A stretch of DNA of 64,000 nucleotides, taken from assembly GCF_026151205.1 (NCBI RefSeq), contig NC_087072.1, forward strand, positions 1,507,375-1,571,374, written 5' to 3'. Every line of letters begins with the position of its first letter. Positions within the stretch are counted from its first letter, which is position 1. The stretch is from Bolinopsis microptera. Its lineage: Eukaryota > Ctenophora > Tentaculata > Lobata > Bolinopsidae. Of the stretch, positions 1 through 64,000 are shown one piece after another. The notes beneath the pieces are model-generated. The model had not been told where the DNA came from. It worked only from the letters and a program-made list of their open reading frames with translations, and did not search any database. The position numbers were made by a program, and so were the translations under genes.

Positions 1-3000
1 TGAATCTCCTGTTAGAGAGTGAGTTATGTTGAATCCCCTGTTAGAGAGTGAGTTATGTAGAATCCCCTGTTAGAGAGTGAGTTATGTAGAATCCCCTGTT
101 AGAGAGTGAGTTATGTTGAATCACCTGTTAGGGAGGAGTTATGTTGAATCCCCTGTTAGGGAGGAGTTATGTTGAATCCCCTGTTAGAGAGTGAGTTATG
201 TTGAATCCCCTGTTAGAGAGTGAGTTATGTTGAATCACCTGTTAGAGAGTGAGTTATGTTGAATCCCCTGTTAGAGAGTGAGTTATGTTAAATCCCCTGT
301 TAGAGAGTGAGTTATGTTGGTTCCCCTGTTAGAGAGTGAGCTATGTTGAATCCCCTGTTAGAGAGTGAGTTATGTTGAATCCCCTGTTAGAGAGTGAGTT
401 ATGTTGAATCCCCTGTTAGAGAGTGAGTTAGGTTGAATCCCTTGTTATAGAGTGAGTTATGTTGAACCCCTGTTAGAGAGTGAGTTATGTTGAACCCCCT
501 GTTAGAGAGTGAGTTATGTTGAATCCCCTGTTAGAGAGTGAGTTATGTAGAATCCCCTGTTAGAGAGTGAGTTATGTTGAATCCCCTGTTAGAGAGTGAG
601 TTATGTAGAATCCCCTGTTAGAGAGTGAGTTATGTTGAATCCCCTGTTAGAGAGTGAGTTATGTTGAATCCCCTGTTAGAGAGTGAGTTATGTTGAATCC
701 CCTGTTAGAGAGTGAGTTATGTTGAATTCCCTGTTAGAGAGTGAGTTATGTTGAATCCCTTGTTAGAGAGTGAGTTATGTTGAAACCCCTGTTAGAGAAT
801 GAGTTATATTGAACCCCCTGTTAGAGAGTGAGTTATGTTGAATCCCCTGTTAGAGAGTGAGTTATGTTGAATCCCCTGTTAGAGAATGAGTTATGTTGAA
901 TCCCCTGTTAGAGAGTGAGTTATGTAGAATCCCCTGTTAGAGAGTGAGTTATGTAGAATCCCCTGTTAGAGAGTGAGTTATGTTGAATCCCCTGTTAGGG
1001 AGGAGTTATGTTGAATCCCCTGTTAGAGAGTGAGTTATGTTGAATCCCCTGTTAGAGAGTGAGTTATGTTGAATCACCTGTTAGAGAGTGAGTTATGTTG
1101 AATCCCCTGTTAGAGAGTGAGTTATGTTGAATCCCCTGTTAGAGAATGAGTTATATTGAACCCCCTGTTAGAGAGTGAGTTATGTTGAATCCCCTGTTAG
1201 AGAGTGAGTTATGTTGAATCACCTGTTAGAGAGTGAGTTATGTTGAATCCCCTGTTAGGGAGTGAGTTATGTTGAATCCCCTGTTAGAGAGTGAGTTATG
1301 TTGAATCACCTGTTAGAGAGTGAGTTATGTAGAATCCCCTGTTAGAGAGTGAGTTATGTTGAATCACCTGTTAGAGAGTGAGTTATGTTGAATCCCCTGT
1401 TAGAGAGTGAGTTATGTTGAATCCCCTGTTAGAGAGTGAGTTATGTTGAATCCCCTGTTAGGGAGTGAGTTATGTTGAATCCCCTGTTAGAGAGTGAGTT
1501 ATGTTGAATCACCTGTTAGAGAGTGAGTTATGTTGAATCCCCTGTTAGGGAGTGAGTTATGTTGAATCCCCTGTTAGAGAGTGAGTTATGTTGAATCACC
1601 TGTTAGAGAGTGAGTTATGTAGAATCCCCTGTTAGAGAGTGAGTTATGTTGAATCCCCTGTTAGAGAGTGAGTTATGTTGAATCCCCTGTTAGAGAGTGA
1701 GTTATGTAGAATCCCCTGTTAGAGAGTGAGTTATGTAGAATCCCCTGTTAGAGAGTGAGTTATGTTGAATCCTCTGTTAGAGAGTGAGTTATGTTGAATC
1801 TCCTGTTAGAGAGTGAGTTATGTTGAATCCCCTGTTAGAGAGTGAGTTATGTAGAATCCCCTGTTAGAGAGTGAGTTATGTTGAATCCCCTGTTAGAGAG
1901 TGAGTTATGTAGAATCCCCTGTTAGAGAGTGAGTTATGTTGAATCCCCTGTTAGAGAGTGAGTTATGTTGAATCCCCTGTTAGAGAGTGAGTTATGTTGA
2001 ATCACCTGTTAGAGAGTGAGTTATGTTGAATCCCCTGTTAGAGAGTGAGTTATGTTGAATCCCCTGTTAGAGAGTGAGTTATGTTGAATCCCCTGTTAGA
2101 GAGTGGGTTATGTTGAATCCCCTGTTAGAGAGTGAGTTATGTTGAATCCCCTGTTAGAGAGTGAGTTATGTTGAATCCCCTGTTAGGGAGTGAGTTATGT
2201 TGAATCCCCTGTTAGAGAGTGAGTTATGTTGAATCACCTGTTAGAGAGTGAGTTATGTTGAATCCCCTGTTAGAGAGTGAGTTATGTTGAATCCCCTGTT
2301 AGAGATTGAGTTATGTTGAATCCCCTGTTAGAGAGTGAGTTATGTTGAATCCCCTGTTAGAGAGTGGGTTATGTTGAATCACCTGTTAGAGAGTGAGTTA
2401 TGTTGAATCCCCTGTTAGAGAGTGAGTTATGTTGAATCCCCTGTTAGAGAGTGAGTTATGTTGAATCCCCTGTTAGGGAGTGAGTTATGTTGAATCCCCT
2501 GTTAGAGAGTGAGTTATGTTGAATCACCTGTTAGAGAGTGAGTTATGTAGAATCCCCTGTTAGAGAGTGAGTTATGTTGAATCCCCTGTTAGAGAGTGAG
2601 TTATGTTGAATCCCCTGTTAGAGAGTGAGTTATGTAGAATCCCCTGTTAGAGAGTGAGTTATGTAGAATCCCCTGTTAGAGAGTGAGTTATGTTGAATCC
2701 TCTGTTAGAGAGTGAGTTATGTTGAATCTCCTGTTAGAGAGTGAGTTATGTTGAATCCCCTGTTAGAGAGTGAGTTATGTAGAATCCCCTGTTAGAGAGT
2801 GAGTTATGTAGAATCCCCTGTTAGAGAGTGAGTTATGTTGAATCACCTGTTAGGGAGGAGTTATGTTGAATCCCCTGTTAGGGAGGAGTTATGTTGAATC
2901 CCCTGTTAGAGAGTGAGTTATGTTGAATCCCCTGTTAGAGAGTGAGTTATGTTGAATCACCTGTTAGAGAGTGAGTTATGTTGAATCCCCTGTTAGAGAG

Positions 3001-4218
3001 TGAGTTATGTTGAATCCCCTGTTAGAGAGTGAGTTATGTAGAATCCCCTGTTAGAGAGTGAGTTATGTTAAATCCCCTGTTAGAGAGTGAGTTATGTTGG
3101 TTCCCCTGTTAGAGAGTGAGCTATGTTGAATCCCCTGTTAGAGAGTGAGTTATGTTGAATCCCCTGTTAGAGAGTGAGTTATGTTGAATCCCCTGTTAGA
3201 GAGTGAGTTAGGTTGAATCCCTTGTTATAGAGTGAGTTATGTTGAACCCCCTGTTAGAGAGTGAGTTATGTTGAACCCCCTGTTAGAGAGTGAGTTATGT
3301 TGAATCCCCTGTTAGAGAGTGAGTTATGTTGAATCCCCTGTTAGAGAGTGAGTTATGTTGAATCCCCTGTTAGAGAGTGAGTATTGCATTGAATCCCATG
3401 TTAGAGAGTGAGTTATGTTGAACCCCCTGTTAGAAAGTGAGTTATGTTGAATCCCCTGTTAGAGAGTGAGTTATGTTGAATCCCCTGTTAGAGAGTGAGT
3501 TATGTTGAATCCCCTGTTAGAGAGTGAGTTATGTTGAATCCCCTGTTAGAGAGTGAGTTATGTTGAATCCCCTGTTAGAGAGTGAGTTATGTTGAATCCC
3601 CTGTTAGAGAGTGAGTTATGTTGAATCCCCTGTTAGAGAGTGAGTTATGTTGAATCCCCTGTTAGAGAGTGAGTTATGTTGAATCCCCTGTTAGAAAGTG
3701 AGTTATGTTGAATCCCCTGTTAGAGAGTGAGTTATGTTGAACCCCCTGTTAGAAAGTGAGTTATGTTGAATCCCCTGTTAGAGAGTGAGTTATGTTGAAC
3801 CCCCTGTTAGAGAGTGAGTTATGTTGAATCCCCTGTTAGAGAGTGAGTTATGTTGAATCCCCTGTTAGAGAGTGAGTTATGTTGAACCCCCTGTTAGAAA
3901 GTGAGTTATGTTGAATCCCCTGTTAGAGAGTGAGTTATGTTGAATCCCCTGTTAGAGAGTGAGTTATGCTGAATCCCCTGTTAGAGAGTGAGTTATGTTG
4001 AATCCCCTGTTAGAGAGTGAGTTATGTTGAATCCCCTGTTAAAGAGTGAGTTATGTTGAATCCCCTGTTAGAGAGTGAGTTATGTTGAATCCCCTGTTAG
4101 AGAGTGACTTATGTTTAAATTCTTGTTAGAGAGTGAGTTAAGTTGAATCCCAGCTGTTAGAGAGTCTGAGAGTGAGTTATGTTGAATTCCCTGTTAGAGA
4201 GTGAGCTATGTTAAATCC
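1..4218. repeat. 29-bp minisatellite array, about 145 copies
   Basis: The unit is 29 bp with the invariant core GTTAGAGAGTGAGTTATG followed by a variable TTGAATCCCCT or TAGAATCCCCT block. A minority of 28-bp units carry GTTAGGGAGGAG. The array runs from the window edge and decays between about 4100 and 4218 into indel-bearing units. Variant units are arranged in longer blocks that recur (see findings), so the array grew by duplication of multi-unit segments. A 29-bp period cannot keep a reading frame and no long ORF exists here. The true left end lies outside the window. Confidence 0.97.
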
Positions 4219-4224
4219 CTCTTA

Positions 4225-4530
4225 ACATGAACACAAATTTGACAGATTGGATGAAATTTTCGACCATAAACCAAGAAGTCAGTTAATTGACGATGGTATG
4301 AAACCAAATTGAGGTACTGGAAGTCAAAATCCGGGAAAAATAGTAAAATTGTATTTGAGGACTGAAATTTTACATTGTTGACTGAATTTTCGCCTGTAAC
4401 CAATTAGGCAGTCAACTTTAAATGACAAACATGACACGATTGAGGTGGTTGAAGTTTGATTTCGGTCGGAGAAAGCTCATAGCATGCAGAAGGATTAACA
4501 AAACGAAAATCTGTATTTTCCAAACTGACT
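4225..4530 (-). repeat. Isolated, diverged monomer of the 366-bp satellite
   Basis: Read on the minus strand, this stretch follows the 366-bp satellite of 37-54 kb in order: the block with CTGTCAATT, the block with ACTGACTAATTGG, CAATTTGGTTTCATA, GGCCGAAATTTT-like and GTTTTGTTAAGA-like blocks. It covers roughly 300 of 366 bp with many substitutions. It abuts the decayed end of the 29-bp array. It is much more diverged than the main array, so it is an old dispersed copy. Confidence 0.8.
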
Positions 4531-4570
4531 ATTAATATGGAGTAATGGTCAGCTAGCGCTGGTTAGCGTA

Positions 4571-5470
4571 GGTAGTGCGCCATATCGACAGTGAGCCGCG
4601 CGTGCCGACTGTAGGATGGTTTTTTAGCGCTAATTTCGGCCAGCACAAAATTCTTGGAACAAATGCGGATTGAGTAACTTCCCCTTTACTTGATCCAATT
4701 TGAACAAAAATTGGTTAGCTTACTCAGACTCAGAGACTTACACGGAAAGTGTCCGAAAAATGTAAACTTAAAGCATATCCAATCAATATACATTTTGTTA
4801 TTGTTAAAGCTAAAAGCAGCGTATTTTGCCCCATTTTTCCCATTTTGATCACTACATTAACTCCGATATATAGTGTATAGTAGGCGGTGCACGATAAAAA
4901 TAAACTTGCTCGGATTTTCAAAATTTTTGTACCATCGTTTTCTAGAGACTGTGAGAATTTTCGCAGTACCAAATTTATTATACCTTTTTGGAATGATCAG
5001 TGAGTTTCTCCTAGGTGCCATATTTGATGGTGCGCGGCTTTTGGAGCAAAATTAGGTGTAAAAGTCGCGTAATTTGACGAAATTCGTTGATTTTTGTCGT
5101 ACTATTCTGTCATATCTTCGGTTCCTGGACATGAATCATGCTGAAAATTTGTCAGAACCTTCCAATCATACTTAACTACCGAACCTAATTTAGTTTGGAG
5201 AGATTGGCCTTGATTAAGAGGTCTAAAAATGACAAAATAGGTATAAATTCGTTGATAACTCAAATTCTGACCATCGAAATTGCTCAAACTAAATTAGGTT
5301 CAGTAGAACATAAATGTTTACGTAAGCTGACCAAATTTCAACAAAATTGTTATATGGGAAGTATTATAATAACTTTTCGATTGTTTCCAAAATAATGTGC
5401 TGGCCGAAATAAAAGCTAAAAAACCATTCAATGGTCAGCGCGCGCGTTTTATTGTCGATGGCGCACTGCC
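4571..5470. mobile_element. Non-autonomous DNA element with long terminal inverted repeats, TA target site
   Basis: The left end GGTAGTGCGCC and the right end GGCGCACTGCC are inverted copies with one mismatch, and the similarity continues inward for about 75-80 bp (4571-4650 against 5395-5470), sharing GGTTTTTTAGC and TTTCGGCCAGCAC blocks. TA dinucleotides flank both ends (4569-4570, 5471-5472), as in Tc1/mariner-like insertions. No transposase is encoded. The ends are inferred from symmetry only, and the neighbouring inverted repeat overlaps this element, so its history is composite. Confidence 0.45.
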
Positions 5471-5860
5471 TATATATAGAGCAATCCGATATCCACCAAA
5501 TCTTTTGGACAGTTGTGAAAGCCCTATTGGAAGGTCTTCAGAAATTTTCAAAATGATCTCATTCAAGGAACCGAAGATATGACACTGTCACTATGACTAA
5601 CAGAATAATACGACAAAAATCAATAAATTACGCGACTTATACACCTTGACCTTCTTTTGCTCCAAAAGCCGCGCACCATCAAATATGGCACCTAGGCACA
5701 ACTCACTGATCATTCCAAAAAGGTATAACAAATTTGGTACTGTGAAAATTCTCACAGTCTCTAGAAGTAAAAAACAATGTTACAAAAATTTTGAAAATCC
5801 GAGCAAATTTATTTTTATCGTGCATCCCCTAGATTTAGTAGGAGCGCTTGTTTTTGCTGT
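4885..5860. repeat. Imperfect inverted repeat, arms about 290-350 bp
   Basis: The left arm (about 4885-5175) and right arm (about 5505-5860, inverted) share long blocks such as GCACGATAAAAATAAA, TTTGGAATGATCAGTGAGTT, GCGCGGCTTTTGGAGCAAAA and GTCATATCTTCGGTTCC. Small indels separate the arms. Between them lies a further short inverted pair, AACCTAATTTAGTTT (about 5180) and its complement (about 5285). The short ORFs read in both directions here arise from this symmetry and are not genes. Confidence 0.75.
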
Positions 5861-7044
5861 AACTATAAATAAAATATTGAAAGCCGGCGTGTAGGTTGTC
5901 CCGGTAAAAGCCTCTTTCAACTATTGATGCACGAACTTAAAGATCGTAATTTGGTTATGAATACTTTAGAAGAATTGATTGAAATAAAGGATATTGTCCG
6001 CTGTAGGCAATGTTGGAGGAACCTTTTGTAGTTGTTTGCGCAGTTTACGGTGAGAAGATGTTTTTACCACGGTAAATTCTATTTGTACTGCATGATCCCG
6101 TTAATAATCACAATGCTGGCAAGCATAACCGTTGCCCTTATATTCACAACACTATTTACCCCCTATACTATTATATCCCCTTTATTTTTTTCCAGCATTA
6201 AGACTCATAGAAAGTAGTTCGGCAGGTATATTTAAGTAAAAAACGTTCTAATTCAATGTTAAAGATGACAGGAATAAGAAATAGTTATGTGGAGGTTTTT
6301 AAGAAATTTGCGCAAAATACGCGCCAGCATGTTATACGAAATTAGGTAAAAAACCCAAAATCGCCATATTCAGGTGCCTTAAAAACCATGTTAAAATTGA
6401 GTTAGAGATCTGAAACTTTGCAGGGCGTCTAGACCTTGTCCAAATCGACTGTTAAAAAAATTTCATGTTTCAGGAGTATCGGGAAGTGGGTTTTCTGGAA
6501 CCCCTGTTTTACAACAGATTGTCGTGAAGATCAACTTAATAACACCAGAATGTGTGTGTGTCTGTCTGTGTGTCTGTGTGTAATTTCCGAACGGTTATAC
6601 AAAAAAACGGTAATAGTTACGGGACTGGTTTTTTCGGTATAGTCCCGAAAAAACTCTGATGAAGCCCATAAGCAAATTTTTTTTAAATCGGCCGATGGTA
6701 AGTGGTTTAATTGATGGTTTTGTACCACAAAATATGTTACATAAAATGGTTGAGAAGAACGGCAAGAGTTACGGGGCTAGCTCTCTCTCTCTCTCTCTCT
6801 GCATATGTAGCGTATATATTACATGGCGTATATATTACATGGTCATATAATACTATAAACTTATTAGGGGAGGGAGTGCTCAAACGGTCTGTTTGGACTG
6901 TAGAGAGAGTTCATACTTTCATACGACAATGTAATGCATGTTCAATATGATAGGCTGGTGTGGTGCAGGGTTAATTTCTATTGATTATTGATTAAGAATT
7001 ACTATTTTTTAAGCATACTATTGGATACGTGAGGGCACTCCGAA
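5861..7044. other. Non-coding stretch with microsatellites
   Basis: No gene is recognised. A (TG)/(TCTG) tract lies at about 6551-6582, followed by a block around TTTCCGAACGGTTATAC that has the look of a dispersed repeat. A (CT)n tract lies at about 6781-6800, followed by a duplicated GGCGTATATATTACATGG motif at 6823-6842. Open frames here are short and without recognisable domains. Confidence 0.5.
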
Positions 7045-7146
7045 TACAATTGCTCGCCTAATCCGGGTTTTGACTCAGCGGGTAATTACTCCTACCCTTT
7101 TTAACTGCGGCAGTGAAATCCCGGCCGTAGGCCGGGTTACACTAGT
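7045..7146 (+). mobile_element. Transposon terminus, Helitron-like 3' end (copy 1 of 3)
   Basis: A palindromic stem CCGGCCGTAGGCCGG is followed by GTTACA and then CTAG before T. A GC-rich hairpin a few bases before CTRR, with insertion next to T, is the known layout of Helitron 3' ends. The same block (GGCCTACGGCC plus ATTTCACT plus CAG) recurs inverted at about 36998 and, damaged, at about 63425. I did not find a matching 5' TC end, so the family is an inference. Confidence 0.4.
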
Positions 7147-8160
7147 AGTATATATGTATGTATAGACGCTTTTTGCAGTCAATTGTAGCCTACATTTAAG
7201 TGTCCGTAGATTCAAAATTATAAACGATACAGTCATTTCGAACCACAGGTTTTAAAGATAATCGTTTATACTTTAGTTTACACTATATCGAAAAATAATT
7301 TAACGTCATCATCATCACTTGATGACGTCATCAAGTTAAGTGTTTTTGAAACTTGATTTTTGACAAAATCATAACTTTTCAAATCGAATTTAAACCATTA
7401 AGGAGTAATTTTATTCAAAATCTGAGGACATTTTCACCTTAGATAATTGTTCAAGCATTCTGAAAATCTACCGGAAAATTTTCCTTTCTTGCTCCTTCAT
7501 AAAGATATTCGCTATTGAAGTTAGTGCTTTTTTGAAGAATAATTTTATAAAAACACAAAAGTTGTGAATTAGTATTCTCTGGTGTTGGGCCATCCCTTGG
7601 GTTGTGGAGCTCAATTTTGCTTTCTAAAGGTCTAAATTGTGTTATAGGCTAGTTTTAAAGTTGAAAATCGAAAAGTTGCACACGTGGGGACACGCCCAAA
7701 TTGATTTAAAATAGCTAAAATCACTGAAAACTGTTATTTTCACGATTTTTACCAACTTTGGAGTCCCGTTGTGATCCAAGTTCTTTTTGAAATCTTCTGA
7801 AACTTTTCATGCTTATTAAGCTATATATTAAATACCACTATGCAAAAAGTTATGGTGATTCAATATTCTATGCGCACGCAACGTCCGCTCAAAGTTTGCA
7901 CATGCGAAAGGCGAGAATTTTGCTCATTCGTGATTTCGAATATATTCTGCTTTCCCACGATATTTAAATGGCATTATATATGAATTTAATGCCAACTTGA
8001 ATGAGTAAAAAGTGCCATATTCAGTCTGTTTTTGACAGATATGCCTACCTAAACACAAGGAAACGTTTTCAAAGGTAAAATTTCGAAATCGTTGAAATTA
8101 CCTCCTTATTAAGTTTCGACTGTGTAAATTATCCTGACATTATAATCAAAAAGAGATGAT
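7147..8160. other. AT-rich intergenic sequence with a 20-bp CRE palindrome
   Basis: No gene is recognised. At 7317-7336 there is a perfect 20-bp palindrome, ACTTGATGACGTCATCAAGT, containing the CREB/ATF core TGACGTCA. No adjacent gene start was found, so a regulatory role is unsupported. Confidence 0.5.
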
Positions 8161-8489
8161 ATTTGACCAAAACCCATAATCATGGGTAGAGTGAACCGCT
8201 GCCAGTGTCTCTCTTTTCCAAACAAAAGGAAATGATATTAATTTGAGGAACCGTCCGCAAATTCAAATTGATACCGAGAATGAAATCGGTCGCTCGCTTT
8301 TCCCATTCAATAAGCTTTATTACAATTCGTAAGCCGTGAATGAATGGGAAAAGCGAGCGACCGATTTCATTCTCGGTATCAATTTGCATTTGCGGACGGT
8401 TCCTCAAATTAATATCATTTCCTTTTGTTTGGAAAAGAGAGACACTGGCAGCGGTTCACTCTACCCATGATTATGGGTTTTGGTCAAAT
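8161..8489. repeat. Near-perfect inverted repeat with 148-bp arms and 32-bp loop
   Basis: The left arm 8161-8308 is repeated in inverse at 8341-8489 with only about one or two differences (for example CAAATTCAAATTG against CAATTTGCATTTG). The spacer is 32 bp. A transcript in either direction would fold into a hairpin of about 148 bp. The sharp arm ends suggest either a very recent fold-back or MITE insertion, or an assembly palindrome. No target duplication is obvious. The ORFs crossing the loop are products of the symmetry. Confidence 0.9.
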
Positions 8490-8613
8490 TATTATTATCA
8501 AACTTTACACAAACCCGAAGTAGTAATATAAAAACATCCTCTAGGGATCTGATAAGTCAACGTGAAGAACTCTGAAAACAAACTTAAATATTTAACCCAA
8601 AAAAATTAAAGTA

Positions 8614-9121
8614 TCAAAAACTAAACAAATTTCTCCAATGGTTTCTGTTCGAGGCTATAAGTCGAAGTTCTGTCAAATCTGTCAAATTACATACATTTAT
8701 ATTTCTTTTATTTAAATCACTCAAAATGGTTTTGAAAATACTGATCTGATGTCTACCAATTCTCCCTTTCATATTCTCCATACTCTCAACAGTAAAACTC
8801 AATGCTAGTTGGGGTGGGGAGTTACAATCACTTCTAAGGATATGACCGAGCATTTTCCAGCGAGACTTAGCAACGCTCTCTGTTAATGGAGTCACCCCAC
8901 AACGAGCATAAAGGTCTCGGTTACTGATGATTCGGGGATAAGTGGAGTTCATTATCCGCCTCAAATGTTTGCGCTGACACGCATCCACTTTCTAAAGGAT
9001 TTTCTCTGGAGCGGCCCAGCTATTGCAGTTGTACAGCAGTATAGTACTGGGGTAACAAGGGCCTCGTATAATTTCACTTTGGTGTCCAGTGAAATTCGGG
9101 ACTTTTCCAGCCAAACCCGTT
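8614..9121 (-). mobile_element. 5'-truncated non-LTR retrotransposon, C-terminal remnant
   Basis: On the minus strand a 124-codon frame (8614-8988) reads DACQRKHLRRIM, then NRDLYARCGVTPLTE, then SRWKMLGHILRSD. This is the typical region behind the reverse-transcriptase domain of CR1/Jockey/RTE-type LINEs. Upstream, 8989-9121 continues the homology in shifted frames (SLDTKVKLYEALVTPVL, then LYNCNSWAAPEKIL) with a frameshift near 9045 and a TAG stop just before the 124-codon frame. It is 5'-truncated next to a TAA-rich tract at about 9121-9140. No catalytic RT motif remains, so it is dead. Confidence 0.75.
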
Positions 9122-11701
9122 AATAATAATATTAATAATGTTTTCGGAAGAATCAGAGCAACTAGATTCAACTTTGGTAACAGAAGTTTTCTACTCCTAA
9201 AAAGCCAAAAGTTTCCGCGCTAAAAAATGATATTTCGGCTGCATTTAGAGCTCAGGAATTTAGTTCACATATTCTACTTAATCAATTTGTCTTGCAATGT
9301 TCACCCCCACGGCCCCTCCGTAACGTTTAATCAACCGTATCAAGACCCAACCCCCCTGTCGGCAATATTATTATTACGTAATCAAGGCCTGACCCAAATT
9401 TTTAAATAGGCATACATTTTTCCGAAAAGTTTTGACATCTTCGACTTCTCATGGTTAGATGACATAATATACATCTTTTTGAAATTTCCCGCGAAGCAGC
9501 TTTTAAACCGGGCTGTTACCGGATATTGAAGCCGAATATTTAGTCCCCCGTTCGCCCAACCCCCTTCCTCGTAATCAACCGTCAGCATTTGAGAACCCCA
9601 TCCCTCTTGCTGATTACGTAATATGTGAAAATACCTAGCTTAATAAACTTTTTACGCCATCATATTGGGTTTGGAAACGTATCAGTTACGTTATCAAAAT
9701 GCAAAATATTGACTATCAACTTAATCATAATTAATCGTTTACCTCGATACCAACTGTTTTATACATTCCAACCAGAGGCAGATCAGCGCCAAAAGGTCAT
9801 CTTTTGATTAAAACATAAAAAAGGAATATAATCTTGCTCTCAAATCATAGCAATATTTTCTTATCATAATATATAAATGTGTGTTAGTTTTGATGAAATA
9901 TGAGCGCTGAGTAGCAACCATTTTGAGTATGCAGGTGGTGTAAATTTTGGGTAAATCAAATTTCTTTGGTGAGTAAATACACATTCCAACGATCCCAACG
10001 TGACGGTTGCGCTCTTACAGTTACAAATCACAGCTTTAGAAGAATCACATCATCATACCAATGAGATAACTTATATCAGACTGTATTAAAGACTGATCAG
10101 AGTTATAATAATCTCTTATCAGTTGCTCTTTTGTTGTTAGGGAGTGTTGTTAGGGAGTGTTGTTAGGGAGTGTTGTTAGGGAGTGTTCATAGTTTTTTGG
10201 CTATTTTTACAGGCACTTATGAAGATTGAAGACGTCAGCAAGGCCCAAACCCGCAAAGCCCAGTCCAACAAGACATGGACTCGAGCCGCACTATTCGCCA
10301 AATTTGCCGCACATTGAACAATTTTAGGCAAGTGCGGAATCGCACTTTTCGCAAGATTTTGTTGTACTTGTATAGTTGTATGTAATGACCTGACGCGCAA
10401 AATTTTGTTTCGCTTTCATTAATTATAAAATCATCAAATTCAAAATTTTATCGTTTTGCGTTTGTCATAATTCAATCATATAAAACTTGCTTTAATTAAA
10501 TTACTATCATTATCAATTGTTTTGCTACTGTAATATTTCGTTTATGTCTGAAGCTGTTAGACGCATGCACGTGTAACAGTAAAGTCGACCTTACAATCGA
10601 TGAAGTAATACGTCATGTGACAATTCAATCTTATCATCAATCTCATTACCACTAACCAAAACTACAATGTACCAGCTTTCTTAGCGTGCATGATAAACGA
10701 TCTTATCAAGAATGAAGCGGTTGGCCCTAGTTGGCGCTTTTTAGAGGAGTAGCCCCTCGTCGCACAAAGCAACAGGTTGTTTAATATACTGAATATGATG
10801 ATTGGTCTCCGAAAATGTTTAAAATTCTCGCACGCGCATCTTTTTAATTAACTCTTCGCCTAAGAAATAGTAATATGCCTAGATACGTGCTCGAATTATA
10901 ATTTATAGCTTTTGGGTATTATTCTAAAAACTTTAAAAATGGAGCGATCGGGTATAGTATTAGATAGGAGATATGAAAAAATTTAGAACTACAAATATTT
11001 AAAGATCAACTCTGCGGTCGTTATTTAATAATCATTTTTTAGAATTAGACGAAGATTCTTATCCTGAAATAAAAATAAAATGTAACAAACAAGTCGAGTG
11101 GCCACTAACTTTTAAATTTAAGAAATGGCCGGGAAATTGATTAAAACACGGTTAAATTTGTTAAAAGAAATGAAACCAAACAATGTTCCATACAGAAACG
11201 GGTTCAGCAGCTTCGAGGGACAATCTGATGATGGTTGTTATTCGTAATATTGTGGTAGATTGAAGGTTATTACCTACTTGTGCTACTCCTTTTAATGTTA
11301 TTATGAAGCACAGTTTAAATTGTTCACAAAAACTGATTTAGGGAAACTGTTCATCACAATGGTAATTCTCTTCAAATCCCTGAATATAAACTTACAAATA
11401 TAATCCTAGGTATACTCACTGTCAATCCTACAGCTACTTACTTATGCCAGAGTTGAACCTACCTCCTCATCATCTTACAGCTCCTTTCCAGTTTCAGACA
11501 CCCATTTTTTTCATGAAGGTCCATAGCATTACTATGTATTCCTCAAATCTTATAAAAAAAACACAATATTTTCATCCGTGCATGTGTGGTATTCATGCTC
11601 AGTTTTCAAATCATTATTTATTGCGAATGCTTAATAACAACTAAAAGACAATGTGAAGATTTTTAAGTATTTTCAGCAGTTATTAATTTATCCTTTTCCA
11701 G
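9122..11701. other. Intergenic sequence without recognised genes
   Basis: A 13-bp unit TTAGGGAGTGTTG is repeated four times at 10137-10188. It shares the string GTTAGGGAGTG with variant units of the 29-bp array at the window start. A short coding-like frame starting ATGAAACCAAACAATG lies at about 11171-11242, but nothing supports it as an exon. The rest is AT-rich and without domain signal. Confidence 0.5.
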
Positions 11702-11913
11702 AACTTTTTGAAGACGCTGATGTCGGAGTAGACGATCTGAAGCCAACTTTGCTGTTACTAGCCCCTATATTTGCAAGTCGATTACTGATCTAAATATGGC
11801 AGAGACTTTGGGCTGCCAATTTAATACGTAATGGTTGGTGTCCTGTTGTGATAATTTGGGCTTTAATAACTGTTGTTTTTGTCATTATATTTTTCGGAAC
11901 AAACATGGTCTAA
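11702..11913 (+). CDS. Candidate terminal exon, unrecognised membrane-type protein
   Basis: A strong 3' splice signal, TATCCTTTTCCAG, ends at 11701. The frame beginning at 11704 reads LFEDADVGVDDLKP and then a hydrophobic run TLLLLAPIFASRLLI, and stops with TAA at 11791. In the same frame the sequence reopens and encodes WQRLWAANLIRNGW and then a clear transmembrane-like run CPVVIIWALITVVFVIIFFG, ending with TAA at 11911. Either the exon ends at the first stop with a hydrophobic tail of the GPI-signal kind, or this is a decayed two-segment membrane exon. No upstream exon or family was recognised. Confidence is low. Confidence 0.3.
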
Positions 11914-14900
11914 TACCTTGTAGTAGTACTCTTGTACCACCTTCAATATGTTGGGAAAATATATAATTCACATTGATTTTTAATAAAAAACTCTTCTAAA
12001 TTGTAGAGTTTCTAATTTTAGTCAAAAAGTTTTCTTAATTTTGAATAAGTAAGGCAGAAATTAAAATCGATTAAACAAAGGATATAGTAAATTCAGTTTG
12101 TCAAATTTTCGATTCTTATTTCTTAAACAATGTTCTCACATAATAAGTTATCACCAATATTGCAGTATCATCAATTAGGTTACTGCCATAATTTAACATA
12201 GGGGGGTATTCACTGCCAGCAACTCTTGAAAAACAAGTGCTTCCAAAAAAGGGATGAAGGCCATCGGAAAATATTTCGGGAAATTTGATTTCAGGATTTA
12301 GTATGAGAAGAAATGCAATGATAATTCTAGAAAGAGTATTTTATATTGGGGTCTAGAGCGAAGTCCCGTAGATTAGAAAAATATTTTAAAATTTAAATTT
12401 ATTATTTTTTAAATAAAAATATTTTTTTTTAATGGACTGTAGGAGAACCTAGGGTAAATAAAAATTTTAAGGAAATCTGATGATTCTCCGTTTATCAAAC
12501 TCAAAGCTTTCTTTGGTAAACTAACTTACAGTTCCTCAATCGTGTATTGTACCATCCACAATGAACTCATTAATTGGTCATTGAAGAAAAACCCAGTAAA
12601 AACAGTGAAATTTAGTGAAATTTAGTGAAATTTAGTGAAATTTAGTGAAATTTAGGGGCGAGGAAAGCTGATAATGTCCTTTCGATATTGATATGGGATT
12701 CCCTAAAAGTTAATTGGAATCGGTACTAATAATTTTTATTTTCTACTAATTCGTCCTCATAATTAATATACTAATCCCACAATTTCAAATCATTACGTGT
12801 ATTAAGAAAACCATAAAATATCTTTACGCAAAGTTGTTTAATGTGTCCTGACCGGAGTCTAACTTTTTTAAACCCCAAAACTTTTTAAAAATAGGGGCTT
12901 ACTTAATGGCCCTTAAAAGATTTTAGAAAAATACAATCCCAATTAAGGTCATTGCGTACTGACTGACCATGAAAGGGGAGGTATGTTGAAGTATTGGGGG
13001 ACGTGGGAGGATTGTGATCAAGACGGACGTGAAATAGGACGGGGAACTTTCGGGGGACTAACAACATCGAATAACTGTAAGAAAAACCCCGGGGGTAAGC
13101 TGGAATGCGAAAAGGGCCAGCAAACCCAAACGTAAGTTCGGGGAAAACTATAAAGGGGTTTTACGAAAAGGGGCCCCTCATTGCTTCCCGATTTCAAAAA
13201 ATTTATACTGTTTTTCACGGGAGTGAGTTCGCCGATGGCGACTCAAATTTAAAATTTGGTTAAACTGTAAAAATTCAGAGCATTTATAGGGTTTTTCACC
13301 GGGGGGTTGCGGGATTTTTTTAAAGTTGATTTCCCCTTTTTTAAACTGGGGAAATTTAAACTTTTAAAGGGGTTTTTTAAAAGGGGTTGGGTTCGCTGAT
13401 CCTTTTTAAAAGGGTTTTCCATTTTAACTAAAGGGAACATTCGAAAAATTTTAACGGTTTTTCACCCAAGTGGGTTAGCAGAAAACTAAGTGAATTTACT
13501 GTTGTACCACTAAAATTTTTCAGAGTATGATTTATTTCTCCGGCGAAATTGCTGATCGGGGGGAAACCGTTTTTAAAATGTTTTTTGTTGTAAAATCGCG
13601 GTAATTTCGGAATTTTTTATAATTCTTTTTTGACAACTAATAAAGATTTTTGGGCTTCACGTAGGAACAATCGGAACATTTATGAGGTTTTTTCTCCCGG
13701 TATTTCCGCTAAAATTCGGCATTGACGTTTTTTGCTGCTTTGACTACTTTGGGCGGGGTAAAGTATTTTTTACCTTGCACTTTTTTCAAAGAATCAGAGC
13801 AACTTAATTCATCCTTTAGCTTGGGCGAAAAAAGCTTGGTGGGGTTTTGAATGAGGGTTCCTAAGCACCTGTAAAGCTTTTGGCTTCTTTTGTATCACCA
13901 CTATCATAAATTTGGGGTTTCCGTGAATGATTTTTTTTCGGGAAAACAATTTTGAAAATTTTGATTACACTTCTGTTTTTGAATGATCAACCCCAAATTT
14001 TTCCTCATTTTTTTATATTTTTTTTACAATTCTGGTGGTAGTAATTTTCCCCTTTCCATTTATTTTTTAAATTTGGTCTCTCTGCTGCGCATTAAGAAAA
14101 TTCAACGGTCGAAAAATTCGAGCTGAAATCAAAAATGGAAAAAGTTAATTAAGTTAGAGAAAACTGTGCAGGGGCACGAAACAAATACAGTAAATAAAAA
14201 ATGCCCCGGGGACCCCTAAAAATTAAAAATTTTGAACTTTAATTTTAAACAAGTTTTTTGTGAAATTATAAGGCTCTTTACGTTCTCTTTTCTAATTTCT
14301 TAATTAACGAAATAAAAAAGTGGTAGGGGGGTTTTTTTAACAACTCTTTTCCCCCCCTTTGCGGAGAGGTGCCGAAAGGACGGTAATGAGCATGATTGGT
14401 TCTTTTTAATGTTAAATCAGCCTCCATTATTAACCCAAAATAATAAAAGCCGCCGAAAAACCCCACCGTTTTGCCAAAACACATCAAAACCCTGGTGGGG
14501 GTACAATTCCCAAAAGGCAGCTTAATCAGGAGTAACAGTATTGTTATTTTCCAAGAAAAAGGGAAAAAAGAAAATCGCGTTTTTAGCCAAAATCGCGGCG
14601 TCGCGAAAAGTCAAACTGGGAAAAAGCGTAAATTTTGGGGCGAAAGAAATTTTTTGCAGAGCTAATAAATTCATAAATTCTTAACTATTGGGTAGTTAGA
14701 TGTTTAGGGACGACGGGCCCCGAAAACCGTCAGGCAAAACAATCATCAGTTTTAAAAATCTTAAAAGTTTAATTTTAAAGTCTAAACAGACCTTTTTCAT
14801 GATGTTTTTACACAAATTTATGAATTGGGGATCCCGGGTTTCCCAAAATTTACATTTTAACGACTATTACTATTGTTTGTTTTAATAGTAGGTCTACGGC

Positions 14901-17900
14901 TTCTTTTAAAATAGAAAATTATTTAATTATTACTAAATTATTATAAAAGTTTTGTTAAATAAAAAAAGGGAAAACTTACATATTGAATACCTGACCAAAA
15001 ATTTTTTTTAATCAAAATTATTTTCATATTTTTCGGGAAACTACTTTGTTCATTTTTCATCTTATGCGCCCTGGCATTATGACCGAAAATACTTTTTTTT
15101 TCCCTTAACCACTTTCAAGGGCGTGGATGTGATTAGTTCCTATAATTTAAAAAGAACGGATATTTGGCCCTAGTTTTAAAAGTAAAACCCAAATTTGGCC
15201 TCGAGAACTAGAAAAATCGCAATTTGCCAGGATTTTTTTGTCCGGAAATTTAAAAAAAATCCGATTTGTCGCTGAGAATGGGAAAAATCGCGAATCTGCA
15301 CGTCCGCTTTTTCCTTTTGACCTTGCCAAGAAAGGAATCATCTGCAAAAGTCGAGATTTGGAAGTATTTAAAAACCCATCAAAAAAATAAACATCATTTA
15401 GAAAGAAAAAAAATCCCCAAAAAAATTTCCCTGATTGCTATCTGCAGAAACCCATTAGAAATTTAGCAAATATCTCGCAAACGCCATGGTCCTTGAGGCT
15501 TTTTATCATTAAAGCCTGATTTCCGCAAAAACCTAAAAAATACAAATTAAATTTTTTTGACTGGTTTAAATGTTTTAAGGGCCTTAAAATCACATGAAAA
15601 AAAAAAAAAATGGCCGGAAAATAAGAATTTTAGTGGTGTAAAAAACGCAAATTTTAAATTGGTATAAAAATTTTTAGTCTCTTGGGTCTTGCACCACTTT
15701 GGGGTTAAAGGGGTTTTCCTGTATTTTAAAATAAAATGTTGCATAGTGTATGACCCCCCGCGCAAAGTGGGGGTCCCCCTGTAGTCGAAACCCTTTACAT
15801 GAAGCTCATATGAACGCCAGTGGGGGTCACCACGTGTACAAGATAAATGAAAATACCTTAAGAACGAAAATTCAGTAACCATAAGGCAAAAAATTTTTCA
15901 AAAGGGGGTTTAAAATTGTTGAAAACCAAATTTATTGAGACACTTTTTTCGGCGACAAATTAAAATTCGGGATCAAAAAGACAAAATTTATGATTACATT
16001 TTTAATATTATAGTTAAAAATAGCATCACCTTTTCCTACTGGAACTACTTTGACTAATACATTGAAACCCCACCTTTTTTGCTTTCACATTCTTTACTCC
16101 TTTTCCCATCACAATCTGCATTTTATTTAAAACTCTTGAAAAATTTTGAAACGACCCCTTCTAGAATTTCCCTTTTAAAAATAATAATAATAATAAATAA
16201 TCCAAAAAAACTGAATTTCACTAAAAAACAAAATTCTAAACGTTGAAAAATGGGGTAAATTGGGATACAAGCTCATTCCCCACATTTATTTAAATTTTTC
16301 GTGAAATTTCCAACCAAAATGAAAATTGCTGACTCCCTTTCTCAATCATGACGTTTGATTTATCAGTGCTTTGAACAGTTTTTTAGTGATGGGAAAAATT
16401 TTGCAAAACAAACAAAAAATAAAGGGACAAGGGTAACTGTTGCCGAAAAGGTTAAATTACAACTATTCCCAGCAATCCACAAACAATAAGGTAAGACAAT
16501 ACCACCAAAACAAAACAACCTTTAAAACACAAATCAAAGATTCTTTAATTTTAACGAAGAATTGCCTACATTTTACTCTTTTTTGGGTTTAAGGGGGGGG
16601 GCTCATTTTCTCGTGGCGAAACGGGGGCCCTGCGACCCCCCCTGTCGGGGGGGGGGCGCCGCTTAGTATGGGGGGGCCCAAATCGTCGTTTGAATGTGGG
16701 GATAATTTAAAAAAACGAACAAAAGTACTAGCAAACTGCGCGACTTTTCCAGACACATTTTTTAGCGAGCGTGCTAAATCACTCTCAGTCGATCTTCAAA
16801 ATTGTTCTCAACCCCCGCATTGCAGTGAGAGGATGAGATTAATCACTCACACTCGCCCACAAAAATCGTCCCCCAAAATTTTAAGAAAATTCTTGTAAAA
16901 AGGGCCCCCTTTGGGCAAAAATGATCTAAATCGGGTTTTTTGGACCTGATTCAAAATCCCCCCCCCATGACGTGGGTTTTTAAAATGCTTCCCTGGGAGT
17001 TAGGGAAAAAAAAACCTTTTTGGCACTACGGAAAGTAAAACGGGAATTCGATTTTTTAGGGCTGGGGGAGGGTTAGGGTTGGGTTAAGTTTAGGAACTTT
17101 GGGGGGTTTTGGTTAGGGTTAGGGTTGGGATGGGGTTTTAGAAAAACCGTTTTGTACGGCTGCAAAACCAAAAAAACCAAAGCACGTGAAATTTTTGGGC
17201 GACGATTTAGTAAGAGCCCAAACACAATACAAAGTTTCAGCCTTAAAAATTTAATATTTGTGAAATCAGTAATTTTTTTTGCCGATCAGCGATTAGCGTT
17301 ATGATTGTGCTGGCTTTTTTAAATAATTTGGATCGATATAAAAAAGGGGGTACCCTGTCCCCACATCAATTTAACACACCCCGGGGACGATCAAACCCTT
17401 GATTAAATTTACCGAATACTGCAACTTTCGTGTGACAAACGCGCCTCAAATTGTATCGTATTTTTCCTCTTCTAATCCCGCCCCCTTAGTGAGCTATGCG
17501 GAAATAAACTTTAACAAAAGAGGGAAAATCGTGGGGGGGGATTCTGAGGGGTTTTTCTATCTTGAACTTTTAACATGATGACCCTTTAACACACATCAGA
17601 AACCGATCGGGGCACCCAACACCAAAAACCATTAACCCCCCTCCAAGAGGGGTTCCAAAATTTATGTTTTTTTGATTTCGTTCAATTAGTATAATATTAG
17701 ATAACGTAACGGAAAAATTTTTTGAAAAAAAAAACAATATTTTGGGGAATGTATCGTCCAAACAGTTTTTGATCAAAAAAATTTTTTTACAATGCATATT
17801 TTATAAAAATTTGATCGCGCGTGATCTGCGCTGCTAATTAGCAATTTATTGTTTGGCCCCCGGCCCCGGAAATTTTTTCCCACTTCAGGATGTAATTGAG

Positions 17901-18839
17901 ATACAATATTGGTGATTTTTGAAACAAAGAATTAGATTTAAACAAAACATGGGAAGAAATAAATAATAAATATCACAAGTCCACTCACGTGTACACAGGC
18001 ACGCGGTGTACAGAAATACAAAAATACCGCTACAAAACAAGAAAAAAGGATAAAAGAACAAAACAAAATTACTAAATAAAAGAATTCATAAACTCGCAAA
18101 AAGGGGAATATCTCCTTCAAAGTTAAAGAAGCCCATTCCTACGAACTTTGTACAAATCTTGTAGATAAATAGCCACCTCGTGAGGCCCGTCATTCGTACC
18201 CCTGTAATTTATAACTAAAAAAAATAAAACTAAGGGAATAAAATTTTTAAAAAACAAATGAAAATAGTGCCCGGGTTTTTGCATAACCTATTGATGACCC
18301 ACATAGTTGGGGGACACTTCACTTTCCCCCCCTCCTATTACGTAAAAACTAAAAGGGGTTTACAAAATAGTTTGGGGGGGGGGGGGGGGGGGGGGGGCCC
18401 TACTTAATCCCCCCGTGACCATCCCAATCCGGTAAATCCTGAACCCGGGGTTTTAAATTTAACTTGGAAATTAAAAATTTTAAAAACCGCCTAACCGATT
18501 AGCTTCTCAATAAGTGTCAAAGGGGGAGCCCCCGGGGAGCTCTAGCCAAGCATTGGAATCATTCGCCAAAACTCCGTAAAAACAAAAAACGGTTTAACTA
18601 CCAATCTGAAATAAAAGGTAGATTTAATCCACTAAGTTTTTTACTCTACAATCCGGAAGACTTACAGAGAATGTTTAAATCCTTAAAATTTTTTTTAAAA
18701 AATTATTTATATTTTTCAATTCATTTTCAAAAACTTTAAAAACTGGCTTTTTAGTAGATAAAAGGAAATGCCAGTTGGCCGGTCTTGGGGGTAACGTCTT
18801 CCTACCTGTCTGCCTGCAACCACTTATTGGGGCTCTCTT
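11914..18839. other. Gene-poor stretch that turns into low-quality sequence
   Basis: From about 12.2 kb onward the sequence shows many runs of GGG, CCC, AAA and TTT and few CA or TG steps. This is the same texture seen in the damaged satellite monomers. A 10-bp unit AGTGAAATTT is repeated five times at 12604-12653. A run of 24 G lies at 18374-18397. Open frames of 60-110 codons here have no recognisable domains and should not be taken as genes. Confidence 0.6.
17070..17135 (+). repeat. Short interstitial telomere-like repeats
   Basis: Two clusters of TTAGGG-like units (GGGTTAGGGTTGGGTT at about 17070, GGTTAGGGTTAGGGTTGGG at 17111-17129) lie about 30 bp apart. They total only five or six degenerate units inside low-quality sequence, so this is an interstitial tract and not a chromosome end. 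Confidence 0.5.
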
Positions 18840-21475
18840 GTTGTTTTCTTTAAAACTCTCAACTCTTACCTTTCGCCGCAACACACTTATTGGCTCATCT
18901 TTTTGTGTTCTTTTTTAAAAATCTCAAACCTTACCGTCTCCTCAACACACTTTTTGTCACATCTTTTTGTTCTTTAAAACCTCAAATCTTTCCTTCTGCC
19001 GCAACACACTTTTTCATCTCTTTGTTTTCTTTAAAAATCCAAAAATCTTTCCTTTTGCCCGCAACCACTTTTGTGCTCTCTTGTTGTGTTTCTTTTAAAA
19101 ACCTCAACTCTACCCGTCGCCTGCAAACACTTTTTTGATCATCTTTTTGTGTTCTTTTAAAATCTCAAACTCTTCCCCTTCTGTGCAAAACACTTTTTGT
19201 GCTCTCTTTTGTTCTTTAAAACTCTCAAACTCTTACCTGCGCCGCAACACACTTTTTGTCACATCTTGTTGTGTTTTTAAAAAATCTCAAACCTTTTCCC
19301 GTCTCCTCAAAACACTTATTGTCATCATCTTGTTTGTTCTTTAAAATCTCAACTCTTCCTGTCCCTGAAACAAATTGGCATCACTTTTTGTTCTTTTAAA
19401 AAATCCAAACTCCACCGCGCCTGAACACACTTTTTGGCATCATCTTGTGTCTCTTTAAAAACCCCAAACCTTTCTGTCTGCCTCAACCCCTTATTGTGCA
19501 TCTCTTTTTTGCCTTTTAAAACTCTCAAACCTTACCTTCCCTGCAACACACTTATTTTCTAATCTGTTTTGGGTTTTTTAAAAACTCAAAACCCTTTCCT
19601 TCTGCTGCAACAACTTTTTTTGCATCACTTGTTTTTTTCTTTAAAAAATTCAACTCTTACCTTCTGCCTGCAAACATTTTTGTCACTCTTTTGTTCTTTT
19701 AAAATTTTTCAAACTCTTACCTTTTGCCCTGCAACACACTTTTTTCACATCTTGTTTTTTTTCTTTAAAATCTCAAATCTTCCCCTTCTGCCTGCAAAAC
19801 ACTATTGGCATCTCGTTGTCTCTTTTTAAAATCCAAACTCTTACCCGTTGCCCCAAAACATTATTTTGCATCACTTTTTGTCTCTTTAAAACCCAAAATC
19901 TACCCCGGCTCCTGCAAAAACACTTATTTCATCACTTGTTTTGGGCTTTAAAAACTCAAAAATCTTACCTTTTTCCGCAAACACTTATTTGCTCATTTGT
20001 TTGTTCTTTAAAACTCTCAAAATCTTTCCTTTTTGCCTCAACCCCACTTTTGTGCACATCTTGTTTTTCTTTAAAAATCAAAAATCTTACCTTCCCGCCT
20101 GCCAACTTTTTTGCATCATCTTGTTGTTTTTTAAAACTCTCAAACTCTTACCTTTGCTGCAACAACTTATTGGGCATCATTTGTTGTTTCTTTTTAAAAT
20201 CTCAAACTCTTTCCTTCGCTCAACACCCTTTTTGTGCATCATCTTTTTTTTCTTTAAAACTCTCAAACTCTTTCCTTCGCCTCAAAAACACTTCCCCTTT
20301 CAACCTTGTTTGCTCTTTAAAACTCCAAACCTTCCGTCCCTGCAAAACCACTTAGTGCACATCTTTTGTTTCTTTAAAAAACCCCAAAACCCTTTCCTTC
20401 TGCCTCAACCACTTTTTTCACATCTTGTTTTCTCTTTAAAAACCCCAAACTCTTACCTTCCCCCTCAAAACCTTATTGTGCTCACTTGTTTTTCTTTAAA
20501 ATCTCAAATTTACCCTTTTCCCCCAACACCTTTTTGTCACACTTGTTTTTTCTTTTAAAACTCTCAAACTCTTCCTTCTCCTGCAACCACTTTTTTCATC
20601 ACTTGTTGTGCCCCCTTAAAAAAACCCAAACTCATGCTCCTGCAAAAAACTTATTGCATCATCTTGTTTCCCTTTAAAACTCCAAACTCTCCTTCCCCCT
20701 GCAACACACTTTTTGTGCATCATCTTGTTTTTTTTTAAAATCCAAACTCTTACCTTCTCCTCAACACACTATTGTCTCTCTTTGTGCTCTTTAAAATCTC
20801 AAACTTTACCCCTGCCTGTACACACTTATTTTGCATCATTTTTGGCTCTTTAAAACCCCAACTCTTTTCCTGTTGCCTGCAACACACTTTTTTCACATTT
20901 GTTGTTTCTTTAAAACCTCAAACTTACCTTGCCGCAAACACATTTTTGGCTCATCTTGTTGTCTCTTTAAAAATCTCAAACTCTTCCTTTGCCTGCAACA
21001 ACCTTTTTGGGCATTTCCCCGTTGTGCCTTTTAAAACCTTAAAAACCCTTTCCCTTTTGCCTCAACACACTTTTGGGCAACATTTTTTTGCTTTTTAAAT
21101 CCAAACTTTACCTGTCTCCGCCACATTATTTCTCATCGTTTTGCCTTTAAAACTCCAACTCTTACCTTCCGCCTGCAACAACTTATTGTCATTTTTTGGG
21201 CCCTTTTTAAAAATCTCCAAAATCTTACCCGTCTCCCGCAAACACTTTTTTTGCATCATCTTTTTGGGTTTTTTTTAAAACTCCAAACCTTACCTGTTGC
21301 CTCAACACACTTATTGTCATCATCTTTTTGTTCTTTAAACTCCAAATCTTACCTTCTCCTCAACACACTTTGTGCCCTTGTTGTTTCTTTAAAACTCTCA
21401 AACTCTTTCTTCGCCTCACAACTTATTTTGCATCATCTTGTTGTGTTTTTTAAAACTCCAAACTCTTCATGATAC
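18840..21475 (+). repeat. Tandem repeat of about 60-66 bp, roughly 40 copies
   Basis: Units contain, in order, CTTTAAAACTCTCAAACTC, TTACCTTCTGCCTGCAACACA, split here by damage, and CTTATTGTGCATCATCTTG. Spacing between successive TTTAAAA blocks is about 58-66 bp. Variation is mainly base loss and homopolymer change, which fits sequencing damage on a unit of about 64-66 bp. Frames of up to 205 codons (LLCSL and FFKT-like repeats) result from a period near a multiple of three and are not proteins. Confidence 0.9.
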
Positions 21476-22245
21476 CCCTTTTTTACTACAAGATCCCAAA
21501 AAATTTGTTGAAAAGTCTAAATCACACACGACATGCTGAAAATCTAAAGTTTTTTTTTTTCCCCTACAAAGGGGTTTTTTTGGGGCTCCTAAAATCTTGA
21601 AATAGGGGATGTCTCGAATTTTCCCGCATTTACGACGGGCTATAAAACTAATACAATCAAAAATTTCTCGCTGATCAAAACAAGGTCTATTTTTCCTTTT
21701 TAATTTCCTCAGAAAGTTGTTAAAAACACTTTATTTTTCCCGGGGGTTAAAACCTTCAAAATCAACCCAAAAAAATACCCAGGTTTAACCCTTTTTTAGG
21801 GAATGGTCACACTTAGCATGTTGACTAGGTATTCTTTTAAAAATTTTTATTGGAGGTTTATAGCTTGTCAAAATCTTTCCATCGTACCTTTTTCAAATTT
21901 TTAAAAATTAAAAGCAAAATTATCTGACACGGGTTCCTTTAAAAATAAAGAATTTTTGTGTTATAAAGGGGGTTGGCACAAATGGTGTTTTACTCGCTGC
22001 ATAAAGGGAAAATATTTTATCTGACAGGGGGGGGGCGGGGGGTTTAATTTTGAAGGTCCCGGACCTTTCCAGTAGGGGTACCTGGGGAAATTGAGGAAAT
22101 CAGGGGGGAGAACTGGGATAATTGTTCTCAACTTTTAAAACAGCAGCTGTACACTTTATAACATTCTTTTCAACATTCTAAAATACTATTTTTTCCCCGA
22201 AAAAATTTATTAAGTAAATATTTTATTAGAAAAATTAACGTAAGG

Positions 22246-22301
<56 letters not shown>

Positions 22302-22379
22302 CCCTTTCCGATAAGCTGATTCACTTGTGATTCCAATACCTTTTAATAAAAATTTTTTACCAAAGTAGCTGCCCCTTTT
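21476..22379. other. Low-quality AT-rich sequence with a 53-base poly-A run
   Basis: No gene is recognised. A run of 53 A lies at 22247-22299. It could be the tail of a retroposed sequence on the plus strand or a collapsed homopolymer. The sequence before it shows no clear source gene. Confidence 0.5.
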
Positions 22380-22473
22380 GTGTGTCTTGACAAACCAAAA
22401 TTCCTTAACGGACACGCTGTCTTGGTAGAGTTTGCAGGGGGGATCACCTCAGGCCCTACCCCCATTTCTTTTC

Positions 22474-22632
22474 TCACTTGGTTTTATCCTGACTTCCAAC
22501 CGAAAAAAATGAAACCCAAAAATGAGAACTGCGAGAAGAATGGATTTCTTCATCTGGTCCCCAGCAGGTTGGGACACGATCATATAAAAACTGCTGCGCA
22601 GCAAAGGGTCGTATTTGTTGATCAGACATTGC
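22474..22632 (-). CDS. Candidate exon, unrecognised
   Basis: On the minus strand a pyrimidine-rich acceptor, AAACCTCTTTGTCAG, ends at 22633. It is followed by an open frame that reads AMSDQQIRPFAAQQFLYDRV and then PTCWGPDEEIHSSRSSHFWV. An overlapping 103-codon frame exists on the plus strand (22380-22691). It lies 3' of the CUSTOS-like exon on the same strand and could belong to that gene, but it shows no similarity I can name. Base composition is more normal than in the flanks. Confidence is low. Confidence 0.2.
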   Translation of the reverse strand, partial: AMSDQQIRPFAAQQFLYDRVPTCWGPDEEIHSSRSSHFWVSFFSVGSQDKTK

Positions 22633-23130
22633 CTGACAAAGAGGTTTCTTTAAATAATTTTCCAACTTTAAACGAATTAACAAATAATTAGAAACATTTG
22701 ATTAATTTTTAATGAGAAAAAATGAGATTTTTTTTAGATTCAAAGATAAAACAACAACTTTTTAAACCTTTTAAAAATTTAAAAAACTAAATTGGTAAAC
22801 ATTTATACGAAAAGAAAATATTTCCTCTTAAACCGCAGATCAAGTCGGAGCACTCAATGAAGCAAAAGGACTTACTTAAAATTTTTGAAAATCAAACGAG
22901 GGGAAAAAACAATACCCCACCATAAAATACAAATTTAATAAGTTATAACAACAAGTTGATACGATCTTCATTATAAGTTTTTTAAACCGTGAAAGGCAGT
23001 TGAGTAAAATACATTCCCCCCTGAATTTTTTTTTAAAATACATGATATCCCCAAACCGGGGGGATACCGGACGAAGTTTATCAGTTTCAACTTATCAAAG
23101 GGGTTTATTTTGTTTTACTAAAAATAAGCA

Positions 23131-23490
23131 TCAAAAAGTTTTCACTTTAAACTTAATACTGGAGTCAGAGATGAGCCTGAATTTCTTTTTACGAGACACA
23201 ATATTTTTCTGAACTTCAACTTCATCGATCTGCACAATTTCGATCTTATCGTCCAAATAATCCTCCAGCTTTTTCGCAAGAATTTTCCGTGTGTCAGGAT
23301 TTACTTTGAGGTCATATCTATCAGATCTTGTCACAACCTTTTTGACAAACGGAGCGGCACTCATCTGCTTTATAGCCTCTTGTTTGACCACGTCCATCAT
23401 AAGATTTGTTTCCTGGCAACAACTCTTGATGTTGTCATTATTATCGTCATCTGATTCAGAGTCAGTAAAGTTGGTTATAACCTCCTCCAT
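23131..23490 (-). CDS. CUSTOS-like protein (C12orf43 family), N-terminal exon
   Basis: A 119-codon frame starts MEEVITNFTDSESDDDNN, has a basic/acidic middle with a KKVVTRSDRYDLKVN block, and continues NPDTRKILAKKLEDYLDDKI and KKKFRLISDSS. The acidic DSES start, the TPEFRAHVAKKLxxLLD-like block and a FRL(F/I) block in this order match vertebrate CUSTOS, a nuclear-envelope-associated protein reported to modulate Wnt signalling. The family assignment is by remembered motif order, so it is tentative. Start: ATG at 23488-23490 is the first Met and is preceded by AT-rich leader. Vertebrate members are about twice as long, so 3' exons should lie below 23131 in the damaged region. A donor may sit near the end of the frame (AAA before GTGAAA). 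It lies in the same orientation as the two genes to its right. Confidence 0.55.
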   Translation of the reverse strand: MEEVITNFTDSESDDDNNDNIKSCCQETNLMMDVVKQEAIKQMSAAPFVKKVVTRSDRYDLKVNPDTRKILAKKLEDYLDDKIEIVQIDEVEVQKNIVSRKKKFRLISDSSIKFKVKTF

Positions 23491-23987
23491 ATTGCTGAGT
23501 AATATAAACTAAATGGTTGGTTAAGTAGCTGTTTGAAAGTATGCATACCATACTGACAAACAGCTAAACAGAGAAAAATATCTTGGAGGGGCATACATTT
23601 TGACCTAAAAGAGGAGCATTTAGAGGGCCCTAAATGAAGCTCAAATAATAGTGCCAACGGTCGAATTTGAATTAGCTGATTTGACCAGTTTTACTTGCTT
23701 CAGAGGGAGAAATACTGATGCCCCTCCAAAAGAGGGGCATGTTTGTCACTCTGATGCATACCATTTCATGCTTTGTTACTGGCCGGCTGTTATTTCATAG
23801 CAAAATGCAAATAAAGGAATTAGCTCAACATTTTGGTATAATAATTTCAACACTATTATATAACAAATAATTTGAGCATGAATACGAAGTTGTTACTTTG
23901 AAACGTCGTTTATCCTAACAGTGCAGTATCATTTGTCGCAAGAAATCAGAATAATCAGAAATTATTTGGAACTCCCAAAAACTGTCT

Positions 23988-24885
23988 ATTTTGGTATAAG
24001 TCAAATATCTTTTTGAATTAATATACTTAATCACTTATTGGTTATAAATCGCTTTTTTCTGCATTCAATTTACTACCAGTTAAAGGTCAGGGTCAAGAGT
24101 GGGGTTAGATTTAATTTATAAAACTTTCTTAGATTTAATATTAAATTGCAATAAAATTGTAGATAAAGCTGCCAAGTTGTAAATTTTTAACAGTGCTGAA
24201 ATTTTAAATGAAGATTAGGTATTACCCGGAAAATCGGTTAAGATAAGGAGCAAATTATTATATAAAATTGTTCATGAACTAATTAGTGCTGTACGATGTG
24301 TAATCAAAAGTAAGGACAAATTCAAGCGTACTCCATTTTACTCCATTTTACCAATTTATAAAATTTCACATGAAACGAACTTAACTCACGATTCTTAATT
24401 GCGTGTGCAATAGCATCACACATATGCGCTGGACCTTCACAGACCCAACATTTTGGGCAGGATCAATATTTTGAGGTTAATAGTGTCTGGGGTATCTGAT
24501 AGCAAAATTTGAGATCATGTCATGAGTTATGTCATATTTTGTTGTTATGGACCCCTATCTGTGTCGGATGATAATTGATATGAGATTACATCATCATGGG
24601 ACATGAGCCAATCAAGTTGAATAGTTAACGAATACATGACATCTAACTTAGCACTGCAAATAGATTATCTTTATCTGCGATTTCTCCGCGATTTAAAAAA
24701 TTTTCGCCGCGAATATGCCGCGGCTTTCGAGATTTTTGCCGCGATTTTGCCTACTTTGGCTTGTCGCGACGCGTTTATTTGTCCTTGTAGCAAATAAACG
24801 AATAAGCTTAACATTTTATTTTGGTATAAGTCAAATATAATATATTTGAATTAATATACTTAATCACTTATTGGTTATAAATAGC
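23988..24885 (+). repeat. Direct repeat pair of about 65 bp flanking 765 bp
   Basis: 23988-24052 and 24818-24885 both read TTTTGGTATAAGTCAAATAT, then TTGAATTAATATACTTAATC, then ACTTATTGGTTATAAAT. One small difference lies in the middle (CTTT against AATATAT). The intervening 765 bp holds no gene. It includes a CG-rich block at 24678-24770 with repeated CCGCGA and GCCGCG motifs. The arrangement may mark a segmental duplication of the locus. Confidence 0.8.
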
Positions 24886-25036
24886 TTTTGTAAGTCACTT
24901 CAATTACATACATGAATCATTTAAAGATATCTACACACTGAATTAGCAAACCAAAAATCAAAAAAACTAATAAAAAAGTGCAATTCTAACGAGAAAACCC
25001 ATTTAATAACCAAAGGGTACAATAAAATCATTAAAA

Positions 25037-26091
25037 CTACTGGATGACGGCTACAGAGGTCACAAACGATCTACACATGGGACATTTATCAAATATATTA
25101 GAACTACACGTGTCACAGAGACATGCATGCCGACATGGCAACAGTATCATGGACACCTGTTTCTCCTGACAAACCACACACTGGCTAGTCTCGTCTCCAT
25201 GGTAACCACACTGGCTAGTCTCGTCTCCATGGTAACCACACTGGCTAGTCTCGTCTCCATGGTAATACCGGTACAATGGTAACCACTCTCCATTTCTCAA
25301 ACTTATCAGCTCGTTTAGTTTCCTGCTTGTTTCCGTGCAGCGTTCGTCTTTAATGTGGAACACTGTCAGAAGATTCACGATCTTAGAGGTAGAGTTAGAG
25401 TTGGAGTTAGAGTTAGGGTAGAGTTAGAGTTAGAGTTAGAGTTAGAGTTAGAGTTAGAGTTAGAGTTAGAGTTAGAGTTAGAGTTGCTAGGTGTGGGATG
25501 ACAACTCACGGTGCAGAGAACAACCAGCGGTACGGTTTTACGTGGAGGAGAGCCCATTTTTAGCTCCATATTTGGGGACACTTTTAACTGGTGTTTACCT
25601 GGACTGAACGACAAAGGTTCATCAGCTGATATAGAATTAGATGATAACTGAGATACAATTTGATAACTAGAGGACACGTGACGCTGTGACGTCACACCGT
25701 GACGCTGTGACGTCACACCGTGACGCTGTGACGTCACACCGTTAGTTCCTAGAGTCAGATGTGCCAGTAAATTAGTCCCCACTCCCCAGAAATATTGAAC
25801 AGAACACCTTTCAAAACACTCAAACTCCAGCGCAATTCCCTCAACCAGGCTGTCGTAGCCACAACTGACTGATACTTTAAAAGGTATGGATACAGGTGAA
25901 AAGGAAGCACTGGGTCGCTCATCTAGATTAAGTCTGGTATTGGACGGGGAGTCGTCAGCAATGTGAAACCTCTGTGAGAGACGAAACAAGAGGAAACAAA
26001 TAGAGAAGAAGAAGAAGTATATTATGGGGAGGTAGACGGTGTAATCCTCGTCAGAGGAGATCAAGCTCCTTAACATTTGGGGTGGAATCAT
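25037..26091 (-). CDS. CGRRF1-like membrane-anchored RING E3 ubiquitin ligase
   Basis: Two exons: 25510-26091 and 25037-25381, phase 0, giving 308 aa (human CGRRF1 has 332). The family is a p53-linked, ER-associated ubiquitin ligase. The 128-bp intron (25382-25509) begins ACC then GTGAGT and ends CTCTAAG. Residues about 17-36 form the membrane anchor (YLPIIYFFFFSICFLLF). The middle has a CSVQYFWGV block matching the family's CYWGCSVQ region and a VPLVVL strand. The RING spans 262-297 with spacing C-x2-C-x11-C-x-H-x3-C-x2-C-x7-C-x2-C, the cIAP-like type. The start ATG precedes the anchor directly. Oddities: three separate tandem repeats lie in or between its exons, and unspliced frames would read the intron as an (Asn-Ser)n run. 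It lies 560 bp downstream of the alpha-arrestin stop. Confidence 0.85.
25176..25265 (-). repeat. 30-bp in-frame triplication next to the RING domain
   Basis: Three exact or near-exact 30-bp units encode GYHGDETSQC three times. The last unit supplies the first zinc-binding Cys of the RING finger. Frame is kept because the unit is a multiple of three. Confidence 0.95.
25387..25490 (-). repeat. (TTAGAG)n hexanucleotide microsatellite inside the CGRRF1-like intron
   Basis: About 16 copies of GAGTTA fill most of the 128-bp intron. Interruptions such as GGGTAGAG near 25415 break the hexamer phase, which explains why the naive coding frame fails here. On the gene strand the units read CTCTAA, so they also provide the pyrimidine-rich tract before the acceptor. 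Confidence 0.95.
25678..25740 (-). repeat. 21-bp in-frame triplication with CRE palindromes
   Basis: Three exact copies of a 21-bp unit encode GVTSQRH three times in the first exon of the CGRRF1-like gene. Each unit contains the perfect palindrome TGACGTCA, so the exon carries three evenly spaced CREB/ATF core sites. Confidence 0.95.
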
Positions 26092-26650
26092 GGCGTGTAC
26101 CTAGAAAGAAAGGGTGGGTTAACGGGTAAACAATGTTCAAAAGAAAGTTTTCGTTTCTTTCAAACTTTTAGTACTCTTCATAAACACCAGAATGAGAAGT
26201 AGTTGGAATCTTACTTTTTAAGCGATTGCTTTCTCTATAATTACTTGTTACTACCTAATGTTCTATTTAGATGAAAAAGAGTAAAACAACGTTATGAGAT
26301 AAAATGTATTATACATTGTATATTGCAAGGCAACATTTTAATCTTAAATTGGCATAGCAACCATGATTAATTAGTTTGAAAACAGCAATAAAATTGTTAC
26401 GTTACTTGATTTAAATTATATTCATAAATTACAGTTTTGTTAAATGTCAAACACTCGTGAGTGCATTAATGATGAGAAGTGTCCACAGCACGACTAAGTG
26501 CCAGGATGATGACAGGATGAAGTTATTCACAGAATCAAGATTTTCACACCGTCTTAAAATAAGTTCGCAAATTTTGAATTAAAAGTGATCCCTCGCCTTG
26601 CTTTCTGGCAGTCTAACAGAGTGGATGTCAGTGACTCTCACCTTTTTGCC

Positions 26651-29600
26651 TCAGTTTTTCCAAGGTCTGTACAGCTGATCAGGCGGTAACGTTTTATGGT
26701 AGTTCGCATCAGGTTCCAATATCATCGTCACTGGCAACCTAAAATAGGTTTTATAATTATACATTATGAATATAAACAAATAGCTTAGCCAAAACCCGAC
26801 CCCATCTCAGATTTAGCAACTTAGGTTGTCCATCACTATAAACTTGAAATATAGTTATTTAACATTAACCATTAGCCTATTAATTTAGTCCTTGGTTGAT
26901 TTAGATGTGAGCGGAATTGGTATGAGGGGTAGTGTCCACTGTCCAGTGAAGAGCTAAAATGGCCTACATTTAGCTCATCCAGGAACGATCACAATTAGTC
27001 TTACGACTCCATCCAATCTCAACTCTCTGGCAGTGAGCCAGGCAACGTTTTTATTGTAGTATAGGACACTATGGCGGAAGTCACGAGGGCGAAGGACCCA
27101 AGGGCAGAAGTTTCCTAAAAGGTTAGACATGAGGGTGAATTTGAATTCGCCCTCGTACCGTGTCCTTCGCCCTCGTGTTGGATGGCCACTATTTCAAGAA
27201 AATTTATGGGGCATTTAAGGATGCCCCATATTTCAGGATTCATCAGAAGTTCAGGAACCTAGCGATCATAAAATTCAGATAACATTGCTGGTTACTCTTC
27301 TATGCCGTGTTCAGTATTTTCAATACCAGAATCTTTCAATGAACCAGAAATCTGTTAATTTATATTACATTATATATTCTGATATTAAACGGGTAGCTTA
27401 TTTTGATAAAATAACATCGTGATCCGGCGTGATTAATTATTTTAATTGAAGTACAACGGCTGCACCCCTGACTTTTTAACTTAATAAGAGACGTATATAT
27501 TAGGACATTTGTAATTTGATAAAAAGTTTTGGTGTGTGAATTAAAGGTCTTTAAAACAAAACATATTACATGTCAGGATTCATAAGAAGTTCAGAAGCCT
27601 AGCAATTATAAAATTCAGATAACATTACTGATTACTCTTTTATGCCGTGGGAGTAAATTAGCAGGGCACAGTTTGCCCCTTGTAGTCCAAATTTACATTA
27701 TAATTACCTCATTGCTAGAATTGATTCCTTAAAACAAATTTTCCAAGAATTGTTACAGTTTCTTCCTCCTTGCATGTTGTACCCTCTTTGAGAGTGAGAC
27801 CTATTACTGTACGAATATTTTTCAAAATTTGCAGGATTTTTCCTTTGACCCTTAATTAAATTGGCACAACAAAATCTTTCTGGATTTATCATTTCACATT
27901 GCTAGATTTCAATTCTGGAAGCAAATTTCCTGAAATTCTTTTCGAGAGAATGCAATACGCATCCCTTTTTCGAACTACACTTATTTCGTAAGAGCTGCTT
28001 GCAGGCCCTAATATGCATTTAAAATCGTATTATTTTAATCGTTCTTGAAACTGTGTTTGAATATGATCTCTATTGCCAAATTGCTCAGCTAGGCCTTTTA
28101 CACGTTTTGCTGTTTTTGAAATTTAGGCTGTGGCCAAAGCGCGAGCTAAATTAGAAAAACTCTAAGATTTTGGCATGAAGAAAATCATTCCTACACCCCT
28201 GCCACAATCTGTTATCAGTTATGATTTTAATTAAGTGCACCATCGTTCTGTTGGGAAAGAGGTATCTCAATTCTCAATTTACGGGGTGATGGAATTCGGC
28301 AAATTTATTTTTATTCTTATTGTACGTTCTGACTGCTGTAATAGTTTTAAATTTAAAAGTTAAAACTAGTACAGTTTTTTCGTAATTCGCAGGCTAATAT
28401 TACCGCTCACTTCACATGATAAACAAAAAAAATGTTCCTAAATAACTACTCTAACTTGAATAATGATTTGACATAGCTCCAGTGACTTACGTTGCGTCAA
28501 TACTAGTCGCGAAAGGGACTTCACATCGTACTGCCAAGACGTAGTTACATTTGATGTTTCTAGAGTTGGTTGTGGGAAGCACGTCGGACTCTGATAAGTC
28601 TAAATCTCGCTTAAAAACTGCTTTCTCGCCCGAAGGAACATCCTCAAACTCCAACATATACTCCTGAAAAAAAAGAGCTTACTTCCTTGTGGTAATTTCT
28701 TTAGAATCTTACTCGGTATTTGAAATTGGTCACAGCTATTATTACAAGGAAATCAACCAAACGTCATGTTTTAATACGTTCCATTTTGTTGAGTGGATTG
28801 TATGTCTTAATAAATACTGTGTTTCGTTTCATTCTTAGCTTAAATAAGTTAGAGATAATGTGTTAAATAAGTTAGACATAACATAATGTGCTTTGTAAAA
28901 TATGAACCGAGTAGTATAATTAGGGATTGTTGGCAACATCATTATCGCATTACACTATTACAGTGAATCATTTGCTATTGCCTATTTTCTATCCTTCTCA
29001 CTTTGTTTCACCCATATCTTTAACTGGTAACAACTGTTTCACTTTTCAGACTGTCAAGCCATGATATTCTATTTATAATTAAATCATAATTAATTCAGTT
29101 GCATAATATGGATAATAGACATGATTAGATATCTGGCGTTTTATTATGAAGCAGATTTAAACGGTTATTGGTTAATAGACAACGGTATGAACTGCACATT
29201 TTCTCGAATGGTGCCGCATTTTTTGATTAAATCTAAAGAATATTGAACAAAACCTCGTTACCAATTTATGTGTGGCTAATAATGTTGTTTTTAATGTTGC
29301 TTTTAATGGCGCTTTTAATGTTGCTGTTAATGTTGCTTTTAATAGTGCTTTTAATATTGCTTTTAATGTTGCTTTTAATGTTGCTTTTAATGTTGCTTTT
29401 AATGTTGCTTTTAATTTTGTTTTTAATGTTGCTTTTAATGTTGCTTTTAATGATGCTTTTAATGTTGCTTTTAATGCCTAAATGTGATGATAATCCTACC
29501 AGGATGAAAGGATTTCTACTGTTAATAGCAGTGCTCCTACAAGGGGAGGCATTGCAAGTTGGACAAAAAGTAAAGTTAAGAGGAGGTGGTCTTGCGCTCT

Positions 29601-32600
29601 ATGTTAACAAACGCGTTTGTGATTACGATAAAATACAGGAACTCGAACTCAATCTGAGTCCAGAAGAAGTTACTTGCGGAGAATTTCAATTGCTTAAAAT
29701 CAACAATTTTAAAAACGGAAATAAGACAAAAATCATCGTAAATTTCTACCGCTCGCCATCCACAAGCCCTAAAAAATTCCTTGAAAAGTTTGAAAACGTG
29801 CTCAGGGGTCTTGATAGACACTCCAGAAAGCAGATAGTCTTCCTGGGTGATGCAAATATTGATCTTGTAAAATACGATACCGACGCTTACAGCCAGGATC
29901 TTATAAGCTTACTAGAAAAATATGGGTTTGCCCAGACTGTCTCCAAGCCTACCAGGGTAACTGACCACAGTGCAACGCTTATTGATCACGTGTATACTAA
30001 TCACGTGACCAACGTTATTAGTTGTAATGTCGTGACGTTGGATATGTCAGATCATCTCGCGGTTAGCACGACCATTAGTTTAGGAGCCACACCTAGTTTG
30101 AACGAGCGATTCCGTAGTCAACGTGTAAAGAACAACAACACTAGCTTGAAATTAGAGGCCCGTGTATTTAACGAAGCTAATCATGCTAAATTCAAAGAGC
30201 TTATTGTAAGTGAGACCTGGGATGATGCTACCTCCTCAACGTGCGCTGATGAACAATACAATTCCATCTATCAAACGTACATGAAACACTACAATACTGC
30301 ATACCCCCTGAAGCGCGACAGTTCGAGAAGAAAATTCGAAAGAGCTGACCCAAAGCCTTGGATCTTACCCTGGCTTGAGGCGGCATGCAACCGCAAGAAG
30401 TTACTTTTTTTTGACAAAACTATAAATCCATCACAAAAAGACTGCGACGCGTATGATAAAATGAAAAAGTTTTGTCACAAACATGTGAATCTAGCCAAAG
30501 AAAAGTACTATAAAAAAATGTTTGACAAATACCAAAACTGCTCTAAAAGTCGATGGAAAATTATCAATGGCCTCCTGAACCGTAACAGAAAAAAGTTCGG
30601 ACACACCCGTCTGAAGGACGACGATGGCACGATTATAAGCTCCGATCTGGCAGTCGCTGAGAAATTTAACGGCTACTTCTCCGGTATTGCAGCCAGTATC
30701 AAGAGGCAAATCGCTGCCCGTCGAACCTTTGACCCAGGTGGTTTCAAGCATTTTCTTAAGGCTTCGTGTAGTAACTCGATGTTTCTTAAGCCTACATCAC
30801 ACGGTGAAGTCCAAAAGATAATATCAGGGCTTAAGAACAAGTCCACACTCGATTGTAAAATTGAGCCACTGAAAATTGCAAACAGCTGCGAAAACTTTAC
30901 CAGGGCACTAGCTAATGTCATTAACTGTTCGTTCTCCAGTGGTACCTTCCCAAATGCTCTAAAAACTGCGAAAGTCGTTCCTATCCACAAAGGTGGTTCA
31001 AAATTGGAAGTAGCTAATTATAGGCCGATCTCTCTTTTGGGATCATTCTCGAAAATTTATGAGAAACTTATGCATGCTCGTGTTTTAGAATTTTTAGATA
31101 AGAACGATTCTCTTTTCGAAAATCAATACGGATTTCGGCCAGGAAGATCGTGCGAACATGCACTGCTCAATGCCCAAAATTCTATACTACACTCTCTGAA
31201 TAAGAAACAAATTTCCCTACTGCTCCTGCTCGATTACAGTAAAGCCTTTGACGTGCTTGATCATGAGACCTTGCTTAAGAAGCTTGACCATTATGGGATC
31301 AGGGGAGTCGCGCACGAATGGTTTAGATCTTACCTTTGTAATCGATCTCAATACGTAACTTTAAACGGAACTTGCTCTTCTAGCATGCCCATAGTTTACG
31401 GCGTTCCTCAGGGTAGCATTCTAGGACCTCTCTTATTTGTAATTTATATAAACGACCTACCTGGAATTAGTGATTTTGCAAAGTTTATCCTTTATGCCGA
31501 CGACGCAAACATATTAATTAGTGGAACCACCCTAGAAGAAATACAATTAAAAGCTAATCAGCTAATTTCACGTCTTGTAGATTGGGTAGGTGCTAATGGG
31601 CTATCTTTAAATGTAAAAAAGACGTGTTACATGATTTTCACTAGAAAAAGATTCGACTTCAGCGGCTTTAATTTGTCCATTGACAACACTGTAATCGAAC
31701 GTAAGACTGAAGCAAGATTTTTAGGAGTGATCCTAGACGAAAAGCTCACTTGGAAAAAACACATTACGGCAGTTAGAATAAAGATGGGTCGCTACCTCGG
31801 AGTTATGTATAAGCTAAAGCACCTTCTACCTATCAAAGCCCGCCTAAACATTTTCCAAAGCCTTATCCAATCCCATCTAAATTTCTGTTCTTTAGTGTGG
31901 GGATTTGCCTCAAAATGTCACATTGATTCTCTGTTCACCAAGCAAAAGCAGGGAATTAGAGCTGTTATGTCAGGATATGTAAATTATAGATATAAAGACG
32001 GCAATCCCCCGGAGCACACAAAAAGTGCGTTTAGATTGCATAATATCCTAACAGTCCATAGCGTCATTGTAAAAAACGCTCTTATTCTACTACACAAAGT
32101 AAGGAACATGCCAAGCCTTCTCCCTAAATCCATCAAAGAACTTTTCCCTCACGATATTCCCACCTATAATTCCACATACGAACATAACCTTTCTTGGTTC
32201 ACAACTTACAACAGCCCAACATTTAGAAATACTCTTTTCTTCAAAGGACCCATGCTCTCTATTACAAAACTAAGTAAGGATATAACTATTCCAAGTTCTA
32301 CCTTTTCAATTGAAATCTTTAAAAATTCAGCTAAGCGCGAACTCCTCAAGCTGCAAAGCTCAGGAGACGATGAAAATTGGCCAAATTTCTTACTTTATAG
32401 TATACCTGGGCTAAGAAAGTCTCAAAGAGAAGGGCGCTTGCAAATAGACTACAGCACCGAGTTATAAGTAAGCGACAACGCGTAAAGAAAGATCACTCGC
32501 GACAAATGACTATGATCTTTTATCAACAACATATCATTTTAATTTCACTGCCATTTATATTGCCGAATTTACATCTGCCGCGCAAAACTTTTTATCTATT

Positions 32601-35600
32601 ATTACTAGTAATAGTAATTAGCATGTTTACAAATTGCGACTTCAACCAGTTTTGCAGACCGTTAGTTATATAGTACTTTTAGTAGGGCATTTATTTTAAT
32701 ATATTTTATTTAACATTATTATATTTTATTGTGACTTCTATAATTTCATTTATGTAATAACCATTGATTAATAAATTGCGGCACACGCCAACCTCCACCG
32801 TGGGGTTTCAAAACAAACAAAAGATCGGTTAACTACCCCGACCACTTTATTAGTCGTCTATCCAACGGAAGAGTTGCGATCTCAAGTTCTGCAGCGGACA
32901 AAGAATGGATTGTGAGAAATGGTCTAGCAGGAAAAGGTTACAGTTTCGAGTCTCAATCTGGGGGACTTCTCCGACACAGAAATTACCAAGTCTGGGTTGA
33001 CCCATACTCTAACACGGATCTCTACCAAAAAGATTCGTCTTTCGCCATAGAAGGAGGGCTTGCCGGAAAAGGAATCACTTTCAACTCCGTCAACTATCCA
33101 GGTTACTTCCTTCGACATGCCGGATACAGTCTTTGGATCAATACCAACGATGGCTCAAACCTTTTTAGCTTAGACAGCTCATTTGAAGTTGAAGGAATTT
33201 ATTAACGATCGGAGCAAATGGACTACCCGAGACTCATAATTAGTCATAAATATTACTGATTTGTCTTTAAAATATAATTAATACTTGAAAATTTGATTAA
33301 AAATCAGGGTGAATTAACGAAATTTACAATTATTCAAATTAAATCTTTGGGAAAAAATGTATTTCTATTCAAAATGTAAAAATTTTGTTTTATACAAGCT
33401 TCTATTCCATTCACGGGATAGCCAGTTAAAGTTACCAATACCTTTCAGAAAATGTATGCTATAATTTTCAATTTTGTATAATTTTTTCATGATTAAAAAA
33501 AAAGCCAATTAAGCCAAATAAAAATTCATGTTTCATACTGCAGTAGGATAGTCATCAAAGTGAACTTTAACTAGATTAGATAATATCTTAGTATAGAGTG
33601 TATTCCGTGTAAAATTATCTTTATCCCGGTTGTTGCGACAAGTAAAAATGCTCTTATTAGGGAAAGAAGTTTACTCGACGTTTCAATGTAACTACATCGT
33701 ATTCATGATCTCAAATTATTTGTTATATATATAGTAGTGTTGAAAGTATTAAAATTCATTAGAGTATAATAGTGACACGTGATTCCCAATTCTACTAACT
33801 AACTAGTTACCATGGTTACTTGTATGTTTCCTACCTTGGTGCGTATATTCCTTTGAGATCTGTTTGCTAAAACCTTCAGCTTACGGAACAGCACAGCAAT
33901 AATGTTCTTACATACCAAAGCGGTCATGTTGGTGATCTGAAAGAAACGGTCACTTAAATTACTTTGACTCACTTTGAGGTATAATACCGGATATGGTCAC
34001 GATGCAAAGAGTGTAAAAACTGAAATGTACTTTTGCCGATTGAACTACATAATATAACGTACCAGTCCAAATTAATAACCGATCGATGTTCCACAAGAAC
34101 AGATAACATGTTGTTGTTGAGAAAAGACAATTTTATTATTTATCACCAATTCAATACACAATCAATAAATATTTATCCGAATAAACTTGATTTAAAATTA
34201 AATGATACAAGTATGCTAGCAGCTAACGTGCTTGTATTTAATCAATATACATATATAATATATTACCCATCCATAGACACAGTGTTTCGTCCTATTAGGA
34301 CTCATCAGTATGGCTCAAATCATCAAGGTTGGTTTTGCCGATGGCGGGTATTGATCCAGCAACCTTGCGATTACTGGCCCAACGCCGCGCCACTGGGCCA
34401 CCAAGGCCTTAATAATGAGGGAATTACATAGGTACCAGAGTGCTCTACAAACTCATTACAAGTTAGGAGCTTTGCATTTAAGCTGAGCGGGTATTATATA
34501 CATTGGGAAACTAAACTGTGTTTGTTTAACTGACCTCTAACGTTAATCCTAAAACGTCGTCGTGTCTGTAGCAATCCTTATCTATTCGCACACTAACAGT
34601 AATATAGCCTCTGGGAAAACACCCGAATGTTTTTATCTGTTCGGTAATGTCTTGCTTGCGTTGTGTTTCCGTTTGTTCTGGAGTGGAATGAATGAGAAAC
34701 GGCTGTACTGCTTCCTGTCCTATTGATACATCGTCCTTTTCCAGCACTGCTTTTATTGAGTATTGTACCTTTGGAAGACAACCAATGAGAGATTGATTCA
34801 TGTTTATTTAATTAAAACAAGTGATGACTATCAGCTACATTACACAATCACATAACCTAACACAGTAACATCACTATAGTTTCTCATGCTCTAAGCATGA
34901 GCCTATCACACGATCCTTAAGTCATCTGAGAAGCTAGAACTCTCATTTTTTCAGGACAAACGTAATTTAAATGGCCAAACACTATTCAATAAAATTTTAT
35001 AATAAGCATCATAGAAAATTAGACTAACCGAGGCTTCGTGCATCTTTATATCTTCCCATTGGAGAGTTCTTTTACAAGATTCCAAACTAAAAGAGGACGG
35101 TAGAAACTCCGGCACCACATAACTAAACTTGAAGAAATACCTCCCCACGGGTATGGGTTTGTTAAAAGCACGAACCAGGATACGCTCCTCGAACAGTTTA
35201 ACTTCTTCTGAATAGTTAGCCCTGCCGGAAAGTCACACTTAAATCAAGGTGAATTCTTGTTAGCTAGCGGGATCAAGCTCTATATAATTTACAACTGGGT
35301 GAAACAACTAATATTTAACTAAAATAAGTAAACTTACGTTTTGCGGCCCTCTTCCCAGCCCACTTTATTGTAACCCTCAACTACGGCCACAAGTTTAGAA
35401 ACTCTTATCGACTCCTTGGCTACCAAGTATATTTTACCAGTGAGTTGTTCGCCAGGCAGATAATGATCTTTCTCTGTTGCCAGTTGTAACTGTCGATTGA
35501 AAATAAAGAAAAAGCAGGAATTTATTAGCATGTGAAAAATCTATTAACGCTGCAATTTAATTAAAACAATTAATCAAGCAGTAGATTCGAGTATAAAATG

Positions 35601-35700
35601 ATAATTAAAACAATGAATAACATAACAGTACCTCGATGGCATATTCTTGCTTTTTGATGACCCTCGCCAAAGTCGGCCAAGATGCCTGCCGGGTAGTCAT
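26651..35700 (-). CDS. Alpha-arrestin (arrestin domain-containing protein), 7 coding exons
   Basis: Exons (minus strand): 35632-35700, 35338-35489, 35029-35221, 34535-34768, 33835-33936, 28491-28663, 26651-26738. All junctions are GT-AG, phases agree, and the join gives 336 aa. Alpha-arrestins are cytosolic adaptors for receptor trafficking and ubiquitin ligases. Arrestin_N features: HYLPGEQLTGKIYL, an EGYNKVGWEEG strand, NYSEEVKLFEERILV, then FSYVVPEFLPSSF and VQYSIKAVLEKDD. Arrestin_C features: RGYITVSVRIDKDCY, LTLEITNMTALV, and IKCNYVLAVRCEVPF before LPVTMILEP. The ATG at 35698-35700 follows in-frame stops. The protein ends soon after the C domain (QLYRPWKN) and has no PPxY motif, unlike longer ARRDC1-4 proteins. 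Introns 5 (5,171 bp) and 4 (598 bp) host a lectin gene with a LINE and a SINE-ribozyme. Exact ARRDC orthology is not resolved. Confidence 0.87.
27082..27177. repeat. Short inverted repeat in arrestin intron 6
   Basis: CACGAGGGCGAAGGAC at 27082-27097 is matched by its perfect complement at 27162-27177. A second GAGGGTGAATT / AATTCGCCCTC pair lies inside. It could be a small MITE or a stable intronic hairpin. Confidence 0.8.
27234..27649 (+). repeat. Direct repeat pair of about 76 bp in arrestin intron 6
   Basis: 27234-27309 and 27574-27649 share CAGGATTCAT, AGAAGTTCAG, ATAAAATTCAGATAACATT and TATGCCGTG with about 10 differences. Nothing recognisable lies between them. The remainder of intron 6 (26739-28490) has no gene signal. 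The 62-codon minus-strand frame at 27704-27892 has no known similarity. Confidence 0.8.
29281..29477 (+). repeat. 12-bp tandem repeat just upstream of the lectin start
   Basis: About 16 copies of TTGCTTTTAATG, with a few variants, end 27 bp before the lectin ATG at 29504. The period keeps frame, so the upstream frame stays open and reads as Leu/Met-rich or as Asn-Val-Ala-Phe repeats. These are not protein. The repeat probably lies in the 5' UTR or core promoter and is a likely length polymorphism. Confidence 0.95.
29504..33205 (+). pseudogene. Secreted AbfB-domain (CBM42) beta-trefoil lectin gene, split by a LINE
   Basis: The gene is intronless apart from the insertion. 29504-29581 encodes a signal peptide (MKGFLLLIAVLLQGEALQ) and VGQKVKLR. 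32825-33205 encodes the rest: repeat 1 SVNYPDHFISRLSNGRVAI, repeat 2 around GGLLRHRNYQVWVDP and DSSFAIE, repeat 3 SVNYPGYFLRHAGYSLWI and DSSFEVEGIY, then TAA. The pre-insertion protein would have 152 aa, the size of one three-lobed AbfB trefoil, a fold that binds arabinose-containing glycans in fungal enzymes. The codon phase is continuous across AGA and TCG. No other disabling change is seen, so the loss is recent or allelic. It lies antisense in intron 5 of the alpha-arrestin gene. The real ligand is unknown. A poly-A signal candidate (AATAAA) lies at 33517. Confidence 0.8.
29582..32824 (+). mobile_element. Non-LTR retrotransposon (CR1/Jockey group), 5'-truncated, open EN-RT frame
   Basis: The insertion is about 3.24 kb. 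The frame, open from the host signal peptide to TAA at 32465-32467, contains the C-terminal part of an APE-type endonuclease (FLGDANIDLVKYD, then TLIDHVYTN and SDHLAV, 29582 to about 30075). The reverse transcriptase includes VVPIHKGG, NYRPISLLGSFSK, QYGFRPGRSCEHAL, GVPQGSILGPLLFVIYINDL, and the catalytic YADD at 31493-31504, then ARFLGVILDEKLTWKKHI. The endonuclease N-terminus and ORF1 are missing, so the copy is 5'-truncated. About 350 bp of 3' UTR ends in a CAAA-rich tail. AAGA at 29578-29581 and 32821-32824 may be a 4-bp target duplication, though it merges with the tail. With no stop in the coding part, it is a young copy. Confidence 0.9.
34235..34412 (-). mobile_element. tRNA-derived SINE in arrestin intron 4
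   Basis: On the minus strand a tRNA-like head carries an exact A box, TGGCCCAGTGG (34390-34400), and a B box, GGATCAATACC (34347-34357), about 32 bases apart. This matches internal Pol III promoter spacing. The body then contains a hammerhead ribozyme (34271-34313) and ends in an AT-rich tail of about 35 bp. The outer limits are approximate and I found no clear target duplication. It is in the same sense as the alpha-arrestin transcript. The 132-codon plus-strand frame across it is a shadow. Confidence 0.65.
34271..34313 (-). ncRNA. Type I hammerhead self-cleaving ribozyme
   Basis: Minus strand, in order: helix I strand CCATA, conserved CTGATGAG, helix II GTCCT/AGGAC closing an AAT loop, conserved CGAAA, a 3-bp helix III (ACA/TGT) with a CTG loop, cleavage triplet GTC, and helix I return strand TATGG, complementary to CCATA. 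All core positions of the hammerhead consensus (CUGANGA, GAAA, UH at the site) are present. Cleavage is predicted after the C at 34276. The very short helix III is the form known from retrotransposon-linked hammerheads of schistosomes, Penelope-like elements and retrozymes. Such short-stem forms often act best as dimers. It lies directly behind a Pol III-type head and in sense orientation in intron 4 of the arrestin gene. Confidence 0.88.
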
Positions 35701-36994
35701 GACAACCCACTATCACTAACGAACACTGTAAAAACCCATACCGGTGAGTGTTTAATAATACTAATACAATAATCATTAACTTGATTAGCCACCCCTAACC
35801 TATTTTTAGACACAGCTAACTGGATGTGATGTCATGAAATATCAACGATCATTTTAAAGATTGAAAACTGGACGGTGCCAGGCGGTTCTAATGACCAATT
35901 AAAACATATAAAATAATAGTGAATAATAATCCCTCTGTTCAGGGCACTGCACGCAATATGGTTCATGTTTAGCATGAACTCACTCCAACACTTCAATAGC
36001 TTAAAATGAAATCAAACCAACATATTGTGAAAACTATGATGTTTTGTGTGCTCATATGGAGCAAAAACAAGAAAAAGCTAGTGCAAGGTGATACTGATTA
36101 TATATGCATAATATTCAAGATAATTGACTTACTTTATCCTTCAGTCCACTGACAGTGAAGTAAATGCAATTATTTGCCTCACTCCCCAGCTCCACAACCC
36201 GCACTGAATGTGTTTTTTAGCTGTCCAGTAATCTTTCATACGGAATGATTCATCCTTACTCCATCAAGCCATTGTTCATATTTTAGAATCATCCCTGAAT
36301 TATGCTTATTGACTTGTCAGATTTAAACAGGATATACTGCAAGAAAAATAACAATGTACTGATTGGCTTACATATGGGCTGACCTATGGACCAAAGGTAG
36401 CATTATTAGTAATTATCTATTTTGCAAAGACATGTGTAATATCAAAATACCTTAGGGAATAGGGATCGCTCACATATTTGGTGAGCCAGATTTTGGCCAT
36501 TCTAAACCCGATCCCCCTTCTCTTGCGGGTGTTTATATAATGAACAATTATTCCACTATTTTAAAGAGCTCTAAATTTAGTTCTACGTTGCAAAGATATG
36601 GTTATTGGTCGTGCTTCAGTTTGGGTTCAATTGGGCTGAGCTCTGTGTTATCTTAGTCCTACATGATATATAATAATTATTGTTGATTGTATGCAGTACT
36701 TACTTTCCTAATCAACAAATTATTCATGTTTAGATACCAAGATTAAAATCAATTCTATTCTCTTCATTGAAAACCAGTCCCCATTGTGTTCTTTATTCAT
36801 TTTCTTATTTTATTTCATCCAGAGCATATTATATATCTGTCTGCTTAAATTTTTTAAATCATCTGAAGGGACTGCTTTCAAAACATTCAGATGCTTGAAT
36901 TTCCAAAAATATTAACGCATACCATTCTCATATTACGTGGATACCATAATTTAGAAGTTTTTGATTTGAAACTTTTATAAATTATAGTATAAAC
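35701..36994. other. Upstream region of the alpha-arrestin gene, possible 5' exon
   Basis: A minus-strand stretch ending at 36133 before a consensus donor GTAAGT reads VRVVELGSEANNCIYFTVSG in one frame. The region just 5' of the arrestin ATG also starts after a good acceptor (TTTTTACAG, about 35730). If joined, the frame does not continue into the arrestin frame, so this would be a 5' UTR exon or belong to another transcript. The remaining sequence is AT-rich and unassigned. Confidence 0.3.
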
Positions 36995-37100
36995 TAATGT
37001 AACCCAGGCCTACGGCCGGAATTTCACTATCACAGCTGAAATACAAATGTATATTCCTGCTCATTCGAAAACACTGTTGCAGTTAAAACGGTACAAAAGC
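36995..37100 (-). mobile_element. Transposon terminus, Helitron-like 3' end (copy 2 of 3)
   Basis: On the minus strand: CAG(C)TGTGATAGTGAAAT, then the stem CCGGCCGTAGGCC, then TGGGTTACATTAG before T. It is the inverted counterpart of the terminus at 7045-7146. The end tetranucleotide is TTAG in place of CTAG. The body would extend to the right, toward the satellite array that begins 90 bp further on. Confidence 0.4.
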
Positions 37101-37132
37101 AGTGGCGAAAGGTTGCCTGTTGGGCGCCTCGA

Positions 37133-39278
37133 ATGGGACAGAGTATGGGACAGAGTATGGGACAGTATGATTTTTCAATTATTTTCGAAATTATGACTAC
37201 CAGTACCTCAATTTGGTTTCATATCATCATTAATTAACTGACTAATTGGTTTGTGGGCAAAAATTTCATCCAATCTGTCAATTGTGGGTTCACAAATTTT
37301 CAAATCTGAAAATAGGACAGAGTTTTGAAAATACAACTTTTCGTTTTGTTAAGATTTCTGCTGTGAGCTTCCTCCGACCCAAATCAAAATTCCAGCACCC
37401 CATACGTGTCATTTGCTATCTATAGTTGACTGACTAATTGGTTGCGGGTCAGAATTTCGGTCAAAACTGTACAATTTCGGCCCTGGAAATTTCAGCTTCA
37501 AAAACCGAAAATGGGACAGAGTATGGGACAGTCTGATTTTTCAATTATTTTCGAAATTATGACTACCAGTACCTCAATTTGGTTTCATATCATCATTAAT
37601 TAACTGACTAATTGGTTTGTGGGCAAGAATTTCATCCAATCTGTCAATTGTGGGTTCACAAATTTTCAAATCTGAAAATGGGACAGAGTTTTGAAAATAC
37701 AACTTTTCGTTTTGTTAAGATTTCTGCTGTGAGCTTCCTCCGACCCAAATCAAAATTCCAGCACCCCATACGTGTCATTTGCTATCTATAGTTGACTGAC
37801 TAATTAGTTGCAGGTCAGAAATTCGGTCAAAAATGTAAAATTTCGGCCCTGGAAATTTCAGCTTCAAAAACCGAAAATGGGACAGAGTATGGGACAGTAT
37901 GATTTTTCAATTCTTTTCGAAATTATGACTACCAGTACCTCAATTTGGTTTCATATCATCATTAATTAACTGACTAATTGGTTTGTGGGCAAAAATTTCA
38001 TCCAATCTGTCAATTGTGGGTTCACAAATTTTCAAATCTGAAAATGGGACAGAGTTTTGAAAATACAACTTTTCGTTTTGTTAAGATTTCTGCTGTGAGC
38101 TTCCTCCGACCCAAATCAAAATTCCAGCACCCCATATGTGTCATTTGCTATCTATAGTTGACTGACTAATTGGTTGCGGGTCAGAAATTCGGTCAAAACT
38201 GTAAAATTTCGGCCCTGGAAATTTCAGCTCCAAAAACCGAAAATGGGACAGAGTATGGGACAGTATGATTTTTCAATTCTTTTCGAAATTATGACTACCA
38301 GTACCTCAATTTGGTTTCATATCATCATTAATTAACTGACTAATTGGTTTGTGGGCAAAAATTTCATCCAATCTGTCAATTGTGGGTTCACAAATTTTCA
38401 AATCTGAAAATGGGACAGAGTTTTGAAAATACAACTTTTCGGCTTGTTAAGATTTCTGCTGTGAGCTTCCTCCGACCCAAATCAAAATTCCAGCACCCCA
38501 TACGTGTCATTTGCTATCTATAGTTGACTGACTAATTGGTTGCGGGTCAGAATTTCGGTCAAAACTGTAAAATTTCGGCCCTGGAAATTTCAGCTTCAAA
38601 AACCGAAAATGGGACAGAGTATGGGACAGTCTGATTTTTCAATTCTTTTCGAAATTATGACTACTAGTACCTCAATTTGGTTTCATATCATCATTAATTA
38701 ACTGACTAATTGGTTTGTGGGCAAAAATTTCATCCAATCTGTCAATTGTGGGTTCACAAATTTTCAAATCTGAAAATGGGACAGAGTTTTGAAAATACAA
38801 CTTTTCGTTTTGTTAAGATTTCTGCTGTGAGCTTCCTCCGACCCAAATCAAAATTCCAGCACCCCATACGTGTCATTTGCTATCTATAGTTGACTGACTA
38901 ATTGGTTGCGGGTCAGAATTTCGGTCAAAACTGTAAAATTTCGGCCCTGGAAATTTCAGCTTCAAAAACCGAAAATGGGACAGAGTATGGGACAGTCTGA
39001 TTTTTCAATTCTTTTCGAAATTATGACTACTAGTACCTCAATTTGGTTTCATATCATCATTAATTAACTGACTAATTGGTTTGTGGGCAAAAATTTCATC
39101 CAATCTGTCAATTGTGGGTTCACAAATTTTCAAATCTGAAAATGGGACAGAGTTTTGAAAATACAACTTTTCGTTTTGTTAAGATTTCTGCTGTGAGCTT
39201 CCTCCGACCCAAATCAAAATTCCAGCACCCCATACGTGTCATTTGCTATCTATAGTTGACTGACTAATTGGTTGCGGG
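37133..39278 (+). repeat. 366-bp satellite array, left block (clean)
   Basis: Successive GAGTATGGGACAGT marks are exactly 366 bp apart (GTATGG at 37521, 37887, 38253, 38619, 38985). Monomers here are nearly identical. Each is a dimer: two ACTGACTAATTGGTT blocks are 174 and 192 bp apart, and both halves also share GAAAATGGGACAGAG. The block ends at the hAT-like insertion. Minus-strand frames such as DEIFAHKPISQLINDD are repeat artefacts. Confidence 0.97.
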
Positions 39279-41299
39279 CAGTGGTGTAGGAATGATTTTC
39301 TTCATGGGGGGTGGCCAAATTCTAAATATTTTTGGCGCTTCGCGCCACACCCTAAATGTTTTGGCGCTTCGCGCCAAAGCCAGAATTTCGAGGGTAAGGA
39401 CAAAAGGAAATTGCAGCATGTTGATGTGCAGTATCACGATTTTTCACGCTTGCCGCGACAAATCGCGATTTTTCAGATCCTGGCATCACGACAAATTTTA
39501 CCTGGGGGCCTCGGCTATTATATTTATGTTTATAATCATATGAACATAAATCACCGAATAGAGATTCGATTTTGGTGGAATGACAGGCTGAGTGCGGCCC
39601 AGTGGCAGTTAGACAAATCGCGATTTTTTCAGTTCTCCACGTCAAATTGTGCATTTTCCTTTAAATCTGAGGACCAAATTTGCGTATTTTCCTTCAAATC
39701 TATGGGCCAAATATAACGTTTTTTATAATTAGTATATGAAACCAATCAGTATCACATCCACAACCTTCTGAATGTAGGTAAGGACTTCAAAAACAAAAAA
39801 CCGAAAAATATATTTTTGGCTCATAATGATCAGGGTAGCAAACATGAACAAAAGTAGTTTCCAAGAAAACTTTGAAAATTTTTGACTTAGAAAATTTTCG
39901 GTCTGAGTCATTCTCGATACGTACTTCTGAAAGCAGAGCTCCTGCTTCCGAGCTCGTATTTCGAAGGCGATGCCTGCCTTCTGAGATCGCATTACAAAGG
40001 GTGACCCTCGAGTTCAAAATCTTATATCGAACTTCGAAAACCGAAAAAAATATTTTTGGCTCATAATGATCAGGGTAGCACGAAACATTTTGAACATTTA
40101 AAATATAATTTGAAACATTACAGTAACGTTATTCAAATCTCAAACAAAAACAGTATATTACAAAGTTTTGTGTTTTGATCATATGATCGTGGATGTATAG
40201 TGATTGATTGCATAATTTTGAATTTGATTGATGGTGATTGTGAGTGAGAAGATGTTTGGAGTGCCAGCCAGTAACTCTGTCAAATGAACAGCCCATTGAA
40301 GAGCGAATGAGCGCAAGCGCAGGAACAGCAGAGAGGGTGGCACAAAACGGCACACACGGAAAGGACGAAACAAAAAAGAAAAAACGCCGTGCGCGGTAAG
40401 CTTGCCTATGTCTGAGAGCTGGTGTTACCTGGCAAGAGGCCTCGAAGGAGGTGCCGTGGTGGAGTGTGAAGGGAAAGCACGGCAGCTCTAACTGATTATG
40501 ATGAAACATGAACAAAATGATGAAACATGAACAAAAGTAGTTTACAAGAAAACTTGGAAAATTTTTGACTTAAAATTTTCGGGAAAAAATTGTTCCCAAA
40601 AATTTTTAGAAATCTAAATAAAAAAGTTGGCCCTTTTTGGCCCCTTGCCCAGATTTCATGGGCCCACATCCAGAAAGTTTCATATTTCCTCCCAGATGCG
40701 TTTTTTTCTAAATTCTGTGGCCCACTCGCTTCACTCGCAAGTTTGCCTTTTTTCTGTTGCCCGCTCATTTTGCTCGCAAATTTTTAACACTCGACCAATT
40801 CACGAGCAGGGACGTAGCCAGGATTTTTCTTTGGGGGGGTGTTTTCGGCGAGCGAAACGACGTGTCCAATTCAGCTGCGCAGCGAGCAAGCTGTGGCAGG
40901 GGTCTGGGGGCGCAGCCCCCGGAAAATGTTTGCGAAATAGGGTGTCTTAGACGACATTTGACATTAAAGAAATTTGTAGGACAGCAATAAACTGGGATTG
41001 TAAAGAATCAAGTACTCACATATATTTGGTAACTTCACAACAGCAATCTGCATTCTCCAATCAGAATATTTCACTGTGTTCCAAAACTAACAGGATGTTC
41101 CTCTTTGATTTTTAAACAATCGAAAAATTTTCTTCAAAAATTTCCTCAATTAATTTGTATTTATTTTAGGAGTAACTTCTCAAAAATTTCCTCTTTTTCC
41201 TCCCGTTTTTTCCTCCCAACAAAAAATTTCCTCCCAGGCTGCCTGTCAAGATGGCGTGTTTCTGGATGTGGATTCATGGGGGGGCTTCCTACACCCCTG
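39279..41299. mobile_element. hAT-like DNA transposon, non-autonomous, 2,021 bp
   Basis: The left end CAGTGGTGTAGGAA and the right end, read inverted, CAGGGGTGTAGGAA are terminal inverted repeats. The satellite string GTTGCGGG is duplicated exactly at 39271-39278 and 41300-41307, an 8-bp target duplication, the hAT hallmark. No transposase is present. Inside there are direct repeats (about 39800-39905 resembling 40030-40080 plus 40520-40590), apparently split by a 440-bp insert at about 40079-40522. A second hAT-type end, CAGGGACGTAGCCAGG, lies at 40807, suggesting a nested relative. Palindromic GGCGCTTCGCGCC appears twice near 39332 and 39361. Confidence 0.85.
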
Positions 41300-44200
41300 G
41301 TTGCGGGTCAGAATTTCCGGTCAAAAACTGTAAAATTTCGGGCCCCCCGGAAATTTCAGCTTCAAAAACCGAAAATGGGACAGAGTATGGGACAGTCTGA
41401 TTTTTCAATTCTTTTCGAAATTATGACTACCAGTACCTCAATTTGGTTTCATATCATCATTAATTAACTGACTAATTGGTTTGTGGGCAAAAATTTCATC
41501 CAATCTGTCAATTGTGGGTTCACAAATTTTCAAATCCTGAAAATGGACAGAGTTTTGAAAATACAACTTTTCGTTTTGTTAAGATTTCTGCTGTGAGCTT
41601 CCTCCCACCCAAATCAAAATTCCAGCACCCCAATCGTGTACATTTGCTATCTATAGTTGACTGAATAATTGGTTGCGGGTCAAAAATTCGGTCAAAACTG
41701 TAAAATTCGGCCCTGGAAATTTCAGCTTCAAAAACCGAAAATGGGACAGAGTATGGGGACAGTCTGATTTTTCAATTATTTTCGAAATTATGACTACCAG
41801 TACCTCAATTTGTTTCATATCATCATTAATTAACTGACTAATTGGTTTGTGGGCAAGAATTTCATCCAATCTGTCAATTGTGGGTTCACAAAATTTTCAA
41901 ATCTGAAAATGGGACAGAGTTTTGAAAATACAACTTTCGTTTTGTTAAGATTTCTGCTGTGAGCTTCCTCCGACCCAAATCAAAATTCCAGCACCCCAAT
42001 CGTGTCATTTGCTATTTATAGTTGACTGACTAATTGATTGCGGGTCAGAATTTCGGTCAAAACTGTAAAATTTCGGCCCTGGAAATTTCAGCTTCAAAAA
42101 CCGAAAATGGGACAGATTATGGGACAGTATGATTTTTCAATTCTTTTCGAAATTATGACTACCAGTACCTCAATTTGGTTTCATATCATCATTAATTAAC
42201 TGACTAATTGGTTTGTGGGCAAAAATTTCATCCAATCTGTCAATTGTGGGTTCACAAATTTTCAAATCTGAAAATGGGACAGAGTTTTTGAAAAATACAA
42301 TTTTTTCTTTTTTGTTAAGTTTTCTGTTGGCTTCCCCCGGGCCCCAAATAAAAATTTCCCGGCACCCCCTATTTGTAAATTTGTTTATCTAAAATTTGAC
42401 TGGAAAAATTTGGGTTTGGGGGGTTTAAAAATTCGGTCAAAATTTAAAAAATTTGGGCCCCCGGGAAATTTCCCGTTTCCAAAAACCGAAAATGGGGACA
42501 GGGTTGGGCCCCGTATGTTTTTTTCAATTTTTTTTGGGAAATTTAAAGATCCCAGTACCTAAAATTTGGTTTTCATATCATCTTTAAATTAACTGACAAA
42601 TTTGGGTTTTTTTTGGGAAAAAATTTTCATGCAATCGTAAATTGTGGGTTAAAAAAATTTTTAAAATTGAAAAGGGATGATTTTTTAAAAATTTAAAAAT
42701 TTTCGTTTTTTTAAAGTTTTTTGCTGAGCTTTCCTCTGCCCCCAAATTTAAAAATTCCCAGCCCCCAAATTTCGTGTCTTTTGCTTCTATATTGATGAAA
42801 AAAGGGTTGCGGGTAAAAATTTTCGGTCAAAACTGAAAATTTCGGCCCTGGAAATTTCAGCTTAAAAAACCCAAAAACTAAAAACAGGTATGGGACTTTG
42901 ATTTTTAATTTTTTTCGAAATTATGTCCCAAGTACCTCTTTTGGGTTTTCATCTAAATTAATTAACGACAAATTTGGTTTGTGGGAAAAAAATTTCACCC
43001 AAAACGTAAATTTTGGGTTCAAAAATTTTAAAATTTCTGAAAAGGGGGCAGAGTTTAAAAATCCCAATTTTTCCCGTTTTTTTTAAGTTTTGTGTGAGCT
43101 TCCTCTGCCCCAAAATTAAAAATTCCGCACCCCTGGGGGTGTAAATTTGCTATCTTTTAGTTGACTGCAAAAATTGGTTGCGGGTCAGAAATTGGGTAAA
43201 AAACTGTAAAAATTTTCGGCCCTGAAATTCGGGCTTAAAAAACCAAAAAGGGGACGGGTAGGGGCCCGAAAAAATTTTTTAAAATTTTCTTTCAAATTTT
43301 TATCCCCGTCCCCCTTTTGGTTTCATATCACCCTTTAAAATTAATTTATTTAATTGGGTTTTGGGGTGGGAAAAAATTTTTATCCAACCCTGTCAATTGT
43401 GGGTTCACAAAATTTTAAAATCTAAAAAATGGGCCAAAAGTTTTGAAAAACCCCCTTTTTTTTTGGGTTAAAAGATTTTCTGTGAGTTTCCTCTGCCCCA
43501 AATAAAAATTCCCCCCCCCCAAATGTGTAAATTTGCATTTAAGTTGATGACTAATTGGTTGGAGTAAAGAAATTCGGCCCAAAAACTGTTTTAAATTTGG
43601 GCCCCCGGAAAAATTTCAGCTTCAAAAACCGAAAAGGGGACAGAAAAAGGGACTTTGATTTTTCAATTTTTTCGAAATTAGCAAACCCGACCCCCTTTTG
43701 GGTTTTTCTTACATCATTATTAACTGCCAAATTTGGGTTTTTTGGGGGAAAAAAATTTCACCCAAAAATCTGTAAATTTGTGGTTCAAAAATTTTTTAAA
43801 ATCTAAAAAAGGGGAAGATTTTTGAAATACAATTTTTCGTTTTGTTAAGTTTTTCTGCTGTGAGTTTCCCCTCCCCCCCCAAACCCAAAATTCCAGCACC
43901 CCAATGGGTGTAAATTTGCTATTTTTTAAAAAGTTAAACTGAAAAATTGGGTTTGCGGGTCAAAAATTTCCCGGTCAAAACGAAAAAATTTCCCGGCCCC
44001 CTAAAAATTTTCGGGCTTAAAAAACCCGGGAATAATGGGACAGAGTAGGGGACGGAAAATGTTTTTTTAAATTCTTTTGGGAAATTTTAGGAAAACCAGT
44101 ACCTTAATTTTGGGTTTCATATATCATTAATTAACTGACTAATGGTTTGTGGGCAAAAATTTCATCCAATCTGTCAATTGTGGGTTCACAAATTTTCAAA

Positions 44201-47200
44201 TCTGAAAATGGGACAGAGTTTTGAAAAATACAACTTTTCGTTTTGTTAAGATTTCTGCTGTGAGCTTCCTCCCACCCAAATCAAAATTCCAGCACCCCCA
44301 ATCGTGTCAATTTGCTATCTATAGTTGACTGAATAATTGGTTGGCGGGTCAGAAATTCGGTCAAAACTGTAAAATTTCGGCCCCGGAAATTTCAGCTTCA
44401 AAAACCGAAAATGGGACAGAGTATGGGACAGTCTGATTTTCAATTCTTTTCGAAATTATGACTACCAGTACCTCAATTTGGTTTCATATCATCATTAATT
44501 AACTGACTAATTGGTTTGTGGGCAAAAATTTCATCCAATCTGTCAATTGTGGAGTTCACAAATTTTCAAATCTGAAAATGGGACAGAGTTTTGAAAATAC
44601 AACATTTTCGTTTTGTTAAGATTTCTGCTGTGAGCTTCCTCCCACCCACATCAAAACTCCAGCACCCCAATCGTGTCATTTGCTATCTATAGTTGACTGA
44701 CTAATTGGTTGCGGGTCAGAAATCGGTCAAAACGTAAATTTCGGCCCCGGAAATTTCAGCTTCAAAAACCGAAAATGGGACAGAGTATGGGACAGTATGA
44801 TTTTCATTCATTTTCGAAATTATGACTACCAGTACCTCAATTTGGTTTCATATCATCATTAATTAACTGACTAATTGGTTTGTGGCAAAAATTTCATCCA
44901 ATCTGTCAATTGTGGGTTCACAAATTTTCAAATCTGAAAATGGGACAGAGTTTTGAAAATACAACTTTTCGTTTTGTTAAGATTTCTGCTGTGAGCTTCC
45001 TCCGACCCAAATCAAAATTCCAGCACCCCAATCGTGTCATTTGCTATCTATAGTTGACTGAATAATTGGTTGCGGGTCAGAAATTCGGTCAAAACTGTAA
45101 AATTTCGGCCCTGGAAATTTCAGCTTCAAAAACCGAAAATGGGACAGAGTATGGGACAGTCTGATTTTTCAGTTCTTTTCGAAATTATGACTACCAGTAC
45201 CTCAATTTGGTTTCATATCATCATTAATTAACTGACTGAATTGGTTTGTGGGCAAAAATTTCATCCAATCAGTCAATTGTGGGTTCACAATTTTCAAATC
45301 TGAAAATGGGACAGGTTTTGAAAATACAACTTTTCGTTTTGTTAAGATTTCTGCTGTGAGCTTCCTCGACCCAAATCAAAATTCCAGCACCCCAATACGT
45401 GTCATTTGCTATCTATAGTTGACTGACTAATTGGTTGCGGGTCAGAAATTCGGTCAAAACTGTAAAATTTTCGGCCCAGGAAATTTCAGCTCCAAAAACC
45501 GAAAATGGGACAGAGTATGGGACAGTATGATTTTTTCAATTCTTTTCGAAATTATGACTACCAGTACCTCAATTTGGTTTCATATCATCATTAATTAACT
45601 GACTAATTGGTTTGTGGGCAAAAATTTCATCCAATCTGTCAATTGTGGGTTCACAAATTTTCAAATCTGAAAATGGGACAGAGTTTTGAAAATACAACTT
45701 TTCGTTTTGTTAAGATTTCTGCTGTGAGCTTCCTCTGACCCAAATCAAAATTCCAGCACCCAATCGTGTCATTTGCTATTCTATAGTTGACTGACTAATT
45801 GGTTGCGGGTCAGAAATTCGGTCAAAACTGTATAATTTCGGCCCCGGAAATTTCAGCTTCAAAAACCGAAAAGGGGACAGAGTAAGGGGACAGTCTGATT
45901 TTTCAATTCTTTTCGAAATTAATGACTACCAGTACCTCAATTTGGTTTCATATCATCATTAATTAACTGACTAATTGGTTTTTGGGCAAAAATTTTCATC
46001 CAATCTGTCAATTGTGGGTTCACAAATTTTCAAATCTGAAAATGGGACAGAGTTTTGAAAATACAACTTTTCGTTTTGTTAAGATTTCTGCTGTGAGCTT
46101 CCTCCCACCCAAATCAAAATTCCAGCACCATAATCGTGTCATTTGCTATCTATAGTTGACTGAATAATTGGTTGCGGGTCAGAAATTCGGTCAAAACTGT
46201 AAAATTTCGGCCCTGGAAATTTCAGCTTCAAAAACCGAAAATGGGGACAGAGTATGGGACAGTCTGATTTTTTCAATTCATTTCGAAATTATGACTACCA
46301 GTACCTCAATTTGGTTTCATATCATCATTAATTAACTGACTAATTGGTTTGTGGGCAAAAATTTTCATCCAATCTGTCAATTGTGGGTTCACAAATTTTC
46401 AAATCTGAAAATGGGACAGAGTTTTGAAAATACAACTTTTCGTTTTGTTAAGATTTCTGCTTTGAGCTTCCTCTGACCCAAATCAAAATTCCAGCACCCC
46501 AATCGTGTCATTTGCTATCTATAGTTGACTGAATAATTGGATGCGGGTCAGAAATTCGGTCAAAACTGTAAAATTTCGGCCCTGGAAATTTCAGCTTCAA
46601 AAACCGAAAATGGGACAGAGTATGGGACAGTATGATTTTTCAATTCTTTTCGAATTATGACTACCAGTACCTCAATTTGGTTTCATATCATCATTAATTA
46701 ACTGACTAATTGGTTTGTGGGCAAAAATTTCATCCCAATCTGTCAATTGTGGGTTCACAAATTTTCAAATCTGAAAATGGGACAGAGTTTTGAAAATACA
46801 ACTTTCGTTTTTGTTAAGATTTCTGCTGTGAGCTTCCTCCCACCCAAATCAAAATTCCAGCACCATAATCGTGTCATTTGCTATCTATAGTTGACTGAAT
46901 AATTGGTTGCGGGTCAGAAATTCGGTCAAAACTGTAAAATTTCGGCCCTGGAAATTTCAGCTTCAAAAACCGAAAATGGGACAGAGTATGGGACAGTCTG
47001 ATTTTTTCCATTCTTTTCGAAATTATGACTACCAGTACCTCAATTTGGTTTCATATCATCATTAATTAACTGACTAATTGGTTTGTGGGCAAAAATTTCA
47101 TCCAATCTGTCAATTGTGAGTTCACAAATTTTCAAATCTGAAAATGGGACAGAGTTTTGAAAATACAACTTTTCGTTTTGGTTAAGATTTTCTGCTGTGA

Positions 47201-50200
47201 GCTTCCCTCCCACCCAAATCAAAATTCCAGCACCATAATCGTGTCATTTGCTATATAGTTGACTGAATAATTGTTGCGGGTCAGAAATTCGGTCAAAACT
47301 GTAAAATTTCGGCCCTGGAAATTTCAGCTTCAAAAACCGAAAATGGGGACCAGAGTATGGGACAGTCTGATTTTTCAATTCTTTTCGAAATTATGACTAC
47401 CAGTACCTCAATTTGGTTTCATATCATCATTAATTAACTGACTAATTGGTTTGTGGGCAAAATTTTCATCCAATCTGTCAATTGGTGGTTCACAAATTTC
47501 AAATCTGAAAATGGGACAGAGTTTTGAAAATACAACTTTTCGTTTTGTTAAGATTTCTGCTGTGAGCTTCCTCCCACCCAAATCAAAACTCCAGCACCCC
47601 AATCGTGTCATTTGCTATCTATAGTTGACTGACTAATTGGTTGCGGGTCAGAAATTCGGTCAAAACTGTAAAATTTCGGCCCCGGAAATTTCAGCTTCAA
47701 AAAAACCGAAAATGGGACAGAGTATGGGACAGTCTGATTTTCAATTCTTGTCGAAATTATGACTACCAGTACCTCAATTTGGTTTCATATCATCATTAAT
47801 TAACTGACTAATTGGTTTGTGGGCAAAAATTTCATCCAATCTGTCAATTGTGGTTCACAAAATTTTCAAATCTGAAAATGGGACAGAGAGTTTTGAAAAT
47901 ACAACTTTTCGTTTGTTAAGATTTTGCTGTGAGCGTTCCTCCGACCCAAATCAAATTCCAGCACCCCAATCGTGTCATTTGCTATCTATAGTTGACTGAA
48001 TAATTGGTTGCGGTCAGAAATTCGGTCAAAACTGTAAAATTTCGGCCCTGGAAATTTCAGCTTCAAAAACCGAAAATGGGACAGAGTATGGACAGTCTGA
48101 TTTTTCAGTTCTTTTCGAAATTATGACTACCAGTACCTCAATTTGTTTCATATCATCATTAATTAACTGACTAATTGGTTTGTGGGCAAAAATTTCATCC
48201 AATCTGTCAATTGTGGGTTCACAAATTTCAAAATCTGAAAATGGGACAGAGTTTTGAAAATACAACTTTTCGTTTTGTTAAGATTTCTGCTGTGAGCTTC
48301 CTCCGACCCAAATCAAAATTCCAGCACCCCATACGTGTCATTTGCTATCTATAGTTGACTGACTAATTGGTTGCGGGTCAGAAATTCGGTCAAAACTGTA
48401 AAATTTCGGCCCTGGAAATTTCAGCTCCAAAAACCGAAAATGGACAGAGTATGGGACAGTATGATTTTTCAATTCTTTTCGAAATTATGACTACCAGTAC
48501 CTCAATTTGGTTTCATATCATCATTAATTAACTGACTAATTGGTTTTTGGGCAAAATTTCATCCAATCTGTCAATTGTGGGGTTCACAAATTTTCAAATC
48601 TGAAAATGGGACAGAGTTTTGAAAATACAACTTTTTCGTTTTGTTTAAGATTTCTGCTGTGAGCTTCCTCCCACCCAAATCAAAATTCCAGCACCCTAAT
48701 CGTGTCATTTGCTATCTATAGTTGACTGAATAACTGGTTGCGGGTCAGAAATTCGGTCAAACTGTAAAATTTCGGCCCTGGAAATTTCAGCTTCAAAACC
48801 GAAAATGGGACAGAGTATGGGACAGTCTGATTTTCAATTCTTTTCGAAATTAAGACTACCAGTACCTACAATTTGGTTTCATATCATCATTAATTAACTG
48901 ACTAATTGGTTTTGTTGGGCAAAAAATTTCATCCAATCTGTCAATTGTGGGTTCACAAATTTTCAAATCTGAAAATGGGACAGAGTTTTGAAAATAACAA
49001 CTTTTCGTTTTGTTAAGATTTCTGCTGTGAGCATCCTCTGACCCAAATCAAAATTCCAGCACCCAATCGGTGTCATTTGCTATCTATAGTTGACTGAATA
49101 ATTGGTTGCGGGTCAGAAATTCGGTCAAAACTGTAAAATTTCGGCCCGGGAAATTTCAGCTTCAAAACCGAAAATGGGACAGAGTATGGGACAGGATGAT
49201 TTTTCAATTCTTTTCGAAATAATGACTACCAGTACCTCAATTTGGTTTCATATCATCATTAATTAACGTGACTAATTGGTTTGTGGGCAAAAATTTCATC
49301 CAATCGGTCAATTAGTGGGTTCACAAATTTCAATCTGAAAATGGGACAGAGTTTTGAAAATACAACCTTTTCGTTTTGTTTAGATTTCTGCTGTGAGCTT
49401 GCTCCAACCCAAATCAAAATTCCAGCACCATAATCGTGTCATTTGCTATCTATAGTTGACTGAATAATTGGGTTGCGGGTCAAAATTCGGTCCAAAACTG
49501 TAAAATTTCGGCCCTGAAATTTCAGCGGTTCAAAAACCGAAAATGGGACAGAGTATGGGACAGTCTCGATTTTTCAATTCTTTCGAAATTATGACTACCA
49601 GTACCTCAATTTGGTTTCATATCATCATTAATTAACTGACTAATTGGTTTTGTGGGCAAAAATTTCATCCAAATCTGTCAATTGTGAGTTCACAAATTTT
49701 TCAAATCTGAAAATGGGACAGAGTTTTGAAAATACAACTTTTTCGTTTTGTTAAGAATTCTGGCTGTGAGCTCCCTCCCACCCAAATCAAAATTCCAGCA
49801 CCCAATCGTGTCATTTGCTATCTATAGTTGAGCTGAACTAATTGGTTGCGGGTCAGAAATTCGGTCAAAAACTGTATAATTTCGGCCCCGGAAATTTCAG
49901 CTTCAAAACCGAAAATGGACAGAGTATGGGACAGTCTGATTTTTCAATTCTTTTCGAAATTATGACTACCAGTACCTCAATTTGGTTTCATATCATCATT
50001 AATTAACTGACTAATTGGTTTTTGGGCAAAAATTTCATCCAATCTGTCAATTGTGGGTTCACAAATTTTCAAATCGAAAATGGGACAGAGGTTTTGAAAA
50101 TACAACTTTTCGTTTTGTTAAGATTTCTGCTTGTGAGCTTCCTCCCACCCAAATCAAAATTCCAGCACCATAATCGTGTCATTTGCTATCTATAGTTGAC

Positions 50201-53200
50201 TGAATAATTGGTTGCGGGTCAGAAATTCGGTCAAAACTGTAAAATTTCGGCCCTGGAAATTTCAGCTTCAAAAACCGAAAATGGGACAGAGTATGGGACA
50301 GTCTGATTTTTTCAATTCTTTTCGAAATTATGACTACCAGTACCTCAATTTGGTTTCATATCATCATTAATTAACTGACTAATTGGTTTGTGGGCAAAAA
50401 ATTTCATCCAGAGTCTGTCCAATTGTGGGTTCACAAATTTTCAAATCTGAAAATGGGACAGAGTTTTGAAAATACAACTTTTCGTTTTGTTAAGATTTCT
50501 GCTTGAGCTTCCTCTGACCCAAATCAAAATTCCAGCACCCCAATCGTGTCATTTGCTATCTATAGTTGACTGAATAATTGGTTGCGGGGTCAGAAATTCG
50601 GTCAAAACTGTGAAATTTCGGCCCTGGAAATTTCAGCTTCAAAAACCGAAAATGGGACAGAGTATGGACAGTCTGATTTTCAATTCTTTTCGAAATTATA
50701 ACTACCAGTACCTCAATTTGGTTTCATATCATCATTAATTAACTGACTAATTGGTTTGTGGGCAAAAATTTCATCCAATCTGTCAATTGTGGGTTCACAA
50801 ATTTTCAAATCTGAAAATGGGACAGAGTTTTGAAAATACAACTTTTCGTTTTGTTTAAGAATTCTTCTGCTGTGAGCTTCCTCCCACCCAAATCAAAATT
50901 CCAGCACCATATCGTGTCATTTGCTATCTATAGTTGACTGAATATAATTGGTTGCGGGTCAGAATTCGGTCAAAACTGTAAAATTTTTTGGGCCCCAAAA
51001 AAATTTTTCAGCTTAAAAAACCCAAAAAAGGGGGACAGAGTAGGGGCATTTCTGTTTTTTAAATTTCCCCTTTTCGAAATTTAAATCCCCGTCCCTTCTT
51101 TTTGGGTTTCTATCATCATTAATTAACGGGATAATTGGTTTGGGGGAAAAAAATTTCACCAAAATTTCTGTAAAATTTGTGGAGTTCCAAATTTTAAAAT
51201 TAAAAAAGGGACAGAGTTTTGAAAATAAAACCCTTTTTCTTTTTTGTTAAGATTTTTTGCTGTGAGCTCCCCCCAAACCCAAAATAAAAATTCCAGCACC
51301 AAAATTTCGTTCCTTTTGTATCTATAGTTGCCTGAAAAAGGGGGTTGGGGGGGTCAAAAATTTGGGTCAAAACTGAAAAAATTTGGCCCGGAAAATTTTC
51401 GGGTTTCAAAACCAAAAATGGGACAGGTAGGGGAAAGGGCTGATTTTTTAAAACTTTGGGAAATTTAAATGACTCCCATTTAACCCAAAATTTTTGGTTT
51501 CATATACCCTTTAAATTAACGACAAATTTTGGTTTGGGGGGAAAAAATTTTTAAACCAATCTGTAAAAATTTGGGTTTCACAAATTTTCAAATCGGGAAA
51601 AGGGACAGAGTTTTGAAAATCCCAATTTTTTCGTTTTGTTAAGATTTCGCTGTGCTTTCCCCCGACCCAAATCAAAATTCCAGCACCCCAATCGTGCATT
51701 TGAAACTAAAAGTTAAATGAATAATTTTTTTTGCGGGCCCGGAAATTCGGTCAAAATGTAAAATTTGGGGCCCCCGGGAAATTTCAGTTCCCAAAACCCA
51801 AAAATGGGACAGGTATGGGCATTTGTTTTTTAAGTTTTTTTCCCAAAAAATTTGCCAAACCCGTCCCTCAATTTGGTTTCAAATCTCTTTAATTAACTGC
51901 CCCAAATTGGGTTTGGGGGTGGGAAAAAATTTCACCAATCGGGCAATTTGGGGGGGTTCAAAAATTTTTAAAAAAATCTAAAAAAAGGGGCCCCGGGGTT
52001 TTTGAAAAACAACTTTTCGTTTTGTTAAGATTTCCTGAGTTTCCCTCCCCCCAAACCCAAAATTCCAGCACCCCAAAACTTGTCTTTTGGCTACTATTTT
52101 TTGACGCCTAATTGGTTGCGGGTCAAAAAATTGGGTTTAAAAACTGTAAAATTTCCCCCCCGGGAAAATTTCGGGCCCCAAAAAACCGAAAAGGGGAAGG
52201 AGTATGGGAAAAAAAAGATTTTTTTCAATTTTTTCAAAATTTGACTCCCGTACCTAATTTTTGGTTTCATATCATCATTTTTTAACTGATAATTGGTTTT
52301 TGGGCAAAAATTTCATCCAATCGGGTAAATTTTGTGGGTTCACAAAATTTTCAAATTAAAAATGGGACGGTTTTTGGGAAAATTTTAAAACAATTTTGGG
52401 TTTTGTTAAAATTTTTGCTGTGAGCTTCCTCCCCCCCAAATCAAAATTCCAGCACCATAATCGTGTCATTTGCTATCTATGTTGACTGAAAATTTTGGTT
52501 CCCGGGTCAAAAATTCGGTCAAAAAACTGTAAAATTTGGGCCCCTGGAAATTTAAAGCTTAAAAAACCAAAAAGGGGAAGAGAAAGGGACAGTCTAAAAT
52601 TTTTCAATTTTTTTGAAAAAGACTACCGGGTACCCCCAATTTTGGTTTTCATTCATCATTAATTAAAAGACTAATTGGTTTTTTGGGCAAAAATTTAAAT
52701 CCAATCGTCAATTTTTGGGTTTCAAAAAAAATTTTAAAATCAAAAAGGGGACGGGATTTTTAAAAAATAAAATTTTTTTGTTTTTTTTAAATTTCTGCTG
52801 TGAGTTTTTCCCGCCCCAAATAAAAATTCCAGCCCCCCAATCGTGTCATTTGTTTATTATATTTACGAAAAATTTGGGTTTTGGGGTAAAAAATTGGGTA
52901 AAAAACTGTAAAATTTTTGGGCCCCCGGGAAATTTTTCCCGCTTAAAAAAACCAAAAAGGGGACAGATTATGGGACACCCCTGTTTTTTCCCTTTTTTTT
53001 TTCAAAAATTTGCTACCAGTACCTCTTTTTGGGTTTTTATACATCATTAATTAACTAAACAAAAGGGTTTGTGGGAAAAAAATTTCACCCAAATTTCGGG
53101 TCAATTGTGGGTTCACAAATTTTAAATCTAAAAAATGGGACAGAGTTTTAAAAATTTAAAAACTTTTCGTTTTGTTAAGTTTTTGCTGTGAGTTTCCCCC

Positions 53201-54003
53201 CACCCAAAAAAACCCCCAAAAATTCCGGGCCCCCCAAAACGTGTCATTTGATATTAAGTTGACTGAAAAAAATTTGGGTTTTGCGGGTCAGAAATTCGGT
53301 CAAAACTGAAAAATTTGGGCCCCGGAAAATTTCAGCTTCAAAAACCAAAAAGGGGGACAGAGTATGGGCCCAAGTATTTTTTAAATTTCTTTTCAAAAAT
53401 TATAAATCCCCTCCCTAAATTTTTTTTTTCCCATATCATCATTAATTAACTGACAAATTTTGGTTTTTTGGGGGCCAAAAATTTTACCCAATCTTAAATT
53501 GTGGGTTCACAAATTTTCAAATCTGAAAATGGGACGGGAGTTTTTGAAAATACAATTTTTTGGGTTTTGTTAAGATTTCTGGGTGAGTTTCCCCCCAAAC
53601 CCCAAAATCAAAATTCCACCCCCCAATCGTGTCTTTTTGCTATTTTGTTAAATGACTAATTGGTCCATGCGGGTCGGGAATTTTGGGTCAAAACTGAAAA
53701 ATTTGGGGCCCCGGAAATTTTGCTTAAAAAACCAAAAAAGGGACGAGTAGGGGAAGGGTCTGATTTTTAATTTTTTCGAAATTATGCCTCCCATACCTAA
53801 ATTTGGTTTATATAAATCATTAATTAACGAAAAATTTGGGGTTGGGGAAAAAATTTCACCCCAATCTGTCCAATTGGGGGGGTTCCCCAAATTTTTAAAT
53901 CTGAAAATGGGAAAGATTTTTTTAAAAATAAACTTTTGTTTTTTTAAAGATTTTCTGCGGGTGAGCCCCCAAACCCCCAAACCCCAAATTCCAAAACCCC
54001 AAA
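41300..54003 (+). repeat. 366-bp satellite array, right block (partly corrupted)
   Basis: The array resumes after the hAT-like element and holds about 34 further monomers. Quality alternates: clean or single-indel monomers at 41300-42290 and 44110-50985, heavily altered ones at 42290-44110 and 50985-54003. In the altered segments the monomer order is still traceable (for example GGTCAAAA, CCAGCACC, ATTAATTAAC), with runs of GGG, CCC, AAA and TTT replacing mixed sequence. Together with the left block this is about 40 copies. Confidence 0.95.
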
Positions 54004-57000
54004 TCAAAAAAGGCGCCCCCCCTGTTGGCCCCCCCCTCCCCTTTGGGGGCCCTTTTCCCCCTTAAAAGGGAAAAAAAATTAAAGGGGGATTTTAGGGGGA
54101 TACCCCGGGTTTAAAATCCTAAAAAAGTGTGTATCAGAGAAAAAAAGGGCGAAATTTTGCTAGCTTTAGTTAATTTTCGAAATTGCCCCATTCAAACGAC
54201 AAATTTGGCCCCCCCAAAGGGAGGGCCCCCCCCCCTGCACGCGGGGTCAGGGGGGGCCCTTCGTTACCCCAAACTTGAAAAAAGTTGAAATGGCCTCAGT
54301 CAAAATCCTCAATCATTAATGGGTTTTAAAATTTAAAAGAATGACTTACCGGGTCGGGTTGTTAAGAGCCACAGTCCCTTTAAAACCCTTCACAGGGTAA
54401 GCAAAAGCATCCCTCGTTTTTAATTTTGTGTTCCCCGCCGCACCCCCAAAGTAGTTGTAACTACGTTCACAATCACCTAAAGTATTTTTGGACTAGTAAC
54501 GGTTATATTAAAAACATGATAATACACATACATTTTATCTATCACAGGGTCTAAATTTTGGGTTTTAATTTTATCAGCTCAATTAAAAATAAATTTTACC
54601 AACAAAATTCCATACAAAGGTTTCACAGGTAGGAGGGAAAGTAATTTGGGAAAAAGTATTGTTTTTTAAAAAAAAAAAAAACAAACTCGTTTTTCATGGG
54701 GAAATTTGGGGCCCCTTTTGGACAAAATTTTATTTTCAACACTTTTCCCAAATAAACATAAATTTAAATTTCCCCAAGTAAAAAAAAAAGTATGAAATTT
54801 TTGGGGCCCAAATTAATAAAGAAGGAAATAATAAAAATTTTTAAAAAAAGAAAGAAAAAAAAGAAAAAAAAAGGGGGGGAAACCCCCAAACCCCATTTTT
54901 ACTGAGACCCCTTTCACAGAAAGTAGCCAATGTGGTCTTTGCTTGTAAACCCGGGTGCATCAACTCCCCGCCAAAACCGGGGGGTTGGGAGCCCCCCCTG
55001 GGTTTTTTCGTCCGTAAAAATTGTAAAACAATATAAAATAGTACAGTAAAATTCCCAACAAAATTTTTCTTTAAACAAATTAGGAGCCCTCAAACCCTCG
55101 TTTTTGGGGGGAATGGGGTTAAAGGGAACGTTTTGTTTATAAAGGGGGTTATAAAAGGTATAAAAAATGAAATAAAGGCTACCGGGCCCAAGGGGGTTAG
55201 AATTTCCCCCCTTTGGGGAGCAAAAGCCCAAGGGTTCGAAACCCCCTAAAACCCCTAATGTAAACCAGTTGGGGGATGTACTAAGGTCCTTGGGTCTGGT
55301 GAAAATTAAAATCTGTGTAATTTTTCCCCCCCGGTTGAGGAATTATTGAAAAATCGTAGTGGGTAGGGAAAAAAAAATTTTAAAAAAACCCTTTTTATGG
55401 AACCGGTTTTCATTGTATGAAATTATTAGGTGCAATTTTTAAAATTAGTATTAACTAGTACAAAATCACGGCACAATTTTGAACTTTTAAAAGTTTTCTT
55501 TTAAAAAATTTTGGGAGCGTCAAATTTTCCTTTAATTCATTTGATAGATTTTGGGGTAAATTTTGAAAATAGGGCGCGGCACACCCATAAAACTTACCGC
55601 CCAAAAAAATTGTAATGATAAACCCGGGGTTCAGCCAGCGTCTGAAAAATTAATAAATAAATCCAATTTTTTCATGGCAATAAAAAAATTAAAATTTCAA
55701 CATTTAAATTTGGTAAATGCAGGGAAATAAAAAAAAATTTTAATTTAAAGTTTTGTTAATTTATTTTCATTGCATTGATTTAAAAATTTTAAAAAAATAA
55801 AAAAATTTTTCCCCTTGAAAATTTTTAAAAAAAGAATAGAAAAGTTTTAAAATTATAATAAAAATTAAATAATGATTTAAGGGCACGAGTGAAAAAAACT
55901 AAAAAATTAATAAAAAACAGCCACAATCCGGATCACCCAGGTAGACGCGGCATAAAATAATTTGTGTTCAAATCATCTCGGCTTTTTTTAACCCAAATAT
56001 TTTCGGAAATTGGATAAAAACATTCGTAATTCTTTTGGTTTGAACTCATGACGGATTGTAGCTTCTATTCTAAAATTTTAGGGGAAAGGGTTTGTATTCC
56101 GGAAATTGAATCGTTTTTTTTCCATTTGTTCCGTTTGATCTTTGTTATCCCCTTTTAAACCCCATTTTGGGGAATTTATTTTCACCCGGAAATGGTGCTA
56201 AACGAGTAGTAAAGGCCCCGTGGAAATTTTTTTGGTCAAGCTTGGAAAGGGAGTTGTTTAAAAACTAAAAATCATACAGCGGCCCTTTTCCCTTTTTTTA
56301 AAACATTAAAAGGGAAAATTTGTTAAAAGGGGTTAAAAAAAATTTTAAAATTTTTTTTTTTTTTAAAACTTTCCCCCTCTAGAGCCCGGGGCGTGAGATG
56401 TCCTTTTACAGGGTCTAGTTTTAAATTTTTCGCCCAAAATTTAAAATATTGCGGGTTTTTAAATTTAAATTTTTTCATCGGGGGTTGTGAGAATAGGTTT
56501 TTTGTTTTAAAAAATTAAAAACTTTCAAACCATTTACCCTGATAAAACACTAGGAAAACCTTAAAAAAAAGGGGATCCCCTTCGTATTTGCCCGAAAGGG
56601 TTAGTTTTTTACCCCGCTTATTTTTAAATTGACTTGTGCTTTTCAGGTTTAAAATTTTTAAAATAAAAAGGGTTTTTATTGCGGGGTTTTAAAGCTAGGT
56701 ATAAGACTACATCCCCTACAATGTTTTGTTTCTTAAATGTTCTATAAAAAACCTAATGTTTTCCCCCTTTAAATATCTTTTAAAAACCCCCCGTTTTTTC
56801 CAAATTAAATTCTTTTGTTTGTTTAGAAATTTTATCGTTTTTTTTACCCCATTAAAAATTTATGAACTGTAAAAAAAATGTAAAGGTAAACTGTATATTC
56901 GTCCCCAGATGTAAAGGTGAAACCTTCTACAGAAAATTTTTTTTTTAAAAAACTTTTTGGGTCCAAAAAAAATTTTTGAAATTTTATAAAATTTAGGGAG

Positions 57001-57989
57001 TGTTTAGAAAGTTGGGTTAAAATACATATTGCAGCAGATTTTTTATTTCCTCTAGCTTTTAAACCCCCTTGTTTTGAAAAGTTTGCAGTTTTTTGACGAA
57101 ACCCTTTAAACACACTGTTCATTAATTACCCTCACCCTGGGCCCATTTTCCTTATCCCCCATGATCTGACTTATACTGAACCCTCCCCATAAAAACCGTT
57201 TGCCCCCCCCCTTTTTGTCCTTTTCCCTTTGTGGGGAAAAACATTTTTTGTTTGTAGAATATTGGTCCAATAGTGAAGTGTACAGATTGGACCTTTTCTC
57301 TTCAGTTTTCGATATAAAACCCTATATTAGTAGTTGAAATTTTTTAAAATTTAAAAATTTATTTTGTGAGTCACAAAACCCTGAAACCCGGGGCGCTGTT
57401 CAGTTCGGGTACACGACTAAATTCGCCACCACTCTTCTGCCACTTCCTCGCCCGGAAATTAAAGGCGTCCTGGAAAAAAGGTCACAAGAAAATTCATTTG
57501 TCAAAAAAAAGTTTTGAAATCTCCGATCTAAATCAAAAATCCTTTACGAGCTTGTAATATATTCGTTTTTTTTTTTTTTTTCCCATTTTTCCCCCATGCT
57601 GTTCAATTAGTGTGAATGTATTTTCTGTAATCCATATTTATGGGAAAATTTAATTGAACCCCCAACTCAATTGTTAGTAAGCAGAAATTTTAGACTTTGC
57701 GGAGAGATAAAAAAACTTTTCGTGATCGAGATTTAACCCTACTCCCTTTTTCGATCCAAAATTTTTTAGTACGCTTTATAAATATCTTCCATTTGTACGG
57801 GCCCCCACTTTATATTATCACAAAACCCCAAGTAACCGGAACCCGGGTTTGGGGATTTTTTGGGTTTTCTGAACCCGGGAAAAATTCGGGAATTTAAATT
57901 TTTTTCCCGTTTTGCTAGACCAAACCAGTGGCAAACAGGAGAAATTCCCTCAGGGGGATATCGGGGGAACTAAAAGAAGTGTCCCAAAA
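54004..57989. other. Low-quality stretch without recognised genes
   Basis: Homopolymer-rich sequence of the same damaged type. An exact tRNA B-box-like motif, GGTTCGAAACC, lies at 55233-55243 behind a GGGCCCAAGGGG block, so a SINE or tRNA-like remnant is possible. Frames of up to 105 codons show no domains. Confidence 0.5.
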
Positions 57990-58650
57990 ATAGTAAAGTG
58001 TCGAATAAAGTCCGGGCGAACTAGAAGTGTCGAACTAGGTTTTCGTGTCCAAATAGAGTAGTGTTGAATAGAGTACGTGTGAACTTAGTAATTCGAACTA
58101 AATTTCTGTCGAACTATAGTAGTGGCGTATTTTTTGTTACGGTCGAAAATATAGTACGTGTCGAATATTAAGTTCGAACTATAGAAAGTGTCCCAACTAA
58201 GAGTGTTTGAAATAGAGTGTGTCGAAATTAGAGTTTTTTGTCGAACTAGAGTACTGTCGAACTGGGGTACGGTCCCAACCCATAGTACGTTCGAAAAAGT
58301 AGGTCGAAATATAGTATTTTCGAACCCCCCGGTTAGTGCGAAAAGGGGTAAATTTGAAAAAAGGTACGGGTTGAACCCTTTGTAACGTGTGAAAGATAGT
58401 TTTGTCGAACCCCATGGTACCTGTCGATCTATAGTATGTCGAACTATAGTATGTCGGGAATATAGTACGTGTCGAAAATAAGTAATGTTGATAAGTAGGG
58501 GTCGGAAAATTAGTACTGTCCCAACTTTTAAGGAAATGAGTGTCGAACTAGGTACGTGTGAACTAGAAATAAGGTCGAAAATAGTACTGTCGAACTATAA
58601 TACGTGCCCAACTTTAGTCTGTCGAATATGTAGGGTGAACTATAGTACGT
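57990..58650 (+). repeat. Degenerate 17-bp tandem repeat
   Basis: Units approximate TAGTACGTGTCGAACTA, which is nearly self-complementary. About 35-38 units are present with frequent base loss typical of this low-quality region. Both strands therefore show short overlapping open frames, none of them genes. Confidence 0.85.
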
Positions 58651-59514
58651 GGATCTGCAGTTCATTTCCAGTTTGTCCAAAATGTTTCTGGAACATAAAA
58701 AGATAAACCCCCCCCGTTTTTTCAAAATTTGTGTTAACAAATTTCTGCCCGGGCTGGGCCCTAATTTTTTTCGTGCTTATAATTTGCTTTTTTCCCTTTT
58801 TTAGAGCTCTTTGGGCTTTCTTATTTTGAGGGGATCGGGGCCCGGTTTTTTAACGTCATCAGAAGTCATTCATATTAGGGCAGACTTCCCGGGAAACAAC
58901 CCAACCGGAAGAAAACTAACCGGCTTGGTTTTGTAAAGTGTTGAAATGCCAAATTTGGAAAATGGTTGGAAATGGTTTCCCTAAATCGCCATTTAACCAA
59001 CCCCGTAAACTATGAAAAAATTTTTGTTTAAAAATGTAGTTACAAAAATCTGTTTCTTGACATTAAAAAGACTGCGAGAGCGCTCTGAAAATAAAAAAAA
59101 CTAAAAAACTCCAAATAAAGACAAAAATTTTAGTAACAGCCCCAGTTGCCTTAGGATAGCAGTGTTTTTTTTTAGCTGGCTTCCCTGTTCTCTCTACTGG
59201 GTTTTCCAACCCTTTTTGAAATTAACGGAGGTAGATAACTTTATCAAATTTATTTTTGAGTTTTTAAAGTTGGACCTTTTCCAAATTCCCTTGGACAGCT
59301 TTTGACCAAAGAATGTGTTCAAAATGAATTTTATGTGAAAATTTTTGGAAAAAATTTTTAAGGTAGGGGGAATCATCATTCGTTCGCCTACTTACGTACC
59401 GTTAGCTTTTCAACGGGTAGGCTGCGGCCAATGTTTAAACATTTAAAAACTTTTCCCCTTTAATAATTTGGGTTTTCCCAGAAAATTTTAAAACCGTTAT
59501 AACCCCCGAAACCC
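58651..59514. other. Low-quality sequence, nothing recognised
   Basis: AT-rich sequence with homopolymer runs. I see no gene, RNA or element that I can support. Confidence 0.5.
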
Positions 59515-60545
59515 GAATAACTTTCCCCCCAACCCCCTCCTAAACCCCAAAACCCCCTTAAACCCCTTTACCACCCTTTTCCCAAACCCCCACACCCTCT
59601 CCTAACCCCCACACCCTCTCCCAACCCCCACACCCCCTCCTAAACCCCCCACAAAAACCCCTTCCCAACCCTACACCCCCCCTCCCCCAACCCCTCCACC
59701 CCTTTTCTCCCCCTACCCCTTTTCCCAACCCCCCCCCTCTTTCCCACCCCCAAAACCCCCCCTAACCCTCACACCCTTTTCCCAACCCTCACACCCTCTC
59801 CTAACCCTACACCCTCTCCCAACCCCCACACCCCCCTCCCAACCCTACACCCTTCCCCAACCCTCACACCCCCTCCCAACCCCACCCCTCCCCTCCAAAC
59901 CCCCCACACCCCTTCCTTCCCCCCACACCCTTTTTCCTTCCCCCCAAACCCCCTCCTAAACCCCCCCCACCCTCCCCAAACCCCCACACCCCCTCCCAAC
60001 CCTCCCCCTTAACCCCCCCCTTCCCCAAACATAAACCCCTTCCCCCCTTCCACCCCACAAACCCCCTTCCCCAACCCTCACACCCCCTTTCCCAAACCCC
60101 CCACACCCCCCCTAAACCCCACAACCCCCTCCTAACCCCCCCACCCTCTCCAAAACCCCCACACCCCCTTCCCAACCCCCAAACCCCCTTAAACCCCCAC
60201 AACCCCTAAATAACCCTCCCAAACCCACCCTCTCCTAACCCCAACACCCTCTTTCCCAAAACCCCACACCCTCTCCTAACCCTCCCCCCCTTCCTTTCCC
60301 CCCACACCCTCTCCAACCCTCCAACCCCCTCCCAACCCTCACAACCCCCTTTTTAAAACCCCCAACCCCTCCTAACCCTCTCAACCCCCTCCTCCCCCCA
60401 AAACCCCCCTTTAACCCTCCCAAACCCCCTCCAAAACCCCCAACCCCCCCCTAACCCCCACCCCCTCCCCCTAACCCCACACCCCCTCCAAAAACCCCCA
60501 CCCCTCTCCCAACCCCACCACCCCCCCTAACCGCACACCCCCCCT
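59515..60545 (-). repeat. C-rich minisatellite (G-rich on the minus strand)
   Basis: About 1 kb of units near 18-20 bp, resembling CCCAACCCTCACACCCTCTC and CCTAACCCCCACACCCTCTC. On the minus strand this gives GGGTGTGGGGGTTGGGAG-type units, with G runs spaced closely enough to form quadruplexes. Glycine-rich frames on the minus strand (60-112 codons) are artefacts. Confidence 0.9.
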
Positions 60546-63420
60546 TAACCCGTGGTTATAGGTTAAATAGGTTACTAGCTGGTTCCCATGGTTTCTAGTG
60601 GGTTTTAGGTTACCCTCACCCCCCTTTTTAACCCGGTGACATTCCACCAACAGAGCTGCTGGGCCCACATGGGGTCCTCCGGTGGTGGGTTTCCCAAACT
60701 GCAGGGATACGTCCTCTGGTCGGCATCTATACCCCCACCGTTAAATAAACAATTTTTCCTTAATAAATTAGGGCCGTTTTTAAATCATTTGTTGGATTTT
60801 TTTCAGTAATTATGTTATTCTGCAGAAGGTGCCTTTGTCGGGGAAAACCTAAAAATTTGAAAACAAAAAATTTTTTGGTTTTAGGTTTTCAAAAATTTCA
60901 AATTAAGCTCCACCCCTTTTGGGCTTTTCCTTCAAACCTCAGAATTCAGTTTGAAGAACCCATTTAGAGTATATTTGTATAAATGTAAATCAAGTTAAAA
61001 CACTGAACCCCGAACATGAAAAGCCGCTGCATATTTTTTTTTAAAGTTATGACAAACCCTCAGTAAATTGTCCCTTTAAAATTGGGGGCCCTTTCCCTTC
61101 CCCTTTTTTTTTGTTTTTTCCCCTCCCCTTTAAATTTTTTTGAGAAAGTCCTCATTAAAATCCCTCACTGCAAAAGGGTTATCCCCTTTTGAGCCCAAGA
61201 CAGAAGTTAAAACCTTTTTTCTCCCCCCCCCTTTAAAAAGGCAACCAAAACCACTTTTGGGTGGTCAGCGAGTTGGGGCTGGGGCAGCGCACCAATCCAT
61301 CTTGGGGGGTCCGGAGGGGGCGCGCGCAGGCGCTGATCTCCATTTGGAGTGCTTGGGGAAAAGGGTGAGTGATAGAAAAGGGAAAAGTTTTTAAAGAGTG
61401 GGGTTTGGAGGTGAATTTAGGAGGGGGATTTTTTCAAAAGTCTTTCTGGTGGCCCTCTACATAACGATGGGGGTTGTAGCCGAGAAACTGTCATTTTGTT
61501 TGTTTGTGTCTGGAAACGTTTCTCGTACAGTTCTACCGCAAAATTTTTAACTGTTTATGTTTTATATCAATATTTTTTCAAATTTCCATGTTCAAATTTT
61601 CCTTTTTGGGTTTCATTAGGCAGTGCAGTAAGAAAAACCACTTTCAAACTACAACATTTGACAAAAAAAATTTTTCAAATTTGCTGAAAAAAGCAATTTT
61701 TTTGTTTTCCCTTTTTGTTGTTGTTTGGGTTGTTTTTTCCTTTTGGGTTTTAGTTTGGCATGTTTTTTTACCTTGTGTTGTAGTTTGGGGTAAGGTTTTT
61801 ACCAGTTTGTTTATCCCCTTCCTTTAATAAAAAACCCGTAATGTTTTTCAAAAAAAGTTCCTGCTTCCCCCAAATTTTCCAATTCCAACCCCTTCTCTTG
61901 AAAATAAAAAAAGGTTGCCCCCACCCGCGATAATTTACTCTGCCTGAGTCTGTCCTAGTGTGCTATATGTTTGGGGTTGGGGGGGATTACTTCTAAATCC
62001 TTAAAAAGAAGATTTCGACGGTTTCTGCTACTTTTTAAAGAAGGCTGAGTTAAATACACTCTAGGCCCGGGGACTGGGTGAAACTGTTTTTTCTAATTTT
62101 GGGGTTTGTTCCCCAAACCCCCAGGGGTGTTTTTAGGGCGTGAGGATTTACTTTTAAAAAAACTACTCCCCTTTGTGCAAAAAAGGAAAAAAGGCGAGTC
62201 GTTTCCCATGGTTAAATTAGTCTTGTGGCTGGGGTTTTTTAGCAATTTATCCTTTGTTTATAAACTTTATATTCCAATTTTTTTACCTTTTCTTACTTCC
62301 TTTTTGAATCAAAATGGGTAAAAGTGGGGTGTACTGAATATTTTGGGGTTGTTAGAAAAACTAAATTTTAAAAACCTTTTGGGTGGTTAAAGGGCTAGCA
62401 TTAGGACCGGGAAATCGGTACGTTAAGTAAAACACTTGAAAAAAATGACACAGCTAAATTTGAAGTTTTCGAAATCCCAAGTTTTAAAAGAAATGTATGG
62501 TTTTGGGGTGTAACGAAGTTTCGCGAAGGAATAAAAAAATTTAAAACTTCACATAATATTTATTTTTTAAATTGTACATGTAAAGCCAATTAAATCAACA
62601 ATACTGTAAACCCGAAGGGAGTAACTTTTAAACCCAATATTTAACCCAAAAAAAAAATGTTAAAAACCAGTGTTAAAAACATTTATTTAAAAAACCTAAA
62701 ATTCTACAAATTTGCTTTAGGGTTTACAGTAAATTTTCGGTACAAAAACCCGTGTTACAGGGTTATTGGTCCAATTCATTCGCTTTGGGGCCCCTCATTT
62801 TTCCCCTTGGCATAAAACCCCGTGATGGGAAGTAGCAGTTTCATAGTAACTTTTCAACAAGGTTTTTTTGTTAAACTTTTTAACCCCCTTTCCCTTTGGC
62901 CCTCTGCCAAAAACTTCTTCATTTTCCCAACAAAACCACGCAATATATCTATATATAATATACGGGACGTGACAGTGTACCCTGGAAATGAAAAAACGCA
63001 GTGCAAAGGCCCCGACTTTAATGAGTTTTAAAAAAAAACCCAAATGAAAAATTTTTAGAAATGGACTACATGAAACCGCTGCGCATCAGTAAACCCCTGG
63101 GGTCCTGGGGTTTTAAAAGATTGGTGGGGTTTTTGACAGGCGTGTCCGGCCTGGTTGTGGGGTTTGTTTCCCCCAAAGGGCTTATATCTGTCCCCAGTTT
63201 TTTGTCTAAAACGGGTTTGCCCGGTAGGGGGTTTTAAATGCTTTCATCTTTCATCTTTAAAAAAACATTTTTAAATTAAAAAAATTTCCCAAAAACAATG
63301 CCCAAGTTAATTGTTCCCTAAAACAAATAACTGAAAGTAAAGCTTTGTGTTTGCCAATATTTTTTTTCATATAAGGTCATTTTTATTTAATTTTTATTTC
63401 CATTTCATAAATTTAATAAA
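60546..63420. other. Low-quality stretch without recognised genes
   Basis: No gene can be supported. Short frames (61140-61394, 61504-61827, 62106-62321) are rich in Phe, Lys and Pro because of T, A and C runs. They show no domain. Confidence 0.5.
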
Positions 63421-63480
63421 TTAAAGTGTAACCCCTGCCTTTTGGCCCGGGGTTCACTATCGCAGTTGAATTGGAAAATT
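63421..63480 (-). mobile_element. Transposon terminus, Helitron-like 3' end (copy 3 of 3, damaged)
   Basis: Plus-strand TGTAACCC, then a corrupted GGCC core, then GGTTCACTATCGCAGTTGAA, in the same order and orientation as at 36995-37100. The body would extend to the right and leave the window. The core hairpin is degraded by poor sequence quality. Confidence 0.35.
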
Positions 63481-64000
63481 TTTAAAAGGTGCCCAAAGCT
63501 TGGAAAAATCGCCCCGTCGAAAACCGGGGAGATTATAGTAATTTTTAAATTTTGAGCGCCCAAAGGGGGCACGGATCCCAAAATTACGTAAACCCAGGCC
63601 AATCTTTTGGGCCCCTGGCTCTACTTTCCAAATTTTTCCCTTTAAAAAATTTTGCCCGGCTGTAATTAGGGGAGGGTTTAAAAAGGGGGGAGATGTGTGA
63701 GAGAGGTGTGAGAAAAAGTAGGGCCTTTAGTAAACCCCATTTGGGGAAACAAAACCATAATTAAACCCCTTTCCCCCCGGCCGATTTAAAAAGCTTGTTT
63801 TTCAACTTCCCTCAGATTTTTTTTATAAATTTCCGAAAAAACCCCCGCCCACAACTTTAGGTTTTTTTGTTTAAAAACCCCTTGGGGAAAATTCCCACAA
63901 CCCCACACTTTTGGGATTTTTATATAAAATAGCAAAAAAAATCATAATTTTGTATTATTATTAAACGTGGACCTTTTGTAAGGGAAACAAATTTAAAGGG
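63481..64000. other. Low-quality end of the window
   Basis: No gene or named repeat is supported. A GAGATGTGTGAGAGAGGTGTGAG block at about 63690-63713, longer than 20 bases only because of its purine run, is the only mixed tract. Confidence 0.4.

Follow-up and report, generated by a model that had tools for sequence, protein, structure and literature searches.

A hammerhead ribozyme motif in a ctenophore arrestin intron belongs to a dispersed, retrozyme-like family of tandem units

Why should an arrestin gene of a ctenophore carry a self-cleaving ribozyme motif in one of its introns? The motif was predicted in a 64-kb stretch of Bolinopsis microptera DNA, hereafter the window, and was first likened to the intronic hammerheads of amniotes, which are conserved isolated motifs. 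The intron location is indeed common to both. Otherwise the likeness does not hold: the window hammerhead is not an isolated motif but has dozens of nearly identical mobile counterparts, and it lies in a truncated insertion of this mobile family. We consider it very probable that what stands in the window is a truncated non-LTR retrozyme of ctenophores, reverse-transcribed from a circle or multimer at a (TA)n target, probably by a Penelope-like element. Ctenophores are a very early animal branch, and such a copy would extend hammerhead retrozymes to them.

The ribozyme motif and its host gene

The hammerhead motif is real. Rfam Hammerhead_1 (RF00163) matches it from end to end (34315-34269, minus strand) with 35.9 bits against a gathering cut-off of 34 bits (E 2.6e-5, computed for 64 kb and 4227 families), a significant score for the type I hammerhead originally predicted. 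It is the sole Rfam match at the gathering threshold in the whole 64-kb window; at E 10 there are 19 matches, and the 18 others all fall below their own cut-offs. The invariant core (CTGATGA...GAAA) and the three helices (I, CCATA/TATGG; II, GTCCT/AGGAC; III, ACA/TGT), with the structure open at helix I, were confirmed on the minus strand in both the sequence and the Rfam alignment, and the 3' product is predicted from the core to begin at 34275, in agreement with the first reading. A chance or artefactual origin of the motif was ruled out by the covariance score and by the lack of matches for the reversed pattern. Minimum-energy folding of the 48-nt strand prefers another fold, with no hammerhead (z -1.17), which counts against the motif; that such folding misses the hammerhead fold is usual for hammerhead motifs. 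We infer from the sequence that the window hammerhead would cleave itself. Coordinates are given in Table 1.

Table 1. Coordinates of the ribozyme, the element and the host gene in the window
Feature	Position	Strand	Basis
Type I hammerhead ribozyme	34269..34315	minus	Rfam RF00163 and sequence
Predicted cleavage site, C17 (34276) / T (34275)	34275..34276	minus	computed from core
5'-truncated retrozyme copy, unit 63-277 and a further 7 nt beyond the cleavage site	34269..34490	minus	L072 identity, boundaries
Hairpin domain, unit about 137-236	34317..34416	minus	RNAalifold over 24 insertions, divergence profile
AT-rich 3' flank of the insertion (GGGTAATATATTATATATGTATATT...)	34236..34268	minus	sequence
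Arrestin intron with insertion, GTCAGT...TTTCTTTCAG, 598 nt	33937..34534	minus	splice sites
Arrestin exon 5' of the intron (exon 4 in the original prediction)	34535..34768	minus	translation, Pfam, P0001/P0002
Arrestin exon 3' of the intron (exon 5 in the original prediction)	33835..33936	minus	translation, Pfam, P0001/P0002

That the motif lies in an intron, on the sense strand of an arrestin gene, is borne out by the splice sites, by the intron limits (34534-33937) and by the encoded domains. Four alpha-arrestin exons (35489-35338, 35221-35029, 34768-34535 and 33936-33835) have consensus splice sites and join into 227 aa, with Pfam matches to Arrestin_N (2.5e-11) and Arrestin_C (6.3e-8); the name 'intron 4' follows the original numbering, and the exons located here begin at 35489. 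The predicted cut would fall 259 nt past the 5' splice site. The nearest of nine related proteins, P0001, which comes from a 1147-nt contig, is identical at 225 of 227 residues, and P0002, labelled Mnemiopsis leidyi, is 91% identical to the arrestin product; these proteins place the host among ctenophores, near Mnemiopsis. P0001 spans the junction of exons 4 and 5 intact and without a gap, so splicing of the arrestin gene does take place in this animal or in one very close to it. As the animal of P0001 may or may not carry the insertion, this junction is no test of the effect of the ribozyme. A lone ribozyme such as that of the window would make at most one cut in the intron, during transcription, and could not by itself make a circle. 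Most likely, the insertion is neutral for the arrestin gene.

A dispersed family of 277-nt units

The ribozyme forms the 3' end of a 222-nt copy, of which 221 nt are identical to the unit of another locus, L072 (C1:2500001-2503500); the window copy is therefore probably young. At L072, the four cleavage-to-cleavage distances are each exactly 277 nt, and the array comprises 4.5 units (99% matches) framed by a 16-nt word, ATATAATTATATATAT, common to both flanks. Seven tandem units are found at L075. With 277 nt, a G+C content of 45.5% and a longest stop-free run of 45 aa over three units, the unit is non-coding, lies within the 170-400 nt of metazoan retrozymes and, like them, stays below 50% G+C. 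In the family, every tandem repeat carries a type I hammerhead, the window copy itself being single, and no significant match to a further copy was found in the 64-kb window. The circular fold of the unit reaches -84.6 kcal/mol, against -67.8 +/- 4.3 kcal/mol in shuffled sequences (0 of 200 as low, z -3.9); no hammerhead fold is visible in this minimum-energy structure.

The genome searched comprises 264,652,675 bases (264.65 Mb) in 232 contigs. A 39-nt ribozyme pattern, allowing up to three mismatches, occurs at 83 places, 59 of them exact, and its reversed control at none. These places make up 59 loci: 46 contain a single ribozyme, the other 13 between two and six. As the scan allows no gaps, ribozymes with insertions or deletions are missed by it; at least one locus scored as 'single', C3:3634551-3635989, is in fact an array of divergent units. 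The covariance search of the genome gave 69 matches, 67 above the cut-off (74 scored of 35,380 first-look candidates). We examined 51 loci picked from the genome searches, 47 of them distinct, against the 59 of the pattern scan. All match the unit, the matches of L044, L049, L066 and L106 barely exceeding the ribozyme, and the element match is longer than one unit in 18 of 48 stretches. The insertions are dispersed and bear marks of retrotransposition: 5' truncation, nearly fixed 3' ends and the 16-nt duplication at L072. Flanking duplications were scored in L072 and the window copy, since TA tracts blur them elsewhere.

These copies bear directly on what the window ribozyme means. Its type, its place in an intron, its sense orientation, its invertebrate host and its link to a retroposon all stand as first described; what changes is the interpretation, as the ribozyme belongs to a mobile retrozyme family of tandem repeats. 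A domesticated ribozyme, kept in place because cutting of the pre-mRNA regulates arrestin expression, would account for an intact, sense-oriented, intronic hammerhead, but seems scarcely credible for one of 83 genomic places whose identity with another copy (221/222) extends beyond the ribozyme over the whole fragment, hence a probably young one. We find it very improbable, too, that the family is ordinary satellite DNA, amplified at the DNA level with the ribozyme as a passenger. Tandem arrays of near-identical units would fit a satellite, whereas the dispersal over 59 loci, 46 of which have a single ribozyme in the pattern scan, does not, and neither do the nearly fixed 3' junction, the variable 5' truncation, the flanking duplication at L072 and the target preference, all marks of retrotransposition.

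A ribozyme-free query of 223 nt gave 68 genome matches, of which 60 reach the ribozyme edge, many of them neighbouring units of the same arrays. A lenient core pattern is passed by 55 of these 60; 50 retain the core together with both helices II and III and an intact cleavage site, and the exact 43-nt ribozyme is present in 40. Among the 20 whose body identity is at most 91%, 12 retain this whole set and six are exact. Over 22 full-length insertions, represented by one unit each, differences from the L072 unit amount to 40/968 in the ribozyme and 427/4906 in the body (Wilcoxon p 0.0025). Related copies varying at the core but not around it, which would have spoken against the original prediction, are therefore not what we see, the ribozyme differing at fewer sites than the body. 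Nevertheless, unit positions 13-92 are conserved at least as well in the same insertions, so the ribozyme is not set apart by its conservation, and hammerhead conservation as proof of selection is weakened. The most variable part of the unit, positions 133-232 with 0.10-0.21 differences per site, includes the hairpin. In an RNAalifold analysis of 24 insertions, hairpin changes are mostly one-sided, with two pairs changed on both sides, and this covariation is too little to lean on.

Could the hairpin be a tRNA-like Pol III head, and the retrozyme a tRNA-derived SINE of the Sm-alpha type? The hairpin contains an A-box-like TGGCCCAGTGG at 34400 and a degenerate B-box-like word, and four divergent copies (L091, L098, L102, L105) carry TTCGATTCC or TTCCATTCC. 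L072 gives a full-length tRNA match at the right place, albeit a weak one of 17.4 bits for a cut-off of 29, and 5 of 47 loci start at unit 137-140, the 5' edge of the hairpin. However, ARAGORN finds no tRNA in 19 element loci (L072 and 18 others), and six other loci have no RF00005 match up to E 10, so that a tRNA-like head is not recognised by either tRNA model. Moreover, unit 133-232 is the most variable part, and the 5' ends spread round the unit. As the ARAGORN and Rfam tests do not support it, we do not call the element a tRNA-derived SINE, an origin that we regard as quite improbable.

Two observations on particular copies deserve mention. Three ribozyme copies (C5:12574064, C11:18623081, C13:6380865) have the identical two changes in the core region (TTGATCAG); judging by these, a probably inactive version has spread, perhaps inside another repeat. 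A retrozyme array at L073 is interrupted within helix III by about 3 kb of inserted DNA (1206-4172), which has long inverted ends (TAGTACAGACAGATCCGTCTG...) and is flanked by TGT on both sides; it looks like a DNA transposon.

Outside the ctenophore genome, one pattern scan of the IMG/VR collection returned one contig (L001:7214-7239), in which 26 exact bases of the core and helix II stand in unrelated surroundings and likely represent convergence; a wider ribozyme pattern gave no match. A two-part pattern retrieved 32 contigs from public collections, none with the element, and no GTDB contig was found.

Insertion junctions and the probable mover

The last bases of the element are TATGGAT or TATGGGT in 45 of the 47 distinct loci, which places its end 7 nt beyond the cleavage site. 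The two exceptions are L088 and L106; in L073, a different transposon interrupts the element. By contrast with this nearly fixed 3' junction, the 5' ends are spread over many unit positions in the 47 loci. A TA run of at least 8 nt lies within 30 nt of the 3' end in 33 of 44 insertions, of the 5' end in 24 and of both in 18, whereas 42 of 3176 background 30-mers from the same loci contain one (L073, L088 and L106 were dropped from this count). The 30-nt flanks of the window copy have no TA run of at least 8 nt, the longest being 7 nt (3') and 6 nt; both its flanks contain the 8-nt word ATGTATAT, which may be its target duplication.

These copies extend across their own cleavage site, so their template was not cut at that point: it was a rejoined circle or else a multimer left uncut, two possibilities that the junction data do not separate. 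In internal units, TATGGAT is followed by AAAU, for which an AUUU upstream of helix I is a possible pairing partner; in the window copy, GGGT in the place of AAAU could pair by G-U wobbles.

The following route, which builds on the known retrozyme life cycle (PMC7229834), would account for these features. Each ribozyme would cut the transcript of an array, releasing 277-nt monomers, which a host RNA ligase would close into circles. A circle or an uncut multimer would then be reverse-transcribed at targets rich in (TA)n, copying always beginning about 7 nt beyond the cleavage junction; the enzyme would probably be the RT-GIY-YIG endonuclease of a resident Penelope-like element. Copying of more than one unit length would yield tandem arrays, and an early stop 5'-truncated fragments like the window copy.

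Candidate enzymes are plentiful in the genome. Of 150 places scored from 524 candidates, 147 have a GIY-YIG domain, many of these domains lying in frames of 800-1043 aa that appear to have the Penelope-like arrangement, the RT part being recognised by eye. In a tested Penelope piece, the sole Pfam match is to GIY-YIG (3.2e-7), near the C-terminal end of a 628-aa frame open at its 5' side; the RT part of this frame has no Pfam match at E 1e-3 and no match among solved structures. The 3' end of the best-seen Penelope family occurs at 157 genomic places. Among the first 100 listed of these 157, all exact, ATATATAT follows directly in 99, and in the examined loci, a TA tract follows all 11 of the Penelope 3' ends. 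A preference of Penelope elements for simple AT-rich targets has been reported (PMC3846280), and for one of them the pertinent text of PMC11167929 describes reverse transcription that starts internally, not at the 3' end of the RNA. The shared TA target, the reported AT-rich preference and the internal start together make a Penelope-like element the likeliest mover, in line with the proposal in the corresponding section of PMC7229834 that Penelope elements are strong candidate partners of retrozymes. Nevertheless, a shared target is no proof of shared machinery, as TA tracts may serve as targets for many elements.

In 4 of 47 loci (L083:1167-1190, L089:947-961, L100:1690-1712 and L070:1495-1501), no more than 25 nt separate the retrozyme from Penelope coding sequence, in both relative orientations, with a TA-rich tract between the two in L083, L089 and L100. 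No statistic was drawn from this proximity, some other close matches at these loci being unrelated repeats.

A LINE could have moved the same retrozyme in place of a Penelope-like element. The window itself has a long LINE-type RT frame, an uninterrupted ORF of 1076 aa (29237-32467) with RVT_1 (4.6e-34) and endonuclease (4.6e-10) domains, and this LINE copy may be intact. However, the 380 nt after the ORF of this one copy contain no TA tract, and it is the Penelope 3' ends that have the TA target in common with the retrozyme 3' ends. A LINE mover therefore appears unlikely to us, though less so than a tRNA origin of the element.

It is tempting to speculate further that the Penelope-like element moves ctenophore retrozymes by target-primed reverse transcription of an RNA circle that the retrozyme makes by itself, at (TA)n tracts, a proposal that we put forward tentatively. 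The start point, 7 nt past the cut, is beside AUAAAUAU, which could serve to close helix I and also to anneal to a TA primer. As AUAAAUAU would be at the very 5' end of a cut monomer, copying into the remaining element would need rejoined ends. If this is true, ligation is the step that makes the retrozyme RNA a template.

Relation to known hammerhead elements

The element is a new metazoan retrozyme of the kind characterised in PMC7229834, as far as the sections on animal retrozymes in that article define it, and perhaps the first in a ctenophore. No report of hammerheads in ctenophores was found in the open-licence literature; PMC10886601, in its pertinent part, concerns another element. As described in the corresponding sections of PMC7229834 and PMC7761336, metazoan non-LTR retrozymes likewise have a type I hammerhead in a non-coding tandem unit of 170-400 nt with less than 50% G+C, arrays from dimers upwards and dispersed copies. 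The family described here differs from them in its ctenophore host, its (TA)n target and its nearly fixed 3' junction; its circles, moreover, are predicted ones. Retrozymes are known in several animal phyla, and which enzyme moves them is an open question. According to a 2020 review, in its section on these repeats (PMC7761336), the metazoan repeats show no motif revealing the partner. In Bolinopsis, the few copies (59 loci) and the sharp junctions suggest both a partner and a start site, and both suggestions are testable.

Two other groups resemble it in part. Like the SINE-like retroposons Sm-alpha and Sj-alpha of schistosomes, as portrayed in the relevant text of PMC2770079 and PMC8490949, the ctenophore element is short and non-autonomous and has a type I hammerhead; its tRNA origin is weakly suggested and fails the tests made. 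With the Penelope-like elements that have hammerheads in their pseudo-LTRs (the pertinent parts of PMC7761336, PMC11167929 and PMC3846280), it shares tandem or partial-tandem copies, 5' truncation, a possible internal start and a preference for simple AT-rich targets, but, unlike them, it is non-coding in the window. The Penelope pieces of the ctenophore, for their part, differ from the Penelope-like elements of other animals in these accounts by having no Rfam hammerhead: none was found in ten GIY-YIG loci, of which L118-L126 share the Penelope sequence and L117 is not shown to, nor in two extra Penelope pieces, although minimal hammerheads could escape the models.

Several unrelated features were noted along the way. 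Just downstream of the LINE, an open frame that encodes an AbfB (arabinofuranosidase B) domain (32768-33205; 4.7e-28) is oriented opposite to the arrestin gene. On the minus strand at 25037-25423, a RING finger (zf-C3HC4_3, 1.4e-12) adjoins a repeated YHGDETSQCG motif. Lastly, palindromic mir-75-like stretches occur in the window (8272-8378) and at L098:3502-3617 and L079:1522-1628, with 41, 46.4 and 37.5 bits, respectively, for a cut-off of 60; they are probably a family of palindromic repeats, not a microRNA.
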